From contig NZ_CP127174.1 in assembly GCF_030273315.1 (NCBI RefSeq), positions 1,488,001 to 1,552,000 of the forward strand: 64,000 bases of DNA, in the 5' to 3' direction. The notes under the pieces are model-generated. The model was given only the letters and a program-made list of their open reading frames with translations. It did no database searches and was not told the origin of the DNA. Shown piece after piece: positions 1 through 64,000 of the stretch. Made by a program: the position numbers and the translations under genes. Position 1 is the first letter of the stretch; the number at the start of each line of letters is the position of its first letter. This stretch comes from Natrialbaceae archaeon AArc-T1-2 (GTDB taxonomy: Archaea; Halobacteriota; Halobacteria; Halobacteriales; Natrialbaceae).

Positions 1-482
1 ACCTTCTCGACGCCGTAGGTCTCGCGAAGCGGTGCGATGACCCGCGAGAGGCCGGTCGTGTTACAGGAGACGACCCGAACGTGGTCGGCACCCGTTGCCT
101 CCGCGAAGTTCGACCGGGCGTTGAAACTGACCTCGGCTAAGTCGGCGTCCTCGCCACCCTGGTAGAGTGCGGGGGTGTCGTGTTCTTCATACAGCGCTTT
201 GTTTTCGGCCCCGATTCCAGAGGGCGTCGCGTCGACGACGACGTCTGCTGCGTCGACCAGCTCGTCGACCTGTCCGGCGATCTCGAGGCCGGCCGCTGCG
301 AACTGGTCGGCGCGCTCCTCGACGGCGGCATAGAGCGGAAATCCGTTCTCGATCGCGGTTTCTGCCTCGAAGTTCGGTCGGGTCTTCGCGACGCCGCGTA
401 CCTCCATGTCCGGCTGTTGTCGGACGGCATCAGCGACGCGTTTCCCGATCGTGCCGTACCCGTTGATGGCGACCTGCAGCAT
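1..482 (-). CDS. gap: Type II glyceraldehyde-3-phosphate dehydrogenase, N-terminal part
   Basis: Archaeal-type phosphorylating GAPDH, which oxidises glyceraldehyde 3-phosphate with NAD(P) in central carbon metabolism in the cytoplasm. The protein starts [20 protein letters not shown], a Rossmann nucleotide-binding glycine motif. About residue 140 is [12 protein letters not shown], which carries the catalytic cysteine of the type II family. The gene runs off the left edge of the window, so only about 160 of an expected 340 or so residues are visible. The ATG at 482 is chosen because it directly precedes the conserved beta strand of the Rossmann fold. No gene within about 130 bases upstream shares its strand closely, so it may have its own promoter. 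Confidence 0.93.
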
Positions 483-611
483 GTACCCGAAAATCCAGTA
501 CCGAGGCGGATAACCGTTTCGAGGCTTCTCGAGCGATTTTTTACTCACGGGGGAGTTCTCACTCGAGCCCCGGTCCGCCGAGAGCCACCATGGAATCGGC
601 TCGACAACGCC

Positions 612-773
612 CTACCGGCCGGTGATGATGTTCGTGCTCTCACAGCGAGGACACTGTGTCATCCGGCCGAGACCGGGGACCTCGACGCGGTTCCACTCGT
701 CGTCGCCGCCCGGCGCTTCGAACCCACAGTTCAGACACCGTGATCGTTCGACTGCCGATGGTTCGCTGGCCAT
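612..773 (-). CDS. Small CxxC zinc-finger-like protein, 53 aa
   Basis: A 53-residue protein with two cysteine pairs, CLNC near residue 13 and CPRC near residue 41, spaced like a single rubredoxin-type zinc knuckle. Haloarchaea encode many such small zinc-finger proteins, most of unknown role, so zinc binding is an inference from the spacing. The ATG at 773 gives MASEPSAVERSRCLNCGFEA; longer in-frame readings upstream look like shadow sequence. It lies between gap and an unknown haloarchaeal gene, all on the minus strand, with gaps of about 130 and 97 bases. Confidence 0.75.
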   Translation of the reverse strand: MASEPSAVERSRCLNCGFEAPGGDDEWNRVEVPGLGRMTQCPRCESTNIITGR

Positions 774-870
774 ACCTGCTATCACGGCTCGTGGTACCAT
801 AGAACTTTCCACGCCGTCTCGAACTCGTCCACCGCTCGAGCGAAACGACCACGACCCGCGGCCTCGCCGT

Positions 871-1410
871 TTACCGGGGATAGCCGCGACGGTATCGCCG
901 GGGCTGCTCGTCCGCCGATCGATCGCTCGAGTCGTCGAACGCGAGCGTCGGGTCCGTGGCCTCGCCGCAGACCAGCGCCTCGAGTCGATCGAGCACGTCG
1001 ATCGTTCGGTCGCCGTCGCGTGAGGGGGCGACGTGGACGACGTTCCCGCCGCGATACTCCGCCAGCGCGATCGACGGTAGCCGACAGATTTCGAAGGTCT
1101 CGCCGGTGAGTTTCGACTCGACGTGACGCATCCGGAAGAACGGCTCGAGCTGACGGCCGGTGCGGTCGGCCCACGTCTCGAACGACGCGATCGTCGTTTC
1201 GATCCGCTCGAGCTGTGGGATCGATCGCACGCGGTCGGTCCGCTGGAACGCCCGTCCCCAGACACCGACCCTGACCGAGTCGATCGAATCTCGCGTCTCG
1301 AGACGGTCGACGAACTCGAGGGCCCGGTCGTGTGCTGGCCCCGCAGTCATGGGATCGAACGACCGGAGCCAGAGTTCAACGGCCTTTCCGTCCGGCGAGT
1401 GATCGATCAC
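871..1410 (-). CDS. Conserved haloarchaeal protein of unknown function, 179 aa
   Basis: I do not recognise a named family. The protein is mixed alpha/beta in appearance, with VELWLRSFDPMTAGPAHDRA near the N-terminus, an RAFQRTDRVRSI segment, an FFRMRHVESKLTGE segment and a disordered Arg/Asp tail. Codon use and acidity match neighbouring genes, and the reading frame stays open with halophilic codon bias. The start is taken as GTG at 1410 because the minus strand carries GGAG seven bases before it and no in-frame ATG lies closely upstream. It diverges from the carbonic-anhydrase-like gene at 1531, leaving about 120 bases for two promoters. Confidence 0.65.
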   Translation of the reverse strand: MIDHSPDGKAVELWLRSFDPMTAGPAHDRALEFVDRLETRDSIDSVRVGVWGRAFQRTDRVRSIPQLERIETTIASFETWADRTGRQLEPFFRMRHVESKLTGETFEICRLPSIALAEYRGGNVVHVAPSRDGDRTIDVLDRLEALVCGEATDPTLAFDDSSDRSADEQPRRYRRGYPR

Positions 1411-1530
1411 GGGTGTTCTCCGTCGAGGCTGTCCACGGACTGTGTCAAAAGCGTTGTCGAGACGTCGTGATAGCTTACGCCGTTTTGGCGGAGGACAAAC
1501 GTTTTGGACGCAGGTCTGGTCACGAGGGAC

Positions 1531-2049
1531 ATGGTCGATAGCAGACGATACGAGTTCGAGGGGACCGAACCGTCGATCCACGAGGACGCACGTGTCAGTC
1601 GAGAGGCGACGCTGGTCGGAGACGTGACGATCGAAGCCGAGGCGAGCATCTGGCCGGGCGTCGTCTGCCGGGGTGACGTCGCGCCGGTCACCGTCGGCCG
1701 GATGACACACGTCGGGGACAACGCAACGTTGCACGCGTCGCAACTTGGCGAACAGGTGATGTGTGGCCACGGCGCGATACTCAACGACGCGGTCGTCGAG
1801 GACGACGCGCTCGTGGGGTTCAACGCGACGCTCAACTCCAGCGTACACGTCGGTGCGGGGAGTATCGTCGCCTCCGGGACGGTGGTGCCCGAAGGCTACG
1901 ACATTCCGCCCGAATCGTTCGTCAGAGGTGTCCCCGCCTCGGTGTCGCCGCTTTCTGAGACGACGATCGATCCCGACGAGATCTTCGAAGAGCACTCCTC
2001 GGGGGCGTACACGAATCTGGCACAGCGACACGGCCCGCTGTTCGAGTGA
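1531..2049 (+). CDS. Gamma-carbonic-anhydrase-like hexapeptide-repeat protein
   Basis: Left-handed beta-helix protein of 172 residues with hexapeptide repeats (V-G-D-V-T-I, E-A-S-I-W-P, V-C-R-G-D-V and so on), the fold of gamma carbonic anhydrases and the YrdA/PaaY group. Two metal-ligand histidines are visible in ATLHAS and MCGHGA. The third ligand, normally five residues after the second, is Asn (GHGAILND), so enzymatic zinc chemistry is uncertain. The start at 1531 gives MVDSRRYEFEG, which fits family N-termini; an upstream in-frame start would add nine residues. It may be a ferripyochelin-binding-type protein or a weak anhydrase. It is followed after 60 bases by a lipoprotein gene. Confidence 0.85.
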   Translation: MVDSRRYEFEGTEPSIHEDARVSREATLVGDVTIEAEASIWPGVVCRGDVAPVTVGRMTHVGDNATLHASQLGEQVMCGHGAILNDAVVEDDALVGFNATLNSSVHVGAGSIVASGTVVPEGYDIPPESFVRGVPASVSPLSETTIDPDEIFEEHSSGAYTNLAQRHGPLFE

Positions 2050-2109
2050 GCCGACAGTCTGCCGCAACGACTCAACAAAACATATACCGTTCTGGTAGCA
2101 CCGGTCCGT

Positions 2110-3165
2110 ATGCACCGAAGACGACTCCTCTCTGTTGCCGGCGTCTCGCTTGCATCGCTCTCGCTCGCCGGCTGTCTCGATGACGACGATACTGACGGCC
2201 CCGCCGACGACGGGGGCGACAGTACCGGCGGTGACGAGGGATCCGGCGACGGCGCCGACGATTCAGAGCCCAGCGTCGACGCGCGGGCGCGAATCGAGTC
2301 GGCCGACGAAACCCTCGAGGAGGCGCTCGAAAAGTTCGACGACGCCCTCGACGAGGCCGACGATCCGACCGGCGACGGTACACACGCCATCGAGACGCGG
2401 CCCATCGAGACGCTGCTCGACGACGCCGCGGCCGACCTCGAGGCTGCTCGCGCGGACGCGACCGACGAGCAACTGACGACGATCGATGCCCTCGAGGAGA
2501 CGGTCGAGTTCTTCCGTGCATTCGTCGACGTGTTCAGGGAACTCGGCGACGCGCTCGATGAGATCGACACCGCCGACGTCTACCTCGAGCAAGACCGGTT
2601 CGAGGACGCCCTCGGGTCGCTCGAGCGCGCCGAAGACCACGTCGACGACGCGATCGGCCACCTGAACGTCGCGCAGTCGACTTTCGAGACCATCGACCCG
2701 GACGCACTCGAAGACCTCGACGACGTCGACTACGTCGAGATGGAGATCGCCCTCGAGGACGTCGACGACGCGCTCTGGGCGATCGACGTCCTCGTCGTCG
2801 GCCTCCGGCAGCTGGTCGAGGGAATGATTCCGTTCGAGACCGCAGTCACGGAGTTCGAAGCCCAACGATACGACGTCGCCACGGCGGAGTTTTCGACCGC
2901 CTCGAACGAACTCTACACGGCCCACACCACCTTCAGAGACGCCGAAGACGACGCACCAGCGGCGTTTCGCGAGGACATCATCGAACTAGCCTGTACGGCG
3001 GACGCACTTAGCGAGGCTGCAGAATCCCTCTCACGGGCCGTGGAGGCGCTCGACGAGGGCAGCGACGCCGACGCCCACGACCACCTCGACGCGGCCGACG
3101 AAGCGATTGAGCGTGCCGAACGCTGTGGCGGGGAGGAAACAAGCACTCAGCTCTCGTTGCTCTAG
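2110..3165 (+). CDS. Acidic helical lipoprotein
   Basis: Predicted membrane-anchored lipoprotein of 351 residues. The N-terminus MHRRRLLSVAGVSLASLSLA has the twin-Arg-like basic start and hydrophobic core typical of haloarchaeal secreted lipoproteins, then the lipobox LAGC with Cys22. A low-complexity Asp/Gly/Thr linker follows (about residues 23-55). The rest is long amphipathic helices full of EALEKFDDALDEADD-type heptads, suggesting a helical bundle or coiled coil outside the cell. No catalytic motif is seen, so function is unknown. TATA-like ACATATACC lies about 30 bases upstream. Its last four bases overlap the end of the convergent Nudix gene. Confidence 0.82.
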   Translation: MHRRRLLSVAGVSLASLSLAGCLDDDDTDGPADDGGDSTGGDEGSGDGADDSEPSVDARARIESADETLEEALEKFDDALDEADDPTGDGTHAIETRPIETLLDDAAADLEAARADATDEQLTTIDALEETVEFFRAFVDVFRELGDALDEIDTADVYLEQDRFEDALGSLERAEDHVDDAIGHLNVAQSTFETIDPDALEDLDDVDYVEMEIALEDVDDALWAIDVLVVGLRQLVEGMIPFETAVTEFEAQRYDVATAEFSTASNELYTAHTTFRDAEDDAPAAFREDIIELACTADALSEAAESLSRAVEALDEGSDADAHDHLDAADEAIERAERCGGEETSTQLSLL

Positions 3166-3668
3166 CTCGGCGGCTCACTCCCGTCCCCGATCGAGTCGTC
3201 CCACACACCCCACTCGAGGTCACTCTCGACGAAGTCGGCCTCGTCTAACGGTTCACCACCCTCGAAGTGAAACGTCCCGGTGACGGTCCGTCCGTCGAGG
3301 ACGCCGGGCAGCCACAACCGGTCGTCCTCCCACATCTGCTCGTACGGAACGTCCTCGATCGGGACCCACTCCGGACGGGCCTCCGTAGAAGGTGTCGGCT
3401 CGCCAGCGAACGAATCGGTCCGGAAGACGTGACAGTGGGTGTGTGCGTCTCCGTCCAGGTAGAAGGTGAGTTCGCCCGCTTTCTCGAGTTCGGTCACCTC
3501 GAGACCGACCTCCTCGCGGACCTCCCGTCTCGCACATTCCCTGGGCGTCTCGCCGGTCTCGAGCTTGCCGCCGGGGCCGTTGTACCACCCCTCGCCCAGA
3601 CCGCGTCGTTTCTCGATCAACAGTACCTCGTCGTCACGGACGACGAAACACAGCGTCGCCTCGATCAT
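3162..3668 (-). CDS. Nudix hydrolase, MutT/8-oxo-dGTPase-like
   Basis: A 168-residue Nudix protein. The full Nudix box GX5EX7REVXEEXG is present from about residue 35 (GGKLETGETPRECARREVRE, then EVGL), giving the Mg-binding loop that hydrolyses nucleoside diphosphates linked to another moiety. The N-terminus MIEATLCFVVRDDEVLLIEK and the phrase GLGEGWYNGPGG resemble oxidised-purine (MutT/MTH1) sanitation enzymes. That makes 8-oxo-dGTP or 2-hydroxy-dATP the likely substrate, by inference. It ends by overlapping the lipoprotein stop by four bases tail to tail and starts about 50 bases past the helicase gene stop at 3718, so it could be read from the same transcript. Confidence 0.9.
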   Translation of the reverse strand: MIEATLCFVVRDDEVLLIEKRRGLGEGWYNGPGGKLETGETPRECARREVREEVGLEVTELEKAGELTFYLDGDAHTHCHVFRTDSFAGEPTPSTEARPEWVPIEDVPYEQMWEDDRLWLPGVLDGRTVTGTFHFEGGEPLDEADFVESDLEWGVWDDSIGDGSEPPS

Positions 3669-3717
3669 CGGCGACGATACGGACGCCGGCGAGTAAAACG
3701 TCGCGACTCGGAATTCG

Positions 3718-6700
3718 TTACTTCTCGTCGTCGCCATCTGGACCACAGCCCAGCGAACGGTGAGCACAGAACCGGCAGTGGTCTCCGGGCTCGGTCTCGG
3801 CGAACGAGGGGTCGTCGACGGCCGCGAGTCGCTCCCGGACCGACGACCAGGCAGGCAGCTCGTCCCGGTCGAACAGGTCGACGGCCGGCCCCGCCTCGCC
3901 GACGTAGACGTAGCCGGCCCGCGAAATCGCCTCGTCGAAGCGATCCCGACAGGCCCGCAGGTACAGGCGAAGCTGGACGGCGTCGTCGGGATCGACGCGC
4001 TCGTTCGTCGTCTTGTAATCGAGCACGACGACCTCGCCGTCGGGCGTCCGTCGAACCGCGTCGACGTAGCCGACGACCTCGCCGCCGATCCCGTCGACGT
4101 CGGCGAGCGAAAAGGGGAGTTCGGCCGCGAGGGGCTCCCACTCGCGGACGGGCGTCTCGATCCCGGACGCGGTCGCCTCGAAGTACCGATCGATGCAGGC
4201 GAGGACGGCCTCGCGGCCGTCGGTCCGGTCCCGGGCCGTGAGCTGTCGGTCGGCGGCTTCACGCCACGCGTCCCGACTACGGTACTCGCGGTGAAACGCC
4301 TCCTCGGCGACGGCGTGAAAGAGCCGGCCGACGATCCGTGCGTCGTCGCCGTCCTCGGGCGGATCTGCGACCGCGTCGACGACGTGATCGAGGTAGTGTT
4401 TGCGCGGACACTCACCGTGAGTTCGCACGGCGGAGTAGCTGTGGCGTACGGCCACGGGGACGTCGGTCGCACTCGAGAGCGTCTCGACGGGAAATCTGGT
4501 GGTTTCGGTCGAGAGCGCGCTCGCGCTGCGGTCCGCCGGAACCCGAACCTCGTCGACGTGAGAGGCCGCGTCGGCCGCCGGGAGCAACGTCTCGGATCGG
4601 AGCAACCGCCCGAGCCGGTGGACCGTCTCGATCGCCTCCCGGCTCTCGAGAGGTTCGACCGACCGGTCGGCGTACCCTTCGTAGTAGGTGATCGTTCCCG
4701 GCGTCTCGTCGGCCGAGCGTGCGATCTCGTCGGTCCGGTCGGCGACGGTCTCGGGGTAGGTCTCCCGGACCCGCTCGACGCTCTCGGTCAGGCGATCCCA
4801 GAGGTCCATCCGCCGGCCGGCGACGTCCCACTCGATCGGATCGGCCAGACAGGTCTCGGCGGTCGAGACTCCGAGCTGGTCGTCTTCACCCTCGTAGTCG
4901 TAGCTCGAGCCGAACAGGAACAGGTGGTTCTCGGCGCGAGTGAGCGCGACGTGGAGTACGCGCCACTCCTCGCCGACCGTTTCCGCTGCGAGGTCTGCAC
5001 ACAGCGGCGAGTCGACGTCGTCGTCGATCGTCGCTGCGAGCAGCCGCTCGCGGGCGCGGTTCGTGTAATCGCGTTCGACGCACCACTCCTCGTCGGAGAG
5101 ATACGGTACGAGTACGGTGTCGAACTCGAGGCCTTTCGCCTGGTGGACGGTCATCACGTCCACGCAGTCTTCGGATCGGCTGCCCCGATCGTAGCCAGTC
5201 CGGCCGCCGGTCAGTGCCCGCTCGAGGGCGTCGACGAACTCCTCGGTGAGCGTCGCGAGCACCGAGTCGGGATCGTAGCTCTCTGCGAACCGTTCGATCC
5301 GCTCGAGATCCGCCCGTTCGTCGCTCTCTGTGAACCACTCGAGGCGGGTCAGTTCGCGAAACCGCCGGACGAACCCGCCGAGCGGGTAGACCTCGCGTAC
5401 GGTCTCGAGCTCCGTGAGGTGCTCGCGAGCGCGCTCGAGGGCCTCGGGATCCGCGAAGGCGCTCTCGTCGGTCAGGTCGGCCGAAAGCAGCCCCTCGTAC
5501 AGCGATCCCGATGGTCTGGCCAGACGCGCGAGGTCGGCTCGGGAGACGCGGTAGCGATACAGCAGCACCCGCCGGAGGTGGACGTCGGCTCCCGGCTCGA
5601 CCAGCACCCGGAGATAGGAGACGACGGTCCGGATTCCCGGCGAGAGGTCGCTTCCGGCCGAGCCCGACACCTCGTGTGGAATCTGTCGCTCGCGGAGCTC
5701 GTCGGCGACCGCCCGGGCGTGGCGGTTCGTACGGACGATCACGGCCACGTCCGACAGCGACCGCCGCGGAACGTCCTCGAGTTCGCCGTTTAACAGCCGT
5801 GAGACCGTCGTCGCGACCTGCTGGGCCGGCGAGGAGTCGATCGCGTCGCTCGCGACTCTCCCGACGCGAAGCGGCGGCTCCGGCTCGTCGTACTCGCCGG
5901 GCGTTCGCCCCACCTCCCGGAGCGTCTTCGGCGAGTCGAAGTCGTAGGCACACTCGTTGGTCAGGTCGAGAATCTCCTGTTTCGAACGGAAGTTCAACTC
6001 GAGAGCGACGGATTCGTGATCGTCGTAGGCGTCGGCGAGGCGATCTAGCCCCTCGCGGTCGGTGCCGCGCCAGCCGTAGATCGACTGGTCTTTGTCACCG
6101 ATCGCGAAGAGGTCCGGACGGTCCGGCCCCGCAGTCAGCCGCCGGACGAGTTCGAACTGGGTGGCGTCTGTGTCCTGGAACTCGTCGCAGTATACCTGCT
6201 CCCACCGCCCGGTGATCTCGCCTGTAAATCGCTCGTCGGCGAGCAGATCGGTCGCCGTCCGGACGAGGTCGTCGAAGTCGGCGATCCCCTCTCGTTCGAG
6301 CGTCGCCCGGTAGTCGGCGTAGACTGCGGTGTAGTGACGGGCCAGCCGGAGGAACTCGACGTAGCTTCCGAGCCGGCCGATCGGAGTTTGCTCGAGGCGG
6401 TCGGTCGCTTCGCCTGTGATCTGGTTGCAAAAGAGCGCCCGTGGCAGGTGTTTCGTCGTCGGTTCGGCGAGCGAGAGCGTCTCGCGGACGTTCGTCACGC
6501 AGCCTTGCAAGACCGCGACGTAGCGATCGACGTCGGCGACGACCGGATCGTCGCGGTACTCCTCGGGCGCTTCGGCGATTTTCTCCTGACAGATCGTCAA
6601 CAGCTTGCCGTACTCGAGCAGCGACTCCCGGGCCGTCTCGAGGTGGGCCTCGCCGTCGAAGTACCGAAGCGCCTCGTTGTCGAACGACAGCGTCTCCTCG

Positions 6701-7272
6701 GCCTGCTGTTCGAGCCGGAGGACGAACTGGGCGAGTAACTCGAGGGTGCGAACGTCCGGCAGCCGTCTCGTGAGGTCGTCGGGATCGATCCCCTCCTGGC
6801 TCATCACCCGGACGAAGTGGTCGATCTCCGCTGTGAGGTCGTCGACGGAGCCGTCGCCGCCGGTCGTAGCGAACTCGTAGTCGTTCTCCGCGAGCAGCCG
6901 CCGGACGATGCGACGCCGGCCACGCCCGGTGACGACGTCGAACTCCGGCGAGCGACCGATGGCGTAGGCGTACTCGCGGACGAGCCGGTGACACAGCGAG
7001 TGATAGGTGTAGACGTCGATGTCGGCTGCCGTCGCCGGTCCCAGCCGTTCGCGGACGGCCTCCCGGATGCTCGCGGCGGTCTCGTTCGCGAACGTGAGCA
7101 CGAGCACGTCGCCGGGGTCGACGCCGTCGCGATCGATCGCCCGTTCGATTCGCATGAGCATCGTCGTCGTCTTTCCCGTTCCCGCGCCGGCGTCGACGGA
7201 GATACACGCCGCCTCGCTCTCGAGGGCTGCAGGCTGGTTTCCCCGCGGCTCGAGTGGCTCGTCCTCACCCAT
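3718..7272 (-). CDS. UvrD/AddA-type helicase with RecB-family Fe-S nuclease domain
   Basis: A 1184-residue ATP-dependent DNA helicase-nuclease. Walker A GAGTGKTTT is near residue 29, DEFQD (motif II) near 362, GDKDQSIYGWRG (motif III) near 400, TVHQAKGLEFD (motif V) near 707 and HVALTRAENHL (motif VI) near 782. The C-terminus is a complete PD-(D/E)XK RecB nuclease: ECPRKHY (first Cys, about 955), GRLFH, GYVDAV, VVVLDYKTT, QLRLYL, then the HCRFC...C cluster for an iron-sulfur staple. The domain order matches bacterial AddA/AdnA, which process double-strand break ends for recombination. The ATG at 7272 overlaps the upstream stop by eight bases (ATGGGTGA), which favours this start over one 33 bases earlier and suggests translational coupling. 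It is the third gene of the operon. Confidence 0.93.
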   Translation of the reverse strand: MGEDEPLEPRGNQPAALESEAACISVDAGAGTGKTTTMLMRIERAIDRDGVDPGDVLVLTFANETAASIREAVRERLGPATAADIDVYTYHSLCHRLVREYAYAIGRSPEFDVVTGRGRRRIVRRLLAENDYEFATTGGDGSVDDLTAEIDHFVRVMSQEGIDPDDLTRRLPDVRTLELLAQFVLRLEQQAEETLSFDNEALRYFDGEAHLETARESLLEYGKLLTICQEKIAEAPEEYRDDPVVADVDRYVAVLQGCVTNVRETLSLAEPTTKHLPRALFCNQITGEATDRLEQTPIGRLGSYVEFLRLARHYTAVYADYRATLEREGIADFDDLVRTATDLLADERFTGEITGRWEQVYCDEFQDTDATQFELVRRLTAGPDRPDLFAIGDKDQSIYGWRGTDREGLDRLADAYDDHESVALELNFRSKQEILDLTNECAYDFDSPKTLREVGRTPGEYDEPEPPLRVGRVASDAIDSSPAQQVATTVSRLLNGELEDVPRRSLSDVAVIVRTNRHARAVADELRERQIPHEVSGSAGSDLSPGIRTVVSYLRVLVEPGADVHLRRVLLYRYRVSRADLARLARPSGSLYEGLLSADLTDESAFADPEALERAREHLTELETVREVYPLGGFVRRFRELTRLEWFTESDERADLERIERFAESYDPDSVLATLTEEFVDALERALTGGRTGYDRGSRSEDCVDVMTVHQAKGLEFDTVLVPYLSDEEWCVERDYTNRARERLLAATIDDDVDSPLCADLAAETVGEEWRVLHVALTRAENHLFLFGSSYDYEGEDDQLGVSTAETCLADPIEWDVAGRRMDLWDRLTESVERVRETYPETVADRTDEIARSADETPGTITYYEGYADRSVEPLESREAIETVHRLGRLLRSETLLPAADAASHVDEVRVPADRSASALSTETTRFPVETLSSATDVPVAVRHSYSAVRTHGECPRKHYLDHVVDAVADPPEDGDDARIVGRLFHAVAEEAFHREYRSRDAWREAADRQLTARDRTDGREAVLACIDRYFEATASGIETPVREWEPLAAELPFSLADVDGIGGEVVGYVDAVRRTPDGEVVVLDYKTTNERVDPDDAVQLRLYLRACRDRFDEAISRAGYVYVGEAGPAVDLFDRDELPAWSSVRERLAAVDDPSFAETEPGDHCRFCAHRSLGCGPDGDDEK

Positions 7273-8293
7273 CGAACGCCACCTCCCTCGAGAGCCGATC
7301 GGCACAACAGACCGCGTACTCGCAGTCGGGACAGGCGTCGGCGGCGACCCGGTCCCACACCGGCGTCGGATCGAACTCGCCGTCGACCAGCGCCGCGAGC
7401 GTTTCAGCGAGTCGGTTCTCGACGGTCCGGTTGCGGTGTTCGTGAGTCATCCCGAAGGTGTGGTGGTCGAGAAAGACCTCGGTCAGGTCGACGGTGTCGA
7501 CCGACGCCTCGACGCGCTCGCCGACCCAGTCGACCGAGACGTTCGAGCGATCGGCCACCGACACGAGGACGTACCGGCAGGTGCGCTCGTCCAGTCCGAG
7601 CCGGTCGCAAAGCTCGCGCAGCCCCTCGAGGACGACTGCAGTCTCGAGGAGAGCGCCGACTGCGTCGGGGTCGGTCCGCTCGGCGTCGGGATCGAAGTGA
7701 TCGGTGAAGAGGGCGGCGACGTCTCCCTCCCAGCTCGAGCGGTACCGCAAGAGCCCGAGGGGTACAGTCGTCGGCACGAATCGCACGCCCACGAGCGACG
7801 CGCCGTCTGCGGTGACGTAGTCGACCGTCGATTCGACCGCGACCGACCGGTTTCGTTCCGTCTCGGGCAGCGAGATCGGCGCTCGCAGCGGCCGGTCCGG
7901 ACCGACAAACTCGCCGTCGGCGGCTTCGCGAAGTCGTTCGAGGCCGCGGGCGTGATCGGTCCCAACCGTCTCGACGTAGGCTTCGACCGTCGCCTCGAGG
8001 ACGCGTTTCTCGTGACGACGCTGTGTGTGCGAGTGAAACCGGTCGTCGCCGTCGGGCCACACTGCGTCGAGCCGATCGGTCGCGGCGTCTACGAGTGCGC
8101 CGGGATCGGTCGTCCCCGTCTCGAGGGAGGCACAGAGTGCCCGTCGCAACGGCTCGAGTCGCGGTGTCTCGGTCGCCCCGTCCTCGGCGGCAAGATCCTG
8201 GACGTGGGCCAGCTCGTACCGGCGGGGACAGTGCAGGTAGGTCCACAGCCCGTCGACCGTACACTGCGGACGGTCCGTATCCTCGTCACTCAT
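7265..8293 (-). CDS. RecB/Cas4-like Fe-S nuclease-fold subunit, catalytically degenerate
   Basis: A 342-residue protein between two helicase-like genes. It has a CPRRYEL motif with Cys22 and a C-terminal ACPDCEYAVCC cluster (about residues 322-333), the cysteine layout of iron-sulfur RecB-family nucleases such as AddB, Cas4 and Dna2. The catalytic core is not intact: the place expected for the G-x-x-D and D-x-K motifs reads STVDYVTADGASLVGVRFVP, with no Lys and no second acidic residue, and the motif I His is absent. I infer a structural DNA-binding subunit equivalent to a split-off AddB C-terminus. Its ATG overlaps the upstream stop by eight bases (ATGAGTGA), and its own stop overlaps the AddA-like start by eight. 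Confidence 0.7.
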   Translation of the reverse strand: MSDEDTDRPQCTVDGLWTYLHCPRRYELAHVQDLAAEDGATETPRLEPLRRALCASLETGTTDPGALVDAATDRLDAVWPDGDDRFHSHTQRRHEKRVLEATVEAYVETVGTDHARGLERLREAADGEFVGPDRPLRAPISLPETERNRSVAVESTVDYVTADGASLVGVRFVPTTVPLGLLRYRSSWEGDVAALFTDHFDPDAERTDPDAVGALLETAVVLEGLRELCDRLGLDERTCRYVLVSVADRSNVSVDWVGERVEASVDTVDLTEVFLDHHTFGMTHEHRNRTVENRLAETLAALVDGEFDPTPVWDRVAADACPDCEYAVCCADRLSREVAFDG

Positions 8294-10442
8294 CCCGACA
8301 CACCTCCCCGGCGGCGAACTCGAATCCAGACCGGACGGCGTTTGCGAGCTCCGGATCGACGGCTCCCTCCGCAAGAACGAGTGCGATCTCCTCGAACAGC
8401 GCCTCCGTCTCGGCGAGGTCGGCCTCGCCGCCGGTGCTCGCCTCCCGGAGCACGCGCTCGAGTTCGCCTCGTGGCTCGGCGAGCAGGGCCTCGAGGGCAC
8501 GTGCGTCGCCGTCGATCGCGGCCCTGCGAGCGCGGGCGTCGACGTCCTCGAGGGTGATCTCGGGATGGGACGCGAGCAGTCGAACGTAGCGTGACTCCTC
8601 GCGGGTCCGCCGGAGACCGCCGGCCTCGCGTTCGTACGAGCAGAGATACAGTCGCGACCGTGCTGCTCGCGTCCCGATCGCGAGTCGTCGACGCGCTCGT
8701 TCGGCGTGGTAGGCCTCGAAGGCGTTGCCGACCTCGTCGGCGTCGACGGGTGTGAACGTCCGGTCGACGTCGGCTGGCGACGGGTCGGTGACGGCGGGAT
8801 AGGCCGGCATCGACTCGAGCCACGGCTGGGGAAACAGCTGTGTCAGGTGTTGCTCGCCCGGATACTGACGCTCGACGAGATCGAGCAGGAAGACGACCTC
8901 GCGACGGTCGTACTTGAGGTCGGTGACGGCACAGACGGTGACCCCGCCCGAATCAGGACTGGTTTCGACGTCGTGGGCGTAGGGGGCGTCGTACTCGATC
9001 GTCCGCCGGAGCATCCGTCGGAGCCCGTCCCAGTCGGGCGCGACGGCGTCTGTGTCCTCGACGAAGCGAGCAATTGCGAGCACGCGACGGACGTTCTCGA
9101 AGCTCTCTCGCGCGTCGACCCACACCTCCTCCCTGGCGAGCCGGCCTTTGAGCTCCGTCGCGACGACCCAGCGCTCGAGCGACCGCCGGAGGCTCGAGCC
9201 GACGCAGTCGGCGACGAGTGCGGACGAGAACTCGGGGACGCGGGCGGCAAGACGGTCGCGTGCCCGCTCGCGGTCGTAGTCGGCGTTGTACGCGACGAAC
9301 GCGTAGAGCTCGTTGACCGCGGGATCTTGCTCGAGGGCGGGCGTGCCGACCGTCGCCGTTGGAATCCCTGCGTCCCGGAGGTGTGATCGGGCGTCGGGAA
9401 CCCGTTCGACGGTCGGAACCGCGACCGCAACGTCGTCGTAGCGCCAGTCGTGGCGGGACAGAAGCGTCTGGATCTCGGTCGCGACCTGGCGGTCCTGTTC
9501 GCGAGCGGTCCCGGCGCGGATGCGACGGGCGCTTCCCGGTTCGTCGCCGGTCGAACCCGTCGCGAGCCAGCGGGTGATCGGTCGGTGGTCGGGCGTTGGC
9601 CGATCTCGTCGCTCGGACGTCGGATCCGAGCTCGGCACGCCCTCCTCGCGGGACTCGGGTGTGAGACCGGCGGCGATCTCCTCGAGCGAGCCCACTTCGA
9701 CGCGTGCCCGCTCGACGCTCGCGTGGCGTTCGCCCAGGCAGACGAGGTCGGCGTCGGCTGAAAGCGCCGCGAGGTAGCGGCGGTCGAGACGCCGACACTC
9801 TTCGAACTCGACCGCGAGGACGGCGTCGAACGACGAACACACCCGCGTTCGCAGTTCGTCGGCGTCGTCCTCGAGCAGCGAGACGGCCCGCGGGATCACG
9901 TCCGCACGCTCGAGGTATCCCCGCCTTGCGAGCTCCTCGTGAAACCGGTCGTTCGTCGCGTAGAGGAACTCGAGACACGGATGTATCTCTTCGGTCTCGA
10001 GCTCGTCCAGGCGGATCCGCTGGCGGGTCGCCTCGAGCAGGAGCTGTCCGACGTCGCGGGCAAAGCTGTCGTGATCGCGTGCGCGCTCGAGATACTCGGG
10101 AAGCTCACGGTTCGCACCGGCGACGACCATCGAGAGCAGCTCGATCCGTTCCTCGTAGGACAGCCGGTCGAGCGTCGGGTCGTACTCTTCGATCACCTTC
10201 GAGGCGTGTTCGGGCACCGACTCGACGCGAGCGGAGCGGGCCGCACCGGTTTCGGTCTCGACGGTCGACAGTGCCTCGCGGAGACGCTCGAGACCCGCCG
10301 GGAGCCGCTTCAGGACGAGTACGTTTCGTGGCCCGTACTCGTCGGCGAGCGCTGCGTACTCGTCTGCGACGACCTCGAGGAGGTCGGGACGAAGCGCCGG
10401 GAAAGCGATGAGCGTCCCCTCGAGGTCCGGTGCTGTGGTCAT
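8286..10442 (-). CDS. AddB-like inactivated superfamily 1 helicase subunit
   Basis: A 718-residue protein heading the helicase-nuclease operon. It looks like a UvrD-fold protein without ATPase motifs. The N-terminus (IAFPALRPDLLEVV, then NVLVLKRLPAGLERL) aligns in position with a Walker A strand but lacks GKT. Late motifs survive in degenerate form: DLKYDRREVVFLLDLVERQYPG resembles motif V and GTRAARSRLYLCS resembles motif VI. This is the pattern of AddB, whose helicase domain scans single-stranded DNA rather than translocating. Unlike AddB it ends without a nuclease domain; that function seems to sit in the next gene. A TATA box at 10471-10478 lies about 32 bases upstream of the ATG, so the mRNA is probably leaderless. 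Confidence 0.72.
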   Translation of the reverse strand: MTTAPDLEGTLIAFPALRPDLLEVVADEYAALADEYGPRNVLVLKRLPAGLERLREALSTVETETGAARSARVESVPEHASKVIEEYDPTLDRLSYEERIELLSMVVAGANRELPEYLERARDHDSFARDVGQLLLEATRQRIRLDELETEEIHPCLEFLYATNDRFHEELARRGYLERADVIPRAVSLLEDDADELRTRVCSSFDAVLAVEFEECRRLDRRYLAALSADADLVCLGERHASVERARVEVGSLEEIAAGLTPESREEGVPSSDPTSERRDRPTPDHRPITRWLATGSTGDEPGSARRIRAGTAREQDRQVATEIQTLLSRHDWRYDDVAVAVPTVERVPDARSHLRDAGIPTATVGTPALEQDPAVNELYAFVAYNADYDRERARDRLAARVPEFSSALVADCVGSSLRRSLERWVVATELKGRLAREEVWVDARESFENVRRVLAIARFVEDTDAVAPDWDGLRRMLRRTIEYDAPYAHDVETSPDSGGVTVCAVTDLKYDRREVVFLLDLVERQYPGEQHLTQLFPQPWLESMPAYPAVTDPSPADVDRTFTPVDADEVGNAFEAYHAERARRRLAIGTRAARSRLYLCSYEREAGGLRRTREESRYVRLLASHPEITLEDVDARARRAAIDGDARALEALLAEPRGELERVLREASTGGEADLAETEALFEEIALVLAEGAVDPELANAVRSGFEFAAGEVCRDE

Positions 10443-10470
10443 CGACTGTCGGTTCTATGTGACCGTCTCG

Positions 10471-10478
10471 TATTTAAA
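10471..10478 (-). promoter_or_regulatory. TATA box of the helicase-nuclease operon
   Basis: TATTTAAA centred about 32 bases from the ATG at 10442 fits a haloarchaeal TBP site for a leaderless transcript. It is the only such element close to the operon head. Confidence 0.55.
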
Positions 10479-10510
10479 CTGTTCCAGACCGTGGTGGGCG
10501 GGACCAACTC

Positions 10511-10516
10511 TTATAT
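10511..10516 (+). promoter_or_regulatory. TATA box of the CBS gene
   Basis: TTATAT lies 25-30 bases before the ATG at 10541. With the opposing box at 10471 it forms a compact divergent promoter region of about 100 bases. Confidence 0.5.
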
Positions 10517-10540
10517 CGACACCGACAGAAGTGCCCGTGC

Positions 10541-10945
10541 ATGGACGACATCTTCGTCGCACGACTCATGTCCACCGACCTGCGGACGATCTCTCCTGAC
10601 ACGCTCGTCGAGGACGCAGCCGAAGCGATGCTCACGAACGACGTCAGCTCGCTCATCGTCGTCGACGACGACGGCGGACTCGACGGGATCCTGACGACGA
10701 CCGACTTCGTTGGAATCGTCGCCGAGAGCCACCCCAAAGCCGAGACGCCGGTCTCGCGGTACATGACGACAGACGTCGTCACCACGACCGCGAACACCCC
10801 GATCCGCGACGTCGCGGACACGATTACCGAGCACGGCTTTCACCACGTCCCCGTCGTCGACGAGGCGGAAGGCGTCATCGGGATGCTCTCGACGGCGGAC
10901 CTCGCGGCGTATCTCGCACACGTCCAGACGCCAGAGCCGGTCTGA
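10541..10945 (+). CDS. Two-CBS-domain protein
   Basis: A 134-residue protein made of a pair of CBS motifs. The first covers [20 protein letters not shown] to [11 protein letters not shown], the second [20 protein letters not shown] to [10 protein letters not shown]. Such pairs form a Bateman module that binds adenosine nucleotides and usually senses energy state. No effector domain is attached, so it may act by binding a partner protein. It is cytoplasmic, with no signal or membrane segment. It is transcribed divergently from the helicase-nuclease operon and followed 61 bases later by msrB on the same strand. Confidence 0.9.
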
Positions 10946-11006
10946 CGCCCGGTCCGACTTCGACGGCGCAGACAGACTCTTGAGTCGCTCGCCCGTACCG
11001 GCTCGT

Positions 11007-11411
11007 ATGAGCCAGGAACGCGACGACCTCCCGACGACCGAGGTGGAGTGGCGCGAGCGGCTCTCCGAGGAGGAGTATCGCATCCTCCGTGAAGCTGGCA
11101 CCGAACCGCCGTTCAGCGGGGAGTACGTCGACCACGAGGCGGACGGTCGGTACACCTGTGCGGGCTGTGGCACGACGCTTTTCGAGGCCGACACCAAGTT
11201 CGAGTCCGGCTGTGGCTGGCCGAGTTTCTACGACGTCGACGACGACCGCGTCGAGACGCGTCCCGACACCAGCCACGGCATGCGCCGCACCGAGGTGCTG
11301 TGTGCGAACTGCGGCGGCCACCTCGGACACGTCTTCGAGGACGGCCCCGATCCGACGGGGCTGCGTTACTGTATCAACTCCGTTGCACTCGAGTTCGAGG
11401 AAGACGGCTAA
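11007..11411 (+). CDS. msrB: Peptide-methionine (R)-S-oxide reductase
   Basis: MsrB of 134 residues, which repairs methionine-R-sulfoxide in oxidised proteins. Two zinc CxxC pairs are visible (CAGC and CANC). The catalytic Cys is in RYCINSVAL near the C-terminus, and [10 protein letters not shown] and HLGHVFEDG are family signatures. The ATG at 11007 gives [15 protein letters not shown], the expected N-terminus; a start nine codons earlier would add an unconserved piece. It follows the CBS gene and converges on the phosphoribosyltransferase gene, 27 bases away. Confidence 0.96.
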
Positions 11412-11438
11412 GAGACGCCGTCGGCGACCCCGGGGCGT

Positions 11439-12062
11439 TTACTCCTCGAGGTATTCGATCGCCTCCTCGTCGCTGACTTGCGGGAAGGCACTGTAGTGTC
11501 TGCCGACCGCACCGAAGTCCCGGGGTGTCTCGAGTGCGACCACCTCGTCGGCTTCGGCCTCGAGTTCCGAAAGTGAGTCGGGCGGGGCGACGGGAACGGC
11601 GAGGACGACGTGGCCGGCGTCCGCCTCATGGACCTGTCGTAGACACGCCCGCGCGGTCGCGCCGGTCGCGACGCCGTCGTCGACGACGACGATCCGCCTC
11701 CCCTCGAGGTCGGGGACGTGGCCGTCGTCGCGGTAGCGTTCGGCCTTTTCGCGGGCGTACTCGGCCTCGCTTTTGGCTTCCTCGTCGACGTACTCGTCGG
11801 GAACGCCGAGTTGCTGGATGAGCGATTCGTTGCGCCAGACGCTGCCGTCGCTCGCGACCGCCCCGATCGCGAGTTCGGGGTTGCCCGGCGCGCCGATCTT
11901 CGAGGCCACGACTACGTCGAGGTCGGCCTCGAGCGCGTCCGCGACCGGTCGGGCGACCGGCAACGCGCCGCGTGGAATCCCGAGGACGACGTCGACGTCG
12001 AGCCCGCGCTCTTCGAGTTCCGTGCCCAGTTCCCGTCCGGCTTCGGTTCGATCTCGAAACAT
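11439..12062 (-). CDS. Phosphoribosyltransferase family protein
   Basis: A 207-residue type I PRTase-fold protein. The PRPP-binding loop reads VVVDDGVATGATARACL (about residues 124-140), after the acidic pair that contacts ribose. The N-terminal half has GIPRGALPVA and ASKIGAPGNPELAIGAV, signatures of the broad phosphoribosyltransferase group often fused or linked to dienelactone-hydrolase-like proteins. The exact base substrate cannot be told from the sequence; purine salvage or a stress role are both possible. A single transcript is likely, since it converges with msrB and diverges from the metallophosphoesterase gene. Confidence 0.87.
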   Translation of the reverse strand: MFRDRTEAGRELGTELEERGLDVDVVLGIPRGALPVARPVADALEADLDVVVASKIGAPGNPELAIGAVASDGSVWRNESLIQQLGVPDEYVDEEAKSEAEYAREKAERYRDDGHVPDLEGRRIVVVDDGVATGATARACLRQVHEADAGHVVLAVPVAPPDSLSELEAEADEVVALETPRDFGAVGRHYSAFPQVSDEEAIEYLEE

Positions 12063-12166
12063 GTGGTATCGATTCGACGGGGATGACCTTTGTTGTACGT
12101 GCCCGTCAGCGAACCGGAACGACGGGGACCGGAGACGTTACACGAGCTCGGGACGAACCGTCGACG

Positions 12167-12796
12167 ATGCTCGTTCTCGGCGACGCTCACGCCGCCGACC
12201 CGGGGAACCGTGAGGCGCTTCTGGCCGCCTACGAAGCCGCAGATCCCGACGCTGCACTCCACGTCGGCGACCTCGAGTACTACGACCTGCCGGCTCCGAC
12301 GTGGTTCGTCGCGGGCAACAACGAGGATTTCGAGATCGTCGACGCGTTACGAGCCGGCGACGAGCCGCCCGAAACTCGAAACGCCCACCTGCTCGCGAGC
12401 ACGGCCACACGCGTCGCGGGGCTGCGCGTCGCCGGCCTCTCGGGTAACTACGCCCCGACGAAGTACGACTGCTCGCGCGACGAACTCGACGGTGGCCGCC
12501 GTCGTCACTTCACCCGCGAGGACGTCGACAGGGCGGCCGAACTCGAGGACGTCGACGTCTTTCTCTCCCACGAGGCCCCAACGGGACTGCTCTCGTACGG
12601 CTACGACCCCGGCTGTGAACACGTCACCGGCCTCATCGAGACGCTCGCGCCCGAACTCTGTCTGGTCGGCCACCACCACACTCACCGCGAGACCGAGATA
12701 GCCGGCAGCCGGGTAGTGAGTCTCGCACCCGTCTGGGAACGGTACTACACGCTCGATCCCGACCGGCTGGAACTCGACGCACACGAGACACCGTGA
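12167..12796 (+). CDS. Calcineurin-like metallophosphoesterase
   Basis: A 209-residue phosphoesterase with the dinuclear-metal motifs in order: GDAH (motif I, here GDAHAADPGN), GDLEYY, GNNE (NNEDFE near residue 50), SHEAPTGL and GHHHTH near the C-terminus. It resembles the YfcE/MJ0936 group of small phosphodiesterases, substrate unknown. The ATG at 12167 places the first metal Asp at residue 6, which fits the family, so longer upstream readings are rejected. It is cytoplasmic. The next gene, 94 bases downstream, is another predicted metallohydrolase on the same strand. Confidence 0.9.
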   Translation: MLVLGDAHAADPGNREALLAAYEAADPDAALHVGDLEYYDLPAPTWFVAGNNEDFEIVDALRAGDEPPETRNAHLLASTATRVAGLRVAGLSGNYAPTKYDCSRDELDGGRRRHFTREDVDRAAELEDVDVFLSHEAPTGLLSYGYDPGCEHVTGLIETLAPELCLVGHHHTHRETEIAGSRVVSLAPVWERYYTLDPDRLELDAHETP

Positions 12797-12890
12797 TCGA
12801 TTCGGCGATTCGTGTCACACCGCCCCGTCCACGGCGATCGTTCGATGACACCCCCTATTATACCATCCGGCGAAGTACGCTCAGGTGACC

Positions 12891-13556
12891 ATGTCCGTCG
12901 AGTACGACGATCTGACCTTCGAGCGACTCGGCCACGCGAGCATTCGTATCGAGACCGGTGACGACACCGTCGTCTACGTCGATCCCTGGAACGACGTCCT
13001 CGAGGGCGAACCCGGCGACGGCGACGTCGTGTTCGTCACACACGACGACTTCGATCACTACGATCCCGACGCCATCGCGGCCGTCGCCGGTCCGGACACC
13101 ACGGTCGCCGTCTACGAGGCTGTCGACACCGACGACCTCGCGTTCGACGTCGTCGACCTGCCACAGGAGGGCGAAACTACCGTCGACGGGATCGACGTCG
13201 AGACCCTCCCGGCGTACAACGATCCCGACGGCGAGCACGTCGACGACGCCGGCGACCCCTTCCACGCCGAGGGTGACGTGATCGGGCTCGTTCTCGAGCT
13301 TGCCGACACGAGCGTCTTCGTCCCCTCCGATACGGACGTCCTGTCCCATCACGAGTCGACCGCCGCCGACGTCCTCGTCCCGCCGATCGGCGGCCACTAC
13401 ACGATGGACCGCCACGAGGCCGCCGACCTCGCTCGTAGCGTCGAGCCCGAACTCGTGTTGCCGTGTCACTACGACACGTTCGACCCCATCGAGACCGACG
13501 CCGAGGCGTTCGCAGACGACCTCGAGGCCGACGACATCCGCGTCGAACTGTTCTGA
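12891..13556 (+). CDS. UlaG-like MBL-fold metallohydrolase
   Basis: A 221-residue metallo-beta-lactamase-fold protein of the UlaG/MBL-like group, with the opening LTFERLGHASIRIETGDDTV typical of that group. The metal motif reads VTHDDFDHYD where the family has HxHxDH, so the second His is Asp; other ligands (H in PIGGHYTMDRHEA, H in PCHYDTF) are present. Substrate is unknown. The ATG at 12891 is preferred over the GTG six bases earlier. TATTATACC lies about 35 bases upstream. The gene is separate from, but co-directional with, the phosphoesterase. Confidence 0.87.
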   Translation: MSVEYDDLTFERLGHASIRIETGDDTVVYVDPWNDVLEGEPGDGDVVFVTHDDFDHYDPDAIAAVAGPDTTVAVYEAVDTDDLAFDVVDLPQEGETTVDGIDVETLPAYNDPDGEHVDDAGDPFHAEGDVIGLVLELADTSVFVPSDTDVLSHHESTAADVLVPPIGGHYTMDRHEAADLARSVEPELVLPCHYDTFDPIETDAEAFADDLEADDIRVELF

Positions 13557-13737
13557 CGCTGTCGATCTCCTGGTCCCGTTACGCGACGACGGAGTCGCCT
13601 CCTCCGAAACTCGAGGGGTTTCGGGACCGTGTGATTTGCTCACACTCCTTCATGAACATTTATTATATTCCGTTCCGTGAGTTACGGATACCACGAGGGT
13701 CGTCGTCCAGTCGGCGACCGGCGTGACGACCACCACC

Positions 13738-13905
13738 ATGAGTATCCGACACTCGACGTCTCGATCGTCCACCGTTTACTCACGCACTGGCCAGACGCGG
13801 TTGCCGACTGATCGTGCCCCCGCCACGTTCGACGCCACGAGCGCGAGTCGTCTTCGAAACCTCATCGACGAGGACAACGCCGTCCTCGAGGTCGTCGTTC
13901 TTTGA
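13738..13905 (+). CDS. Possible small protein, 55 aa
   Basis: A short reading frame starting ATG at 13738 (GTG at 13723 in the same frame), ending with the acidic helix RLRNLIDEDNAVLEVVVL. The first half is Ser/Thr/Arg-rich and low in complexity, unlike a folded domain. Support is weak: only a strong TATA tract about 75 bases upstream and the length. I do not recognise it, and it may be chance. Confidence 0.25.
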   Translation: MSIRHSTSRSSTVYSRTGQTRLPTDRAPATFDATSASRLRNLIDEDNAVLEVVVL

Positions 13906-13959
13906 AACTGACACGTAATACTAGTTTCGATTCGACTTCACAGTTGTGTGACGAGCGTG

Positions 13960-13976
13960 AACTACCAGTGGTAGTT
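13960..13976. promoter_or_regulatory. Perfect inverted repeat, possible operator or terminator
   Basis: AACTACCA-G-TGGTAGTT is an 8-bp perfect palindrome followed by TTTT. It lies about 170 bases before the HTH gene. It could be a regulator-binding site or, with the T run, a terminator for a transcript reading rightward. Confidence 0.35.
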
Positions 13977-14142
13977 TTGGTAGGTCACAGTGGTCGGTGA
14001 TCACTGATCGCTGTCCAGCCGCAACCACCCTCACTAGCGCCCAATGGACGGATTTGGACGATTTGACGCGGCTCGATCGATGCGATCGGCGTTCGAGAGG
14101 TGGACCAGTATTTATTCAACCTCGTGTCGCTACGTGTCCGGT

Positions 14143-14529
14143 ATGCCCATGAATGAGAACCCCGTTAGTAGCGAGACAAGGTTGTGTGATTCGATTTGTC
14201 TCCAGCTTGCAATTCCCGACCGCGAAGCAACGGTCGAACTTCTCCATCTGTTGGGGAATGCCGAAACGGAGTTTCAGGTTCAGTCGGTCATGGAGACGAC
14301 GTCGTCGGAACAGACGGTCGTACCCGTCAACGTCGACACGCTGACGGCAAAACAGCGCGAGGTCGTGTTGCTGGCGCTCGAGCACGGCTACTACGAGACG
14401 CCACGTCGAACGACGCTCGGCGAGCTCGCCGACAAACTCGATATCTCGAGTTCGGCGGCCTCCCAGCGGCTGAACGCCGCAGAACGGACCCTCATTCGAG
14501 AAACGTTCGGGCGATTCGTCCAGAAGTAG
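14143..14529 (+). CDS. HTH_10 (Bat-type) transcriptional regulator, short
   Basis: A 128-residue protein whose C-terminal half is the bacterio-opsin-activator HTH: LTAKQREVVLLALEHGYYET, then TTLGELADKLDISSSAASQR with the recognition helix, then LNAAERTLIRETF. The N-terminal part (residues 1-65) is short and lacks a recognisable sensor domain, so it probably acts as a simple DNA-binding regulator. The ATG at 14143 is chosen because TATTTATT lies about 30 bases upstream, giving a leaderless transcript; an in-frame start at 14044 would place that TATA inside the gene. Its target is unknown; no neighbour is an obvious regulon member. Confidence 0.85.
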   Translation: MPMNENPVSSETRLCDSICLQLAIPDREATVELLHLLGNAETEFQVQSVMETTSSEQTVVPVNVDTLTAKQREVVLLALEHGYYETPRRTTLGELADKLDISSSAASQRLNAAERTLIRETFGRFVQK

Positions 14530-14679
14530 CGTCGGTCGCGGTGCATCACGGCCGACAGCCCACAGACGTCGGCGAGCTTGAACGAACGGTATATTCCGAC
14601 CGGTCGAAGTTAGGAAATTGTATCGCTGATCAGTGACGATACGACTAGCTGGATCCTTCGAAACGTGACAAAACTGTGA

Positions 14680-14751
14680 TGGACTCGCCGGGATTTGAAC
14701 CCGGGGCCTCTTCCTTGCGAAGGAAGCGATCTGCCACTGATCTACGAGCCC
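14680..14751 (-). tRNA. tRNA-Ala (anticodon CGC)
   Basis: A 72-base cloverleaf on the minus strand. The acceptor stem GGGCTCG pairs with CGAGTCC, including the G3:U70 wobble that identifies alanine tRNAs. The anticodon stem CTTCC/GGAAG encloses TTCGCAA, giving anticodon CGC for GCG codons. The T-arm loop reads GGTTCAAATCC. The discriminator base is A and CCA is not encoded. No intron is present. Confidence 0.97.
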
Positions 14752-14833
14752 TCACCTGTTGCTACCCGCGAGATCTATTTGTAGCTTGTGTTTCCAGGAT
14801 GGCGTGAGAGATGATCCCGCGATGACACAGCCG

Positions 14834-15991
14834 TCACTCGGCCGCCAGCTGCCTGAGTCGTGCGATGCGGTCCTCGGTCGGGGGATGGGTCCGGAACGGT
14901 CCGGAGACGCGATCGTCGGCTGCCGGCGGGAGGATGTCGAGCGCGACCACCGTCTGCTCCCACTCCCGGAGATCCGTCGTCGGCGTCCGCCTCTCCTCCG
15001 CGAGCGTCTCGAGCGCGCTCGCAAGCGCCGCGGGCGAGCCGAGCAACGCCGCCGCCCCCGCATCGGCGTGAAACTCCCGGCCACGCGAGAGAACGGCGAC
15101 GCCGAACTGGCTGACCCGCTTCAACAGCCGGAAGAGGGCGTTCCAGAACCTGTCGCCGACGTCGTCCGGGCGCTCGTCGATCCAGTCCTCGGCGATCAAC
15201 ACGGGGACGATCGCCGCCGACATGAGCCGGCTGTCCCAGTTCGCCAGGTGGCTGACCTCGTGGGCCAGCACCGCCTCGAGCTCCGCCGCCGAGAGCGTCT
15301 CTTGGAGCCCACTCGAGACGACGATGGCGGCCGTCTCGCCGTTGCCGAGCGTGAACGACTCGGCCCGGTCGGTCTCGGTGACGTAGACGCCCGGCGTGGG
15401 CACGGCTGCGAGCTGGGCAAGCCGGGCGACCGTCGCCTCAAGTTCGGGGGCGGTCTCTGCGGCGGGGACGCTGTCGTCGACGAGTCGCTCCCGGAGCCGG
15501 CGGATTTCCCGCCGGGATTCGGCCACCATCACCACGACGGTGAGGAGGCCGCTCAGGCCGAACACGAGCAGGAGCTGTCCCACCGCCGAGGCCGTCTCGA
15601 CGGCCGTGACGATCGCCGCGCTTCCCTCGACGGCGAGGAGGTACAGACAGCCAAGCGCCCAGCCGGTGGCCAGCAGGGAGACGGGGGTCGGCTGCAGCAG
15701 GGACGTCGCACTGGTGTGTCGGGCGATCGTCGACCACCAGTCGAGGATGAAATATAGCCCGAGCGCGGCGATCACCGCGACGTGAACCGCTTCGGCGGGT
15801 GTCACGTCGCTGAGCGACGGCAACGTCGCGAGTGCCACGAGGCCGCCGAGTATCCAGTCCCAGGCGGTCAGGCCGAGTACGCCCCCGAGGATGCCGATGA
15901 TCACTGCGACGACGAGCGAGACCGCCGCGAGAATCGAGACCGCAATTCCCATGCGGAGAAACAGCGAGAGCCGGAGTCGATAGCCGTCCAT
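14834..15991 (-). CDS. M48-family (HtpX-like) membrane metalloprotease
   Basis: A 385-residue integral-membrane zinc protease. Several hydrophobic segments occupy the first 170 or so residues (LFLRMGIAVSILAAVSLVVA, then three or four more). The zinc motif HEVSH is in AVLAHEVSHLANWDS, and the third ligand is in GREFHADAGAAAL. These match the HtpX/Ste24 M48 family, which degrades misfolded membrane proteins; the substrate here is unknown. The ATG at 15991 gives MDGYRLRLSLFLRMG, just before the first membrane segment, so the 22-residue longer reading is rejected. It lies between tRNA-Ala and a rhomboid protease, so two membrane proteases are adjacent on one strand. Confidence 0.9.
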   Translation of the reverse strand: MDGYRLRLSLFLRMGIAVSILAAVSLVVAVIIGILGGVLGLTAWDWILGGLVALATLPSLSDVTPAEAVHVAVIAALGLYFILDWWSTIARHTSATSLLQPTPVSLLATGWALGCLYLLAVEGSAAIVTAVETASAVGQLLLVFGLSGLLTVVVMVAESRREIRRLRERLVDDSVPAAETAPELEATVARLAQLAAVPTPGVYVTETDRAESFTLGNGETAAIVVSSGLQETLSAAELEAVLAHEVSHLANWDSRLMSAAIVPVLIAEDWIDERPDDVGDRFWNALFRLLKRVSQFGVAVLSRGREFHADAGAAALLGSPAALASALETLAEERRTPTTDLREWEQTVVALDILPPAADDRVSGPFRTHPPTEDRIARLRQLAAE

Positions 15992-16067
15992 GCCTGCCGT
16001 CCTGTTGACAGTCGCATGAAACCAGCTGTGGAAAAAACTTCCGGACGGCGGACGCACGCGCCGCCGC

Positions 16068-16685
16068 CTACGCCACCACGCTTTCGGCCGGGCGGCGGTC
16101 GTCCACCTTGAGCAGCCGGGCCCGGCCCGCGACCAGTCCGAGCAGGAAGCCGACGAAGTGAGCGATCAGGGCGGCCCGTGGACTTGCCGTCGCCACCGTG
16201 ACGACGGCCGCCATCGCGAGGAAGACGAGCCAGACGAACCACTGCGGGAGCTGGACGCTCGAGGCCAGCCCCTCGGCGATGGGGTTCGCCGCGAGCAGGT
16301 AGCCGAGCAGAGCGAAGACCGCACCGCTGGCCCCGAGGACGGCAGCGTTGACGCCGAAGACCGCCCCGGCGACCCAGATCTGGGAGACGCCGGCGAGCGC
16401 GCCGGTCGTGACGAAGAAGGCGTGAAACCGGGCTCGCGAGGTCGCACGCGCGACGGGCCAGCCAAAGAGGACGAGTGCGACGCTGTTCGAGAACAGGTGA
16501 CCGAGGTTGTCGTGGGCGTAGACGCTCGTGACGATCGTCCACGGGTTTTCGGTGACGGGTGGAGTGAGCACGAACAGGCCGACCATCGCACCGACGAGCC
16601 CGGCGATCGTCTGGGCGACGGCGACGAGCAGGAAGACAACGAGCGTCTCGACGATCGGACTCCCCGACGCCGATACACGGGACAT
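16068..16685 (-). CDS. Rhomboid-family intramembrane serine protease
   Basis: A 205-residue protein with about six membrane segments. The catalytic Ser is in GASGAVFALLG (around residue 120), and the paired His is in LIAHFVGFLLGL in the last segment, the classic Ser-His dyad. The loop AHDNLGHLFSNSVAL matches the HxxxN-type oxyanion-hole region. It cleaves single-pass membrane proteins; the substrate is unknown. It stops about 76 bases before the M48 protease start on the same strand, and the pair may share a transcript. Confidence 0.92.
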   Translation of the reverse strand: MSRVSASGSPIVETLVVFLLVAVAQTIAGLVGAMVGLFVLTPPVTENPWTIVTSVYAHDNLGHLFSNSVALVLFGWPVARATSRARFHAFFVTTGALAGVSQIWVAGAVFGVNAAVLGASGAVFALLGYLLAANPIAEGLASSVQLPQWFVWLVFLAMAAVVTVATASPRAALIAHFVGFLLGLVAGRARLLKVDDRRPAESVVA

Positions 16686-16785
16686 GCGGTGACCTACGGC
16701 TGGCTGTTACAAAAGAACTCGCTACGTGCTCGCGATCCTCGAACGTCCGATCGAGAACGAAGCTACACGGGAGAGTCGATCGCGA

Positions 16786-17094
16786 TCAGTCCTCGAGGAC
16801 GATCTCGATCGAGACGTCGTTCGGTACCTGAATGCGCATGAGCTGACGGAGTGCGCGTTCGTCGGCGTCCAGATCGATCAGGCGTTTGTGGACGCGCATC
16901 TCCCAGTGCTCCCACGTCGCGGTGCCTTCGCCGTCGGGCGACTTTCGAGTCGGCACCTCGAGCGTCTTGGTGGGTAGCGGAATCGGTCCGCTGAGGTTGA
17001 CGCCGGTGTTGTTTGCGATCTCGCGGACGTCGTCGCAGATGTCGTCTAAGTCGTCGGGGCTCGTGCCCGCGAGTCGAACGCGTGCCTGCTGCAT
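16786..17094 (-). CDS. rpsJ: 30S ribosomal protein S10
   Basis: A 102-residue S10 of the small ribosomal subunit. [20 protein letters not shown] opens the protein, then [20 protein letters not shown], the extended loop of S10, and the C-terminal [20 protein letters not shown]. Length and sequence are typical for archaea. The stop of tuf at 17095 touches its ATG at 17094 (no gap), so the two are co-translated, as in other haloarchaea. Confidence 0.97.
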
Positions 17095-18357
17095 TTATTT
17101 CTCGTTGACGTCGAGCACCTTGCCGGCCGCGATGGTCTGACCCATGTCGCGGATGGCGAAGCTCCCGAGCTCGGGGATCTCGCTCGAGGGCTCGATGCTG
17201 AGCGGCTTCTGTGGCCGGATGGTGACGACAGCGGCGTCGCCCGACTGGATGTAGTCGGGGTTTTCTTCGGCGACCTCGCCGCTTGCCGGGTCCATCTTCT
17301 TGTCGATGGACTCGATCGTACAGGCGACCTGTGCGGTGTGGGCGTGGAAGACCGGCGTGTAGCCCGCGGTGATCACCGAGGGGTGTTGCATGACGACGAC
17401 CTGTGCCTGGAACGTCTCGGCGACGCTCGGTGGCTCGTCGGCGGGGCCACAGACGTCACCGCGGCGGATGTCGTCTTTGCCGATGCCGCGGACGTTGAAT
17501 CCAACGTTGTCACCGGGCTCGGCCTTGGGGACTTCCTCGTGGTGCATCTCGATCGTCTTGACCTCGCCACCCACGTCGCTGGGCTGGAAGGAGACGTTGT
17601 CGCCGACGTTCATGACACCGGTCTCGATCCGCCCGACGGGGACGGTACCGATACCGGAGATGGTGTAGACGTCCTGGATCGGCAGGCGAAGCGGCGCGTC
17701 CGTCGGCGGCTCCGGCTCCGGCAGGGCGTTCAGTGCGTCGAGGAGGATCTCGCCGTCGTACCAGTCGGTGTTGTCCGAGGCGTCGGCGATGTTGTCGCCC
17801 TCGAACGCCGAGATCGGGATGAACGAGGCGTCTTCGGTGTTGAACTGGACCTGCTTGAGGAGTTGTTCGACCTCCTCGATGACCTCGTTGTACGTCGACT
17901 CCTTGTAGTCGACGACGTCCATCTTGTTGATGCCGATGATGAGTTCGTCGATGCCCAGGGTGCGGGCCAGGAAGACGTGCTCCTGGGTCTGGGGGGCAAC
18001 GCCGTCGTCAGCGGCGACGACGAGGACGGCGTTGTCGGCCTGGCTCGCGCCAGTGATCATGTTCTTGACGAAGTCGCGGTGACCAGGACAGTCGACGATG
18101 GTGAAGTCGTACTCGTCGGTGGAGAACTCCTGGTGGGCGATGTCGATGGTGACACCGCGTTCGCGCTCTTCGGCGAGGTTGTCCATGACGTAGGCGAACT
18201 CGAAGCCGCCTTTGCCCTTCTCTTCGGCTTCCTCGCGGTGCTGTTCGATGACGTGCTCGGGTACGCTCCCCGTCTCATAGAGGAGGCGCCCGACCAGTGT
18301 GCTCTTACCGTGGTCGACGTGGCCGATGATGGCCAGGTTCTGGTGTTGTTCGCTCAT
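17095..18357 (-). CDS. tuf: Translation elongation factor EF-1alpha
   Basis: A 420-residue GTPase that delivers aminoacyl-tRNA to the ribosome. G motifs are intact: [19 protein letters not shown] (G1), DCPGHRDF (G3), [11 protein letters not shown] (G4) and ISAFEGDN (G5). The two beta-barrel domains II and III follow, with [20 protein letters not shown] in domain III. A TATA box, TTATAT, at about 18383-18388 lies 28 bases before the ATG. It is the first gene of a transcript with rpsJ directly behind it. Upstream on the same strand is homoserine dehydrogenase, about 184 bases away. Confidence 0.98.
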
Positions 18358-18380
18358 TGTTGTAGCTCACGCGCAGAGGC

Positions 18381-18390
18381 GCTTATATCG
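18381..18390 (-). promoter_or_regulatory. TATA box of tuf-rpsJ
   Basis: CGATATAAGC on the minus strand, about 28 bases from the tuf ATG, is a good archaeal TATA element and marks a separate transcript from the upstream homoserine dehydrogenase gene. Confidence 0.6.
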
Positions 18391-18541
18391 GTCTCTTTTG
18401 CCCGTTGCGGTTAAAACCATTTCGAAAGCACGCTCAGCTCACCCCGACGCCGTCCCGTGGTTTGTGTCACGTCCACACGCATTCAGGCGAACGTGAGTTC
18501 TGGGCGTCGGGTCGGATCCGTCGACTGCGGGCTCGAGGGCG

Positions 18542-19489
18542 TTACAGCGGCGGGAGCCGTCCGACGTCGGACAACACTGCGGTCGCGGTCTCGGGTCCGC
18601 CCGCACCACGGCCGCTGTTGTGGAGGCTGCCGGCGTTTCTGGTCTCGATCTGGACGATGTTGCGGGTGCCGGTTACCGCGAGCGCGCCGTTTTCGGGCAC
18701 CAGCCGCGGACCCACGCGCACGCCGTCGCGGGTCGCCTCGCCGATGAGCCGGATCGTCCGCCCGTCCTCGGCCGCGAGCTCTAAGGCACTGCCGGGAACG
18801 TTCTGGATCCCGGTCACGTCGGCGTCCTCGAGGCTGAACCCACCGTCTGCCAGCACGTTCGCCAGGATGACGAACTTCAGGGCGGCGTCGGTGCCGTCGA
18901 CGTCGAAGGTGGGGTCGGCCTCCGCGACGCCTAAGTCCTGGGCCTCCGCGAGGACGTGTTCGTAGTCCAGTCCCTCGGCGGCCATCCGCGTGAGGATGAA
19001 ATTCGCCGTCCCGTTCAGGACGCCACGGACGGCGGTCACCGCCTGTGGCGTACAGTCCTCGATCGTCGAGAGGATCGGGATCGCGCCGCCGACGGTCGCC
19101 TCGAACCGGATCGAGCCCGCACTCGCGGCCTCGAGGTCGCGCAGTTCGTCGTAGCGTTCGGCGATCGGTCCCTTGTTCGCGAGCACGACGTGGCGGTCGG
19201 CCTCGAGGGCACGTTTCACGTGCGAGAAGCCGGGCTCGGCGTCGCCGAGCGTCGTCGGCGTCGCCTCGATCAACACGTCGTAGTCGGTCTCGAAGACGTC
19301 CTCGGGATCGTTTGTTCCGATGGCGTCGCCAGCGTCTTTGCGTCCCAGCGCGTCCGCGACGTCGACCCCGTCCGGGGAAACGGCGGCGGTCGTCGAGTCG
19401 GCAAGTGCAACCACGTCGTGGCCGTACTCGCTCGCGAGATCGGCGACGGAGCGACCGACTGCGCCGACACCGAGGATGGCGAGTCGCAT
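18542..19489 (-). CDS. hom: Homoserine dehydrogenase
   Basis: A 315-residue enzyme that reduces aspartate semialdehyde to homoserine for threonine and methionine synthesis. The NAD(P) motif LGVGAVGRSVADLA is at the N-terminus. Core motifs are VLANKGPIAERYDELR, GVLNGTANFILTRM and AEADPTFDVDGTDAALKFVI, with the catalytic Lys region included. There is no C-terminal ACT domain; instead a separate ACT-domain protein is encoded just upstream and its stop overlaps this ATG by one base (TGATG). That suggests regulation through a separate ACT subunit. Confidence 0.95.
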   Translation of the reverse strand: MRLAILGVGAVGRSVADLASEYGHDVVALADSTTAAVSPDGVDVADALGRKDAGDAIGTNDPEDVFETDYDVLIEATPTTLGDAEPGFSHVKRALEADRHVVLANKGPIAERYDELRDLEAASAGSIRFEATVGGAIPILSTIEDCTPQAVTAVRGVLNGTANFILTRMAAEGLDYEHVLAEAQDLGVAEADPTFDVDGTDAALKFVILANVLADGGFSLEDADVTGIQNVPGSALELAAEDGRTIRLIGEATRDGVRVGPRLVPENGALAVTGTRNIVQIETRNAGSLHNSGRGAGGPETATAVLSDVGRLPPL

Positions 19490-20040
19490 CAGGCATCACC
19501 TCCCGGGAGCGGTTCGACCACACAGAGATTTCGTTCGTCGGCGATCGACCGCACCGCATCGAGCGCCCGCTCGATACGTCCGGAGTCGACGGCCAGCCGC
19601 AGGCGCGCACTCGAGGTCTCGTCGATGCCCTCGGGGGCAGCGAGCGAGAGGTCGACGACGGCCGCCTCGGCCTCGTCTTCGATCGCGGTCAGCGTCGCCG
19701 AGAGGTCAGTCTCGACGAGCTGGCCCACGAGGACGACGCTTATCTCCTCGCCGTAGCGTTCGGCACCCGCCTGGATGACGTTGATGCCGGCCTCGCGCAG
19801 TCCGTCGACGACGTCGTCGAACCGATCGGGCGGACACTCGAGGTCGACTTCGACCGGGATGTGCCCTCGCGGTGTGATGTTGCCGCGTTCGTGGTGGATA
19901 CTCAAGAGATTGCCACCGTTGTCGGCGATCGGCGAGAGCGCCCGCAGGAGCTCTCCGGGCTCGTCGACGAGTTCGAGCCGAACGGTGTACGCACGGATAC
20001 CGCCGTCCGTTTCGGCGTCGCCGTCGCTTTCTTCACCCAT
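19489..20040 (-). CDS. ACT-domain regulatory protein linked to homoserine dehydrogenase
   Basis: A 183-residue protein with an N-terminal ACT domain (YTVRLELVDEPGELLRALSP, then GGNLLSIHHERG), an amino-acid-sensing fold, and a second alpha/beta segment. It overlaps hom by one base, so it is probably the allosteric partner of that enzyme, binding threonine or a related amino acid. This role is inferred from context. The ATG at 20040 is chosen over one 30 bases upstream because the acidic start MGEESDGDAETDGG leads directly into the ACT strand. Its promoter should lie in the roughly 110 bases before it, where ACATATAGG is a candidate TATA. Confidence 0.83.
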   Translation of the reverse strand: MGEESDGDAETDGGIRAYTVRLELVDEPGELLRALSPIADNGGNLLSIHHERGNITPRGHIPVEVDLECPPDRFDDVVDGLREAGINVIQAGAERYGEEISVVLVGQLVETDLSATLTAIEDEAEAAVVDLSLAAPEGIDETSSARLRLAVDSGRIERALDAVRSIADERNLCVVEPLPGGDA

Positions 20041-20152
20041 CACGGACACCTCCGAGCTGCGGACGTCCACACGTCATATACGAGTACGAGTGGGCAATTG
20101 GAGCGTAAAAACATATAGGCGTTCCCAAAACCGGCCGGCGTTCGGTTCCGAC

Positions 20153-20521
20153 TCACAGGTGATCCGATCCAGGGTTGGACGATCCCCAGTCGCCACGTCC
20201 CCCCTCGGTTCGGTCGATGCCCATGACCGATTCGGCCTGGTCGGGGCCGCCGAGTTCCTCCCGGGGGTCCGGAACCCGCACCGTCACCGCCTCGATCTCG
20301 GGCCACTCGAGCAACGCCGCTTCGATGTTTCCCGTCGTGACGTCCGCCACCGAACAGCCGCTACAGCCGCCGCCGAGTTCGACGATCACCTCGCCGGTCT
20401 CTGGGTCGGCCTCGCGGACGGCACTCGTCCCGCCGTGCATCTGGATAATCGGCATCTCTCGTGAGAGCCAGCGCTCGACACGCGTCGCGAGTGACGCGTC
20501 GTCCCCATCGGAGTCAGTCAT
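20153..20521 (-). CDS. NifU C-terminal-domain Fe-S scaffold protein
   Basis: A 122-residue protein carrying the NifU-like domain with the bridging CxxC motif (VELGGGCSGCSVADVTTGNI). This domain forms a transient 4Fe-4S cluster on a dimer and passes it to apo-enzymes. The segment MHGGTSAVREADPETGEV precedes it, and the tail is low in complexity. The ATG at 20521 gives MTDSDGDDASLATRVERWLS; starting at 20599 would intrude into the neighbouring aminopeptidase gene. It lies 74 bases after that gene on the same strand. Confidence 0.9.
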   Translation of the reverse strand: MTDSDGDDASLATRVERWLSREMPIIQMHGGTSAVREADPETGEVIVELGGGCSGCSVADVTTGNIEAALLEWPEIEAVTVRVPDPREELGGPDQAESVMGIDRTEGGRGDWGSSNPGSDHL

Positions 20522-20595
20522 CGCCTGTCCTAGGGAAGCGACGTTGGAATACCTTCGGGTCACTTCGGGCCGACTGTCGAACGGAGCCTCGACGC

Positions 20596-21546
20596 TCACT
20601 CCGCGCGTGGCAAGGTAACCTCTTCGCCGTCGGCCTCGACCGTCGGCTCGCAGACGATGCCATCGAGGTGGATCGGTGCCTCGGTGTCGCCGCCGATTCC
20701 TGCGTCGTCGCCGATCGCGACGTGGATCGTTCCGGCGGCTTTCTCATCGAGCAAGACGCTGCCGACGAGGTCTGTCACACCGACGTTCGTCCCGATGCCC
20801 AGTTCCGCGACGTTGTAGGCCGCGTCGCCGACCTCCTCGGCCGCGCCCTCGACCGTCTCGCGGATCTCCGGGTCCGAAATCTCGGTTACGAGTCCGTCCT
20901 CGAACTCGAGGGTGATCGCCTGGTCGTCCTCGAGCAATCCGTGCGGTCGCATAGTGCCGTCGACGACGACCGTCCCATCGGCACTCGAGGGGCTGACGAA
21001 CACCTCGCCGGCGGGCAGGTTCGACATGTCGCCCGGTTCGTGGACGATGCCGGTGTCCTCGAGGAACTCCCGGTCGCCAACCGTGAAGGTGACGTCGGTG
21101 CCGCGGTCGGTCGTGACCCGGATCTCGTCGGCCCCGGTGACCTGTTCGTGGACTGTCTCGCAGTGGTCCGCGATCGCCTCGTAGTCGGCCTCGAGGCCGG
21201 CTACGAACACCTCGTCGGTGATGCCGGGCAGCGTCGCCACGCGGGCACCTGCCTCGTTCGCTTCCGTGCGGGCTCTGGTGTGGCTCAGGCTCTTCGTCGT
21301 CGGCGCGAGCACGACGTCCGCCCCCGCCATCGCGGCTGCGACGGGCTCTGGCGGCTCGCCACCGTGAGTTTCGCCGGGCGGATAACGGGTGACGACGGCG
21401 TCGTCTGTGATCTCGCCGGCCACCTCGTACAGCGCCTCGGCGATCGGCGCGCGCTCGTCGTCCGTGACGACGAGACAGGATTCCTCGGCGGCGAGGTTCA
21501 GACACTGGCGAACGGCCGTCTCGGCCGGCGTACGATGATCGGTCAT
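20596..21546 (-). CDS. Leucyl aminopeptidase-like (M29-type) peptidase
   Basis: A 316-residue metal-dependent aminopeptidase related to the thermophilic M29 group. The N-terminal alpha/beta part is followed by a metal-binding C-terminal half with VVVDGTMRPHGLLEDDQAIT, AELGIGTN and KAAGTIHVAIGDD, containing the His, Glu and Asp residues expected as ligands, then APIHLDGIV. It removes N-terminal residues from peptides in the cytoplasm. Exact specificity cannot be read. It is divergent from the PAP2 gene with 143 bases between starts. Confidence 0.85.
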   Translation of the reverse strand: MTDHRTPAETAVRQCLNLAAEESCLVVTDDERAPIAEALYEVAGEITDDAVVTRYPPGETHGGEPPEPVAAAMAGADVVLAPTTKSLSHTRARTEANEAGARVATLPGITDEVFVAGLEADYEAIADHCETVHEQVTGADEIRVTTDRGTDVTFTVGDREFLEDTGIVHEPGDMSNLPAGEVFVSPSSADGTVVVDGTMRPHGLLEDDQAITLEFEDGLVTEISDPEIRETVEGAAEEVGDAAYNVAELGIGTNVGVTDLVGSVLLDEKAAGTIHVAIGDDAGIGGDTEAPIHLDGIVCEPTVEADGEEVTLPRAE

Positions 21547-21689
21547 GGATCAACGTGAGGTAAGGGAACCGATAGCTTTTGCCCTCCTGTCGGTCGGTTC
21601 GGTTTCGGCCGCTCTCGTTTCGTCTCGTCTCGTCCCAGCGATCACCGGATCCAGTAACGTTTTAGGTGTCAAACGTGCCCTAGGGTAGC

Positions 21690-22631
21690 ATGGCCGGCCC
21701 GGCCCTCGAGAACGCGCTGTTCGACGAGTCGGTAAACGAGGCGATCCGCGCTGGCCTCCCCGACCCGGCGATCGCCTTCTTCGAACTCGTCACCCACCTC
21801 GGCGACGGTGCGACGCTCGTGGTCGTCGCCGTGGCGCTGTACTGGTTCGGGCCGCCGTCGCGACGGGAGACGTGGGCGCTCGTCATCGCGATCGGGATCG
21901 CCGCGCTCGCGATCAGCGCCGGACTCAAGGGTATCGTCGCGCACGCGAGACCGGAGCTTGCGTTTGCCCCGGCCGGATATCCCGGTTACAGCTTTCCGAG
22001 CGCCCACGCGCTGGGCTCGGCAGCGGTCTACGGCGCGCTCGCGACGCTGACCAGAGTCGGCACTCGCCTGAAACGGTACGCGATCGCCGGAACGATCGTC
22101 CTGCTGGTCGCACTCTCGCGGATCGTCATCGGTGTCCACTACCCCGGAGACGTCGTCGCCGGCGTCGTGCTCGGACTCCTCGTGGTTGCACTCGTCGCCA
22201 GATCGACGAATCCCACGCCCGAACCCATCTTCGCGTTCTCCGGGCTGCTCGCCGTCGTCGCGTTCGCCCTCGGCTCGAGCGAGTACACGACGATGACGAT
22301 CGGAGCCGCGGTCGGGGCGACGCTTTCGTGGGGGTACGTCAGCCGGCGGTCGTGGTACCCACACGGCGGGTCGCTTCTCGTATTGGGCTATCTCTTCGTC
22401 CCGCTCGTGGTCGCGATCCACGCGGTGACGTTTCTCTGGCAACCGCGGTTCGTCTGGGGACTGTACTGGATCGTCGAGATCACCGGCTACGCACTCGCTG
22501 CGAGTGTGACGATGCTGATTCCAGCCGTGGCCGGGGGACGGATCGACCGGCTCCGGAGCCGACTGCCGGCCTGGGCTCGTCACGACGACTCCCGTGAGTC
22601 GTCCGACGACCACACCGGAGCGAAGCGGTGA
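21690..22631 (+). CDS. PAP2-superfamily membrane phosphatase
   Basis: A 313-residue integral-membrane acid phosphatase of the PAP2 family. The three-part phosphatase signature is present: KGIVAHARPE, then YSFPSAHALGSAAV with the catalytic His, then SRIVIGVHYPGDVVAGVV with the second His and the Asp. About eight hydrophobic segments follow and precede it. Likely substrates are lipid phosphates or polyprenyl pyrophosphate; which one cannot be told. Its stop lies seven bases before the end of the convergent serS. A second PAP2 gene with the same signature lies at 59850-60749. Confidence 0.9.
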   Translation: MAGPALENALFDESVNEAIRAGLPDPAIAFFELVTHLGDGATLVVVAVALYWFGPPSRRETWALVIAIGIAALAISAGLKGIVAHARPELAFAPAGYPGYSFPSAHALGSAAVYGALATLTRVGTRLKRYAIAGTIVLLVALSRIVIGVHYPGDVVAGVVLGLLVVALVARSTNPTPEPIFAFSGLLAVVAFALGSSEYTTMTIGAAVGATLSWGYVSRRSWYPHGGSLLVLGYLFVPLVVAIHAVTFLWQPRFVWGLYWIVEITGYALAASVTMLIPAVAGGRIDRLRSRLPAWARHDDSRESSDDHTGAKR

Positions 22632-22638
22632 GCGACTG

Positions 22639-24018
22639 CTACTCGCGTTCGCCCGCGCCGACGGCAGCCTCGCCGACTTTCTCGTGGCCCTCGATCAGTT
22701 CCTGGCCATCCATGTACGGTCGCAGGGCCTCGGGAACCGTGACGGTGCCGTCGTCGTTCTGGTAGTACTCGAGGATCGCCACCATCACCCGCGGGAGCGC
22801 GAGCCCGGAGGCGTTCAGGGTGTGGAGATACTCCGCGGATTCGTGTCGCTCCGGACGGTAGCGAAGCCCCGCACGACGGGCCTGGAAGTCCTCGAAGTTC
22901 GACGCCGAGGAGACCTCGAGCCAGCGGCCGCCTTCCTCGGGGCCGTCGGGCATGTCGTCGGCGGGTGCCCAGACCTCGATGTCGTAGGTCTTCGCCGAGG
23001 CGAAGGTGAGGTCGCCGGTACAGAGTTCGAGAATGCGGTAGGGAAGTTCGAGTCGTCGCAGTACTTCTTCTGCCTCGTCGAGGAGGGTCTCGAGACGGTC
23101 GTAACTGCTCTCGGGCTCGACGAAGTTGACGAGTTCGACCTTGTTGAACTGGTGGACCCGGACGATGCCACGGGTTTCGGTGCCGTGTTCGCCGGCTTCG
23201 CGCCGGAAGTTGGGGGTGTAGGCCTGGTGTTTCAACGGAAGATCATCGGAGAGGAGGATATCCTCGGCGTACATGTTGGTGACCGGCACCTCCGCGGTCG
23301 GACAGAGCCAGAGATCCTCGTCCTCGTAGGGCTCTGCGTTGCTCCCGCCCAGCCGGTAGGCGTCGTCGGCGAACTTCGGGAGCTGGCCCGTTCCGCGCAT
23401 CGACTCGCTCGAGACGGGAACCGGCGGGAAGAGATCGACGTAGCCCTGCTCGCGGTGGACGTCCATCATGAACTGGATCAGCGCGTGCTCTAAGCGCGCG
23501 CCGTCGCCCTTCAGGAAGTAAAATCCCGCCCCGGTCGTCTTCGCGCCGCGGGCTTCGTCGATGATGTCGAGTTCCTCGCCGAGATCGTAGTGGGGAACGA
23601 CCGTTTCGGGTAACTCACGGCGGTCCTCGAAGCCGTGTCGTCGGTGTTCGACGTTGTCGGCTTCGTCCTCGCCGACGGGGACGCTGTCGTCGGGAATCTG
23701 GGGGATCTCGAGCATCGCCTCCTCGAGGTCGGCCTCGAGACGCTTCGCTTCGCTTTCGACCTCCTCGATTTCGGCTTTTAGCGACTGGGAGCGCTCGATA
23801 GCCTCCTGGGCTCGCTCGTCCTCGCCGTCCTGTTTGAGCTGGCCGATGCGTTCGCTGACCTCGTTGCGCTCGTGACGCAAGTCGTCGCCGCGGGCTTTCA
23901 GCTCGCGCCATCGCTCGTCGCGTTCGAGGATCGTCTCGAGGTCGACGTCGGCTCCTCGGTTTTCGAGAGCGTCGCGTACTTCCTCGGGACGCTCGCGCAG
24001 GTCCGTCCGGTCGATCAT
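22639..24018 (-). CDS. serS: Seryl-tRNA synthetase
   Basis: A 459-residue class II synthetase that charges tRNA-Ser. Residues about 30-110 form the antiparallel coiled-coil arm that grips the long variable arm of tRNA-Ser. Motif 2 reads FRREAGEHGTETRGIVRVHQ and motif 3 GLALPRVMVAILEYYQ; the ATP and Ser pocket includes WLEVSSASNFEDFQARR. This is the common type of SerRS, not the rare methanogen type. ATG at 24018 opens MIDRTDLRERPEEVRDALEN. The gene converges with the PAP2 gene. Confidence 0.97.
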   Translation of the reverse strand: MIDRTDLRERPEEVRDALENRGADVDLETILERDERWRELKARGDDLRHERNEVSERIGQLKQDGEDERAQEAIERSQSLKAEIEEVESEAKRLEADLEEAMLEIPQIPDDSVPVGEDEADNVEHRRHGFEDRRELPETVVPHYDLGEELDIIDEARGAKTTGAGFYFLKGDGARLEHALIQFMMDVHREQGYVDLFPPVPVSSESMRGTGQLPKFADDAYRLGGSNAEPYEDEDLWLCPTAEVPVTNMYAEDILLSDDLPLKHQAYTPNFRREAGEHGTETRGIVRVHQFNKVELVNFVEPESSYDRLETLLDEAEEVLRRLELPYRILELCTGDLTFASAKTYDIEVWAPADDMPDGPEEGGRWLEVSSASNFEDFQARRAGLRYRPERHESAEYLHTLNASGLALPRVMVAILEYYQNDDGTVTVPEALRPYMDGQELIEGHEKVGEAAVGAGERE

Positions 24019-24356
24019 TGCCCGTGGCTTCTTTGTGCCCGGTCAAAACCGTGTCGGAAAATCCGGAAGAGACGGCCGCGTCGCGGCCGATGATCGAACG
24101 ACGAGGCGCGCTCGAGCGAGGACGGCGCTCGGAGAACGAAGCGATAGGCGTCCGCTACGATCGGTGTTCCGGCTTTCGATGCTCGACGATGTCCCCGCCC
24201 AGTCCCGCGTGAGTCGCCGTAAGGGACGGGTTACGGGTCGCGCTCGTCGCGTCGAGATCGAACCGCGATCACGCCGAGAACGGGACACACACCGGCTGGC
24301 GGTTCCGTTCGAATACCAACCAGTTACTTTTGCTACTGGAGGATGCCCGTCCGGGC
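24019..24356. other. Divergent intergenic region serS / ATP-grasp gene
   Basis: The 338 bases between two divergent starts contain no convincing ORF. Features are a TATA-like TTACTTTT (about 24324-24331), GGAGG at about 24338-24342 and a perfect 7-bp inverted repeat ATGCCCG-TC-CGGGCAT at 24343-24358, which covers the start codon of the ATP-grasp gene. Nothing else is seen. Confidence 0.6.
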
Positions 24357-25655
24357 ATGCGTTCCGCCTCACCGAGGGTACTCCTGCTCGACGGGGATTA
24401 CGACAACACGCTGGTGATCGCGGACGAACTCGTCGAAGATCTCGATGCGACGGTCGTCGGCGTCGGAACGACTCGTCACAGCAGGCTGCTCCGGTCGACG
24501 TACTGTGACGACGGCCGGATCCTTCCGCCCCCTGACTCGCCCTCCTACGCGGACGCGTTGCTCGAGTTGATCGAGCGCGATCGACCGGACATCGTGTTGC
24601 CGGTCGGCTACGACTCGATGGCGGCCGTCCAGACGATTCGGGCTTCGATTCCCGGGTCGGTCGCGCTCTGTGTCCCCTCGACCGACGCGTTTCGCGTCGC
24701 AGCGGACAAGGCGGCGACGCTACGTCGCGGCCGGGAGATCGGTCTCGAGACGCCGGCCGACTACTCGGACGTCGTGGCTGACCTCGAGGCCGACGGCCGT
24801 CCGGAGCCGGACGGGACGCTCCCGTTTCCGATCTTCCTGAAGGCGCGATGGGAGAACGGTGGTGTAACGACTGCACCCGTCACGGAGCCGGCGGCGTTCT
24901 GGGAGACGTACGACCGAATCGCGGCCGGCGCGCCAAACGACGACGTACTGGTTCAGGAGTACGTCGACGGCACCGACTCGACGTACGGCTGCGGACTGTG
25001 TTGTTTCGACACCGACGTCGAGCTCGCGATCACCCACGAGGAGCTCCGTTCGGTCCCGCGTCACGGAGGAAGCGGGACACACCTCAGGATCAGTCCCGGA
25101 ACGGAACTCGAGTCACATGCTCGACGATTACTGCGTGAGCTCGGCTGGCACGGCGTTGCACTCGTCGAGTTCAAACGCCGGCCCGACGGGACCGCCGTCC
25201 TGATGGAGATCAACCCGAAGTTCTGGGCCTCCTACGCGCTCGCCAGTCGGTTCGGCTACCGTTTCGCGTCGACAATCGTCGCAACCCAGCTCGAGCTGGA
25301 CGTCGACCTGCCGGTCGGATCGCCGGCACCGTCGGGCGAGATGGTGTTTCCGCTGCGGGAGCTGCAGTTCGCGGCGACGAACTGGGCGGACGAGCGCATC
25401 CTCGAGTCGCTGTCGACGCTCGCCGCTCCGGGGGCTGTCTGGGACGTCGATCGGCGCGACCTCGGCGCGTGGCTGACGCCGCCGCCGTCGCTGCTCGAGC
25501 GATTTCTGGACGACCGGTCTCCCCACTCTGTGGATCGCGGCCGATCGAACGCGGCCGTCGAACTGGCCGCAGACGAATCGGATCGGAAGGCGACGAGACG
25601 GGCAGCCGAGACGGAGAGATTGCCGCCGGTCGACGACTCCGCGCCGACGGAATAG
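24357..25655 (+). CDS. ATP-grasp carboxylate-amine ligase family protein
   Basis: A 432-residue ATP-grasp protein. An N-terminal pre-ATP-grasp Rossmann region (PRVLLLDGDYDNTLVIADEL) is followed by ADKAATLRRGREIGLETPAD, the nucleotide-binding strand FLKARWENGGVTTA, VQEYVDGTDSTYG, and the metal-binding ALVEFKRRPDGTAVLMEINP. Such enzymes join a carboxylate to an amine or thiol using ATP; the substrate is unknown. The next two genes encode a six-hairpin-like protein and a FemAB-like acyltransferase, a context suggesting modification of a surface glycan or peptide conjugate. The ATG at 24357 follows a TATA by about 30 bases. A TTG at 24330 in frame is an alternative start. Confidence 0.82.
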   Translation: MRSASPRVLLLDGDYDNTLVIADELVEDLDATVVGVGTTRHSRLLRSTYCDDGRILPPPDSPSYADALLELIERDRPDIVLPVGYDSMAAVQTIRASIPGSVALCVPSTDAFRVAADKAATLRRGREIGLETPADYSDVVADLEADGRPEPDGTLPFPIFLKARWENGGVTTAPVTEPAAFWETYDRIAAGAPNDDVLVQEYVDGTDSTYGCGLCCFDTDVELAITHEELRSVPRHGGSGTHLRISPGTELESHARRLLRELGWHGVALVEFKRRPDGTAVLMEINPKFWASYALASRFGYRFASTIVATQLELDVDLPVGSPAPSGEMVFPLRELQFAATNWADERILESLSTLAAPGAVWDVDRRDLGAWLTPPPSLLERFLDDRSPHSVDRGRSNAAVELAADESDRKATRRAAETERLPPVDDSAPTE

Positions 25656-25726
25656 TCGCTTGACTGGCCCGGAATGCGAGGCGAACCGATCAGCGACGAA
25701 CGACGAGACGGTTACGAACCAATCAG

Positions 25727-26986
25727 ATGTCATCGATACGAGCGACGAACGAATACGCACCGCCGACGAACGACGCAGACGAACCGCACGAGGTCGACAC
25801 GGATCCGGTCTTCCGGCGCTGCCAGGCGACGCTCGCGTACGCGAGAGAACGCGAATACGTCGGCTGGGATTACGCGGACGGGTTGAGCAGCGCGTACATC
25901 AAGCGACTGCCGTTCGAGAGCAAGCTCTTGAACCTCGTCGTCCAGGAGAGTATCAAGCGTGCGCCGATCAACCTGCGGCCGTACTTTCGGGTCGAGACGA
26001 AGCGCAACTACAAAGGGGCGGCGCTGTTCGCGATGGCGAATCTCGACGTCTACGCCCTCTCCGGCGAGCAACGGTACGCTCGAGAGGCCCGCGAGCTCGT
26101 CGAGTGGCTTCGCGAGGCGGACAACGACTGGTGTGACGGCTTCTGTGGCGGCGGGCACAGACATCCCTTGCAGGACCTCTCGAGCGACGGGGCGTCGACC
26201 CCGGGTGAGGTGTCCGGAATCGTCTCGACGTCGTACGCGGTCCAGGCGCTGTTGCAGGCCGCCGACGTGCTCGAGGCACCCGAGTACGCCGATCTCGCCC
26301 GGACGGCGACCGAGTTCGTCTTCGAGGAGCTCGCATACACCGACCGCGAGACCGGTGCCTGCATCGCCTACACCGCCGCGAACGGCTCGTCGAACGACGG
26401 CTCTCCGCCGTATACGCTCAACGCGAACGCCCTCGGCGCGCGGCTCTTGCTCGAACTCGCCGCGTACTTCGACGAACCGCAGTGGCGCGAGGCTGGCGAG
26501 AAAATCCTGGATTACGTGGCCGCGAAACAGACGGCGACCGGCGGGTGGATGTACACCGATCCGCCGACGGCGTCGCACCTCTCGATGGACAACTTCCACA
26601 ACGGGTTCATCGTCGAGTCGCTGCTTCGCCACCGGGAGCTGACCGACTCGAAGCGCTACGAGACGACCCTCGAGCGAGCGCTGTCGTTCTACCGGTCGGA
26701 GCTATTCGAGGAGGACGGCGCACCGAACTGGGACGAGTCGAGCGCGTACCCGCGGGACGTTCACGCGGCCGCACAGGGGATCATCACGTTCACCGAAGCT
26801 GGTGACCTCGAGTTCGCCCGCCGGATCGTCGAGTGGACGACCGACGCGTTGTACGCGGGGGACGGCCAGTTCTACTATCAACAGCGCCGGTTCTATACGA
26901 AGCGATTTACCCTGATGCGGTGGTGTCAGGCCTGGATGGCCTACGCGCTCTCGACGTACATGCGTGCTCGATACGGTCCGCTGTAA
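25727..26986 (+). CDS. Six-hairpin-toroid-like protein, unknown enzyme
   Basis: A 419-residue cytoplasmic protein without signal peptide. Repeated helical pairs with aromatic, Gly and His-rich turns (WLREADNDWCDGFCGGGHRH, YDY-like GWMYTDPPTASHLSMDNFHN, YQQRRFYTKRFTLMRWCQAW) fit an (alpha/alpha)6 barrel like AGE epimerases or unsaturated glycoside hydrolases. Some databases give such haloarchaeal proteins transport names, which the sequence does not support since there is no membrane segment. It lies 71 bases after the ATP-grasp gene and 160 bases before the FemAB-like gene. Its last codons and stop lie inside the left arm of a palindromic repeat element (26971-27094). Confidence 0.6.
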   Translation: MSSIRATNEYAPPTNDADEPHEVDTDPVFRRCQATLAYAREREYVGWDYADGLSSAYIKRLPFESKLLNLVVQESIKRAPINLRPYFRVETKRNYKGAALFAMANLDVYALSGEQRYAREARELVEWLREADNDWCDGFCGGGHRHPLQDLSSDGASTPGEVSGIVSTSYAVQALLQAADVLEAPEYADLARTATEFVFEELAYTDRETGACIAYTAANGSSNDGSPPYTLNANALGARLLLELAAYFDEPQWREAGEKILDYVAAKQTATGGWMYTDPPTASHLSMDNFHNGFIVESLLRHRELTDSKRYETTLERALSFYRSELFEEDGAPNWDESSAYPRDVHAAAQGIITFTEAGDLEFARRIVEWTTDALYAGDGQFYYQQRRFYTKRFTLMRWCQAWMAYALSTYMRARYGPL

Positions 26987-27094
26987 CGATTTACTGGTGA
27001 AACCACAAGACGGGTCGTGGTTTCGCGGCAATGACGTACAGCGGTCCGTAGACACGCCTAGAGCCCGTACGGGTTCCCGTACGGATCGCCAACC
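26971..27094. repeat. Palindromic intergenic element, family 1 copy A
   Basis: The left arm ATACGGTCCGCTGT (26971-26984) faces the right arm ACAGCGGTCCGTA (27038-27050) with one mismatch; a shorter inner stem (GTGAAACCAC / GTGGTTTCGC) lies between. A second perfect hairpin, CCGTACGGG-TT-CCCGTACGG, is at 27065-27084, followed by GCCAAC. The same two-hairpin plan with GCCAAC occurs at 49101 and 52104. The left arm includes the stop of the gene at 25727. Confidence 0.75.
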
Positions 27095-27146
27095 GTTCGG
27101 TAATGTGAGCGTAATTATGGGTCGCGCTCTGCAAGCGCCGACAACG

Positions 27147-28163
27147 ATGGCACTCGAGGTCACGCGTCTCGACACCGTCTCTCACGCGAACCGAAATCAA
27201 TGGAACAACGTCGTCGAACAGGCCGACCTCGGCTGCGTGTACCACCGCTACGAGTGGCTCCGGGCCGTCGAGGAGGGGACCGACCACGAGCCGAGTCACC
27301 TGTTGGTCTCGAAGAAGGGGAATCCGGTCGCGCTCTTTCCGAACTTCGTCACCGACCTCGGCCGGATCAAGCGGCTGAGTTCGATCCGACCCGGCTACGG
27401 CGGGCCGATCACGATGACCAACGAGGAAGAGACCCTCGAGTTGTTGCTCGATGCCGTCGGCGAGAGCTGTCGGGGAACCGTCCTCTACAACGAACTCCGG
27501 ACCTACGACCAGAACTACGTCCGGTACCACCACCTCCTCGAGTCGAAGGGCTATCGGCCGACGATCCTCTCGTGTCGGTTCACGCTGGATCTCACCCGGG
27601 GGTGGGACGCGCTGTTCGCCGAGATGGACAGCGAACGACGGCGGGGGATCAGACGTGGCCACGACTCCGACTTCGAGGTCGTCGAGGAGCGACTCACCGA
27701 GGCGGCCTGTCTCTCGTTTTACGAGGAGTACGAGACGGTGGCCGAACGCGTCGGGTTGCCGACGCTTCCTCGCTCGTTCTTTCGCGAACTGCCCCGCCTC
27801 GAGGACCGACTGGCGCTCTTTACGCTACGCGTCGACGGCGAGGCCCGCGGTCAGTACCTGTACCTGCTCGACGAAGAACAGTCGACGCTCCAGCACCTGT
27901 TTACCGGTGTCACGGAAGACCACTTCGAGTACCACGCGCCGGAACTCCTGCACGAACACGCGATCAAGTGGGGAATCGACGAGGGATACGAAACGTACGA
28001 ACTCCGGGGCTCGCCGCCGGATTTTCGAAACGGCGTCTTCCGGTTCAAGGAGTACTTCGGTGCGGAGACGATCCCGCTCGTCGTCTACGAACGGGGACGG
28101 CCGGCACCGGCGCTGTCGGTGTTGAACGTCGGCCGATCACTCTCGCGACGACTCGAGTCCTGA
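27147..28163 (+). CDS. FemAB/GNAT-like peptidyl or acyl transferase
   Basis: A 338-residue protein with the two-lobed GNAT fold of FemA/B/X. The N-terminal lobe has GCVYHRYEWLRAVEEGTDHE and KGNPVALFPNFVTDLG. The C-terminal lobe has LQHLFTGVTEDHFEYHAPEL and YETYELRGSPPDFRNGVFRF, the latter matching the GxxPxxxxxGxxxFK-type acceptor motif. Bacterial relatives add amino acids to cell-wall precursors from aminoacyl-tRNA; in an archaeon without murein the acceptor is probably another surface polymer (inference). The ATG at 27147 is preferred; an ATG at 27117 would add ten residues. Its last 27 bases overlap the 3' end of the convergent proline dehydrogenase gene. Confidence 0.8.
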   Translation: MALEVTRLDTVSHANRNQWNNVVEQADLGCVYHRYEWLRAVEEGTDHEPSHLLVSKKGNPVALFPNFVTDLGRIKRLSSIRPGYGGPITMTNEEETLELLLDAVGESCRGTVLYNELRTYDQNYVRYHHLLESKGYRPTILSCRFTLDLTRGWDALFAEMDSERRRGIRRGHDSDFEVVEERLTEAACLSFYEEYETVAERVGLPTLPRSFFRELPRLEDRLALFTLRVDGEARGQYLYLLDEEQSTLQHLFTGVTEDHFEYHAPELLHEHAIKWGIDEGYETYELRGSPPDFRNGVFRFKEYFGAETIPLVVYERGRPAPALSVLNVGRSLSRRLES

Positions 28164-29081
28164 GCCGGAGTCGCTGCCCGCTCCGTCGGTCGCGACCACA
28201 CCGGTTCGAGCCGCGTCGGTCCCGCTCGTCCCGGTGAACGACAGGACGTTCCCGGCGACTGCGCGTGCGGCGAACCCCGCGTTTCGTTTCACCCGGTTGA
28301 GCGCCCACCGCTTCCAGCGGGTGCCGTACGGCAGAAACTGCCAGACGTCGTACTCGGTCGCGAGCTCACGCTGGGTCTGCGGACGAACGCCCATCAGCAG
28401 CTGGAACTCGAGGTCGGCCTCGGCGTCTCCGGCGCGGTCGATCGCGTACTCGATCATCGCGGGATCGTGGGTGGCGACGGCGACCGTCCCCTCGACGCTC
28501 TCGAACGCTCGCTCGAGGAGTTCGCGGTAGGCTCGGTCGATGCGATCTGCGTCCGTGTAGGCGACCCCGGGCGGGCGCTCGTAGGCACCGCCTTTGACGA
28601 GACGTAGCTTTCCCGGGACGGACGCGAGACGCTCGAGGTCGTCGGCCGTGCGCTCGAGGTCAGCCTGCAGACAGACGCCGATCCGGCCGTCGGAGACGCG
28701 TGCGAAGCGTTCGTAGGCGTCGAGCGTGGCGTCGACCGTCGTGTGTGCTTCCATGTCGAGCCAGACGAAGACGTCGTGCTCGACGGCCGTCTCGAGAACG
28801 CAAGCGAGCAGGTCGCGAAACCGGACGGGACTGCACTCGAGCCCGAGCTGGGTCGGTTTGAGCGAGATCGCCGTCTCGCATCCGAGATCGGCGGCGGCGA
28901 CGTCTGCGATCAGCTGGCGATACTCCGCAGTGTCGGCCTCGGCGGTCGCCAAATCGTCGTGGTGTGAGCCGAGCAGATTGAACATCGGCTTGATGCCGTG
29001 GACCGTCTGCCGCCGGGCGTGGTCGATCGCCTCGGACGCCGTCTCGCCGGCGACGAAACGGTTCGCGACTGGCGGGAGCAT
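28137..29081 (-). CDS. Proline dehydrogenase
   Basis: A 314-residue FAD-dependent enzyme that oxidises proline to pyrroline-5-carboxylate. The TIM barrel shows SLKPTQLGLE, VWLDMEAHTTVDATL, LRLVKGGAYERPPGVAYTDA and HDPAMIEYAI. The C-terminal YGTRWKRWALNRVKRN carries the Arg pair that binds the proline carboxylate. It is a monofunctional short form, not fused to the P5C dehydrogenase, which is not seen nearby. It overlaps the FemAB-like gene tail to tail by 27 bases. A 48-codon membrane ORF ends 80 bases upstream on the same strand. Confidence 0.9.
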   Translation of the reverse strand: MLPPVANRFVAGETASEAIDHARRQTVHGIKPMFNLLGSHHDDLATAEADTAEYRQLIADVAAADLGCETAISLKPTQLGLECSPVRFRDLLACVLETAVEHDVFVWLDMEAHTTVDATLDAYERFARVSDGRIGVCLQADLERTADDLERLASVPGKLRLVKGGAYERPPGVAYTDADRIDRAYRELLERAFESVEGTVAVATHDPAMIEYAIDRAGDAEADLEFQLLMGVRPQTQRELATEYDVWQFLPYGTRWKRWALNRVKRNAGFAARAVAGNVLSFTGTSGTDAARTGVVATDGAGSDSGSGLESSRE

Positions 29082-29161
29082 GATCGTCGTTCCGACCGAT
29101 CGGGTGATAGTTAGTGTCTCGTTTCCGTTTCGACGGCCCGCGTTCGAAGCCGACGAAGCGG

Positions 29162-29308
29162 TCACTCGAGCGCCTCGAGCAGGATGCCGACGAGCTCGAG
29201 ATAACCGAGCGTCCCGACGACGACGACGCCGAGTGCGAGCAGGAACGGAACGATCGTCCGGACGTGCGCTCGGAATCGAACCGGGATCGGTTCGAGACGT
29301 CCGCTCAT
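29162..29308 (-). CDS. Small single-pass membrane protein, 48 aa
   Basis: A 48-residue ORF: a basic start MSGRLEPIPVRFRAHVRTIV, then a hydrophobic helix FLLALGVVVVGTLGYLELVG, then a short acidic tail. The pattern fits an inside-positive single-pass protein. The ATG at 29308 overlaps the stop of a 26-codon ORF (ATGA), which argues that both are translated. It is upstream of proline dehydrogenase on the same strand. I do not recognise a family. Confidence 0.55.
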   Translation of the reverse strand: MSGRLEPIPVRFRAHVRTIVPFLLALGVVVVGTLGYLELVGILLEALE

Positions 29309-29385
29309 GGGTTGTCTCCGCCCGCGTCCTCGAGGCCGTCGGGTGATTGTCGATCGCTTCGACGGGATGGGTCACTTTCTGGCAC
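29305..29385 (-). CDS. Tiny acidic/basic peptide, 26 aa, coupled to the next ORF
   Basis: A 26-codon ORF from GTG at 29385 reading MPESDPSRRSDRQSPDGLED, then AGGDNP. It is hydrophilic with no domain. Its stop shares ATGA with the start of the 48-aa membrane protein, a typical haloarchaeal coupling arrangement. Without that junction it would not be called. Confidence 0.35.
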   Translation of the reverse strand: MPESDPSRRSDRQSPDGLEDAGGDNP

Positions 29386-29536
29386 AGAACCGACGGCAAC
29401 ACCGCGGCACTTGAACCCTGGTCAGACGTTCAGAATCTGAAACGGCGTCAGACGTGCGTCAGACGGCTGGACGACCACGTTTTCGTCTCGTTGATAGGAA
29501 AACAGGTCGTTACGAACGGGGAAAAACCCTGTCCGG

Positions 29537-30115
29537 TCAGAACCCGAGGACTAGCGCCGAGACGCCGATGAAGATGACCATCCCGAAGACGTCGACGACG
29601 TTGGTGACGATCGGGATCGTCGTGTCGTCCGGGTCGATCCCCAGCCGGTAGGAGGCGTAGGTCGCGGCGAAGCTGAAGACGATCGCGATCACGGCCACCG
29701 ACATGCCGCTGACGAGCGAGATGAGCAGTAAGGTACCGAGTCCGAGCGGCGAGCCGATGACGGTGCCGACCAGATACGCGCCGATTGCGAGCGCGGTAAA
29801 GACCGTCACGGCGAGTGCCAGGATTGCGCCGACGTTCGCCCACAGCACCCGGTCTTTCGGGTCGATCGTCGTCGTTCCCAGGTGAAACCGGGTCGACAGT
29901 CGCGAACTCAAGATCGCACCGAGGTTGCCGCCCATGTCGACCATCGTCGGCACCATCACCGCCAGAAGACCGTACCGTTCGAGCATCTCCTCTGCACCCT
30001 CTAAAGTGATACCAGCCCAGAGGACGATGATCGAGAGCACGATTAGCAGCGGAAACATGTTGCCGACGATCGATCGCCAGTCCCACGTCCCGAGCGAGCC
30101 CTGGGGGACGACCAT
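29537..30115 (-). CDS. Half-size MgtE/SLC41-type divalent cation transporter, second subunit
   Basis: A 192-residue membrane protein equal to one MgtE/SLC41 membrane domain, with about five hydrophobic segments and no CBS or N-domain. Signatures are MVPTMVDMGGNLGAILSSRL after helix 2 and GIDPDDTTIPIVTNVVDVFG near the end, the residues lining the cation path in MgtE. Its ATG overlaps the stop of its partner gene by one base, so the pair probably forms one heteromeric Mg-type transporter. The cation is inferred from the family. Confidence 0.85.
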   Translation of the reverse strand: MVVPQGSLGTWDWRSIVGNMFPLLIVLSIIVLWAGITLEGAEEMLERYGLLAVMVPTMVDMGGNLGAILSSRLSTRFHLGTTTIDPKDRVLWANVGAILALAVTVFTALAIGAYLVGTVIGSPLGLGTLLLISLVSGMSVAVIAIVFSFAATYASYRLGIDPDDTTIPIVTNVVDVFGMVIFIGVSALVLGF

Positions 30116-30687
30116 CAGACGAGCACCCCCACGAGCGTGACCGCGAACAACATGAACAGCATGCCGAAGATGTCACCGAGCGTCGTCACGATCGGACCGA
30201 CGAGGTTGTCGGGATCGTAGCCGTACCTGAAGCCAGCGAAAATCAACGCGAGCAGCCCGACGATCATCACGACCGAGGTCAACAGGCCGGCGATCAGCAT
30301 GATGCCGACGAGTTCATAAAGCGCCGCAGGATCCTCCCAGCCTAACACGAGCAGTGCGAGCCAGGTGATCACGCCGATCACGATCGAGATGCCGATCCCG
30401 TTGACGAACGAGGCGATCACCGCATTCACGAGCCGGTCGTTGCGCTCGAACCGCGGCGGGATCAACCCCTGATGGAGCCCACTCGCGATGCGCCCACCCA
30501 GCGCGCCGTAGACGTTTCCACGCGTGGCGAGAAAGACGGGGATCATCACGAACAGCCCGGTGAATCGCTCGAGTTCTTCGACCATCCCCTCGAGAACGAT
30601 CCCGGCGAAGAGCCCGCCGGCGAGTGCGATCAAGAGGATCGGAAGCGCCTCGCGATAGATCGACCAGAACTCACCTCTGACGCTCAT
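30115..30687 (-). CDS. Half-size MgtE/SLC41-type divalent cation transporter, first subunit
   Basis: A 190-residue partner of the gene behind it. The membrane domain has IPVFLATRGNVYGALGGRIA after helix 2 and GYDPDNLVGPIVTTLGDIFG before the last helix, conserved positions for cation binding in MgtE/SLC41. It lacks cytosolic gating domains, so any regulation must differ from that of full MgtE. On the minus strand TTTAACAA lies about 25 bases upstream of the ATG, a likely TATA box, with an imperfect palindrome (ATTGG...CCAAT) just before the start. Confidence 0.86.
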   Translation of the reverse strand: MSVRGEFWSIYREALPILLIALAGGLFAGIVLEGMVEELERFTGLFVMIPVFLATRGNVYGALGGRIASGLHQGLIPPRFERNDRLVNAVIASFVNGIGISIVIGVITWLALLVLGWEDPAALYELVGIMLIAGLLTSVVMIVGLLALIFAGFRYGYDPDNLVGPIVTTLGDIFGMLFMLFAVTLVGVLV

Positions 30688-30901
30688 ATTGGGTAGTCGA
30701 CCAATTCCTTGTTAAAGGTAGCGTGAACGTGTGACTGACGCCCGACTGTGCCTCGAGCCGATTCGTCGTGCCGTCGCCGTCACGGCGTTCGACTGCTCCG
30801 ACGGCAAGCCGTCCGTCTGTGATCGACACCCATGTGAAGTAATACTGACAGTAGTACTAGAGGAAAACTGATTTTAGCCCCTTCTAATAACGAGCCACTG
30901 T

Positions 30902-31069
30902 ATGTTAGATACCAACCACAGCAGTCGAAACGGTACCGGTACGGCGACCGACGACGGCGATCACGAACACGGACCGACGCTCGAGGAACTGATTCTGGAC
31001 CTGCTCGAGGGCGAGTTCGCCGGCGTAATCGACTCACACACGCGAGGTGAGGTGTATGGAGGCCGGTGA
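30902..31069 (+). CDS. Small protein overlapping the start of mgtE, 55 aa
   Basis: A 55-codon ORF from ATG at 30902: a polar Thr/Asp/His start, then an amphipathic helix TLEELILDLLEGEFAGVIDS and a short tail ending RGEVYGGR. TTTTAG lies about 30 bases before the ATG, so the transcript start is at this codon, not at mgtE. It overlaps mgtE by 14 bases in another frame. It is either a real leader protein or what is left of the MgtE N-domain after a frameshift. Codon use matches the neighbours. Confidence 0.5.
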   Translation: MLDTNHSSRNGTGTATDDGDHEHGPTLEELILDLLEGEFAGVIDSHTRGEVYGGR

Positions 31070-32093
31070 TCGCGACCTCGAGTTCCACGCAGACCGCGTC
31101 GCCGAGATCGCCGACGACGAATACGTCGCCGTCACCCAGGACACGTTCGTCGAGATGGCGATCGAGGAGTTCCGGAAGTTCGACCCGGTCTCCGACGAAA
31201 CCACCGTCTACTACCTCTACGTCACGGACAACTACGGTCGGTTAGTCGGCGTCATGTCCCTTCGGGAACTGCTCAACGTTCCGGAGGACGACGTCGTTGA
31301 AGATCACATGGAGACGGACCTGTACACGATCGACGCCGACGCCGACCCAGAGTTCGCCGTCGACGAGATCGTCGAACGGGACTTCCCCGCGATGCCGGTC
31401 GTCGACGACGAGGGCGTCCTCGTCGGCGTGCTCCGAACCGACGACATGATCGAGGTCGTCGAGGAGGAAGCGACCGAGGACATCTTGAAGAGCGCGGGCT
31501 TTTCCTTCGCCGACGTCGAGGAGACCCGGAGTTCGCTGATCCTCGAGTCCTCGATCACGCGGATCCTCCGGCTCCGGCTGCCGTGGCTGATCGTCGCGCT
31601 GGCCGGTGGCTTGCTCGCCGGCGGCGTCATCGAGGCCTACGAGGACACCCTCGAGGCCGTCGTTGCACTCGCCTTTTTCGTGCCCGTCATCATGGACATG
31701 GGTGGCAACGTCGGCACCCAGGCGTCGACGATCTTCGTCCGCGGGCTGGCGCTCGGTCACATCGACGACCGGAACGCGATGAAACACTTCGCCCGCGAGG
31801 GGGTGATCGGCCTGCTGATCGGGCTCATCATCGGCGGCATCGGTGCGGGTGCGGCCTACGTCTGGCAGATGGACGAACCGTACGCCGTCGAGCTGGCGAC
31901 GGTCGTCTTCGTCGGCCTCGTCGCGGTCTGTGTCGTCGCGAGCGTCGTCGGCTACGTCATCCCGTGGCTCATGAACAAACTCGGCTTCGACCCGGCCGCG
32001 GCCTCGGACCCGCTGATCACCACCGTCAAGGACGTGACCGCGTTGCTGATCTACTTCGGCCTCGCGGCCGTCCTGCTGGCTGAGTTGCTGTAA
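31056..32093 (+). CDS. mgtE: MgtE magnesium transporter with CBS pair, lacking most of the N-domain
   Basis: A 345-residue transporter. After about 20 residues comes a CBS pair (DDEYVAVTQDTFVEMAIEEF to LVGVMSLRELL, and METDLYTIDADADPEFAVDE to LVGVLRTDDM), which in MgtE senses Mg and ATP. A linker helix and five membrane segments follow, with VPVIMDMGGNVGTQASTIFV and GFDPAAASDPLITTVKDVTA, the cation-path motifs. The usual helical N-domain of about 130 residues is missing. ATG at 31056 has GAGGTGAGGTGT just before it, a possible ribosome site; GTG at 31047 is an alternative. It lies downstream of the 55-aa ORF on one transcript. Confidence 0.9.
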   Translation: MEAGDRDLEFHADRVAEIADDEYVAVTQDTFVEMAIEEFRKFDPVSDETTVYYLYVTDNYGRLVGVMSLRELLNVPEDDVVEDHMETDLYTIDADADPEFAVDEIVERDFPAMPVVDDEGVLVGVLRTDDMIEVVEEEATEDILKSAGFSFADVEETRSSLILESSITRILRLRLPWLIVALAGGLLAGGVIEAYEDTLEAVVALAFFVPVIMDMGGNVGTQASTIFVRGLALGHIDDRNAMKHFAREGVIGLLIGLIIGGIGAGAAYVWQMDEPYAVELATVVFVGLVAVCVVASVVGYVIPWLMNKLGFDPAAASDPLITTVKDVTALLIYFGLAAVLLAELL

Positions 32094-32136
32094 ACTGCCC
32101 CGGCCGTTTTTCTTCCTGCCCATCGAACGCTCTCGC

Positions 32137-32571
32137 ATGAGTCACCACGTCCTCGTCCCCGTCGACGGCTCCCAGCCCGCTCGCGACGCGCTCGCGTTCG
32201 CGTGCGAACACTTCCCCGACGCTCGCCTGACGATCCTCTACGCCGTCGATCCGATGAGCGAGTACAGTCGCCACCGCACCGGATACGGCCGCGAACACGA
32301 GTACGATAACGAACGCGAGAAAGCCGAAGCCGTCCTCGAGGCCACACTCGAGGACGTCCCCGACGACGTCGACGCGGAGACGAGCCTCGAAGTCGGCTCG
32401 GTCGCGCGGACGATCGTCGAGTACGCCGACGCGGAAGATCTCGATCAGATCATCATGGGGAGTCACGGCCGCGAGGGACCGGCCCGGTACCTGCTTGGCA
32501 GCGTCGCGGAGACGGTCGTTCGCCGGGCCGGCGTGCCGGTGACGGTCGTCCGTACGGAAGACACCGCGTGA
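32137..32571 (+). CDS. UspA-family universal stress protein
   Basis: A 144-residue alpha/beta protein with the ATP-binding G-2x-G-9x-G(S) motif at its C-terminus (GSHGREGPARYLLGSVAETV). N-terminal HHVLVPVDGSQPARDALAFA is the first strand and helix. Universal stress proteins act as nucleotide-dependent regulators. It is 43 bases after mgtE on the same strand, so it may be co-transcribed. Its stop abuts the stop of the convergent crcB with no gap. Confidence 0.93.
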   Translation: MSHHVLVPVDGSQPARDALAFACEHFPDARLTILYAVDPMSEYSRHRTGYGREHEYDNEREKAEAVLEATLEDVPDDVDAETSLEVGSVARTIVEYADAEDLDQIIMGSHGREGPARYLLGSVAETVVRRAGVPVTVVRTEDTA

Positions 32572-32967
32572 TCAGACCGCGACAGCGATCACGACCCACG
32601 CGAGCCCGATCGCCGCGACGGCGACGAGCAGGTTCGCTGCGGCGACGGCGACGGCGAGTTTTCGGTCGCCGCGTTCCCAGATCTGGACCGTCTCGACGGA
32701 GAACGACGAGAACGTGGTGAACGAGCCACAGAAACCGATCCCGGCGAGTCGCAGCGTCGCGTCGTCGACGCCGGCGAACAACAGGGCTCCGAACAGGAAG
32801 CTGCCGAGGACGTTGACCGTAAACGTCGCCGCCGGGACGTCCTCCCAGCTCACGTACAGGTAGACCCAGTGACGAGCGAGCGCCCCGAACGCAGCGCCGG
32901 CACCGACGAGGTGAGTTGGCTCCGGCTCGAGTGCGAGCCCCATCGCGAACAGTGTGGCGTCGATCAC
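32572..32967 (-). CDS. crcB: CrcB/Fluc fluoride channel subunit, second copy
   Basis: A 131-residue membrane protein with four hydrophobic segments. NVLGSFLFGALLF and GFCGSFTTFSSFSVE are the Fluc signatures, the Phe/Ser/Thr track that passes fluoride. Its start overlaps the stop of the other crcB by four bases (ATGA). Paired crcB genes usually form a dual-topology heterodimer that expels fluoride. The pair lies downstream of a fluoride riboswitch (33372-33451). Confidence 0.94.
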   Translation of the reverse strand: MIDATLFAMGLALEPEPTHLVGAGAAFGALARHWVYLYVSWEDVPAATFTVNVLGSFLFGALLFAGVDDATLRLAGIGFCGSFTTFSSFSVETVQIWERGDRKLAVAVAAANLLVAVAAIGLAWVVIAVAV

Positions 32968-33356
32968 GGCCGATCACCGCCGGATATCCGGCGGGCGAGT
33001 TCCCGCCCGACCAGCACGCCCGCGATCCCCAGTCCGTAGTTGCCGGCGACGACGGCGACCGTCTCGAGTGGGCCGCCGGCGAGTGCCACCTGGGCGGCGA
33101 ACGTGCTGTAGGTCGTCAGCGAGGAGAGAAAGCCGGTCGTAAAGACCAGATTCGCCCGGCGATCGAGCAAGCCGGCGTACTGGGCCTCGTAGGCAAGAAA
33201 GCCGAGTATGGCGCTACCGAGGACGTTGACGAGCAGGATCGCCTGGACGTCCGGAAGCTCTCCGAGGGCGGCGTACCGGAGGTTCGCGCCGGCGAACGCG
33301 CCGACGGCGATCAGTGCGAGCGTCTCGAGTCGGACGAGTGGGTGATCGCGTGACAT
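32964..33356 (-). CDS. crcB: CrcB/Fluc fluoride channel subunit, first copy
   Basis: A 130-residue partner of the downstream crcB. VNVLGSAILGFLAYE and FTTGFLSSLTTYSTFAAQ are the fluoride-channel motifs. MSRDHPLVRLETLALIAVGA starts at 33356. The ATG lies 16 bases after a fluoride aptamer on the same strand, which chooses this start: any longer reading would run through the RNA structure. Fluoride binding to that RNA is expected to raise expression of both genes. Confidence 0.94.
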   Translation of the reverse strand: MSRDHPLVRLETLALIAVGAFAGANLRYAALGELPDVQAILLVNVLGSAILGFLAYEAQYAGLLDRRANLVFTTGFLSSLTTYSTFAAQVALAGGPLETVAVVAGNYGLGIAGVLVGRELARRISGGDRP

Positions 33357-33371
33357 GGCTGACAGTGGACA

Positions 33372-33451
33372 GGGACCGTCAGCCGAACGCAGTGGGTGTA
33401 CTGACAGTCTGACCCGTCGTCGGCGGTTGGGTCGGGCGGGCCCCATCGCCC
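33372..33451 (-). promoter_or_regulatory. Fluoride riboswitch (crcB RNA motif)
   Basis: On the minus strand the RNA begins GGGCGAUGGGGCCCGCCC, which differs by only one base from the first 18 bases of the crystallised Thermotoga aptamer as I remember it. Pairings: GGGCG with CGCCC (pseudoknot), GGGGCC with GGUCCC near the end (P1), and GCCGA with UCGGC (P2). ACCGCC and CGGCUGACGG match the conserved strands around P2. The P2 loop holds an extra hairpin of about 30 bases. It ends 16 bases before the first crcB ATG, so control may be translational. Confidence 0.88.
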
Positions 33452-33565
33452 GGAGCGTGCGGCGTCGGTTTTCGGCGGGTGACAATGAGGGTTGCGAAAC
33501 GGTCTCGGCGGGCAATGACTTGCACGGACGCCAGCGTTTATGTGAGGGGGTCACCGTCTACCGGT

Positions 33566-34489
33566 ATGGGAATTGGCGACGTTCGCGAGGTCACGGCCGG
33601 TGACTGTTCGGACCTCTACGTGGTCGACACCGGCATGTTCGAGACGAGCAACTACGGCGCGGCGTACGTACTCGACGCCGACCGCCCCGCCGTCGTCGAG
33701 AGCGGGATCGGTGCCAACGCCGAGCACATCCTCGAGGCGCTCGAGGCGGCCGGCATCGACCGCGAGAAACTCGAGGTCATCGCCGTCTCGCACATCCACC
33801 TCGACCACGCTGGCGGTGCCGGCTTTCTGGCCGAGGCCTGTCCGAACGCCGAGGTCTACGTCCCCGAGGTCGGCGCACACCACCTCGTCGACCCCGACCG
33901 ACTGGTCGAGGGAACGAAGACGGCAGTCGGCGATCAGTGGGAGTTCTACGCGGAGCCAGAACCCGTCCCGGAGGAGCGACTCGTCGGCCTCGAGGACGGC
34001 GACGTCATCGACCTCGGTGATCACGAACTCCGGGTTCACGCGGCACCCGGCCACGCACCCCACCACGCCGTCTTCGAAGACCCCGCAAACGACGCGGTCT
34101 TCACCGCCGACGCGGCCGGCCTCTGGGCCGCCGACCGCGAGGAGATCATGGAGACCTCTCCGCCCTCGCAGTTCAACTTCGAGAGGTGTCTCGAGGACGT
34201 CGACATGCTCATCGATCTGGATCCCGACGTGCTTCTTTACACGCACTTCGGTCCGCGAGAGGTCGGCGACGACGCCGAGGCGGCCCTCGAGGAGTACAAG
34301 GACGTGCTCACCGAGTGGGTCGAGACCGTCGAGGAAAAACGCGCGGAACTGGACGACGACGAGGCGGTGATCGAGTACTTCGGCGACAACCCGAAGATGG
34401 AAGACGTCTGGAGCGAGCGCAAGGCCCGCGAGGAGCGGATGATGAACGCCCGCGGCGTGCTCGGCTACCTGGACTGGCGCGAGGAGTGA
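33566..34489 (+). CDS. MBL-fold metallohydrolase (glyoxalase II-like)
   Basis: A 307-residue metallo-beta-lactamase-fold protein. The metal motif VSHIHLDHAGGAGFLAEACP is intact (HxHxDH), with later ligands in HAAPGHAPHHAVFED, FTADAAGLWAADREE and LLYTHFGPREVG. The last 60 residues form an acidic helical extension. Substrate is unknown; thioester or lactone hydrolysis is likely for this group. The ATG at 33566 follows GTTTATG by about 28 bases, giving a leaderless promoter. The stop overlaps the 3' end of the convergent small membrane gene by 25 bases. Confidence 0.9.
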   Translation: MGIGDVREVTAGDCSDLYVVDTGMFETSNYGAAYVLDADRPAVVESGIGANAEHILEALEAAGIDREKLEVIAVSHIHLDHAGGAGFLAEACPNAEVYVPEVGAHHLVDPDRLVEGTKTAVGDQWEFYAEPEPVPEERLVGLEDGDVIDLGDHELRVHAAPGHAPHHAVFEDPANDAVFTADAAGLWAADREEIMETSPPSQFNFERCLEDVDMLIDLDPDVLLYTHFGPREVGDDAEAALEEYKDVLTEWVETVEEKRAELDDDEAVIEYFGDNPKMEDVWSERKAREERMMNARGVLGYLDWREE

Positions 34490-34743
34490 ACTCGCTCTGT
34501 CGTCTCGTGGCGACGCCAGAACAGTATCGTCGCGGGGAGCGCGATGGCGACGCCGAGTGCTCCCGTCGTACTCACCACCACGCCGACGACGAACGTGGAC
34601 GTCGCGAACGGCTCCGTCTCGGCCGGGGTGGCGGTAGCCGAAGCCAGAACGGTCGCACCGACGACGAACAGGACCGTCGCGCCGCCGACGACGATGGCCG
34701 ACACCAGGGCCAATTTCCGGTTTCGACCGCTCGAGTTCCCCAT
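34465..34743 (-). CDS. Small two-pass membrane protein, 92 aa
   Basis: A 92-residue protein with two hydrophobic helices (KLALVSAIVVGGATVLFVVG, and STFVVGVVVSTTGALGVAIA plus ALPATILFW), a short polar loop between and a basic C-terminus RRHETTERVHSSRQSR. I do not recognise the family. ATG at 34743 is preferred; six codons more are possible. The gene overlaps the MBL hydrolase tail to tail and is divergent from the acyl-CoA ligase gene. Confidence 0.62.
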   Translation of the reverse strand: MGNSSGRNRKLALVSAIVVGGATVLFVVGATVLASATATPAETEPFATSTFVVGVVVSTTGALGVAIALPATILFWRRHETTERVHSSRQSR

Positions 34744-34931
34744 ACGAAGGCTATGAAACATGTCGAAAAGACTCTTGTGTTCGCCAGGAATCCGGCGTGT
34801 GTCTCCAATCGTCTCCGTGGCGAACGCCGGATCGACGCTGACGACGCCGGTGGCGTCCTGGCCGAATAAACCGCCCGCAGTGTGTGAACAGTTCCCGCAC
34901 GCTTATCCTGTCTGACGTCCTGACACGACGT

Positions 34932-36881
34932 ATGGACTGGCGGGACGCCGAACGCGAGCACGCCGACGCCACCGCCGGGGAGACGACGCTTGGCCGGCTG
35001 TTCGAAGCGACCGTCGAACGCAACGCGAACCGACCGGCACAGCGGTACAAGGGCGGGGTGTACGACCGCTCGCTGGCCGACGTCGCGCTCCCGCCAGCGC
35101 CGGCGGGCGAGTTCGTCGCGATCTCTTACGCCGAGATGGGCGAGATCGTCCGCGCGCTCGCGGCCGGGCTGTGGGAACTGGGACTCGAGTCGGGCGATCG
35201 CGTGGCGATCTTCGCGAACACGCGCATGGAGTGGGCCCAGACGGACTTCGCCGTTCTCGCCGCGGGCGGCGTCGTCACGACCGTCTACTCGAGTTCCTCG
35301 CCCGAACGGCTCCGGACCCTGCTCGCCGACGCCGGCGTGACCGCAGTCGTCGCCGAGAACGAGGAGCTGCTCGAGCGCGTCCGTGCGGTCGAGGACGACC
35401 TCGAGTTCCGTGTCGTCATGGACGGAGACGCCGTCGATCACGAGGATGTCTACACGCTCGCGGACGTCTACGAACGCGGCACGGCGGCGTTCGACCGCGA
35501 GACGTACGAGTCCTGGCTCGAGACATCCGATCCCGAGCGCCTGGCGAGTCTGATCTACACGAGCGGCACGACCGGCGAGCCGAAAGGCGTCCGGCTGACA
35601 CACCGGAACTTCCTGGCGAACGTCGCCCAGATCCGCACGCGGTACGGCCCCCGACCCGACAGAGGCGACGACGTACCCGTCGTCGACGCCGAGACGCAGA
35701 CGGTGTCGTACCTGCCGCTCGCTCACGTCTTCGAACGGACCGCGGGTCACTTCTTCATGTTCGCAAGCGGTGCCTGCATCGCCTACGCCGAGCATCCGGA
35801 CACGCTCCGGGCGGACTTCGGGGCGGTGGCACCGACCGCGGCCACGAGCGTCCCCCGCGTCTACGAGACGATCTACGACGCGATTCGCGAGCAGGCGGCC
35901 GAATCGGACGCGAAACGACGCATCTTCGAGTGGGCGACCGACGTCGCCCGAGCGTATCAGCGAGCCGACTCGCCCGGGCCGACGCTACGAGCGAAACACG
36001 CCGTCGCCGACCGACTGGTGTTCTCGTCCGTCCGCGAGGCGCTGGGCGGCAACCTCGAGCTGTTGATAAGCGGTGGCGGCAGCCTCTCGACGGAGCTGTG
36101 TACGCTCTATCACGGGATGGGGCTGCCGATCTACGAGGGGTACGGACTCACAGAGACGGCCCCCGTCGTGACGGTGAATCCGCCCGAAGAGCCGAAGATC
36201 GGCACGATCGGTCCGCCGGTCGTTGACGTCGAACTCGCAGTCGAGGAGTCGGTCCTCGACCAGTCCGGCGTCGACGACCCCGGCGAGGTCGGCGAGTTGC
36301 TCGTCAGGGGACCGAACGTCGCCGACGGCTACTGGAACCGCCCGCAGGCGACCGACCGGGCGTTTACCGAAGACGGGTGGTTTCGTACCGGCGACGTCGT
36401 CCACCTGCGACCCGACGGCTACGTCGAGTTCCGCGAGCGCGTCAAACGGATCCTCGTGCTCTCGACGGGCAAAAACGTCGCCCCGGGCCCGATCGAGGAC
36501 GCCTTCGCCGCAAGCGAGGTCGTCGAACAGTGTCTGGTCGTCGGCGACGGCAAGCAGTTCGTCGCCGCGTTGCTCGTGCCGAACCTCGAGTACCTCAAAG
36601 AGCGAGCCACAGCGGACGGCATCGAGCTCCCCGACGATCCCGACGCTCGCTGTGCGGACGAGCGCGTCCGCGAGTACGTCGCCGAAGAGGTCGACCGCAT
36701 CAACCGGGGATTCGAGCCCCACGAACGGATCGAGGAGTTTCGACTCCTGCCACGCGAGTTCACCGAGGAAAACGGGATGCTCACCCCCACGATGAAGAAG
36801 AAACGACGAGTGATTCTCGATCGGTTCGAGCATCTGCTCGAGGAGATCTACGAGGACGAGGAACCGATCGCGCCGACGTGA
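34932..36881 (+). CDS. AMP-forming long-chain acyl-CoA synthetase
   Basis: A 649-residue adenylate-forming ligase that activates fatty acids to acyl-AMP and then to acyl-CoA. P-loop IYTSGTTGEPKGVRLTHRNF is near residue 210, YGLTETAPVVTV near 410, and the hinge GDVVHLRPDGYVEFRERVKR near 490. The catalytic Lys is in STGKNVAPGPIEDAF. The C-terminal lid is complete. The chain length preferred is unknown; haloarchaeal fatty-acid use is limited, so other carboxylic acids are possible. ATG at 34932 gives MDWRDAEREHADATAG. It is followed by a 109-bp repeat element. Confidence 0.92.
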   Translation: MDWRDAEREHADATAGETTLGRLFEATVERNANRPAQRYKGGVYDRSLADVALPPAPAGEFVAISYAEMGEIVRALAAGLWELGLESGDRVAIFANTRMEWAQTDFAVLAAGGVVTTVYSSSSPERLRTLLADAGVTAVVAENEELLERVRAVEDDLEFRVVMDGDAVDHEDVYTLADVYERGTAAFDRETYESWLETSDPERLASLIYTSGTTGEPKGVRLTHRNFLANVAQIRTRYGPRPDRGDDVPVVDAETQTVSYLPLAHVFERTAGHFFMFASGACIAYAEHPDTLRADFGAVAPTAATSVPRVYETIYDAIREQAAESDAKRRIFEWATDVARAYQRADSPGPTLRAKHAVADRLVFSSVREALGGNLELLISGGGSLSTELCTLYHGMGLPIYEGYGLTETAPVVTVNPPEEPKIGTIGPPVVDVELAVEESVLDQSGVDDPGEVGELLVRGPNVADGYWNRPQATDRAFTEDGWFRTGDVVHLRPDGYVEFRERVKRILVLSTGKNVAPGPIEDAFAASEVVEQCLVVGDGKQFVAALLVPNLEYLKERATADGIELPDDPDARCADERVREYVAEEVDRINRGFEPHERIEEFRLLPREFTEENGMLTPTMKKKRRVILDRFEHLLEEIYEDEEPIAPT

Positions 36882-36897
36882 TCGACCGGCCCGAGTG

Positions 36898-37006
36898 ATA
36901 CTGTCGGTCATGGACCTGTGAACTGGTGTCCGGGTGATCCGGCCGTTGAACGTGTGTCTGGCCGTTCTGTCACCAGCCGTGTTCACGTCGGTATGACCGA
37001 CAGTAT
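36898..37006. repeat. 109-bp palindromic element, family 2 copy 1
   Basis: Perfect 14-bp terminal inverted repeats: ATACTGTCGGTCAT (36898-36911) and ATGACCGACAGTAT (36993-37006). The total is 109 bp, the same as the copy at 60859. The first 30 or so bases are nearly identical in the two copies (GGACC[T/G]GTGAACTGGTGT follows the repeat) while the middle differs. It holds no ORF. It lies between convergent gene ends. Confidence 0.85.
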
Positions 37007-37037
37007 GAGAACCGAGAGGAGTCCCGGTTTCGATCGG

Positions 37038-38249
37038 TTAGACGACCAGTTCCTCGAGTCGGTCGGAACCTTTCCGGGTCCCCTTCGCGAGCAGGACGTC
37101 GCTGGCGTGGAGTTCGGTCTCGGGGCCAGGCTGGATCTCCCACTCGTCGTCTTCGTCGGCCGAGGCTCGAGGGTGCCGGACGGCGATGACCCGCATGCCG
37201 GTCTCGGTCCGGACCATCTGTTCGCCGAGCGTTGCGCCGTCTAAACTGCTTCCCTCGCCGACGGTAAAGCGGACGATCACCTCGTCGCTCTCGTGGACCG
37301 CCTCGGCGACGACTGGATGGGTACCGAGTCCACGCAGGACGCCTTCGCTGATCTCGAGGGCGGCGTCACTTATGACCTCCGTCGATTCCGCGAGGTGGAC
37401 GAGCCCGCGCAGGTCGACCGGATCGTCGACGCGGGAGGCCGCACGCAACGTCCAGGCCTCGAAGCGAGACTCGAGCTGGTCGACCTCGGCCTCTAAGGCC
37501 GCCACCTCCTCTGCGAGTTCGGAGCTGTCGTACAGCACCGAGCCGTAGGCGATGTCGACCGCGAGCTCGCTCATGTTTTTCATGAGGACGATGGCGTCGA
37601 CTGCTCGTTCCAGGTCAGCGATGCCGGGCTCGACTGGCTCGGGGGTCTCGTACGGCGTGCCGGTGACCGTCTCGTAGACCGGCGCGAGGTTCTCCTCGGA
37701 GCCGCGCATGAGAAGCGAATCGCCCGGCTCGAGGGTGGTCTCCAGATCGGGGTTGAGGAGCCACTCCCCGTCCCCGCCGCGACGGATGGCGATCACCCGG
37801 ACGCCAGTCTCCGTCTCCAAGTTGATCTCGCCGAGGGTCCGGTCGGCAAAGCGCGACTCCGCCTCGAGGGTCCCGTGGACGATCGATTCGACGGCCTCGG
37901 GCAGTGCTGTTCGCATCGCATCCGGCAGACCGATCTCCTCTAAGACGATCTTCGCGATGTCGCCGGCAGCGTCGGAGATCTTCTCTGCGGCTCCGACGAC
38001 GCCGAGTACCGGCGCGAGCTGTTCTGCGTCGTCGGTCGTCCGGGCGGCCATTAGCAGACTCATCCGAGCCTGCAACTGGAGGACGTCCATCCGCTCTTCG
38101 AGTTCGAGCACTTCTGCCGCGACGTCTTCGCTGCCGAACAACACGGCCGAGTACGACAGGTCGATGAGCAACTCGGCGGTGTCTTTCATCTCCGAGAGTA
38201 CCTCCTTGACGCTGACCGGACGGTACTCGACCTCGCGGGACGCGTCCAT
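37038..38249 (-). CDS. PhoU-like / TrkA-C protein, tandemly duplicated
   Basis: A 403-residue cytoplasmic protein built as two repeats of a PhoU-like helical unit plus a TrkA-C (RCK_C) ligand-binding unit. First: KDTAELLIDLSYSAVLFGSE, then LGEINLETETGVRVIAIRRG to LEPGDSLLMRG. Second: KNMSELAVDIAYGSVLYDSS, then LGEQMVRTETGMRVIAVRHP to LHASDVLLAKG. TrkA-C domains bind small ligands such as cyclic di-AMP or nucleotides in potassium channels, so this may control potassium transport in trans (inference). It is divergent from citrate synthase with 217 bases between starts. Confidence 0.86.
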   Translation of the reverse strand: MDASREVEYRPVSVKEVLSEMKDTAELLIDLSYSAVLFGSEDVAAEVLELEERMDVLQLQARMSLLMAARTTDDAEQLAPVLGVVGAAEKISDAAGDIAKIVLEEIGLPDAMRTALPEAVESIVHGTLEAESRFADRTLGEINLETETGVRVIAIRRGGDGEWLLNPDLETTLEPGDSLLMRGSEENLAPVYETVTGTPYETPEPVEPGIADLERAVDAIVLMKNMSELAVDIAYGSVLYDSSELAEEVAALEAEVDQLESRFEAWTLRAASRVDDPVDLRGLVHLAESTEVISDAALEISEGVLRGLGTHPVVAEAVHESDEVIVRFTVGEGSSLDGATLGEQMVRTETGMRVIAVRHPRASADEDDEWEIQPGPETELHASDVLLAKGTRKGSDRLEELVV

Positions 38250-38466
38250 ACGAACCGGATTGTGCCGGCGCGAGAAAACGTTACCGGGGACGTACTCGAG
38301 TCCGTGTGCTGGACCGCTGTGTGGCCCGTCGAGTTCGACGATTGACGCGAACTGCCGTGAAAATCGCCACGTGACGAGCTTGAATAACGACAATCGTCTA
38401 TAACTAGTGGTTCGTTCCGGACGGAAAAAGACAATCCTTTTCCAGTGGCGTGCGAAAACTCCTCTC

Positions 38467-39609
38467 ATGGCTGACGACCTCAAGAAAGGGCTAGAGGGTG
38501 TGCTGGTCGCCGAATCCGAGCTCAGCTCGATCGACGGCGACGAAGGCCGACTGATCTATCGCGGTCACACGATCGAGGACCTGGCCCAGGGTGCGAGCTA
38601 CGAGGAAGTGCTGTACTTGCTCTGGCACGGTCATCTTCCCGCCGAGGACGAACTCGAGGAGTTCACCGAGGCGATGGCCGACGAACGAGAGCTCGACGAG
38701 GGCGTCCTCGAGACGGTCCGGACGCTCGCCGACGCCGACGCCAACCCGATGTCGGCCTTACAGACCGTCGTCTCCGAGCTGGCGGCGTTCGATCCCGACG
38801 CCGACGCCGATCCGACCGACCGCGAGGCGAACCTCCGGAAGGGTCGTCGTATCACGGCGAAGATTCCGACCGCTCTCGCCGCGTTCGAACGCGCCCGCAA
38901 CGACGACGAGTTCGTCGCCCCTCGCGAGGACCTCGGCCACGCCGCGAACTTCCTGTACATGCTCAACGGCGAGGAGCCCGACGAGGTGCTGGCGGAGACG
39001 TTCGACCAGGCGCTCGTCCTCCACGTCGACCACGGTCTGAACGCCTCGACGTTCGCCGCGATGGTCACCGCGAGCACACTCGCCGACGTCCACGCCGCGA
39101 CGACGAGCGCGATCGGTGCACTCTCCGGGAGTCTCCACGGCGGCGCGAACCAGGACGTCATGCGGATGCTCAAAGAGGTCGACGACAGCGACATGGAGCC
39201 ACTCGAGTGGGTCGAGACCGCCTTGGAGGAGGGTCGTCGCGTGCCCGGCTTCGGCCATCGCGTCTACAACGTCAAAGACCCCCGTGCGAAGATCCTCGGC
39301 CAGCGCTCGGAGGCGCTCGGCGAGGCCGCTGGCGATATGCGCTGGTACGAGATGAGCGTCACCATCGAAGAGCACCTGATGGAAGAGAAGGGACTGGCTC
39401 CGAACGTCGACTTCTACTCGGCCTCGACGTACTACCAGATGGGCATACCCGTCGACCTCTATACGCCGATCTTCGCGATGAGCCGTGCCGGCGGCTGGAT
39501 CGCCCACGTGTTAGAGCAGTACGACGACAACCGGCTGATCCGCCCGCGCGCTCGCTACGTCGGTCCCGACCCCGAGGAGACGGAGTTCGTCTCCCTCGAG
39601 GACCGATAG
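38467..39609 (+). CDS. Citrate synthase
   Basis: A 380-residue enzyme that condenses oxaloacetate with acetyl-CoA in the TCA cycle. Core motifs are HVDHGLNASTFAAMVTASTL, then GALSGSLHGGANQDVMRMLK, then PGFGHRVYNVKDPRAKIL, with the catalytic His residues in the last two, and the catalytic Asp in VDFYSASTYYQMGIP. Length matches archaeal citrate synthases; some relatives prefer propionyl-CoA (2-methylcitrate synthase), which cannot be excluded. ATG at 38467 gives MADDLKKGLEGVLVAESELS. TCCTTTTCC upstream is a weak promoter candidate. Confidence 0.94.
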   Translation: MADDLKKGLEGVLVAESELSSIDGDEGRLIYRGHTIEDLAQGASYEEVLYLLWHGHLPAEDELEEFTEAMADERELDEGVLETVRTLADADANPMSALQTVVSELAAFDPDADADPTDREANLRKGRRITAKIPTALAAFERARNDDEFVAPREDLGHAANFLYMLNGEEPDEVLAETFDQALVLHVDHGLNASTFAAMVTASTLADVHAATTSAIGALSGSLHGGANQDVMRMLKEVDDSDMEPLEWVETALEEGRRVPGFGHRVYNVKDPRAKILGQRSEALGEAAGDMRWYEMSVTIEEHLMEEKGLAPNVDFYSASTYYQMGIPVDLYTPIFAMSRAGGWIAHVLEQYDDNRLIRPRARYVGPDPEETEFVSLEDR

Positions 39610-39646
39610 AACCGTTTTGTCGGGTCGAAGCCGACGACGTTTGGGT

Positions 39647-40426
39647 TTATTGCTCTGGCCATTCCGGCTCGCGACCCTCGAGAAACGCCTCGATCCCTTC
39701 GGCCGCGTCCGCCGTCGCACACAGTTCGGCGAACCGTTCGTTCGAGTACTCGAGTGCGTCCTCGTATCTCATCCCTGCCATCGCGTAGTAGGCCCGCTTG
39801 CCCCGCTGGACGGCGACGGGGCTGTTCTCGGCGATCGACGTCGCAAGCTCCATCGCCGTCTCCCGGAGGTCGTCTTCGGGGACGACCCGGTTCGCGAGCC
39901 CCCACTCGAGGGCGGTCTCGGCGTCGATCAGATCGCCGGTGAGCAACAGCTCGAGACATCGCGTTTCGGTGACGGAGTTCATGATCGGCACCGCAGGTCC
40001 CATACAGAACAGCCCGACTTTTGGGGCGGTTGCGCCGACTTTCGTCCCCTCCGCGAGCACCGCGAGGTCACAGGCAGCGACCAGTCCGAGCCCGTTCGCG
40101 GCGGCGTGGCCGTGTGCCGCGGCGATAACCGGCGTCCCCATCTCGGTGAGCGTCAGGAACGGTTCTTCCATCCCCGACACCCACTGTTCGTAGTCGGCTT
40201 TCGTCTCGTGGTCGGCGTGTTCTGAGAGGTCGATTCCGGCCGAGAACGCGTCGCCGGCTCCGTCGACGACGATCGCACGGACGTCGTCGTCGGCCTCGAG
40301 GTCGCCGAATGCCTCGTCGAGGTCCGTCGCGAGTTGCGTGCTGAACGTGTTCATCGCCTCGGGTCGGTCGAGCGTGATCGTTGCGACGTGGCCGTCGGTT
40401 TCGACGGTAACGGTTTCGTATGGCAC
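39647..40426 (-). CDS. Enoyl-CoA hydratase/isomerase family protein
   Basis: A 259-residue crotonase-fold protein. Oxyanion-hole strands are VVDGAGDAFSAGIDLSEHAD and ATAPKVGLFCMGPAVPIMNS; ITLDRPEAMNTFSTQLATDL at the N-terminus and LLLTGDLIDAETALEWGLAN after the fold core are typical. One catalytic Glu of classical hydratases (normally in the helix after the second oxyanion loop) is not obvious, so isomerase or another crotonase activity is possible. It lies 37 bases after the convergent citrate synthase stop. The next gene, GGCT, is divergent. Confidence 0.88.
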   Translation of the reverse strand: MPYETVTVETDGHVATITLDRPEAMNTFSTQLATDLDEAFGDLEADDDVRAIVVDGAGDAFSAGIDLSEHADHETKADYEQWVSGMEEPFLTLTEMGTPVIAAAHGHAAANGLGLVAACDLAVLAEGTKVGATAPKVGLFCMGPAVPIMNSVTETRCLELLLTGDLIDAETALEWGLANRVVPEDDLRETAMELATSIAENSPVAVQRGKRAYYAMAGMRYEDALEYSNERFAELCATADAAEGIEAFLEGREPEWPEQ

Positions 40427-40535
40427 GTGTTGTGTGCCGTTACCACGTGTTTCGTCCCCTCAACCTTTCGCTTCATCCCAATCTTGGCCGGCCCCGGCGA
40501 CAGGACCAAGGATTCGCCGGGCTAACACGTCGTGT

Positions 40536-40958
40536 GTGTTCGTGTTCGTCTACGGGACGCTCACCGACCCCGGCCGGGTTGCAGCCGTGTTGGCTGACGG
40601 GGCGGACGACCTCGAGTACGAGTTCGCCAACCCGGCGACACTCGAGGGACTGCACCGCGTCGACGGCGAGTATCCAACCCTCGCACCCGGCGGCTCCGCC
40701 GAGGGACGACTGCTCGAGGTCGATCCCGCGGGAATCGAGATGCTCGACGCCTACGAGGGCGTCGAACGGGGGCTGTACGTCCGCGTCGCGGTTCCGGTTG
40801 CCGACGACGGAACGGCGTGGGTCTACGTCGGCGATCCCGACGCGCTCGCGGTCGCCGACGCCGTCTTCTGGCCGCCGGGGCGGCAGTTTCGCGACCGCGT
40901 TCAGACCTACCTCGAGCGCGAGCGCGTCGTCGTACGACGCGCCAACGACCGCGCGTGA
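40536..40958 (+). CDS. Gamma-glutamylcyclotransferase/AIG2-like protein
   Basis: A 140-residue GGCT-fold protein. The signature YGTLTDPGRVAAVL opens it, then GLHRVDGEYPTLAPGGSAEG and the catalytic Glu in AYEGVERGLYVRV. Such enzymes release pyroglutamate from gamma-glutamyl amines or peptides; haloarchaea contain gamma-glutamylcysteine, a plausible substrate by inference. The start is GTG at 40536 (or GTG at 40542), since the only in-frame ATG nearby would add about 60 unlikely residues. It is monocistronic, divergent from the enoyl-CoA hydratase. Confidence 0.82.
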   Translation: MFVFVYGTLTDPGRVAAVLADGADDLEYEFANPATLEGLHRVDGEYPTLAPGGSAEGRLLEVDPAGIEMLDAYEGVERGLYVRVAVPVADDGTAWVYVGDPDALAVADAVFWPPGRQFRDRVQTYLERERVVVRRANDRA

Positions 40959-41207
40959 GACCGGTCACGTCGGCCGGGATATGTGTCTCGCCGTGACGAA
41001 TGACGACTGTCCGTCGTCCGTCAGACGGGCCGATGATCGCCGCCCCGTCTTGCACTTTCACTTTCACCACGCGGCCATGAGCTTTATATGGTCTGCGCAC
41101 TCCTCTACACCCGCACGTCACACGCCGTGCATTCCCTGTCGTCCCTGTCGTGCTGTTCGACGACAGACAGCACAATCCTTACGACAACTTCGCCAGTAGG
41201 TCGTCGT

Positions 41208-42419
41208 ATGTTACAGCTCTCGGATATTCTCGAGGCACGTGATCGGGTCTGGGAGACGTCCCGGCATACGCCGCTTGCACACTCGTACACCTACTCGAAG
41301 ATGACCGACGCGGACGTCTATCTCAAACTCGAGAACTTCCAGCGGACGGGTGCGTTCAAGATTCGCGGGGCGACGAACCGGATCGCGACGCTCTCTGCGG
41401 CCGAAAAGGACGCGGGGGTCGTCACGGCAAGCGCCGGCAACCACGCCCAGGGCGTCGCGCTTGCGGCGTCTCGGACGGGCGTCGACGCGACGATCGTCAT
41501 GCCCGAAGACGCCCCCATCTCGAAGGTCAATGCGACCCAATCCTACGGCGGCGACGTCGTCCTCTCGGGAGCCGACTACGACGAAGCCGCCGAACGCGCC
41601 CACGAGATCGAACGCGAGGAGGGCCGGACCTACGTCCACGCCTTCGACGATCCGTACGTGATGGCCGGGCAGGGAACGCTCGGTCTCGAGATCTTAGAGG
41701 ACTGTCCCGACGTCGAGACCGTCATCGTTCCGATCGGCGGCGGCGGCCTCATCAGCGGGATCGCCGTCGCGATCAAGGAGAAACGTCCTGACGTCCGCGT
41801 GATCGGCGTTCAGGCCGAGGGGGCTGCAAGCGCCGCAGCCGCCCTCGAGAAGGGTGAACTCGTCACCTTAGACGGCGTCGACACCGTCGCCGACGGAATC
41901 GCTACCCGCTCGATCGGCACGCAGACGTTCGAGGTCATCTCCGAGTACGTCGACGAGGTCGTCACCGTCCCCGACTCCGAGATCGCCATGGCCGTCGTCT
42001 ACTTACTCGAGCGTTCGAAGACGCTCGTCGAAGGGGCCGGTGCGGTGGGACTGGCCGCGTTGTTGTTCGAGCACTTCGAATTCGAACCCGACGAGACGAT
42101 CGTCCCGCTCATCTCGGGCGGAAACATCGATCTCAACACGCTCACCACCGTCATCGTCCGCGGACTCGTCGAGACCGGCCGCTACCTGAAGATCCGGACC
42201 GTCCTCGAGGATCGACCCGGCGCGCTCGAGGACTTGCTCGCCGTCCTCTCGGGATATCGCGCGAACATCTACGCCATCCAGCACGATCGTACGTCACGGG
42301 ACATCGGCATGAGCGACACCGAAGTCGAGATCGACCTCGAGACCCGCGGCCCGGACCACGTCGCGGAACTCATCGACGCGATCGAGGACGCGGGGTATCC
42401 GGTCGAGGTGCTCGTCTAG
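41208..42419 (+). CDS. ilvA: Threonine ammonia-lyase with ACT domain
   Basis: A 403-residue PLP enzyme that turns threonine into 2-oxobutyrate, the first step to isoleucine. The PLP Lys is in LKLENFQRTGAFKIRGATNR; the phosphate-binding loop is IPIGGGGLISGIAV-like (VPIGGGGLISGIAVAIKEKR) and SAGNHAQGVALAAS is the Asn/Gly loop. Residues about 325-403 form a C-terminal ACT domain (YLKIRTVLEDRPGALEDLLA) for feedback control. ATG at 41208 gives MLQLSDILEARDRVW, which fits family N-termini; the reading 40 codons longer is rejected. ACAATCCTT upstream is a possible promoter. Confidence 0.94.
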   Translation: MLQLSDILEARDRVWETSRHTPLAHSYTYSKMTDADVYLKLENFQRTGAFKIRGATNRIATLSAAEKDAGVVTASAGNHAQGVALAASRTGVDATIVMPEDAPISKVNATQSYGGDVVLSGADYDEAAERAHEIEREEGRTYVHAFDDPYVMAGQGTLGLEILEDCPDVETVIVPIGGGGLISGIAVAIKEKRPDVRVIGVQAEGAASAAAALEKGELVTLDGVDTVADGIATRSIGTQTFEVISEYVDEVVTVPDSEIAMAVVYLLERSKTLVEGAGAVGLAALLFEHFEFEPDETIVPLISGGNIDLNTLTTVIVRGLVETGRYLKIRTVLEDRPGALEDLLAVLSGYRANIYAIQHDRTSRDIGMSDTEVEIDLETRGPDHVAELIDAIEDAGYPVEVLV

Positions 42420-42895
42420 CGAGAACGGTTCATACGCCCTCGATACAGATTCTGTCACCGACGAGTGTTCCAGGAGCTGTTCTGTAACAGGCACTTACAC
42501 GGCCGTCCCTGACCGCCCGTCGTCTTGCCTACGTCGTCTGTCCCCTCTCGATACTGTAAAAATATGAACACATTTTGGTCAGCCATACAGTCGTCCCGAC
42601 GTCGGCGACGTCCCTCCTCGAGGTCGGCTCCGGTCCCCGCTCGCGGTGACGAACGACGATCGACCGGTGTGTCGACGAGAGATCGTTTGGACCTCTGCAA
42701 CGGTTCGCTTCCGGATCGGAAACCCCGCCGAAACGTGGATACGCCGTGGCTGATCGCCTCTATCGAGGTTGCTACCATCCCGATTCCACGGCATTCGAGG
42801 CCAGCCGAGACACCGTTCGCGTATCTGTTACGTTCAGACGCTGTACTACAGAATTAACAATGTGTCGACGGGTCGGTCGGTCATCACGTTGCACA
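42420..42895. other. 476-base intergenic region without a convincing gene
   Basis: Short ORFs on both strands overlap each other and show no halophilic codon bias or domain. ACTGTAAAAATATG (about 42554-42567) is A/T-rich and promoter-like. GAATTAACA (about 42851-42859) lies some 35 bases before the ATG at 42896 and is the likely TATA box of the lipoprotein gene. Nothing else is seen. Confidence 0.6.
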
Positions 42896-44167
42896 ATGAG
42901 ACGACGTGCGTATCTCGCGACGGCAGGTGTACTGTCCCTCGCCGGATGTCTGGGAATCGGCGACTCCAGCGATCCGGACGACGAACCGACGGACGACGAA
43001 CCGGTCGACGACGATGACGACGATTCGGCGGATCGCGAACCGGAAGACGATGACGATGACGACGAGGAGACCGACGTCGGTCCGGAGACGTACCACGACT
43101 TCGAGGACTTAGACCAGTGGGAGGTCATCGTCGGCTCGCTCTCGGCCGACGAGGACAACTACTACACCGGCTCCCAGTCCGCCGTGCTCGAGATCGACGA
43201 GGGCGAGCAGATGGCGAACATCGCACTCGAGCTCGACGAGCCGGAGGACCTCTCGAACATGAACGCCGGACTCGCCGTCATGGCCGAGTCGGTCGAGAAC
43301 CCCTCGATTCAGCTGTACGACGACGACGGTGACCGGGTCGACGTCATGTGTGAGGTCGCGCCCGATATGCCGTTCATGCGAACCAACTTCGGCATCTCGA
43401 ACACCAACGGCGACCCCGACCTGTCCCAGATCGAGGAGATCCAGATCGCGTTCGACGCGGCCGAGGATACGACCGCCCGGCTGTGGATCGACGATCTGCA
43501 CTTCGTTCCACGGGAGCGACCGGGGCTGGTCATGCTCCAGTTCGACGGCGGCTACGAAGGTCATCACAGCACGGCGTTGCCGTTGTTCGAGACCTTCGAT
43601 TTCCCCGCGACCGCGTTCGTGCCGACCGCTCGCATCCACGAGGACGAAGCCTGGCACGAAAACCGCCTCTCCGAGGACCAGGTCGCAGACCTCCACGACG
43701 CCGGCTGGACGATCGCCAGCAACGGCGCAAACGGACAGAACCTCACCGCGCTTAGCGAGCGAACGCCGGAAGGCGAGATCACGAACGCGATTGAGTGGCT
43801 CGAAGAGCACGGCTACGAGGACGGTGCCAGGTTCTTCTCGTATCCCGTCGGTGCGTACGACCAGATCTCACTCGAGACTGTCGAGGAACACCACGACGTT
43901 GCATTCGCCGGCCGCTATCCGTGCCAGGGACGCGCCGTTCACCCCCACCTCTGTAATCGGGTCGTCAACCCGTCGGTCGCGCAAGCGGAGACGGTGCTCG
44001 ACAGAACCGCGGAGTACGGTGGCGTCACGACGCTTGCGTACTATCGGATCGATAGCGACGACCGCGAACGACTCGCCGACACGCTATCACACCTGAACGT
44101 TCTCGTCCAACGCAACGAGGTCCGGGTGATCACGCCGGAGCAGTTCGCAGACGAGCACGTGTACTGA
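42896..44167 (+). CDS. Secreted deacetylase-like lipoprotein with degenerate active site
   Basis: A 423-residue lipoprotein. MRRRAYLATAGVLSLAGCLG is a Tat/lipobox signal with Cys18, followed by an Asp/Glu-rich linker to about residue 62. Residues 63-195 resemble a jelly-roll carbohydrate-binding domain (DLDQWEVIVGSLSADEDNYY to ARLWIDDLHF). The rest is a NodB-like polysaccharide deacetylase fold, but motif 1 reads LQFDGGYEGHHS instead of TFDDG, and the HxxxH motif reads IASNGANGQNLTAL, so all three metal ligands are lost. It is likely a surface glycan-binding protein, not an active deacetylase (inference). Confidence 0.8.
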   Translation: MRRRAYLATAGVLSLAGCLGIGDSSDPDDEPTDDEPVDDDDDDSADREPEDDDDDDEETDVGPETYHDFEDLDQWEVIVGSLSADEDNYYTGSQSAVLEIDEGEQMANIALELDEPEDLSNMNAGLAVMAESVENPSIQLYDDDGDRVDVMCEVAPDMPFMRTNFGISNTNGDPDLSQIEEIQIAFDAAEDTTARLWIDDLHFVPRERPGLVMLQFDGGYEGHHSTALPLFETFDFPATAFVPTARIHEDEAWHENRLSEDQVADLHDAGWTIASNGANGQNLTALSERTPEGEITNAIEWLEEHGYEDGARFFSYPVGAYDQISLETVEEHHDVAFAGRYPCQGRAVHPHLCNRVVNPSVAQAETVLDRTAEYGGVTTLAYYRIDSDDRERLADTLSHLNVLVQRNEVRVITPEQFADEHVY

Positions 44168-44175
44168 CCAGCGTC

Positions 44176-44227
44176 ACTCCTCGGGATACTTCGGCTCGCG
44201 TCGTTCGGCCCGCTCGAGAGCCGTCTC
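44176..44227. repeat. 52-bp direct repeat, first copy (remnant of the MBL gene 3' end)
   Basis: The 52 bases are identical to 44332-44383, which encode the last residues (TALERAERREPKYPEE) of the MBL gene. Here the copy also ends in an in-frame stop on the minus strand but has no gene before it. The spacing is 156 bases. It is a partial duplication of the gene tail. Confidence 0.9.
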
Positions 44228-44329
44228 ACACCCACTTTTTTCTCGTCGGGTTCGCTCGCGGTGCTCGCTCACCCTCCTCCAAAAAACGTGGACCAAAAAG
44301 CCGCTCGTTCGCAGGCTCACTCGCGGGCG

Positions 44330-44941
44330 TTACTCCTCGGGATACTTCGGCTCGCGTCGTTCGGCCCGCTCGAGAGCCGTCTCGACGACGTCGCGAACGT
44401 CCCCGTGGAAGACGCCGCCGTGGCCCGCGTACATGTGTTCGACGCCAGCGGGCATGCGCTCGAGCAGCTCCTCGATGCTCTCGATGAGTCGCTCGCGGGA
44501 CTGGCCGGCCATGTCGGTCCGGCCGAAGCTGCCGTAATCGAACGCGCCGTCGTCGTGGACGACCACGTCGCCGGAAAACAGCGTGGTGTCAGACACCAGC
44601 GAGACGTGGTCGTCGGCGTGGCCCGGCGTGTAGACGACTTCGAAGGACTCGTCGCCGATCGTGATCGCCTCGCCGTCCTCGAGGACGTCGGTTCGACGAG
44701 GATGGTGAGCGTAGGCGTAGACGTCGGGATCGAACGCCTCGCAGACGGCCTCGAGTTGCTCGACGTGGTCGCCGTGTTGGTGGGTGAGCACGACGGCATC
44801 GACGTCGTCGACGTACTCGCGGATCGCCTCGACGATGCCGTCCATCGTGCCCGCGTCGACCAGCGTCGTTCGCTCGCCGACCGCGAGAAAGACGTTACAC
44901 GTGAACGTCTCCGCGTCTTCGGTGACGTGGTGGACTTCCAT
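44330..44941 (-). CDS. MBL-fold metallohydrolase
   Basis: A 203-residue metallo-beta-lactamase-fold enzyme. The metal motif VLTHQHGDHVEQLEAV is intact (HxHxDH); other ligands are in YTPGHADDHVSLVSD, LFSGDVVVHDDGAFD and MYAGHGGVFHGDV. It resembles the glyoxalase II/hydroxyacylglutathione-hydrolase-like group, substrate unknown. ATG at 44941 gives MEVHHVTEDAETFTCNVFLA. Its C-terminal 52 bases are duplicated 156 bases downstream (44176-44227). The upstream unknown gene at 44979 is 37 bases away on the same strand. Confidence 0.92.
   Translation of the reverse strand: MEVHHVTEDAETFTCNVFLAVGERTTLVDAGTMDGIVEAIREYVDDVDAVVLTHQHGDHVEQLEAVCEAFDPDVYAYAHHPRRTDVLEDGEAITIGDESFEVVYTPGHADDHVSLVSDTTLFSGDVVVHDDGAFDYGSFGRTDMAGQSRERLIESIEELLERMPAGVEHMYAGHGGVFHGDVRDVVETALERAERREPKYPEE
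44332..44383. repeat. 52-bp direct repeat, second copy (inside the MBL gene)
   Basis: This is the intact copy, forming the C-terminal coding part of the MBL gene. It matches 44176-44227 over 52 of 52 bases. The bases on either side differ. Confidence 0.9.
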
Positions 44942-44978
44942 AGCCGTGACATCGATTTCCGCCGGCAAAGTCGTGACG

Positions 44979-46181
44979 TTACCCGTTCGAGATCCGCGTC
45001 GTCTCCATCGAGCCCGCATCGACCCACTCGAATCCCGACTCCTCGGCGACGGCACTCGCCCTCGAGACCGCATCCGGATCGAACGGCTCCTCGAACTCGA
45101 TGCGGGTCTCCTCGGGCTCTGCGGCTGGAATCTCCGGGAGAAACGCGTCGTCCTCGAGCAGCCCGCGCACCGAGACCGCTCCGCCCGTCTCGAGGGCGGC
45201 TCCGAGCGCCAGGTAGCGCTCCTCGTCGTCGTAGGGGTCGACGTCCGAGCCGAACGCGTCGTTCGAGACGCGAGCCGTCGTCGTCGGTCCCGAGAGTTCG
45301 CCGAACCCCTCGGTGTCGGTTCGACGGTCCGTTCGCGGGACCGCCGCGGTGCGATCGTTGCGCTCCGTCGACGACTCCCCTTCCCGGTGCGTTCGATCGA
45401 TCGATCCCTCGAGCGTCCAGCCGTTCGTCTCGCCGGTCCCGGCGTCGCCGGCTCTCGTCCGGTCGGGTTCTGCCTCTTCGATGACCGAGTCTGCAGCCGT
45501 TCGGCCGTCGGTCGGCGACCCTGCCGTCTCCGGCGTCGAACCGTCGTTCTCGAGCGCCCACGCCGGCCACGGTTCGCCGTCTCCGTCACCCGTGGGGACG
45601 TACGCCTCGAGGTCGTACTCAGGCAACAGCGGTCGGTCGAACGCCTCGATCCGGTCGCCGTAGCGCTCTCGCAGCGCCGTGAGGTCGTCGGTCTCGACCA
45701 GCGCTGCCCGCCACCGATCCCGACCCGACGAGAGCAAGACGAACCGGGCGTCGATCCCCTCGAGCAGGACGTCGGTGATACCGTAGAGGACCGCCGGGAG
45801 GTTGTCCGTCCCGAGCGGCGTCTCGGGGTAGACGACCGTCGCCCGACGGCGTTTTCCCGCCGCTCCGCTCGCCTCGAGCACCAGCGCCCGCTCGCGTTCG
45901 GTCACCGACAGCGACCACTCCATCGCCTCGAACGCCGCCGCCAGTTCGGACGCGAGCGTCTCCGTCGCGTACTGTGCCGAGACGTCGACACCGCGGGCGG
46001 ACCGACAGATCAACTGCCGGAGCGTCGCCGTCCGGTCTCGGGCGTCTGCGAGCCTGGCGGCGAGTTCGTTCTCGAGCGAGTGCGTCGTCCGCTCGCCCCC
46101 GACGTCGGCGGGCGTGACGCCGAATGCACCGAGTACGTCGGCACACACGAGCACGTCCTCGGACGCCCGGGACCGATCCAT
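44979..46181 (-). CDS. Haloarchaeal protein of unknown function, 400 aa
   Basis: I do not recognise a family. Residues 1-205 look like a folded alpha/beta domain (DVLVCADVLGAFGVTPADVG, LICRSARGVDVSAQYATETL, AVLYGITDVLLEGIDARFVL). Residues about 205-320 are a low-complexity, acidic, Thr/Arg-rich linker. The end, about 320-400, has a small domain (ARVSNDAFGSDVDPYDDEER to EESGFEWVDAGSM). There is no signal or membrane helix. ATG at 46181 gives MDRSRASEDVLVCADVLGAF. It precedes the MBL gene on the same strand. Confidence 0.68.
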   Translation of the reverse strand: MDRSRASEDVLVCADVLGAFGVTPADVGGERTTHSLENELAARLADARDRTATLRQLICRSARGVDVSAQYATETLASELAAAFEAMEWSLSVTERERALVLEASGAAGKRRRATVVYPETPLGTDNLPAVLYGITDVLLEGIDARFVLLSSGRDRWRAALVETDDLTALRERYGDRIEAFDRPLLPEYDLEAYVPTGDGDGEPWPAWALENDGSTPETAGSPTDGRTAADSVIEEAEPDRTRAGDAGTGETNGWTLEGSIDRTHREGESSTERNDRTAAVPRTDRRTDTEGFGELSGPTTTARVSNDAFGSDVDPYDDEERYLALGAALETGGAVSVRGLLEDDAFLPEIPAAEPEETRIEFEEPFDPDAVSRASAVAEESGFEWVDAGSMETTRISNG

Positions 46182-46252
46182 GTGTGGCGGTTTGCCACCT
46201 GAAAGGTTATGTCTTCCGTCAGACAAAACGGCATGAGAACGGCGGATCGAAC

Positions 46253-48025
46253 TTATCGACGTCGCGACGACTCGAGCTCGATGTCGGTATTCTCGAGCAG
46301 GTCTTCGACCTCCTCGCGTTTCTCCTGGTGTTCGGCGAGGAACTCCCGCATGAGCTGGGCGGCCTGTTCCTTGCAGTCGCCACAGAGGCGCTCGCCGCCG
46401 ACGCACTCGTCGTAGACGCGTTTGGCGAACTCGTCGTCGTCGCCGGAAAGCAGGTAGGCGTACAGTTCGTAGACCGGACACTCGTCTGCTTTCCCGCCGA
46501 GTTCGCGCTGTTTTGCGGCGGTCTCTCGGCCGCCGGTCGTCGCCGCTTTCACCTTGTCGTAGCCCTCGTCGGGGTCGTCGAGCAGGGAGATGTGACTCGC
46601 CGGCTCCGAGGAGGACATCTTCCCACCAGTCAGCCCAGTCATGAACCGGTGGTAGATCGACGACGGCGGCAGGAAGCCGTAGCCGCCGTGGTCAAGTTCA
46701 ATTTCACGGGCGAGTTCTTTAGCTTCCTGATAATGCATTCCAAATGCATCGATATGATTCTCGTAAACTCGCTTCTTACCGGGAATTGCTTCTATTAGTG
46801 CTGAAAACGCTTCTTCAGTTGCGTTTCGATTCAAGAACCGACGTCGGATTTGAAGTGGCTCTTTTCCTGAATTACGAAGTTTTGTGACGAGTGAGTCGAA
46901 GGTTTTTGTTGAGATACCTTCTGGAGGGAACGTCTCAACTGCGAAAAGATCGTCAAATACGCTTTCAGCCGATGGATCAGGAAGTCTGAGATTGTTGTCA
47001 TCGTCGCGGAACGCATCTTTGATGAACAGACCGTCGGACCCTTCGGGTGATCCATGGGCTTCTGCTCCATGTGGGACCTTTTCTTGTAATTCAGCCTGCC
47101 GGGAACGATACTTGCTCAGTAACTCTGCTGCGAGGTCACATCGGATAGCTTCTGACTCGAGCCCCTGTGAGTGAGCAGATTCTTCGAGATTGCTGTATGC
47201 CCATTCCAACAGTTGGGATTCGGCGTCGGATTCAGTCTCGAAACTGGCAAATGCTTCTGTTACGCCAAAGTAACGCATCCGTTCGGCCAGGTCTCGAGCG
47301 AGCCGAACGTGGGGGTCTTGGTCGGCTCCGACGGGGATCACCGTCGGCTTCGGTTCGTCGACCACCTGCGGATAGAGGATGTCGGCCATCTGGGTGACGA
47401 CCGACTGCATGTGCGAGACGTCCGTCTCGCCATCGAAGCCGTAGATCGCCTGGAACTCCGAGAAGTTCGCCTCCGCGCCGAGTTCGAACGCCAGATCCTG
47501 CAGCTCGCGGTTTGCGGACTGGCGATACAGCGTCCCCTCCTCTGGGTCAAAGCCAAGCGCCAGAAGCGACAGCAGGTAGTCCCGGGCGTGTTCGTCGATC
47601 TCCGCCCAGGTCATCCCGCGGGCCGCGTGGGCCTCGAGGTCGGCGATCAACGCGTAGGCGTCCCCGCCCTGTTGCTGGTGCCAGATGATCTCGTCGAAGA
47701 CGAGCTTGTGGCCGATGTGGGGGTCGCCGGTGGGCATGAACCCCGAGAGCGCAGCAAAGGGGTCGTCGTTGGCCATCGCCTCGGCGACGGGTCGGTAGTC
47801 GCGGTGGCCGAAGATGACGCCCCGGCGCATCAGGTAGTGGGGAGTCGGGACCTCCTCGAGGAGGGCGTCGAACTCCTCGATGCCGAACTCCTCGAACAGT
47901 TTGCGGTAGTCGGAGACGCTCGAGGATCCCCAGGGATCGAGCGCGACGTCGTCAGCTCCTGCTGTCTCACCGTTAGCTCGCGGATCCCCGCCCCCGGATT
48001 CTTCGCGTGTCTCGTCTCCGGTCAT
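46253..48025 (-). CDS. trpS: Tryptophanyl-tRNA synthetase with a low-GC insertion domain
   Basis: A 590-residue class I synthetase. GFMPTGDPHIGH (the HIGH motif) is near residue 100, VIPVGADQDPHVRLARDLAE near 235, and GGKMSSSEP (KMSKS motif) near 465. Haloarchaeal enzymes carry an insertion between these; here it covers about residues 249-430 (46735-47275) and has clearly lower GC than the rest (47% in one 60-base sample, 46801-46860), with A/T-ending codons. Flanks are normal high GC. That fits replacement of the insert by recombination. ATG at 48025 is chosen over an earlier start because it opens an acidic tail typical of halophiles. Confidence 0.93.
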   Translation of the reverse strand: MTGDETREESGGGDPRANGETAGADDVALDPWGSSSVSDYRKLFEEFGIEEFDALLEEVPTPHYLMRRGVIFGHRDYRPVAEAMANDDPFAALSGFMPTGDPHIGHKLVFDEIIWHQQQGGDAYALIADLEAHAARGMTWAEIDEHARDYLLSLLALGFDPEEGTLYRQSANRELQDLAFELGAEANFSEFQAIYGFDGETDVSHMQSVVTQMADILYPQVVDEPKPTVIPVGADQDPHVRLARDLAERMRYFGVTEAFASFETESDAESQLLEWAYSNLEESAHSQGLESEAIRCDLAAELLSKYRSRQAELQEKVPHGAEAHGSPEGSDGLFIKDAFRDDDNNLRLPDPSAESVFDDLFAVETFPPEGISTKTFDSLVTKLRNSGKEPLQIRRRFLNRNATEEAFSALIEAIPGKKRVYENHIDAFGMHYQEAKELAREIELDHGGYGFLPPSSIYHRFMTGLTGGKMSSSEPASHISLLDDPDEGYDKVKAATTGGRETAAKQRELGGKADECPVYELYAYLLSGDDDEFAKRVYDECVGGERLCGDCKEQAAQLMREFLAEHQEKREEVEDLLENTDIELESSRRR

Positions 48026-48188
48026 TGGTTGCGATTTCGCGCCCCGTCGCGCAAAAATCTTTGTCTTCCCTGCCGTGACCTCCTCGAGATGGACCGTGGT
48101 CCAGCGCGGTCGCCCGTAACAGTGATTACGACGCCGCGTGGCTATCTCTGTACAGCTGTTCCGCCGCTTTGCGTTCGACACTCCGTAC

Positions 48189-49103
48189 ATGGACAACGCT
48201 CCACTTCATCCGAGGCGGTTCGTTCGGAACCTGCTCTCGTTGCGATATCGCGAGGTCACGATGACCGCCGCGACCGGAACCGTCGTCGCGCTGTCGATCG
48301 TGCTGTTTCCGGGCGTCGATAACGTCCTCGCCGGTATCGACGGCGGAGTCAGCGCCGGAACGCTACTCGTGTTGTTGCTCGTCGCGACGCTTTCCGGGGT
48401 CGTGAAAGGTGTCGTCGGCTTCGGTGCGTCGCTTCTGGCGACGCCGATTTTCGCGATCATCATCGATCCGACCGTCGCCGTCATCGTCCTCGCGGTGATG
48501 CCGTGGATGATGAATATCTTTCAGATCGGCGAGACCCGGACCGGGCTGGCGTACGTTCGTGAGGACTGGCCACTCGTCGTCCTCGCGATCGTCGGTACCG
48601 TACTCGGGCTGTATCTTCTCGCTTCGATCGAGCTGGGAGCGGCCGTCCCGTTTCTCATCGGCGTCTTACTCGTCGCCTACGTCGGCTACGAGATTCTGAC
48701 CGGGTTCGTCACGATCGACGGGATCGACCACCCGGTGGTGAGCAGCGTCGTCGGCTTCTCCCACGGGTTTCTCATCGCCGTCTCGAACATGGGTCCGGTC
48801 CACCCCGCCTACCTGCACACGATCGAACGGGACATCGAACGCTACGTCGGAGGGCTGTCGATCGTCCTCGCCATCATCCTGTCGCTTCGGCTCGTGATGA
48901 TGTATCCGCTTGGGCTGTTGACGCCGTACCGGCTGTGGCTCGGCTCGGCCATCGCGACCGCCTCGATCGGCGGACTGCTCCTCGGGACGGTCCTGCGTCG
49001 TCTCGGGCTCGACCAGTCGCTGTTCGACCGCGCGGTTATCGTGCTGTTGTGTGTCCTCGGGCTGAATCTACTGCGACAAACGGCTCCTGACGTCGTTCTT
49101 TGA
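48189..49103 (+). CDS. TauE/SafE-family membrane transporter
   Basis: A 304-residue integral-membrane protein with about eight hydrophobic segments. The two TauE/SafE repeats are visible: GVVKGVVGFGASLLATPIFA in the first half and VVSSVVGFSHGFLIAVSNMG in the second. The family exports sulfite, sulfonates or organosulfur anions; the substrate is unknown here. ATG at 48189 is chosen; ATG at 48261 is an alternative start that would remove a basic N-terminal tail. The TGA stop is the first three bases of a palindromic repeat element (49101). Confidence 0.86.
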   Translation: MDNAPLHPRRFVRNLLSLRYREVTMTAATGTVVALSIVLFPGVDNVLAGIDGGVSAGTLLVLLLVATLSGVVKGVVGFGASLLATPIFAIIIDPTVAVIVLAVMPWMMNIFQIGETRTGLAYVREDWPLVVLAIVGTVLGLYLLASIELGAAVPFLIGVLLVAYVGYEILTGFVTIDGIDHPVVSSVVGFSHGFLIAVSNMGPVHPAYLHTIERDIERYVGGLSIVLAIILSLRLVMMYPLGLLTPYRLWLGSAIATASIGGLLLGTVLRRLGLDQSLFDRAVIVLLCVLGLNLLRQTAPDVVL

Positions 49104-49226
49104 TACGGATTGCTGTACCGATGTCCCGGTGCAACCGCAGAACGGTCGCGGTTGCGCCGGGACAGACGTACAACGGTCCGTATGAGATCGCGTTTCGTCT
49201 CGACCGCGACTGACCCTGTGCCAACG
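49101..49226. repeat. Palindromic intergenic element, family 1 copy B
   Basis: The long imperfect hairpin has arms TACGGATTGCTGTAC...GCAACCGC and GCGGTTGC...GTACAACGGTCCGTA around the loop AGAACGGTC (49104-49183). A second small stem (TCGCG...CGCGA, about 49188-49209) and then GTGCCAACG (49218-49226) follow. The plan is the same as copies at 26971 and 52104. The element begins exactly at the TGA stop of the transporter gene. The remaining bases to 49454 hold nothing clear. Confidence 0.8.
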
Positions 49227-49454
49227 TCGGGGCTCGAAAGCGGCGGGCTCGACGCTCTCGAGTTCGTCCGGCCACGTCGGATCGAGCCGTGCGATACGAC
49301 TACGGCGGTCGTGGTGTCGGGCGTATCATTTCTTTCGAAAGACCGCCCAAACTACCGATTCGTGACGGTATCGTGTTCACGTGGTGTGTTCTCATAACGT
49401 ACTACAACCGGCGAGATAGCAACCCACTTTAACCCGCGTTGCGAACGTTCTGCC

Positions 49455-50696
49455 ATGACCGAGTACGTCATCATCGGGGACGGCATCTCTGGCAGTTCGG
49501 CTGCCGAGACGCTCCGGGAGGAGGACCCGGACGGGAACATCACCGTCATTACCGATGAGGGGGAGCCCCTGTACAATCGCATTCTGATCAAAGAACACGC
49601 GAAAGGAAAACTCCCCGAAGCACCCATCTCGATCCACGACGAGCAGTGGTACGAGGACCGGGATATCGATCTCTCGCTTTCTACTCACGTCACGACCGTC
49701 GACGTCGACGGGAAGGTCGTCGTCACCCACGAGGGCGAGCAGATTCCCTACGACAAGCTGCTGGTCGCAACCGGGGGGACGCCGACACAGCTGCCGGTGG
49801 CAAACAGCGACGCCGACGGGGTTCGTCACTTCTGGACGTTCGAGGACGCTCGCCGGATCCGCGAAGCTGCAGAGAACGCAGAACAAGCCGCCATCGTCGG
49901 TGCGGGGCTGCTCGGAATCGACTTCGCGGCGGTCTGTGGCGCACAGGGCGTCTCCGGGAAGTACCTGATGCGTGGCGACCGCTGGTGGCGCTATGCTCTC
50001 TCGGAAGACGGTGCCGAGATTATGCACGAAGGGATGCGCGAGAAAGGCGTCGAGCCCGTCTTCGACAGCGGTGTCGACCGCTTCGAGGTCGACGACGACG
50101 GCCACGTCACCGCTGCAATCGACCCCAACGGCGACCGGTACGAGTGTGACTGGGCCGGCGTCGCGATCGGACTCACGTTCAACACCGAGTACCTCCACGG
50201 CACCGGCATCGAGGAGGAAAACGGCATCCTCGTCGACGAGTACATGCAGACCAACCTCGAGGACATCTACGCCGCCGGCGACATTACGCGATTCCACGAC
50301 GTCTTGCTCGGCGAGCGCGCCCAGAACGGCTCGTGGGGATCGGCCAAAGAACAGGGGCGAGTCGCCGCGGTCAACATGGCCGCCGACGACGAAGCCGAGG
50401 TGTTCGAGTGGGTCTCCTCGTACTCGATCACGCACTTCGACTTTCCGTTTCTCTCCTTTGGCCATCCCACGCTCGGCGACGACCACGCCGAACGCAAGTA
50501 CTCGGATACCGAGTGGCGACGTATCGCCTTCAAAGACGGCAAGGTCGTCGGCGGCGTCCTCATCGGCGACCTCTCGCCTCAGAGTACGCTCAAACAGCTG
50601 ATGCGTGACGGACGCGTCGTCGCCGATCAGAAGGAGGTCTTGCTCCAGCCCGAGATCGACCTCGACGACCTCGCGTCGCCCCCGCAGGAACAGTAG
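49455..50696 (+). CDS. FAD-dependent pyridine nucleotide-disulfide oxidoreductase
   Basis: A 413-residue flavoprotein. The FAD motif MTEYVIIGDGISGSSAAETL is at the N-terminus, the NAD(P) motif AAIVGAGLLGIDFAAVCGAQ near residue 145, and the second FAD motif LEDIYAAGDITRF near 270. There is no redox-active CxxC, so it belongs to the ferredoxin/rubredoxin reductase or NADH-oxidase-like part of the family. It transfers electrons between NAD(P)H and an unknown partner. ATG at 49455 is the natural start; the preceding 250 bases include a TTTAACCC possible promoter. Confidence 0.9.
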   Translation: MTEYVIIGDGISGSSAAETLREEDPDGNITVITDEGEPLYNRILIKEHAKGKLPEAPISIHDEQWYEDRDIDLSLSTHVTTVDVDGKVVVTHEGEQIPYDKLLVATGGTPTQLPVANSDADGVRHFWTFEDARRIREAAENAEQAAIVGAGLLGIDFAAVCGAQGVSGKYLMRGDRWWRYALSEDGAEIMHEGMREKGVEPVFDSGVDRFEVDDDGHVTAAIDPNGDRYECDWAGVAIGLTFNTEYLHGTGIEEENGILVDEYMQTNLEDIYAAGDITRFHDVLLGERAQNGSWGSAKEQGRVAAVNMAADDEAEVFEWVSSYSITHFDFPFLSFGHPTLGDDHAERKYSDTEWRRIAFKDGKVVGGVLIGDLSPQSTLKQLMRDGRVVADQKEVLLQPEIDLDDLASPPQEQ

Positions 50697-50818
50697 CGTC
50701 GCCGTTCTCGATCACCGATACCGCTCGGTATCGGCCATCGGTGGCAACGTCCGGAGCTGCTGGCCGACCGTCTCACGAAAAGAGTTAAGTCTGCGCGTGC
50801 TAGTATGTACCACGCCCA

Positions 50819-51043
50819 ATGTCCTCAATCGACACTGCTTCCCGAACGCTGACGATTCGACGGACCGACTCGGTGCCCGCCGCCGCCCGAGTTCGACACG
50901 TCGACCAACTCGAGGAGTCGGCCCGGGAGCAGTTCTACGATCTCGTCGCATCCGACTCGCCGTCTGCGGCCGTCGACGGGACGTCGTTCGTCGACGGTGA
51001 GGTGATCGTCTTCACCGACTACTACCGGATCGACGTCTCCTGA
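50819..51043 (+). CDS. Conserved small haloarchaeal protein, 74 aa
   Basis: A 74-residue protein with RTLTIRRTDSVPAAARVRHV, a helix QLEESAREQFYDLVASD, and a beta-like tail DGEVIVFTDYYRIDVS. The architecture looks like a small beta-alpha-beta fold; I do not know a function. GTTAAGT lies about 35 bases upstream, a plausible TATA box. It is on the same strand as and 122 bases after the oxidoreductase gene. Confidence 0.7.
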   Translation: MSSIDTASRTLTIRRTDSVPAAARVRHVDQLEESAREQFYDLVASDSPSAAVDGTSFVDGEVIVFTDYYRIDVS

Positions 51044-51098
51044 TGCAGGTACTTGCGGTATCGAAGCCGTTTTGGCTCGTCCCCGCCACCGCTTCCGT

Positions 51099-51509
51099 AT
51101 GAACGGCGGCAGCGACATGACACTCGCGTTCGAACTCGAGGCACTCAAAGAGGTTGCGTCCCCAGAACGGGTCTTCGAGGACGCCCGCGGCTGGTCTGAG
51201 TACGTCGGCATCGTCTCCGAGGAGCCGACCTACGTGGTCACGAACTTCACGCGCGAGAATCGCGTCCGACAGGATTTCTTCTCGGGTCCACGCGGCAAAC
51301 GCGAGAGCCTCTCGAAGGTCAAAGCCCAGTTCAGCACCGAACGTCACGTCTTCATCGGCGCGGGAGACGAGGACGAAGCTCTCGCCGAGGACCTCGAGTG
51401 GGAGTATTTAGACGTCGAGGACGCCGCCGAGGCAGCCGAGTGGGAACTCGCAGCCGACGAAGCGGAGGTACCGAGTAATACCGAGCCCGAACGCGACGAC
51501 TGGCCCTGA
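51099..51509 (+). CDS. Haloarchaeal conserved protein (probably DUF7124)
   Basis: A 136-residue protein starting MNGGSDMTLAFELEALKEVA, then FEDARGWSEYVGIVSEEPTY and NRVRQDFFSGPRGKRESLSK, then a helical acidic tail. I believe this is the family called DUF7124; the role is unknown. ATG at 51099 is used because family proteins begin with this phrase; an ATG at 51117 is an alternative. It is 55 bases after the small 74-aa gene and 63 before the next gene, all on the plus strand. Confidence 0.75.
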   Translation: MNGGSDMTLAFELEALKEVASPERVFEDARGWSEYVGIVSEEPTYVVTNFTRENRVRQDFFSGPRGKRESLSKVKAQFSTERHVFIGAGDEDEALAEDLEWEYLDVEDAAEAAEWELAADEAEVPSNTEPERDDWP

Positions 51510-51572
51510 GCAGGCGTCCCCTCGCGTCGGCTAGCCGCGGCCCTTATTGGCCCGCCGATCCAACTCGAGGCG

Positions 51573-52106
51573 ATGGCTGAACCCCGCGTTCCGGGCGACG
51601 GTGGACGAACGATCGAGCTTCCCTGTGGTGCGACCGTCGATCCCCACGACGTCGACCTCGGGATGCGCGAGTACACCTGTGCGAACGGCGACCGTCACGC
51701 GGTCGTCCTCGACGTCCACCCACCGTCGCGGTTCTTCCCGGAGTCGATGGTCGAGGTACTGCGCGAGACGATCGAACCGGCAGACGAGCTCGAGGAGTTC
51801 GGTACGCCACACCTGCTCGGGATCGTCATGGAGGAGTTCCCAGCGGAGGTCCTGGCCTACGACGCCTCCGAGGATGGTGCCGTCGGCTACGGCCTGTTGT
51901 GGATCGCCGACTTCGATTCGCGCCGACTCCACGAGGTGGTCGTCGAGCTCGTCGTCGAGCTGATGGAACACGCCGTTAGCCACGCCGACGACGAGACTGC
52001 CGTCACGGAGTTTCAGTCCCAGCTCGCCGAGTTCGACGTCGAGGCGTTCGTCGAGGAGTACAGACGACAACGGAACTTCGAGAGCGCGGGCGATCGTCCG
52101 GTCTGA
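51573..52106 (+). CDS. Haloarchaeal conserved protein (probably DUF5815)
   Basis: A 177-residue protein with GGRTIELPCGATVDPHDVDL, REYTCANGDRHAVVLDVHPP and the helical SRRLHEVVVELVVELMEHAV. I believe it belongs to the family named DUF5815; function is unknown. Two Cys residues and a His lie near the start, which could be metal ligands. ATG at 51573. Its TGA stop (52104-52106) is the first three bases of a palindromic repeat element. Confidence 0.75.
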   Translation: MAEPRVPGDGGRTIELPCGATVDPHDVDLGMREYTCANGDRHAVVLDVHPPSRFFPESMVEVLRETIEPADELEEFGTPHLLGIVMEEFPAEVLAYDASEDGAVGYGLLWIADFDSRRLHEVVVELVVELMEHAVSHADDETAVTEFQSQLAEFDVEAFVEEYRRQRNFESAGDRPV

Positions 52107-52216
52107 TACGGACCGCTGTCGGTCAGTGCCGGCGAAGCCACAGACGGGTCGCCGGCACATCGGTACAGCAGACCGTATGAGTCGCGTCAGACGCGACTGT
52201 CGGCGGTGTGCCAACG
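52104..52216. repeat. Palindromic intergenic element, family 1 copy C
   Basis: Hairpin arms TACGGACCGCTGTCGG...GCCGGCGA and TCGCCGGC...CGGTACAGCAGACCGTA (52107-52179) are followed by the perfect 9-bp hairpin AGTCGCGTC-A-GACGCGACT (52180-52198), then GTGCCAACG (52208-52216). It starts at the TGA of the preceding gene. It also lies about 90 bases before carB, so it could affect that gene as well as ending the upstream transcript. Confidence 0.8.
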
Positions 52217-52308
52217 CAACCCAATACGAATTTCGAAAAACTCCTTCGAGAATCGTATCGTTTCGTGGGGCTTATTACGATGTGCGAACTTCGAACGGAC
52301 AAGGACCG

Positions 52309-55300
52309 ATGAGTACGGATCACGACAGTGCCGGAGACGGCACAGGGGACGGACGCACGATTCTACTGATCGGCAGCGGACCGATACAGATCGGTCAGGC
52401 TGCCGAGTTCGACTATTCGGGTGCACAGGCCTGTCGGGCACTCCAGGAGGAGGGTGCAGAGGTCGTGTTGGTCAACTCGAATCCGGCGACGATTATGACC
52501 GACCCGGAGATGGCCGACGAGGTGTACATCGAGCCGATCACCACCGAGGCGATCGCCGAGATCATCCGGGAAGAGAACCCCGACGGCGTCATCGCCGGGC
52601 TGGGCGGCCAGACCGGGCTGAACGTCACGGCCGAACTCGCAGAGGAGGGCGTCTTAGAGGAGCACGACGTCGAGATCATGGGGACGCCGCTGGACACGAT
52701 CTACGCGACCGAGGATCGTGATCTGTTCCGCCAGCGGATGGAGAAGATCGGCCAGCCGGTTCCCGCCTCGACGACGATCGCACTCGACGAGGGTGAGGAG
52801 GTCTCGGAACTGACCGAGGACGACATCGAGGACCGGGTTCAGGACGCCGTCGACGAGGTCGGCGGCCTGCCGGTTATCGCCCGCACGACGTACACGCTGG
52901 GCGGTTCCGGCTCCGGCGTCGTCCACGAGTTCGACAAACTCGTCGAACGTGTCCGGAAGGGGCTGCGCCTCTCGCGCAACAGCGAAGTGCTCATTACGGA
53001 GTCGATCTCCGGCTGGGTCGAGTACGAGTACGAGGTGATGCGCGACGCCGACGACTCCTGTATCATCATCTGTAACATGGAGAACATCGACCCGATGGGC
53101 ATTCATACGGGGGAGTCGACGGTCGTCACGCCCTCCCAGATCGTCCCCGACAAGGGCCACCAGGAGATGCGAACTGCCGCCCTCGACGTCATCCGCGAAC
53201 TCGGCATCCAGGGTGGCTGTAACATCCAGTTCGCCTGGCACGACGACGGCACCCCCGGCGGCGAGTACCGCGTCGTCGAGGTCAACCCCCGCGTCTCGCG
53301 CTCGTCTGCACTCGCCTCGAAGGCGACCGGCTACCCGATCGCCCGCGTCACCGCGAAGGTCGCCCTGGGCAAACGGCTCCACGAGATCGAAAACGAGATC
53401 ACCGGCGAGACGACGGCGGCGTTCGAACCCGCGATCGACTACGTGGTTACCAAAGTCCCGCGCTGGCCCAAGGACAAGTTCGACGACGTCGACTTCGAGC
53501 TGACGACGGCGATGAAGTCGACCGGCGAGGCGATGGCCATCGGGCGGACCTTCGAGGAATCCCTGCTGAAGGCGCTTCGCTCCTCGGAGTACGAGCCAAG
53601 CGTCGACTGGGCGGACGTAAACGACGAGGAACTCGAGGAGCGCTACCTCGAGCGTCCCTCGCCGGACCGCCCGTACGCGATGTTCGAGGCCTTCGAGCGG
53701 GGCTACAGCGTCGACGAGGTCGTCGAACTCACCGGCATCTTCGAGTGGTACACCGAACGCTTCAAGCGCATCGCCGACTCGACGCGTGCCGCCCAGGAGG
53801 GTGACTTCACCGACGCCGCGATCGCCGGCCACACCAACGCCGCGATCGCTGCGGCCGCTGGCGGCGAGACCGACGTCGACGCCGTCGAACAGGAGGTGCC
53901 CGGTCGCACCTACAAGCAGGTCGATACCTGCGCCGGCGAGTTCGAGGCCGAGACACCGTACTACTACTCCGCCCGCAAGAACGAGTTCGAGGCCGGCCCC
54001 CTCGAGGGCCAGGCCGCCGCGGGCGAACTCGAGGTCGACCCCGAGGTCGAGAGCGTCATCGTCGTCGGCGGTGGCCCGATCCGGATCGGGCAGGGCGTGG
54101 AGTTCGACTACTGTTCGGTCCACGCCGTCCAGGCGCTGCGCGAACAGGGTATTGACGCCCACGTCATCAACAACAACCCGGAGACGGTCTCGACGGACTA
54201 CGACACCTCCGACGGACTCTTCTTCGAGCCGATCACGGCCGAGGAGGTCGCAGACGTCGCCGAGGCGACCGACGCCGACGGCGTGATGGTCCAGTTCGGC
54301 GGCCAGACCTCGGTCAACATCGCCGAACCGCTACAAGACGAGATCGACCGCCGCGACCTCGAGTGTGAGGTCATGGGCACGAGCGTCGAGGCGATGGACC
54401 TGGCCGAGGACCGCGACCGGTTCAACGCCCTGATGGACGAACTCGGGATTTCCCAGCCCGACGGCGGCACGGCCGTCTCGAAAGAGGAGGCCCTAGAGCT
54501 CGCCCACGAGATCGGCTACCCCGTGCTCGTCCGCCCGAGCTACGTCCTCGGCGGCCGTGCGATGGACGTCGTCTACGACGACGACGAACTCGAGACCTAC
54601 ATCGAGGAGGCGGTGCGGGTGAGCCCGGACAAGCCGATCCTCGTGGACGACTTCCTCGAGGACGCGGTCGAACTCGACGTCGACGCCGTCGCCGACGGCC
54701 GGTCGGTGCTGATCGGCGGCGTCATGGAACACGTCGAGAGCGCGGGCGTCCACTCGGGCGACTCCGCCTGTATGATCCCGCCACGCTCGCTCGACGAGGA
54801 GACGATGGCCCGCGTACGCGAGGTCACCGAGGACATCGCGGTGGCGCTGAAAACGCGTGGCCTGCTGAACGTCCAGCTCGCCGTGAAAGACGGCGAGGTG
54901 TACGTCCTCGAGGCCAACCCCCGGTCCTCCCGGACGGTGCCGTTCGTCTCGAAGGCCACGGGCGTGCCGATCGCCAAACTCGCCGCGAAGGTGATGGCCG
55001 GCGAGACCGTAGCGAGTCTCGACGTCGACGAGCAGATCCCCGAACATACGTCGTTCAAGGAGGTCGTCCTGCCGTTCGACCGCCTGCCGGGTTCGGACCC
55101 ACGCCTCGGTCCCGAGATGAAATCGACGGGCGAGGTCATGGGGACGGCAAGCGACGTCGGCATGGCCTACTGGAAGTCCCAGCAGGCCGCCCACAACGAC
55201 GTCAGCGAGGGCACTGCCGTGGTCGACCTCGAGGTCGACGGCTTCGAGGACTTTTTCGAGGTCGCCGAGTTCGACGACGTCCCGGCAGCCATCCGCGAGG

Positions 55301-55497
55301 GCAAGGTCGACTTCATCGTCAGCCGCGACCGCGAGGCCTTAGAGATGGCCGTCGAGGAGGAGATCCCCTACCTCTCGACGGTGGCAAGCGCCGAGGCCTA
55401 CCTCGAGGCACTCGAAAGTGCCACGGCTGCAGACGACCTCGAGGTGGCGGCGGTGACCGACCGGCCCAAGCGGACGGCCGACTGGGGCGACGAATAG
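52309..55497 (+). CDS. carB: Carbamoyl-phosphate synthase large subunit
   Basis: A 1062-residue enzyme that makes carbamoyl phosphate for arginine and pyrimidine synthesis. Two homologous halves each have a pre-ATP-grasp strand (LIGSGPIQIGQAAEFDYSGA and VVGGGPIRIGQGVEFDYCSV), an ATP-grasp domain (RTTYTLGGSGSGVVHEFDKL and RPSYVLGGRAMDVVYDDDEL) and metal motifs (VVEVNPRVSRSSALASKATG and LEANPRSSRTVPFVSKATG). The C-terminal MGS-like domain (about 930-1062) is the allosteric part. carA is not seen next to it. ATG at 52309 has AAGGA upstream and TTATTACG about 35 bases before it. Confidence 0.97.
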   Translation: MSTDHDSAGDGTGDGRTILLIGSGPIQIGQAAEFDYSGAQACRALQEEGAEVVLVNSNPATIMTDPEMADEVYIEPITTEAIAEIIREENPDGVIAGLGGQTGLNVTAELAEEGVLEEHDVEIMGTPLDTIYATEDRDLFRQRMEKIGQPVPASTTIALDEGEEVSELTEDDIEDRVQDAVDEVGGLPVIARTTYTLGGSGSGVVHEFDKLVERVRKGLRLSRNSEVLITESISGWVEYEYEVMRDADDSCIIICNMENIDPMGIHTGESTVVTPSQIVPDKGHQEMRTAALDVIRELGIQGGCNIQFAWHDDGTPGGEYRVVEVNPRVSRSSALASKATGYPIARVTAKVALGKRLHEIENEITGETTAAFEPAIDYVVTKVPRWPKDKFDDVDFELTTAMKSTGEAMAIGRTFEESLLKALRSSEYEPSVDWADVNDEELEERYLERPSPDRPYAMFEAFERGYSVDEVVELTGIFEWYTERFKRIADSTRAAQEGDFTDAAIAGHTNAAIAAAAGGETDVDAVEQEVPGRTYKQVDTCAGEFEAETPYYYSARKNEFEAGPLEGQAAAGELEVDPEVESVIVVGGGPIRIGQGVEFDYCSVHAVQALREQGIDAHVINNNPETVSTDYDTSDGLFFEPITAEEVADVAEATDADGVMVQFGGQTSVNIAEPLQDEIDRRDLECEVMGTSVEAMDLAEDRDRFNALMDELGISQPDGGTAVSKEEALELAHEIGYPVLVRPSYVLGGRAMDVVYDDDELETYIEEAVRVSPDKPILVDDFLEDAVELDVDAVADGRSVLIGGVMEHVESAGVHSGDSACMIPPRSLDEETMARVREVTEDIAVALKTRGLLNVQLAVKDGEVYVLEANPRSSRTVPFVSKATGVPIAKLAAKVMAGETVASLDVDEQIPEHTSFKEVVLPFDRLPGSDPRLGPEMKSTGEVMGTASDVGMAYWKSQQAAHNDVSEGTAVVDLEVDGFEDFFEVAEFDDVPAAIREGKVDFIVSRDREALEMAVEEEIPYLSTVASAEAYLEALESATAADDLEVAAVTDRPKRTADWGDE

Positions 55498-55504
55498 CGG
55501 TCGG

Positions 55505-55618
55505 CTACCGTTCGAGTTCGGCCGGCGAATCGGTCGCGATCCAGCAGTCGGGTTCGTCTCGATCGCGGAGCTCGAGGGTGCCGTCCGAGCAGACGACCAG
55601 TTCGTACCGGTGGTCCAT
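55505..55618 (-). CDS. Small haloarchaeal protein, 37 aa
   Basis: A 37-residue ORF reading MDHRYELVVCSDGTLELRDR, then DEPDCWIATDSPAELER, a small beta-hairpin-like pattern with two Cys and a Trp. Similar small acidic proteins of about this length occur in many haloarchaea, but I cannot name this one with confidence. ATG at 55618; a 92-codon longer reading runs through low-quality sequence and is rejected. It is convergent with carB, eight bases away. Confidence 0.55.
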   Translation of the reverse strand: MDHRYELVVCSDGTLELRDRDEPDCWIATDSPAELER

Positions 55619-55975
55619 ACGCGAGTATCGACTCCGGTCGGTTATCGTAACGGACTCGCTACCTGCGGGTTCGCCGATGGTATGTGGCAGATAACGAGTA
55701 GTCCACGTGTCGAAACCCCGTCCTCGTGAACGGTCGACCGACGAGCCGTCGCTGCCCGAACTGGTCGATTCGTGACCCGGCAACGCGAACTAACTTAAAT
55801 GTGGCGTCTTCTCGAAACGTCCTCGAGCGAGTGCGCCGGTCAGCCGATTCGGGAGAGCCGATGTAACCGGCCGTATTCCGGCGGTTTTCCGCCCCGACCT
55901 CGCTTGCCACATCAGGAGACGAATCACAGATACCGGTACTTTTATGTAGAAGGACAATCATAGCTCCGGGTGACT
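55619..55975. other. Thermosome upstream region
   Basis: The 357 bases hold no gene I can support. ACTTAAATG (about 55793-55801) and TTTTATG (about 55939-55945) are TATA-like; the second is about 33 bases before the thermosome ATG and is the likely core promoter. No repeat element is seen. Confidence 0.6.
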
Positions 55976-57643
55976 ATGAGCCAGCGAATGCAGCAGGGTC
56001 AGCCGATGATCGTAATGAGCGAGGACTCCCAGCGCGTCAAAGACGAGGACGCGCAGGACTACAACATCAGCGCAGCCCGTGCGGTCGCCGAGGCCGTCCG
56101 GTCCACACTCGGCCCGAAGGGGATGGACAAGATGCTCGTCGACTCGATGGGGTCGGTCACCATCACCAACGACGGCGTCACCATCTTAAAGGAGATGGAC
56201 ATCGACAACCCGACGGCCGAGATGATCGTCGAGGTCGCCGAGACCCAGGAGGACGAGGCCGGCGACGGGACCACGACGGCCGTCGCGATCGCGGGTGAAC
56301 TGCTCAAAAACGCCGAGGACCTCTTAGAGCAGGACATCCACCCCACCGCGATCATCAAGGGCTTCCACATGGCCGCCGAGCAGGCCCGCGAGGAGACCGA
56401 CGACATCGCCACGGAAGTTGACACGGAGGACGAGGATCTCCTGCGTTCGGTCGCTGAGACGTCGATGACCGGCAAGGGTGCGGAGGTCAACAAAGAACAC
56501 CTCTCTCGTCTCATCGTCGACGCCGTCGCAAGCGTCACCGTCGAGAACGACGAAGGCGAGAACGTCGTCGACCTCGAGTTCCTCAACATCGAGAGCCAGG
56601 AGGGCCGTGGCGTCGGCGAGTCCGACCTGCTCGAGGGCGGTATCGTGGACAAAGATCCCGTCCACGACAACATGCCCGCCGAGGCCGAGGACGCCGACAT
56701 CCTGCTGTTGAACGACCCGATCGAGGTCGAAGAGACCGACGTCGACACCGAAGTCTCCGTTACGGATCCCGACCAGCTCCAGCAGTTCCTCGACCGCGAG
56801 GAAGAACAACTCCGCGAGAAGGTCGATCACATCGCCGACCTCGGTGCCGACGTCGTCTTCTGTCAGAAAGGCATCGACGACCTCGCCCAGCACTACCTCG
56901 CGAAGGAAGGCATTCTCGCGGTGCGTCGCGCCAAGAAGTCCGACCTCGAGTTCCTTCAGGAGGTCGTCGACGCGAACGTCGCCTCCGACTTAGAGAGTGC
57001 GACCGAAGACGACCTCGGCCAGGGCGACATCACTCGCGACGACGAGGACGAGCTGTTCTACGTCGAAGGCGAGGACGCCCACGGCGTTACCCTCCTGCTG
57101 CGTGGTTCGACCGAGCACGTCGTCGACGAACTCGAGCGTGGCGTCAACGACGCGCTCGACGTCGTCGCCCAGACCGTCTCCGACGGCCGCGTCCTCGCAG
57201 GTGGCGGTGCGATCGAGGTCGAACTCGCCTCGCGCCTGCGTGACTACGCCGACAGCGTTTCGGGTCGCGAACAGCTCGCCGTCGAGGCCTTCGCCGACTC
57301 GCTCGAGCTCGTCCCGCGCGTGCTCGCCGAGAACGCCGGCCTCGATTCGATCGACACGCTCGTCGACCTCCGTGCGGCCCACGAGGACGGCGACGTCGAA
57401 GCCGGCCTGAACGTCTTCTCGAGCGACGTCGAGGACACGTTCGAGGCTGGCATCGTCGAACCGGCCCACGCCAAAGAACAGGCCGTCACCTCCGCCAGCG
57501 AGGCCGCGAACCTCGTGCTCAAGATCGACGACATCATCTCCGCCGGCGACCTCTCGACGGACAAAGGCGACGACGAGGAAGGGGGTGCCCCCGGTGCCGG
57601 CGGCATGGGCGGCGGCATGGGCGGCATGGGCGGCATGATGTGA
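55976..57643 (+). CDS. Thermosome (group II chaperonin) subunit
   Basis: A 555-residue chaperonin subunit that folds proteins inside a double ring using [23 protein letters not shown] and [20 protein letters not shown] are ATP-site motifs; [20 protein letters not shown] and [20 protein letters not shown] are from the equatorial domain. The C-terminal tail is Gly/Met-rich ([14 protein letters not shown]), which lines the cavity. ATG at 55976 is used; GTG at 55970 and an internal Met near residue 15 are other possible starts. It is a single gene without a neighbour on its strand. TATA TTTTATG lies about 33 bases upstream. Confidence 0.97.
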
Positions 57644-57842
57644 CGACGGCGTCGTAACCGTCTCACCCGACGGAGCGTCGACCGGCCCAGTGTCCACCCG
57701 ATCGCGTTTCGACGGCTGTCGCGTCCTGTGTGCCGTCTCGAGTGCGATCGGTGTGTGAACGGTGTTCGTCGCCAGTATCATTGACTATCCGTTCGACGTA
57801 TCCGACAGGATAGCGCCGCCTTCCGGCGGACGCGACGAACGA

Positions 57843-58304
57843 TCAGTCCTGTTCGATCTCGAGTTCGAACTGCTCGTTCTCGGAGACGGGATTCAGGACG
57901 ACGCTCGTGTTCGATTCTTTGATGTCGGGATCGGTTAGCAGCTCCTTGATCTGCTTGTTCATCCCGTCGGTGTCCGCGAACTTGCCGATGGCGATGACGT
58001 CGTAGTCGCCGGTGACCTCGTAGACGCTCGTCATCTGGCGGTGTTCGCGGAGACTGTCGGTGATCTCGGGCAAGGCGTGTCCCTCGACTTTGAGCTGGAT
58101 GATCGCGGTGACGTCGTATCCCAACGCGTCGTAGTTGACTCGCGGCGTGTATCCCTCGATCACGCCCTCTTCTTCGAGGTCCGAGAGGTGATTCGAGACC
58201 GTCGTCACGGAGACGTCGAGCTCTTCGGCCAGGCTCCGCAGACTCGCCCGACCGTCGCCCAGGAGTGCATTCACCAACTTCGAATCGAGATTTTCGTACG
58301 TCAT
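57843..58304 (-). CDS. Lrp/AsnC-family transcriptional regulator
   Basis: A 153-residue regulator: N-terminal winged HTH ([20 protein letters not shown], then [20 protein letters not shown]), then the AsnC/RAM effector domain ([20 protein letters not shown] to [20 protein letters not shown]). Such proteins sense amino acids, often glutamine. It is divergent from glnA with 125 bases between starts, so control of glnA is likely (context inference). ATG at 58304 gives [11 protein letters not shown]; upstream TTG/GTG codons in frame are less likely. CACGTG palindrome lies at its start. Confidence 0.92.
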
Positions 58305-58390
58305 CACGTGCAACAACTCATTCCTCCCTTTAGAACTTTACGAATATGCAGTTTCGGAGTGTGGAGCGGAGATTTGCTCGGATCAGTAGG

Positions 58391-58400
58391 GTTTTAGTCA
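58391..58400 (+). promoter_or_regulatory. glnA promoter TATA candidate
   Basis: GTTTTAGTCA about 30-39 bases before the glnA ATG is the best core promoter candidate in the short lrp-glnA interval. The A/T-rich bases before it (58320-58355) probably serve the Lrp gene. Confidence 0.45.
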
Positions 58401-58429
58401 CAGGGATAGTTGGATACGACGACTAGAGA

Positions 58430-59785
58430 ATGACAACTGGCAATCTCACCACGACGGAACGAGAGGTCCTAGACGAGATCGACGCGAACGACGTCGACTT
58501 CCTTCGCCTGCAGTTTACCGACATTCTGGGGACGGTAAAGAACGTCTCGGTCCCCGCCCGCCAGGCCGAGAAGGCGTTTACCGAGGGGATCTACTTCGAC
58601 GGCTCCTCGATCGAAGGCTTCGTCCGGATTCAGGAATCGGACATGCGTCTCGTTCCCGACCCGGAGACGTTCGCGATCCTCCCCTGGCGACAGGACGAGG
58701 AAAGCGCCGCCGCCCGGATGATCTGTGACGTCTACAACACGACCTCGGGCGAACCGTTCGTGGGCGATCCCCGGTACATTCTCACGCAGGCGCTCGAGCG
58801 AGCCCGGGAGATGGGGTACACCGTCAACGCCGCCCCCGAACCCGAATTCTTCCTGTTCGAAGAAGACGAGGATGGCCGGGCGACGACCGAGACCAACGAC
58901 GCCGGCGGCTACTTCGATCTCGCGCCGAAAGATCTCGCCAGTGACGTTCGCCGTGACATCATCTACGGTCTCGAGTCGATGGGCTTCGAAGTCGAGGCCA
59001 GCCACCACGAAGTCGCCGAGGGCCAACACGAGATCAACTTCGAGTACGACGACGTTCTCACGACGGCGGACAACGTCGCGACCTTCCGGACCGTCGTCCG
59101 GGCGATCGCCGCCGAACACGACCTCCACGCGACGTTCATGCCGAAACCGATCGCCCGCATCAACGGCTCGGGTATGCACACGCACGTTTCGCTGTTCGAC
59201 GATGACGGCGAGAACGCCTTCCACGACGAGGACGACGAGTTCGACCTCTCGGAGACGGCTCATGCCTTCCTCGCGGGCGTCTTAGAGCACGCGCCGGCGA
59301 TCACGGCGATCTGTAACCCGACGGTCAACAGCTACAAACGGCTGGTTCCGGGCTACGAAGCACCCGTCTACGTCGCCTGGTCCGACCGTAACCGCTCGGC
59401 ACTGATCCGCAAGCCCGCCGCCCGGGTGCCCGCAGCCTCCCGGGTCGAACTTCGCTCGCCCGACCCCTCGTGTAACCCCTACCTCGCGCTGGCGGTCATC
59501 CTCCAGGCCGGCCTCGACGGCATCGAACGCGACCTCGAGGCTCCCGAACCGGTTCGGGAGAACATCTACGAGTTCGACGAACGGAAACGCGAGGAGTACG
59601 GCATCGACACGCTGCCGGCGAACCTCGGCGAAGCGGTCGACGCCCTCGAGGACGACGAGGTCGTCTACGACGCACTCGGCGAGCACGTCGGACCGAAGTT
59701 CGTCGAGGCGAAACGACGGGAGTACGAAGAGTACATGATCGACGTCTCGGAGTGGGAACTCGACCGGTATCTCGAGACGTTCTAG
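58430..59785 (+). CDS. glnA: Glutamine synthetase, type I
   Basis: A 451-residue enzyme that makes glutamine from glutamate, ammonia and [23 protein letters not shown] is the N-terminal latch region, [20 protein letters not shown] binds metal, [20 protein letters not shown] is the ATP loop and [20 protein letters not shown] the glutamate site. Length fits the short GSI-alpha form. It is paired with a divergent Lrp-type regulator, a common haloarchaeal arrangement. Downstream is a convergent PAP2 gene, 64 bases away. Confidence 0.98.
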
Positions 59786-59849
59786 ACGTCCGTTTCTCGT
59801 CTTTCGTCCCGTCTACACTCGATTATGTGAGCTAAACCGGATCTCAATC

Positions 59850-60749
59850 TCACCTCGCCGGTTCGGGCTCTGTCGACGAGCGACGCGTGATTCGTGACGG
59901 AACGAACGCGGGCAAAGAGACGACGGTCGCCGCGGCGACGAACCCGACGATCCACCTGGCGAGGAGGCCGTCGGTCACCGTGAGCACGAGTGCGACCAGT
60001 CCTAGCGATCCGACCCCGGCGACGGCCAACCCGGCACCCGTCGGCGTTCGTGGCCAGGGATCACGCGGCGGCGTCGCCAGCCGCCAGGCGACGAGCGCGC
60101 CGACTGCACCGCCGAGGAGCGTGGCCGCGTCTGGTTCGGCGCTGACTGCCAGCGCGACGACGCCGACGGTCGCGGCGAGGCCGAACGCGGCCGTTGCCCG
60201 ATCGTCGATCCGGCGGACGACGGCGAATGCAACCACGAGATACGTCACACCGACCCCGAGTCCGACGACGACGTCGATGGGATAGTGGACGCCGACGGCC
60301 ACCCGCGAGAACGCCACGAGGATTGGAATCAGGCCGGCGACGACGAGGCGGTCGCGACGCCGACCGACGTCGCTCTCGAGGGCGAACATGCCCCAGACGA
60401 CGACCGCGGCGAGGGCGTGACCGCTCGGAAACGCCGGCGTATGAACCTCCACGAGCGGTGCGTAGAACAGCCCCGCGACGGTCGGCAGCGCCGCCGGTTC
60501 GATGGCCGGTCCGACACCTGGTCGGGAAACTGCGAAGACGCTTTTGATTCCGACCATCAGGGCGTACCCGCCCATGACGATCCCGAGCCACGGTGCGAAC
60601 CGACGTCGGTCGACGAACCAGAACGCGAGGACGACGACGGGCGCGACGAACCACACGCTTCCGAGATACGAGAGGACGGCAAAGAGCAGCGCCATCCACT
60701 CGGGGAACGCGTCTCTGACGGCCTCGACGGTAGCTGGTTCGAACCACAT
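59850..60749 (-). CDS. PAP2-superfamily membrane phosphatase
   Basis: A 299-residue integral-membrane phosphatase. GIKSVFAVSRPGVGP, then AFPSGHALAAVVVWGM with the catalytic His, and FSRVAVGVHYPIDVVVGLGV with the second His and Asp make up the PAP2 signature. About eight hydrophobic helices. ATG at 60749 gives MWFEPATVEAVRDAFPEWMA, the expected start. An in-frame ATG at 60872 would add 41 residues and lies inside the terminal repeat of a 109-bp element, so the shorter form is preferred. It resembles the gene at 21690, with the same order of motifs. Confidence 0.9.
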   Translation of the reverse strand: MWFEPATVEAVRDAFPEWMALLFAVLSYLGSVWFVAPVVVLAFWFVDRRRFAPWLGIVMGGYALMVGIKSVFAVSRPGVGPAIEPAALPTVAGLFYAPLVEVHTPAFPSGHALAAVVVWGMFALESDVGRRRDRLVVAGLIPILVAFSRVAVGVHYPIDVVVGLGVGVTYLVVAFAVVRRIDDRATAAFGLAATVGVVALAVSAEPDAATLLGGAVGALVAWRLATPPRDPWPRTPTGAGLAVAGVGSLGLVALVLTVTDGLLARWIVGFVAAATVVSLPAFVPSRITRRSSTEPEPAR

Positions 60750-60858
60750 AGCTGGCGTGATCGACGCAGCTGGGGACGGGGACGATGGAGGGTCGACGGT
60801 CGAAGACACGACATCGACATCAAAGAAAGTGTCGGCGACCGACGATATCGCCAGAATC

Positions 60859-60967
60859 ATACTGTCGGTCATGGACCGGTGAACTGGTGTGTGCCAGCGC
60901 CGGCGGTACAGCCCATGTCACCCCGTCCTCTCTCACGGATAGGTAACGTATGTATGACCGACAGTAT
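60859..60967. repeat. 109-bp palindromic element, family 2 copy 2
   Basis: Perfect 14-bp terminal inverted repeats ATACTGTCGGTCAT (60859-60872) and ATGACCGACAGTAT (60954-60967); total 109 bp as in the copy at 36898. The internal sequence after the first 32 bases differs from that copy. Its right end supplies one base of the stop codon of the YihY gene (TGA, then TACTGTCGG on the minus strand). Its left arm contains an ATG in frame with the PAP2 gene. Confidence 0.85.
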
Positions 60968-62238
60968 CAGGAACGCCACTCGCCGATTCGATCGCGAAGC
61001 CGACCCGGAACGCCGAGGACGGAAAGCCCCGCGCCGAAAAGTACCATCAGCAGGTAGACGCCGATCGTCGAAGTCCAGACGACGAACATCGCGAGGATCG
61101 CCCACCCGCCGGAGAGAAAGTAAAAGGCCGCGATTGTCATCGCCGTACCGTACCCCAAGACCAGGTACGGTCCCCAGCCACGGGCGTGACTCTGCCGGAT
61201 ACGCCGCCGGACGTATCGTTTGAGTTCCCCCTCGAGCGATTCTTTCCGGACGGTCCGGCGGTCGACGTCCTCCTCGAGGTCCTCGAGCTCGTCCCGCAAT
61301 CGCTCGATCTCCTCGCGCAGGACGTCGGGATCGTCGGCGCGGTCGCTCGTTCGCGCACTCGCCCGTCGATCACCCGGCTCGTCGTCGCCCTCCGTGGCGT
61401 CGTCGGTCATCGCTTCGTGACGAACCTGTCGCGCGCCGGGACTTTGTAGCTGCCGGTCCAGATCGCGGCCGGCGAGTACGGCGTTGAGGATTGCCCCGAG
61501 GACGAGCACCATCGAACCGACGTACAGCCACGTGAGGACGAGAAAGACGCCCCCGAGTGCGCCGTACAGCGCGTACGTCCCCGCAAGCGCCGTGTAGACG
61601 CTGAAGGTCCTGCTCAGGAGCGTCCAGCCGAGAGCCGCAAGCGCCGCACCCGGCAACGCCTCCCGGAGGCTGACGTTCGCGTCGGGAAACACGACGTACA
61701 TCGGAAGGAAGGCGACGAGCAGCGTGACGACGAGCAGAACTGGCCCGAATACGGCGAGCACGTCCGTCGTCGCCGCGCCGATGGCAGCTTCGATCGTCCC
61801 GAGCGCGAGCAGCCCGAACGTGACCGCGACGAGTACGATCGCGCCGTCGAGAAACTCCCCGAGTAACGACTTCGATTCGACGCTGCCGTACACTTCAGAG
61901 AACGCACGATCGAGTCCGCGTAACACCCGCGTGCCGCTCCAGACGAGTCCGACGAACCCGACGACCGTCGCACCACCCCTGCCGGTCTCTTCGGTGATCG
62001 CCTCCGCGAGCAGCTCCTGTGCACTCGGGGTGAGCACGTCACGTACCGCCTCCGTCGCGAGCTCGGCGAGTACCTCGCCGCCGACGAGCGTCGCGACGGC
62101 GACGCCGAGCAACGCGAGCGGAATCAACGAGACGAACGCGTAGAACGCGACGCCCGCGGCCACGAAGGTGAGTTGCTCGGCTCGAGCCAGCCGGATTACG
62201 CGTCGGACGGTCCGAGGGCTGTCTCTGTCGTCGGTCAC
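60967..62238 (-). CDS. YihY/UPF0761-family membrane protein with coiled-coil linker
   Basis: A 423-residue membrane protein of the YihY group (formerly called BrkB/ribonuclease BN). About six hydrophobic helices occupy residues 20-265 with the conserved GVAFYAFVSLIPLALLGVAV, SGTRVLRGLDRAFSEVYGS and YALYGALGGVFLVLTWLYVG. Then comes a charged coiled-coil segment (EEIERLRDELEDLEEDVDRR) and two more helices, an extension not found in short bacterial YihY. GTG at 62238 is the start, as no ATG fits; a TATA-like CATATTTG lies about 36 bases upstream. Function is unclear; transport of a lipid or anion has been suggested for the family. Confidence 0.85.
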   Translation of the reverse strand: MTDDRDSPRTVRRVIRLARAEQLTFVAAGVAFYAFVSLIPLALLGVAVATLVGGEVLAELATEAVRDVLTPSAQELLAEAITEETGRGGATVVGFVGLVWSGTRVLRGLDRAFSEVYGSVESKSLLGEFLDGAIVLVAVTFGLLALGTIEAAIGAATTDVLAVFGPVLLVVTLLVAFLPMYVVFPDANVSLREALPGAALAALGWTLLSRTFSVYTALAGTYALYGALGGVFLVLTWLYVGSMVLVLGAILNAVLAGRDLDRQLQSPGARQVRHEAMTDDATEGDDEPGDRRASARTSDRADDPDVLREEIERLRDELEDLEEDVDRRTVRKESLEGELKRYVRRRIRQSHARGWGPYLVLGYGTAMTIAAFYFLSGGWAILAMFVVWTSTIGVYLLMVLFGAGLSVLGVPGRLRDRIGEWRS

Positions 62239-62382
62239 GGAAACTACGTCGACGCCGAGAGACAAATATGCGAACGGGTGGGCGTCGCGACACTGCGAAC
62301 GGCGACCCACGTCCATTACATCGAGGTAACGTGTTTGTCTGCTACACTACTTACTTTACAATCACACCTGTATTATCCACCG

Positions 62383-63567
62383 ATGGTCGAAACCGTTCTG
62401 TTGGTCGGGATCGTCGCCTCGATTTTCGTCGGGTTCAACATCGGCGGATCGTCGACGGGGATCACGTGGGGGCCGTCCGTCGGCGCGGGAATCGTAACGA
62501 AGACGACGGCGGCGGCGGTCATGACGTTTTTCGTCTTTCTCGGCGGGTGGACCGTCGGTCGGAACGTGATGGACACCCTTAGCGAGGGTATCGTCACGAT
62601 CGATCTCACGCTGACGGCGGGTGTCGCCGTCCTCTTTTTCATCGGACTGGGGATTCTCGTCGCGAACATCTTCGGCGTCCCCGTCCCGACGTCGATGACG
62701 ACCGTCGGCGCGATCGCCGGGCTGGGACTCGCGACCGACACGCTCAACTACGAGACGGTCGCGTGGATCATCTCCTGGTGGATCGTGACGCCGATCGTCG
62801 GATTCTGGGCCGGTGGGATCATCGGCCGTTACATCTATCCGTGGGTCAACCGGCGGGTACAGATCGAGACGTCCGACGGGCCGTTGCTCGCTTTCGATCG
62901 TAGCGGCGCGGTTCCGACGCCGACGCTGGGTCCGAACACGACCAGGGTGGAACTCGCCACCACGGCGCTCGTTCTCGTCATCGGCTGTTACATGGCGTTC
63001 AGCGCTGGCGCGAGTAACGTCCCGAACGCCGCTGCGCCGCTTGTCGGCGGCGTCGATGGGCTGGACGTCGACGCCGCGATCGTCGTCGCCACGCTCGCGA
63101 TCGGCCTCGGCGGGTTTACGATCGCTCGCCGGACGATGGAGTCGGTCGGCGGCGAACTGAGCGACATCCCGCTTCTTGCGGCACTATTCGTCATGGTGAC
63201 CGCATCCACGATCACGACCCTCCTCTCGTGGGCCGGCATCCCGATCAGTCTCGTGATGGCGACGGTGATGACGATCGTCGGCATCGGGTGGGGTCGGGCG
63301 ACCCGTCCAATCACCGTCCGCGAGGCGGTCACCCGCGAGCCGGAGATCGAAGAGCGTGAGATCGAACTCGGCGCCATCGTCGCCGAAGAGAAAGAAGGCG
63401 AAGAGGCACCGCCCATCGGCGAGGAAGAGCCCGAAGAAGTGCTTCGTGGCGAAGACCTGTTCAACCCCCGGGCGGTGATCAAGTACGTCTCGATGTGGAT
63501 CATCGGGCCGTCGATGTCGACGATCCTGGCGTACGGGTTTTTCCTCCTCCTGCCGGGGATCGCTTGA
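62383..63567 (+). CDS. PiT-family inorganic phosphate transporter
   Basis: A 394-residue transporter with two PHO4 halves. First half: VGFNIGGSSTGITWGPSVGA; second half: FSAGASNVPNAAAPLVGGVD, the phosphate-path motifs. The canonical Asp of GxND is Ser or Gly here in both halves, so a proton- or sodium-coupled mechanism may differ. About ten helices, with a Glu-rich cytosolic loop before the last (about 325-365). ATG at 62383 follows TTACTTTACA by about 30 bases. It is divergent from the YihY gene and followed by a UspA gene 36 bases later. Confidence 0.9.
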   Translation: MVETVLLVGIVASIFVGFNIGGSSTGITWGPSVGAGIVTKTTAAAVMTFFVFLGGWTVGRNVMDTLSEGIVTIDLTLTAGVAVLFFIGLGILVANIFGVPVPTSMTTVGAIAGLGLATDTLNYETVAWIISWWIVTPIVGFWAGGIIGRYIYPWVNRRVQIETSDGPLLAFDRSGAVPTPTLGPNTTRVELATTALVLVIGCYMAFSAGASNVPNAAAPLVGGVDGLDVDAAIVVATLAIGLGGFTIARRTMESVGGELSDIPLLAALFVMVTASTITTLLSWAGIPISLVMATVMTIVGIGWGRATRPITVREAVTREPEIEEREIELGAIVAEEKEGEEAPPIGEEEPEEVLRGEDLFNPRAVIKYVSMWIIGPSMSTILAYGFFLLLPGIA

Positions 63568-63603
63568 CGGAAACTTACGTCCCCGGACGGCGTACCGTGG
63601 CGT

Positions 63604-64000
63604 ATGCTCTCGACGATCCTCGTTCCGATGGACGACTCCGAGCCGGCCGGCCGCGCCCTCGAGTACGCACTCGACAATCACCCAGACGCCGCGGTCACCG
63701 TCCTCCACGTCGTTGGCGTCCCGTCGATGATGATGGGCGACGCGGTGAGTCTCACGCTCGAGGACGACATCAGCGAGGCCGCAGCCGACCGCGCCGAGCC
63801 AATCTTCGACCGCGCCCACGAGATCGCAGACGAGCGAGACCGAGAGATCGAGACGATCGTCGGGTTCGGCCACCCGGCCCGGAACGTCATCGACCGCGCC
63901 GACGACTACGACACGGTCGTTCTCGGGAGTCACGGCGAGGACTGGAGCCGTGCGACGCGTCAGTTTCTCGTCGGGAACGTCGCCGAGACGGTCTCCAAGC
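63604..64000 (+). CDS. UspA-family universal stress protein, C-terminus cut by window edge
   Basis: The visible 132 residues start MLSTILVPMDDSEPAGRALE and reach the nucleotide-binding motif VVLGSHGEDWSRATRQFLVG, which matches the G-2x-G-9x-G pattern, so only a few residues should be missing. It is 36 bases after the phosphate transporter on the same strand and may be co-transcribed. A second UspA lies at 32137. Confidence 0.92.
   Translation, partial: MLSTILVPMDDSEPAGRALEYALDNHPDAAVTVLHVVGVPSMMMGDAVSLTLEDDISEAAADRAEPIFDRAHEIADERDREIETIVGFGHPARNVIDRADDYDTVVLGSHGEDWSRATRQFLVGNVAETVSK

What the first reader, a model, noticed from the sequence alone, without database searches (positions are those of the whole stretch)
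33372..33451. Fluoride riboswitch with an expanded P2 loop controls a haloarchaeal crcB pair
The sequence shows a nearly exact aptamer core (first 18 bases differ at one position from the Thermotoga aptamer as I recall it), plus P1 and P2 pairing strands and the conserved CGGCUGACGG. The P2 loop carries an extra hairpin of about 30 bases. It ends 16 bases before the first crcB ATG, with no terminator, so control may be translational or by blocking initiation, unlike bacterial terminator switches. Fluoride sensing in a hypersaline organism is a rarely described setting.
Basis: partly seen in the sequence, partly recalled or inferred. Interest (0 to 1): 0.78.

Follow-up and report, generated by a model that had tools for sequence, protein, structure and literature searches.

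The report
Haloarchaeal fluoride riboswitch guarding crcB start
In front of two fluoride-export genes of a salt-loving archaeon sits a fluoride-sensing RNA switch that standard annotation misses because one loop is enlarged; comparison of 86 relatives suggests that without fluoride it folds over the gene's start site and so blocks translation, a type of natural switch with almost no experimental precedent in archaea.

Summary
The feature is real. On the minus strand, Rfam Fluoride (RF01734) matches 33459-33363 with 26.6 bits. That is below the gathering score (34) because of a 34-nt P2 insert, yet it is the best match in the genome (E=4e-5; next 0.09), directly 5' of a tandem crcB (Fluc) pair. 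Across haloarchaea, 69 distinct leaders carry the same aptamer before crcB. P1 shows clear compensatory changes, and 99.4% of the cells in the named structure pair.

GGCUGACGGU (aptamer 3' strand) pairs over 10 bp with ACUGUCAGCC, which abuts the crcB AUG. Relatives keep this complementarity (Stouffer z about 9.6, one sequence per genus, 33 genera). CAGC(C/U) lies directly before AUG in 49/86 riboswitch leaders, in 0/22 crcB genes without the riboswitch; CAGCC ends 1/88 other gene starts. No Shine-Dalgarno-like site occurs in 57 Natrialbaceae-type spacers. (2) The Natrialbaceae-type aptamer has C at position 41, a highly conserved U whose change to A abolishes fluoride response in B. cereus. 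(3) The P2 expansion is typical of Natrialbaceae (median 44 nt, up to 177).

Verdict: genuine, new variant of a known class; most likely a translational ON switch. Fluoride binding itself is untested.

The parts
33484..33499 (-). Conserved promoter-like element TTTCGCAACCCTCATT (BRE/TATA position), about 34-49 nt upstream of the aptamer core
   Evidence: Column conservation in 58 Natrialbaceae-type leaders at -44 to -31; promoter role inferred
33371..33451 (-). Fluoride riboswitch aptamer (RF01734-like), including linchpin U48 at 33371
   Evidence: cmscan 26.6 bits, E 4.1e-5 genome-wide
33447..33451 (-). Pseudoknot strand 5' (GGGCG), pairs with CGCCC 33438-33434
   Evidence: sequence; pair counts 99.6% paired for the 4 core pairs
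33434..33438 (-). Pseudoknot strand 3' (CGCCC)
33439..33444 (-). P1 5' strand GGGGCC
   Evidence: pairs with GGTCCC 33377-33372; in relatives GGAGTC/GACTCC, GGGGCT/GGCTCC, GGCGTC/GACGCC
33372..33377 (-). P1 3' strand GGTCCC
   Evidence: 100% of cells paired over 60 sequences
33421..33424 (-). P2 5' strand GCCG
33382..33385 (-). P2 3' strand CGGC
33386..33420 (-). 35-nt insert in the P2 loop (expanded P2)
   Evidence: relatives 6-177 nt, median 44
33378..33378 (-). C at aptamer position 41 (U in nearly all other fluoride riboswitches)
   Evidence: C in the Natrialbaceae-type group, U in 28/28 other archaeal and 30/31 of a haloarchaeal sample whose only C is the window itself
33375..33384 (-). 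Switching strand GGCUGACGGU: part of P2/P1 and of the anti-aptamer helix
33357..33366 (-). Anti-aptamer arm ACUGUCAGCC, ends at -1 of the crcB AUG
   Evidence: 10-bp helix in the MFE fold; 0.005 against shuffles
32964..33356 (-). crcB1 (Fluc subunit, 130 aa), ATG start
   Evidence: PF02537, 55 bits
32572..32967 (-). crcB2 (Fluc subunit, 131 aa), GTG start overlapping the crcB1 stop by 4 nt
   Evidence: PF02537, 83.3 bits

Best explanation
A fluoride riboswitch at the 5' end of the crcB1-crcB2 mRNA that turns the operon on at translation. Without fluoride, the strand GGCUGACGGU (33384-33375), which carries the P2 3' strand, U38-A40-C41 and half of the P1 3' strand, pairs over 10 bp with ACUGUCAGCC (33366-33357), whose last base is at -1 of the AUG. 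This occludes the start site; no Shine-Dalgarno sequence is involved. Fluoride with Mg2+ locks the P1/pseudoknot/P2 aptamer and the A40-U48 linchpin, takes that strand away, frees the AUG, and the two Fluc subunits are made and export fluoride. Shown here: aptamer homology, covariation, gene context, mutual exclusivity of the two helices, and conserved complementarity at the start codon. Inferred: fluoride binding, direction (ON), and the translational rather than transcriptional step.
For: RF01734 match, E 4.1e-5 and best in the genome. 69 distinct leaders with aptamer plus crcB, most of them 10-20 nt upstream of the ATG. 99.4% of structure cells paired, 5 pairs with changes on both sides, covariation score 0.238 against 0.143 shuffled, 0/500. 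MFE fold contains the 10-bp helix next to AUG. Helix energy beats shuffled spacers: window 0.005, Stouffer z 9.6 over 33 genera, 3.4 even with the CAGCC part fixed. CAGC(C/U)|ATG in 49/86 riboswitch leaders versus 0/22 riboswitch-less crcB, Fisher p 2e-7; CAGCC|ATG in 1/88 other gene starts. In the full leader the expected switching-strand:arm pairs are 7.6 for the window versus 0.04 with a shuffled spacer, and predicted access of -10..+3 rises from 0.29 to 0.77 when the aptamer is locked. No SD-like site in 57/57 and no T-run of 4 in any spacer. The T. kodakarensis switch is presumed translational (PMC8241225).
Against: Position 41 is C; B. cereus U41A is fluoride-blind (PMC11077080). In the Natrialbaceae-type group with long stable P2 stems, full-leader folding favours the anti-aptamer helix over the shuffle mean in only 28 of 56, and some relatives (L049, L062, L066, L017, L029) lack a good arm. 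Folding energies ignore pseudoknots and molar KCl. Related sequences are not independent. No expression or binding data exist.
Confidence: 0.68

Rival explanations
1. Fluoride riboswitch acting on transcription: the anti-aptamer hairpin or the aptamer causes archaeal termination or pausing, as terminators do in bacteria.
For: Bacterial members mostly use overlapping terminators (PMC2864571). Six non-Natrialbaceae leaders have TTTT right after the aptamer.
Against: The window hairpin is followed by AUGUCACG with no U-tract; no T-run of 4 in any spacer. The helix is positioned on the start codon rather than at a fixed distance from the aptamer.
Confidence: 0.12
2. The Natrialbaceae-type RNA (C41) no longer responds to fluoride in the normal range: a decayed, constitutive leader or one retuned to a different ion or threshold.
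For: C41 throughout the Natrialbaceae-type group against U in 28/28 other archaea sampled; U41A abolishes response in B. cereus; L178 is a visibly decayed copy.
Against: P1, P2, pseudoknot, U38, A40 and U48 are kept under compensatory change, which a dead leader would not show. U-to-C is milder than U-to-A. The gene is still crcB.
Confidence: 0.15
3. No RNA function: a conserved DNA element (promoter or operator) upstream of crcB that happens to resemble the aptamer.
For: A conserved promoter-like motif lies just upstream.
Against: Compensatory P1 changes (GGGGCC/GGUCCC, GGAGUC/GACUCC, GGGGCU/GGCUCC, GGCGUC/GACGCC), which slid controls do not show. Variable P2 loop of 4-177 nt with kept flanks.
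Confidence: 0.03

Closest known systems
Fluoride riboswitch, RF01734 (crcB motif; T. petrophila and B. cereus aptamers)
   Same: Pseudoknot, P1, P2, conserved core with A6-U7-G8, U38, A40 and U48; upstream of crcB/Fluc
   Different: P2 loop insert of 35 nt; C41 instead of U41; score below the gathering cut-off; no terminator, start-codon-abutting anti-aptamer helix
Thermococcus kodakarensis fluoride-responsive riboswitch (Speed et al. 2018, as cited in PMC8241225)
   Same: Archaeal; presumed translational control of fluoride resistance genes
   Different: Hyperthermophile; its platform could not be compared here. The haloarchaeal one uses no Shine-Dalgarno sequence
Chloroflexi MAG crcB riboswitch (JAICVI010000062.1, L203)
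   Same: Very similar GGCGATGGGGCCCGCC 5' half, upstream of crcB, translational-looking
   Different: U41; GGCTCCTGAC pairs with GTCAGGAGGAGCC, masking a Shine-Dalgarno sequence
Synthetic theophylline riboswitches in Haloferax volcanii (PMC8241225)
   Same: Masking of the AUG region in a haloarchaeon gives ligand-dependent translation
   Different: Synthetic, different ligand, contains an SD sequence

Membership tests
Fluoride riboswitch RF01734 | Covariance-model match | tested here: inconclusive
   26.6 bits, E 4.1e-5 genome-wide, full-length 1-64, but below gathering 34; relatives without the insert exceed it
Fluoride riboswitch RF01734 | Pseudoknot + P1 + P2 fold conserved by covariation | tested here: met
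   99.4% of cells paired, 5 pairs with double changes, slid controls 31-59%
Fluoride riboswitch RF01734 | Linchpin A40-U48 and U38 present | tested here: met
   A33379, T33371, T33381 in the window; near-invariant in the alignment
Fluoride riboswitch RF01734 | Conserved U41 | tested here: not met
   C33378; C throughout the Natrialbaceae-type group, U elsewhere. A single base, so it is described as a variant rather than a canonical member
Fluoride riboswitch RF01734 | 5' leader of a fluoride-resistance gene | tested here: met
   crcB1 ATG 14 nt downstream, PF02537
Fluoride riboswitch RF01734 | Binds fluoride with Mg2+ | not testable with these tools
   needs probing in vitro
Translational (start-site occluding) riboswitch | Alternative helix mutually exclusive with the aptamer that covers the initiation region | tested here: met
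Translational (start-site occluding) riboswitch | Ligand changes translation, not mRNA level | not testable with these tools
   needs reporter and RNA measurements

The most novel reading that the evidence does not exclude
Natrialbaceae have a clade-specific fluoride aptamer variant (C41, hypervariable P2) that works in molar intracellular KCl with altered affinity or specificity, coupled to a Shine-Dalgarno-free platform that directly occludes the start codon: a natural haloarchaeal riboswitch with a platform type not yet demonstrated.
Probability: 0.35. Interest if true: 0.7.

Novelty: new variant of a known kind. Interest (0 to 1): 0.5.

Why it matters
Only one natural archaeal riboswitch is reported as experimentally shown (T. 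kodakarensis fluoride, per PMC8241225). This gives a testable natural one in relatives of the genetically tractable Haloferax, shows how SD-less translation could be switched by an RNA, and offers a natural change at a base thought to be essential in the fluoride pocket.

Tried and rejected
Default Rfam scan (gathering) found nothing here; explained by the insert. The whole-leader fold of the window is not more stable than shuffles (z -0.68), so global stability is no evidence; only the specific helix is. The P2 insert of the window as a conserved extra hairpin: rejected (z -0.24). Strict co-variation of position 41 with the arm: only suggestive (12 of 18 Natrialbaceae-type TCAGC(C/U) arms have G opposite C41). 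Swap test of groups: own partner better for the Natrialbaceae type, not for the others. Pattern hits GGCGACGGAGTTCGCC... recur identically in many genomes, differ from the aptamer and were set aside as presumed false. IMG/VR pattern search gave essentially no useful aptamers. No held paper on a natural haloarchaeal fluoride riboswitch was found; subscription papers are not covered.

Full report
OBSERVATION. Reading the minus strand, 33451-33371 is GGGCGATGGGGCCCGCCC GACCCAACC GCCG [35-nt insert] CGGC TGAC GGTCCC T, followed by GTCCACTGTCAGCC and the ATG of crcB1 (33356). A default Rfam scan reports only a tRNA in the window. With an E-value threshold, RF01734 Fluoride matches 33459-33363 (-), full length 1-64, 26.6 bits against a gathering score of 34. 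In the whole 3.36-Mb genome it is the best match (E 4.1e-5; next 0.087). The low score is explained by the P2 insert (34 nt where the model has 4). crcB1 and crcB2 are both PF02537 and overlap by four bases.

RELATIVES. In 391 haloarchaeal genomes, RF01734 matches 87 at E<=0.01, 34 above the cut-off; crcB is in 378. A pattern for the 5' half finds 114 genomes, against about four for the reversed control pattern, with a recurrent presumed false site to be subtracted. The exact Natrialbaceae-type pattern in named genomes hits Natrinema, Natrialba, Natronorubrum, Halopiger, Natronosalvus, Haloterrigena and others, plus one Chloroflexi MAG. Parsing gave 69 distinct leaders, 86 with the additional fetch.

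STRUCTURE. On 60 trimmed aptamers (A1) the named pseudoknot/P1/P2 structure pairs in 99.4% of cells; five pairs have changes on both sides; the covariation score is 0.238 against 0.143 shuffled (0/500); slid structures pair 31-59%. P1 occurs as GGGGCC/GGUCCC, GGAGUC/GACUCC, GGGGCU/GGCUCC and GGCGUC/GACGCC. The P2 loop is 6-177 nt (median 44) in the Natrialbaceae type against 4-24 (median 9) elsewhere. Long loops generally fold as P2 extensions (mean z -1.86 over 50), the window's own only weakly.

PLATFORM. The leader's MFE fold contains GGCUGACGGU (33384-33375) paired with ACUGUCAGCC (33366-33357), directly before AUG. The first strand belongs to P2, the U38-C41 joint and P1, so this helix and the aptamer exclude each other. 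Energy of the [aptamer 3' strand + spacer + AUG] hairpin: window -17.5 kcal/mol against a shuffled mean of -6.4, p 0.005; group mean z -2.1 (Natrialbaceae type) and -1.7 (others). Against real start regions of other genes: p 9e-10 and 1e-6. With one sequence per genus, Stouffer z is 9.6 over 33 genera. Holding the CAGC(C/U) part fixed, the rest of the spacer still adds pairing (z 3.4; 0.95 against 0.35 further base pairs). CAGC(C/U) directly precedes ATG in 49 of 86 leaders but in 0 of 22 riboswitch-less haloarchaeal crcB genes (Fisher p 2e-7). Several relatives use a different register: L011/L013 ATGACTC/GAGTCAT including two bases of the AUG; L054 GACGAC/GTCGTC where its sisters L025/L026 have GATGAC/GTCATC (sequences). 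SD-like sites are absent from all 57 Natrialbaceae-type spacers, and no T-run of four occurs in spacers. Caveats: in full-leader folding the effect is strong for the window (7.6 expected pairs against 0.04; access of -10..+3 0.29 free, 0.77 with the aptamer locked), but among Natrialbaceae-type leaders only 28 of 56 exceed the shuffle mean. Pseudoknots and salt are not modelled, and sequences from one family are not independent.

UPSTREAM. A conserved motif close to TTCGCAACnCTCATT lies about 31-45 nt upstream of the core in Natrialbaceae-type leaders; the others have TATA-like sequences at -34 to -29. This suggests transcription starting a few bases before the aptamer (inference).

POSITION 41. 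The window and the Natrialbaceae-type group have UGACG where the class has UGAUG. U41 was seen in 28/28 other archaeal aptamers, and in a sample of 31 haloarchaeal ones the only C was the window's own; L054 is a further C41 outside the Natrialbaceae type. U41 is described as highly conserved, and B. cereus U41A does not respond to fluoride (PMC11077080). U38, A40 and U48 are kept. Whether C41 binds fluoride is the main uncertainty.

LITERATURE. The crcB motif is known to be widespread in bacteria and archaea, often with overlapping terminators (PMC2864571). The only natural archaeal riboswitch reported as shown is the T. kodakarensis fluoride one, presumed translational (PMC8241225). AUG-masking synthetic switches work in Haloferax volcanii (same paper). 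No held paper describes a natural haloarchaeal fluoride riboswitch; that search does not cover subscription journals.

VERDICT. It shares every tested feature of the fluoride riboswitch class except U41 and the Rfam score cut-off, and is best described as a new variant with an expanded P2, C41 and an SD-free start-site-occluding platform. Ligand binding, direction and regulated step remain inferred.

Noticed in passing
window 33408-33401 (-) and 33366-33359 (-): The P2 insert contains ACTGTCAG, an exact copy of 8 bases of the anti-aptamer arm; it could also pair with the switching strand. Not seen in the relative L074.
   Followed up: partly
window 29540-32090: Three MgtE-family divalent cation transporter genes (one with CBS domains, two single-domain in tandem on the other strand) and a Usp gene lie next to the crcB pair; fluoride sensing needs Mg2+, but a link is speculative.
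   Followed up: no
window 33499-33484 (-); Natrialbaceae-type leaders at -45 to -31: Conserved TTCGCAACnCTCATT motif upstream of the riboswitch, not an obvious TATA box; may be a promoter variant or regulator site.
   Followed up: partly
L161, L162, L163 (Natrialba-type): P2 loops of about 150-177 nt made of tandem TCGGCTGG-like repeats, resembling the P2 3' strand itself.
   Followed up: no
L178: A visibly decayed riboswitch (P1 and 3' half disrupted) that still sits in front of an intact crcB start ending CAGCC|ATG.
   Followed up: no
G690:C3:201740-214613 and G630:C16:70098-82052: Six to seven fluoride riboswitches within about 13 kb in single non-haloarchaeal archaeal genomes: dense fluoride-response islands.
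   Followed up: no
L203: Chloroflexi MAG crcB riboswitch in which the P1 3' region pairs with a GGAGG Shine-Dalgarno sequence: an SD-masking counterpart of the haloarchaeal platform.
   Followed up: partly
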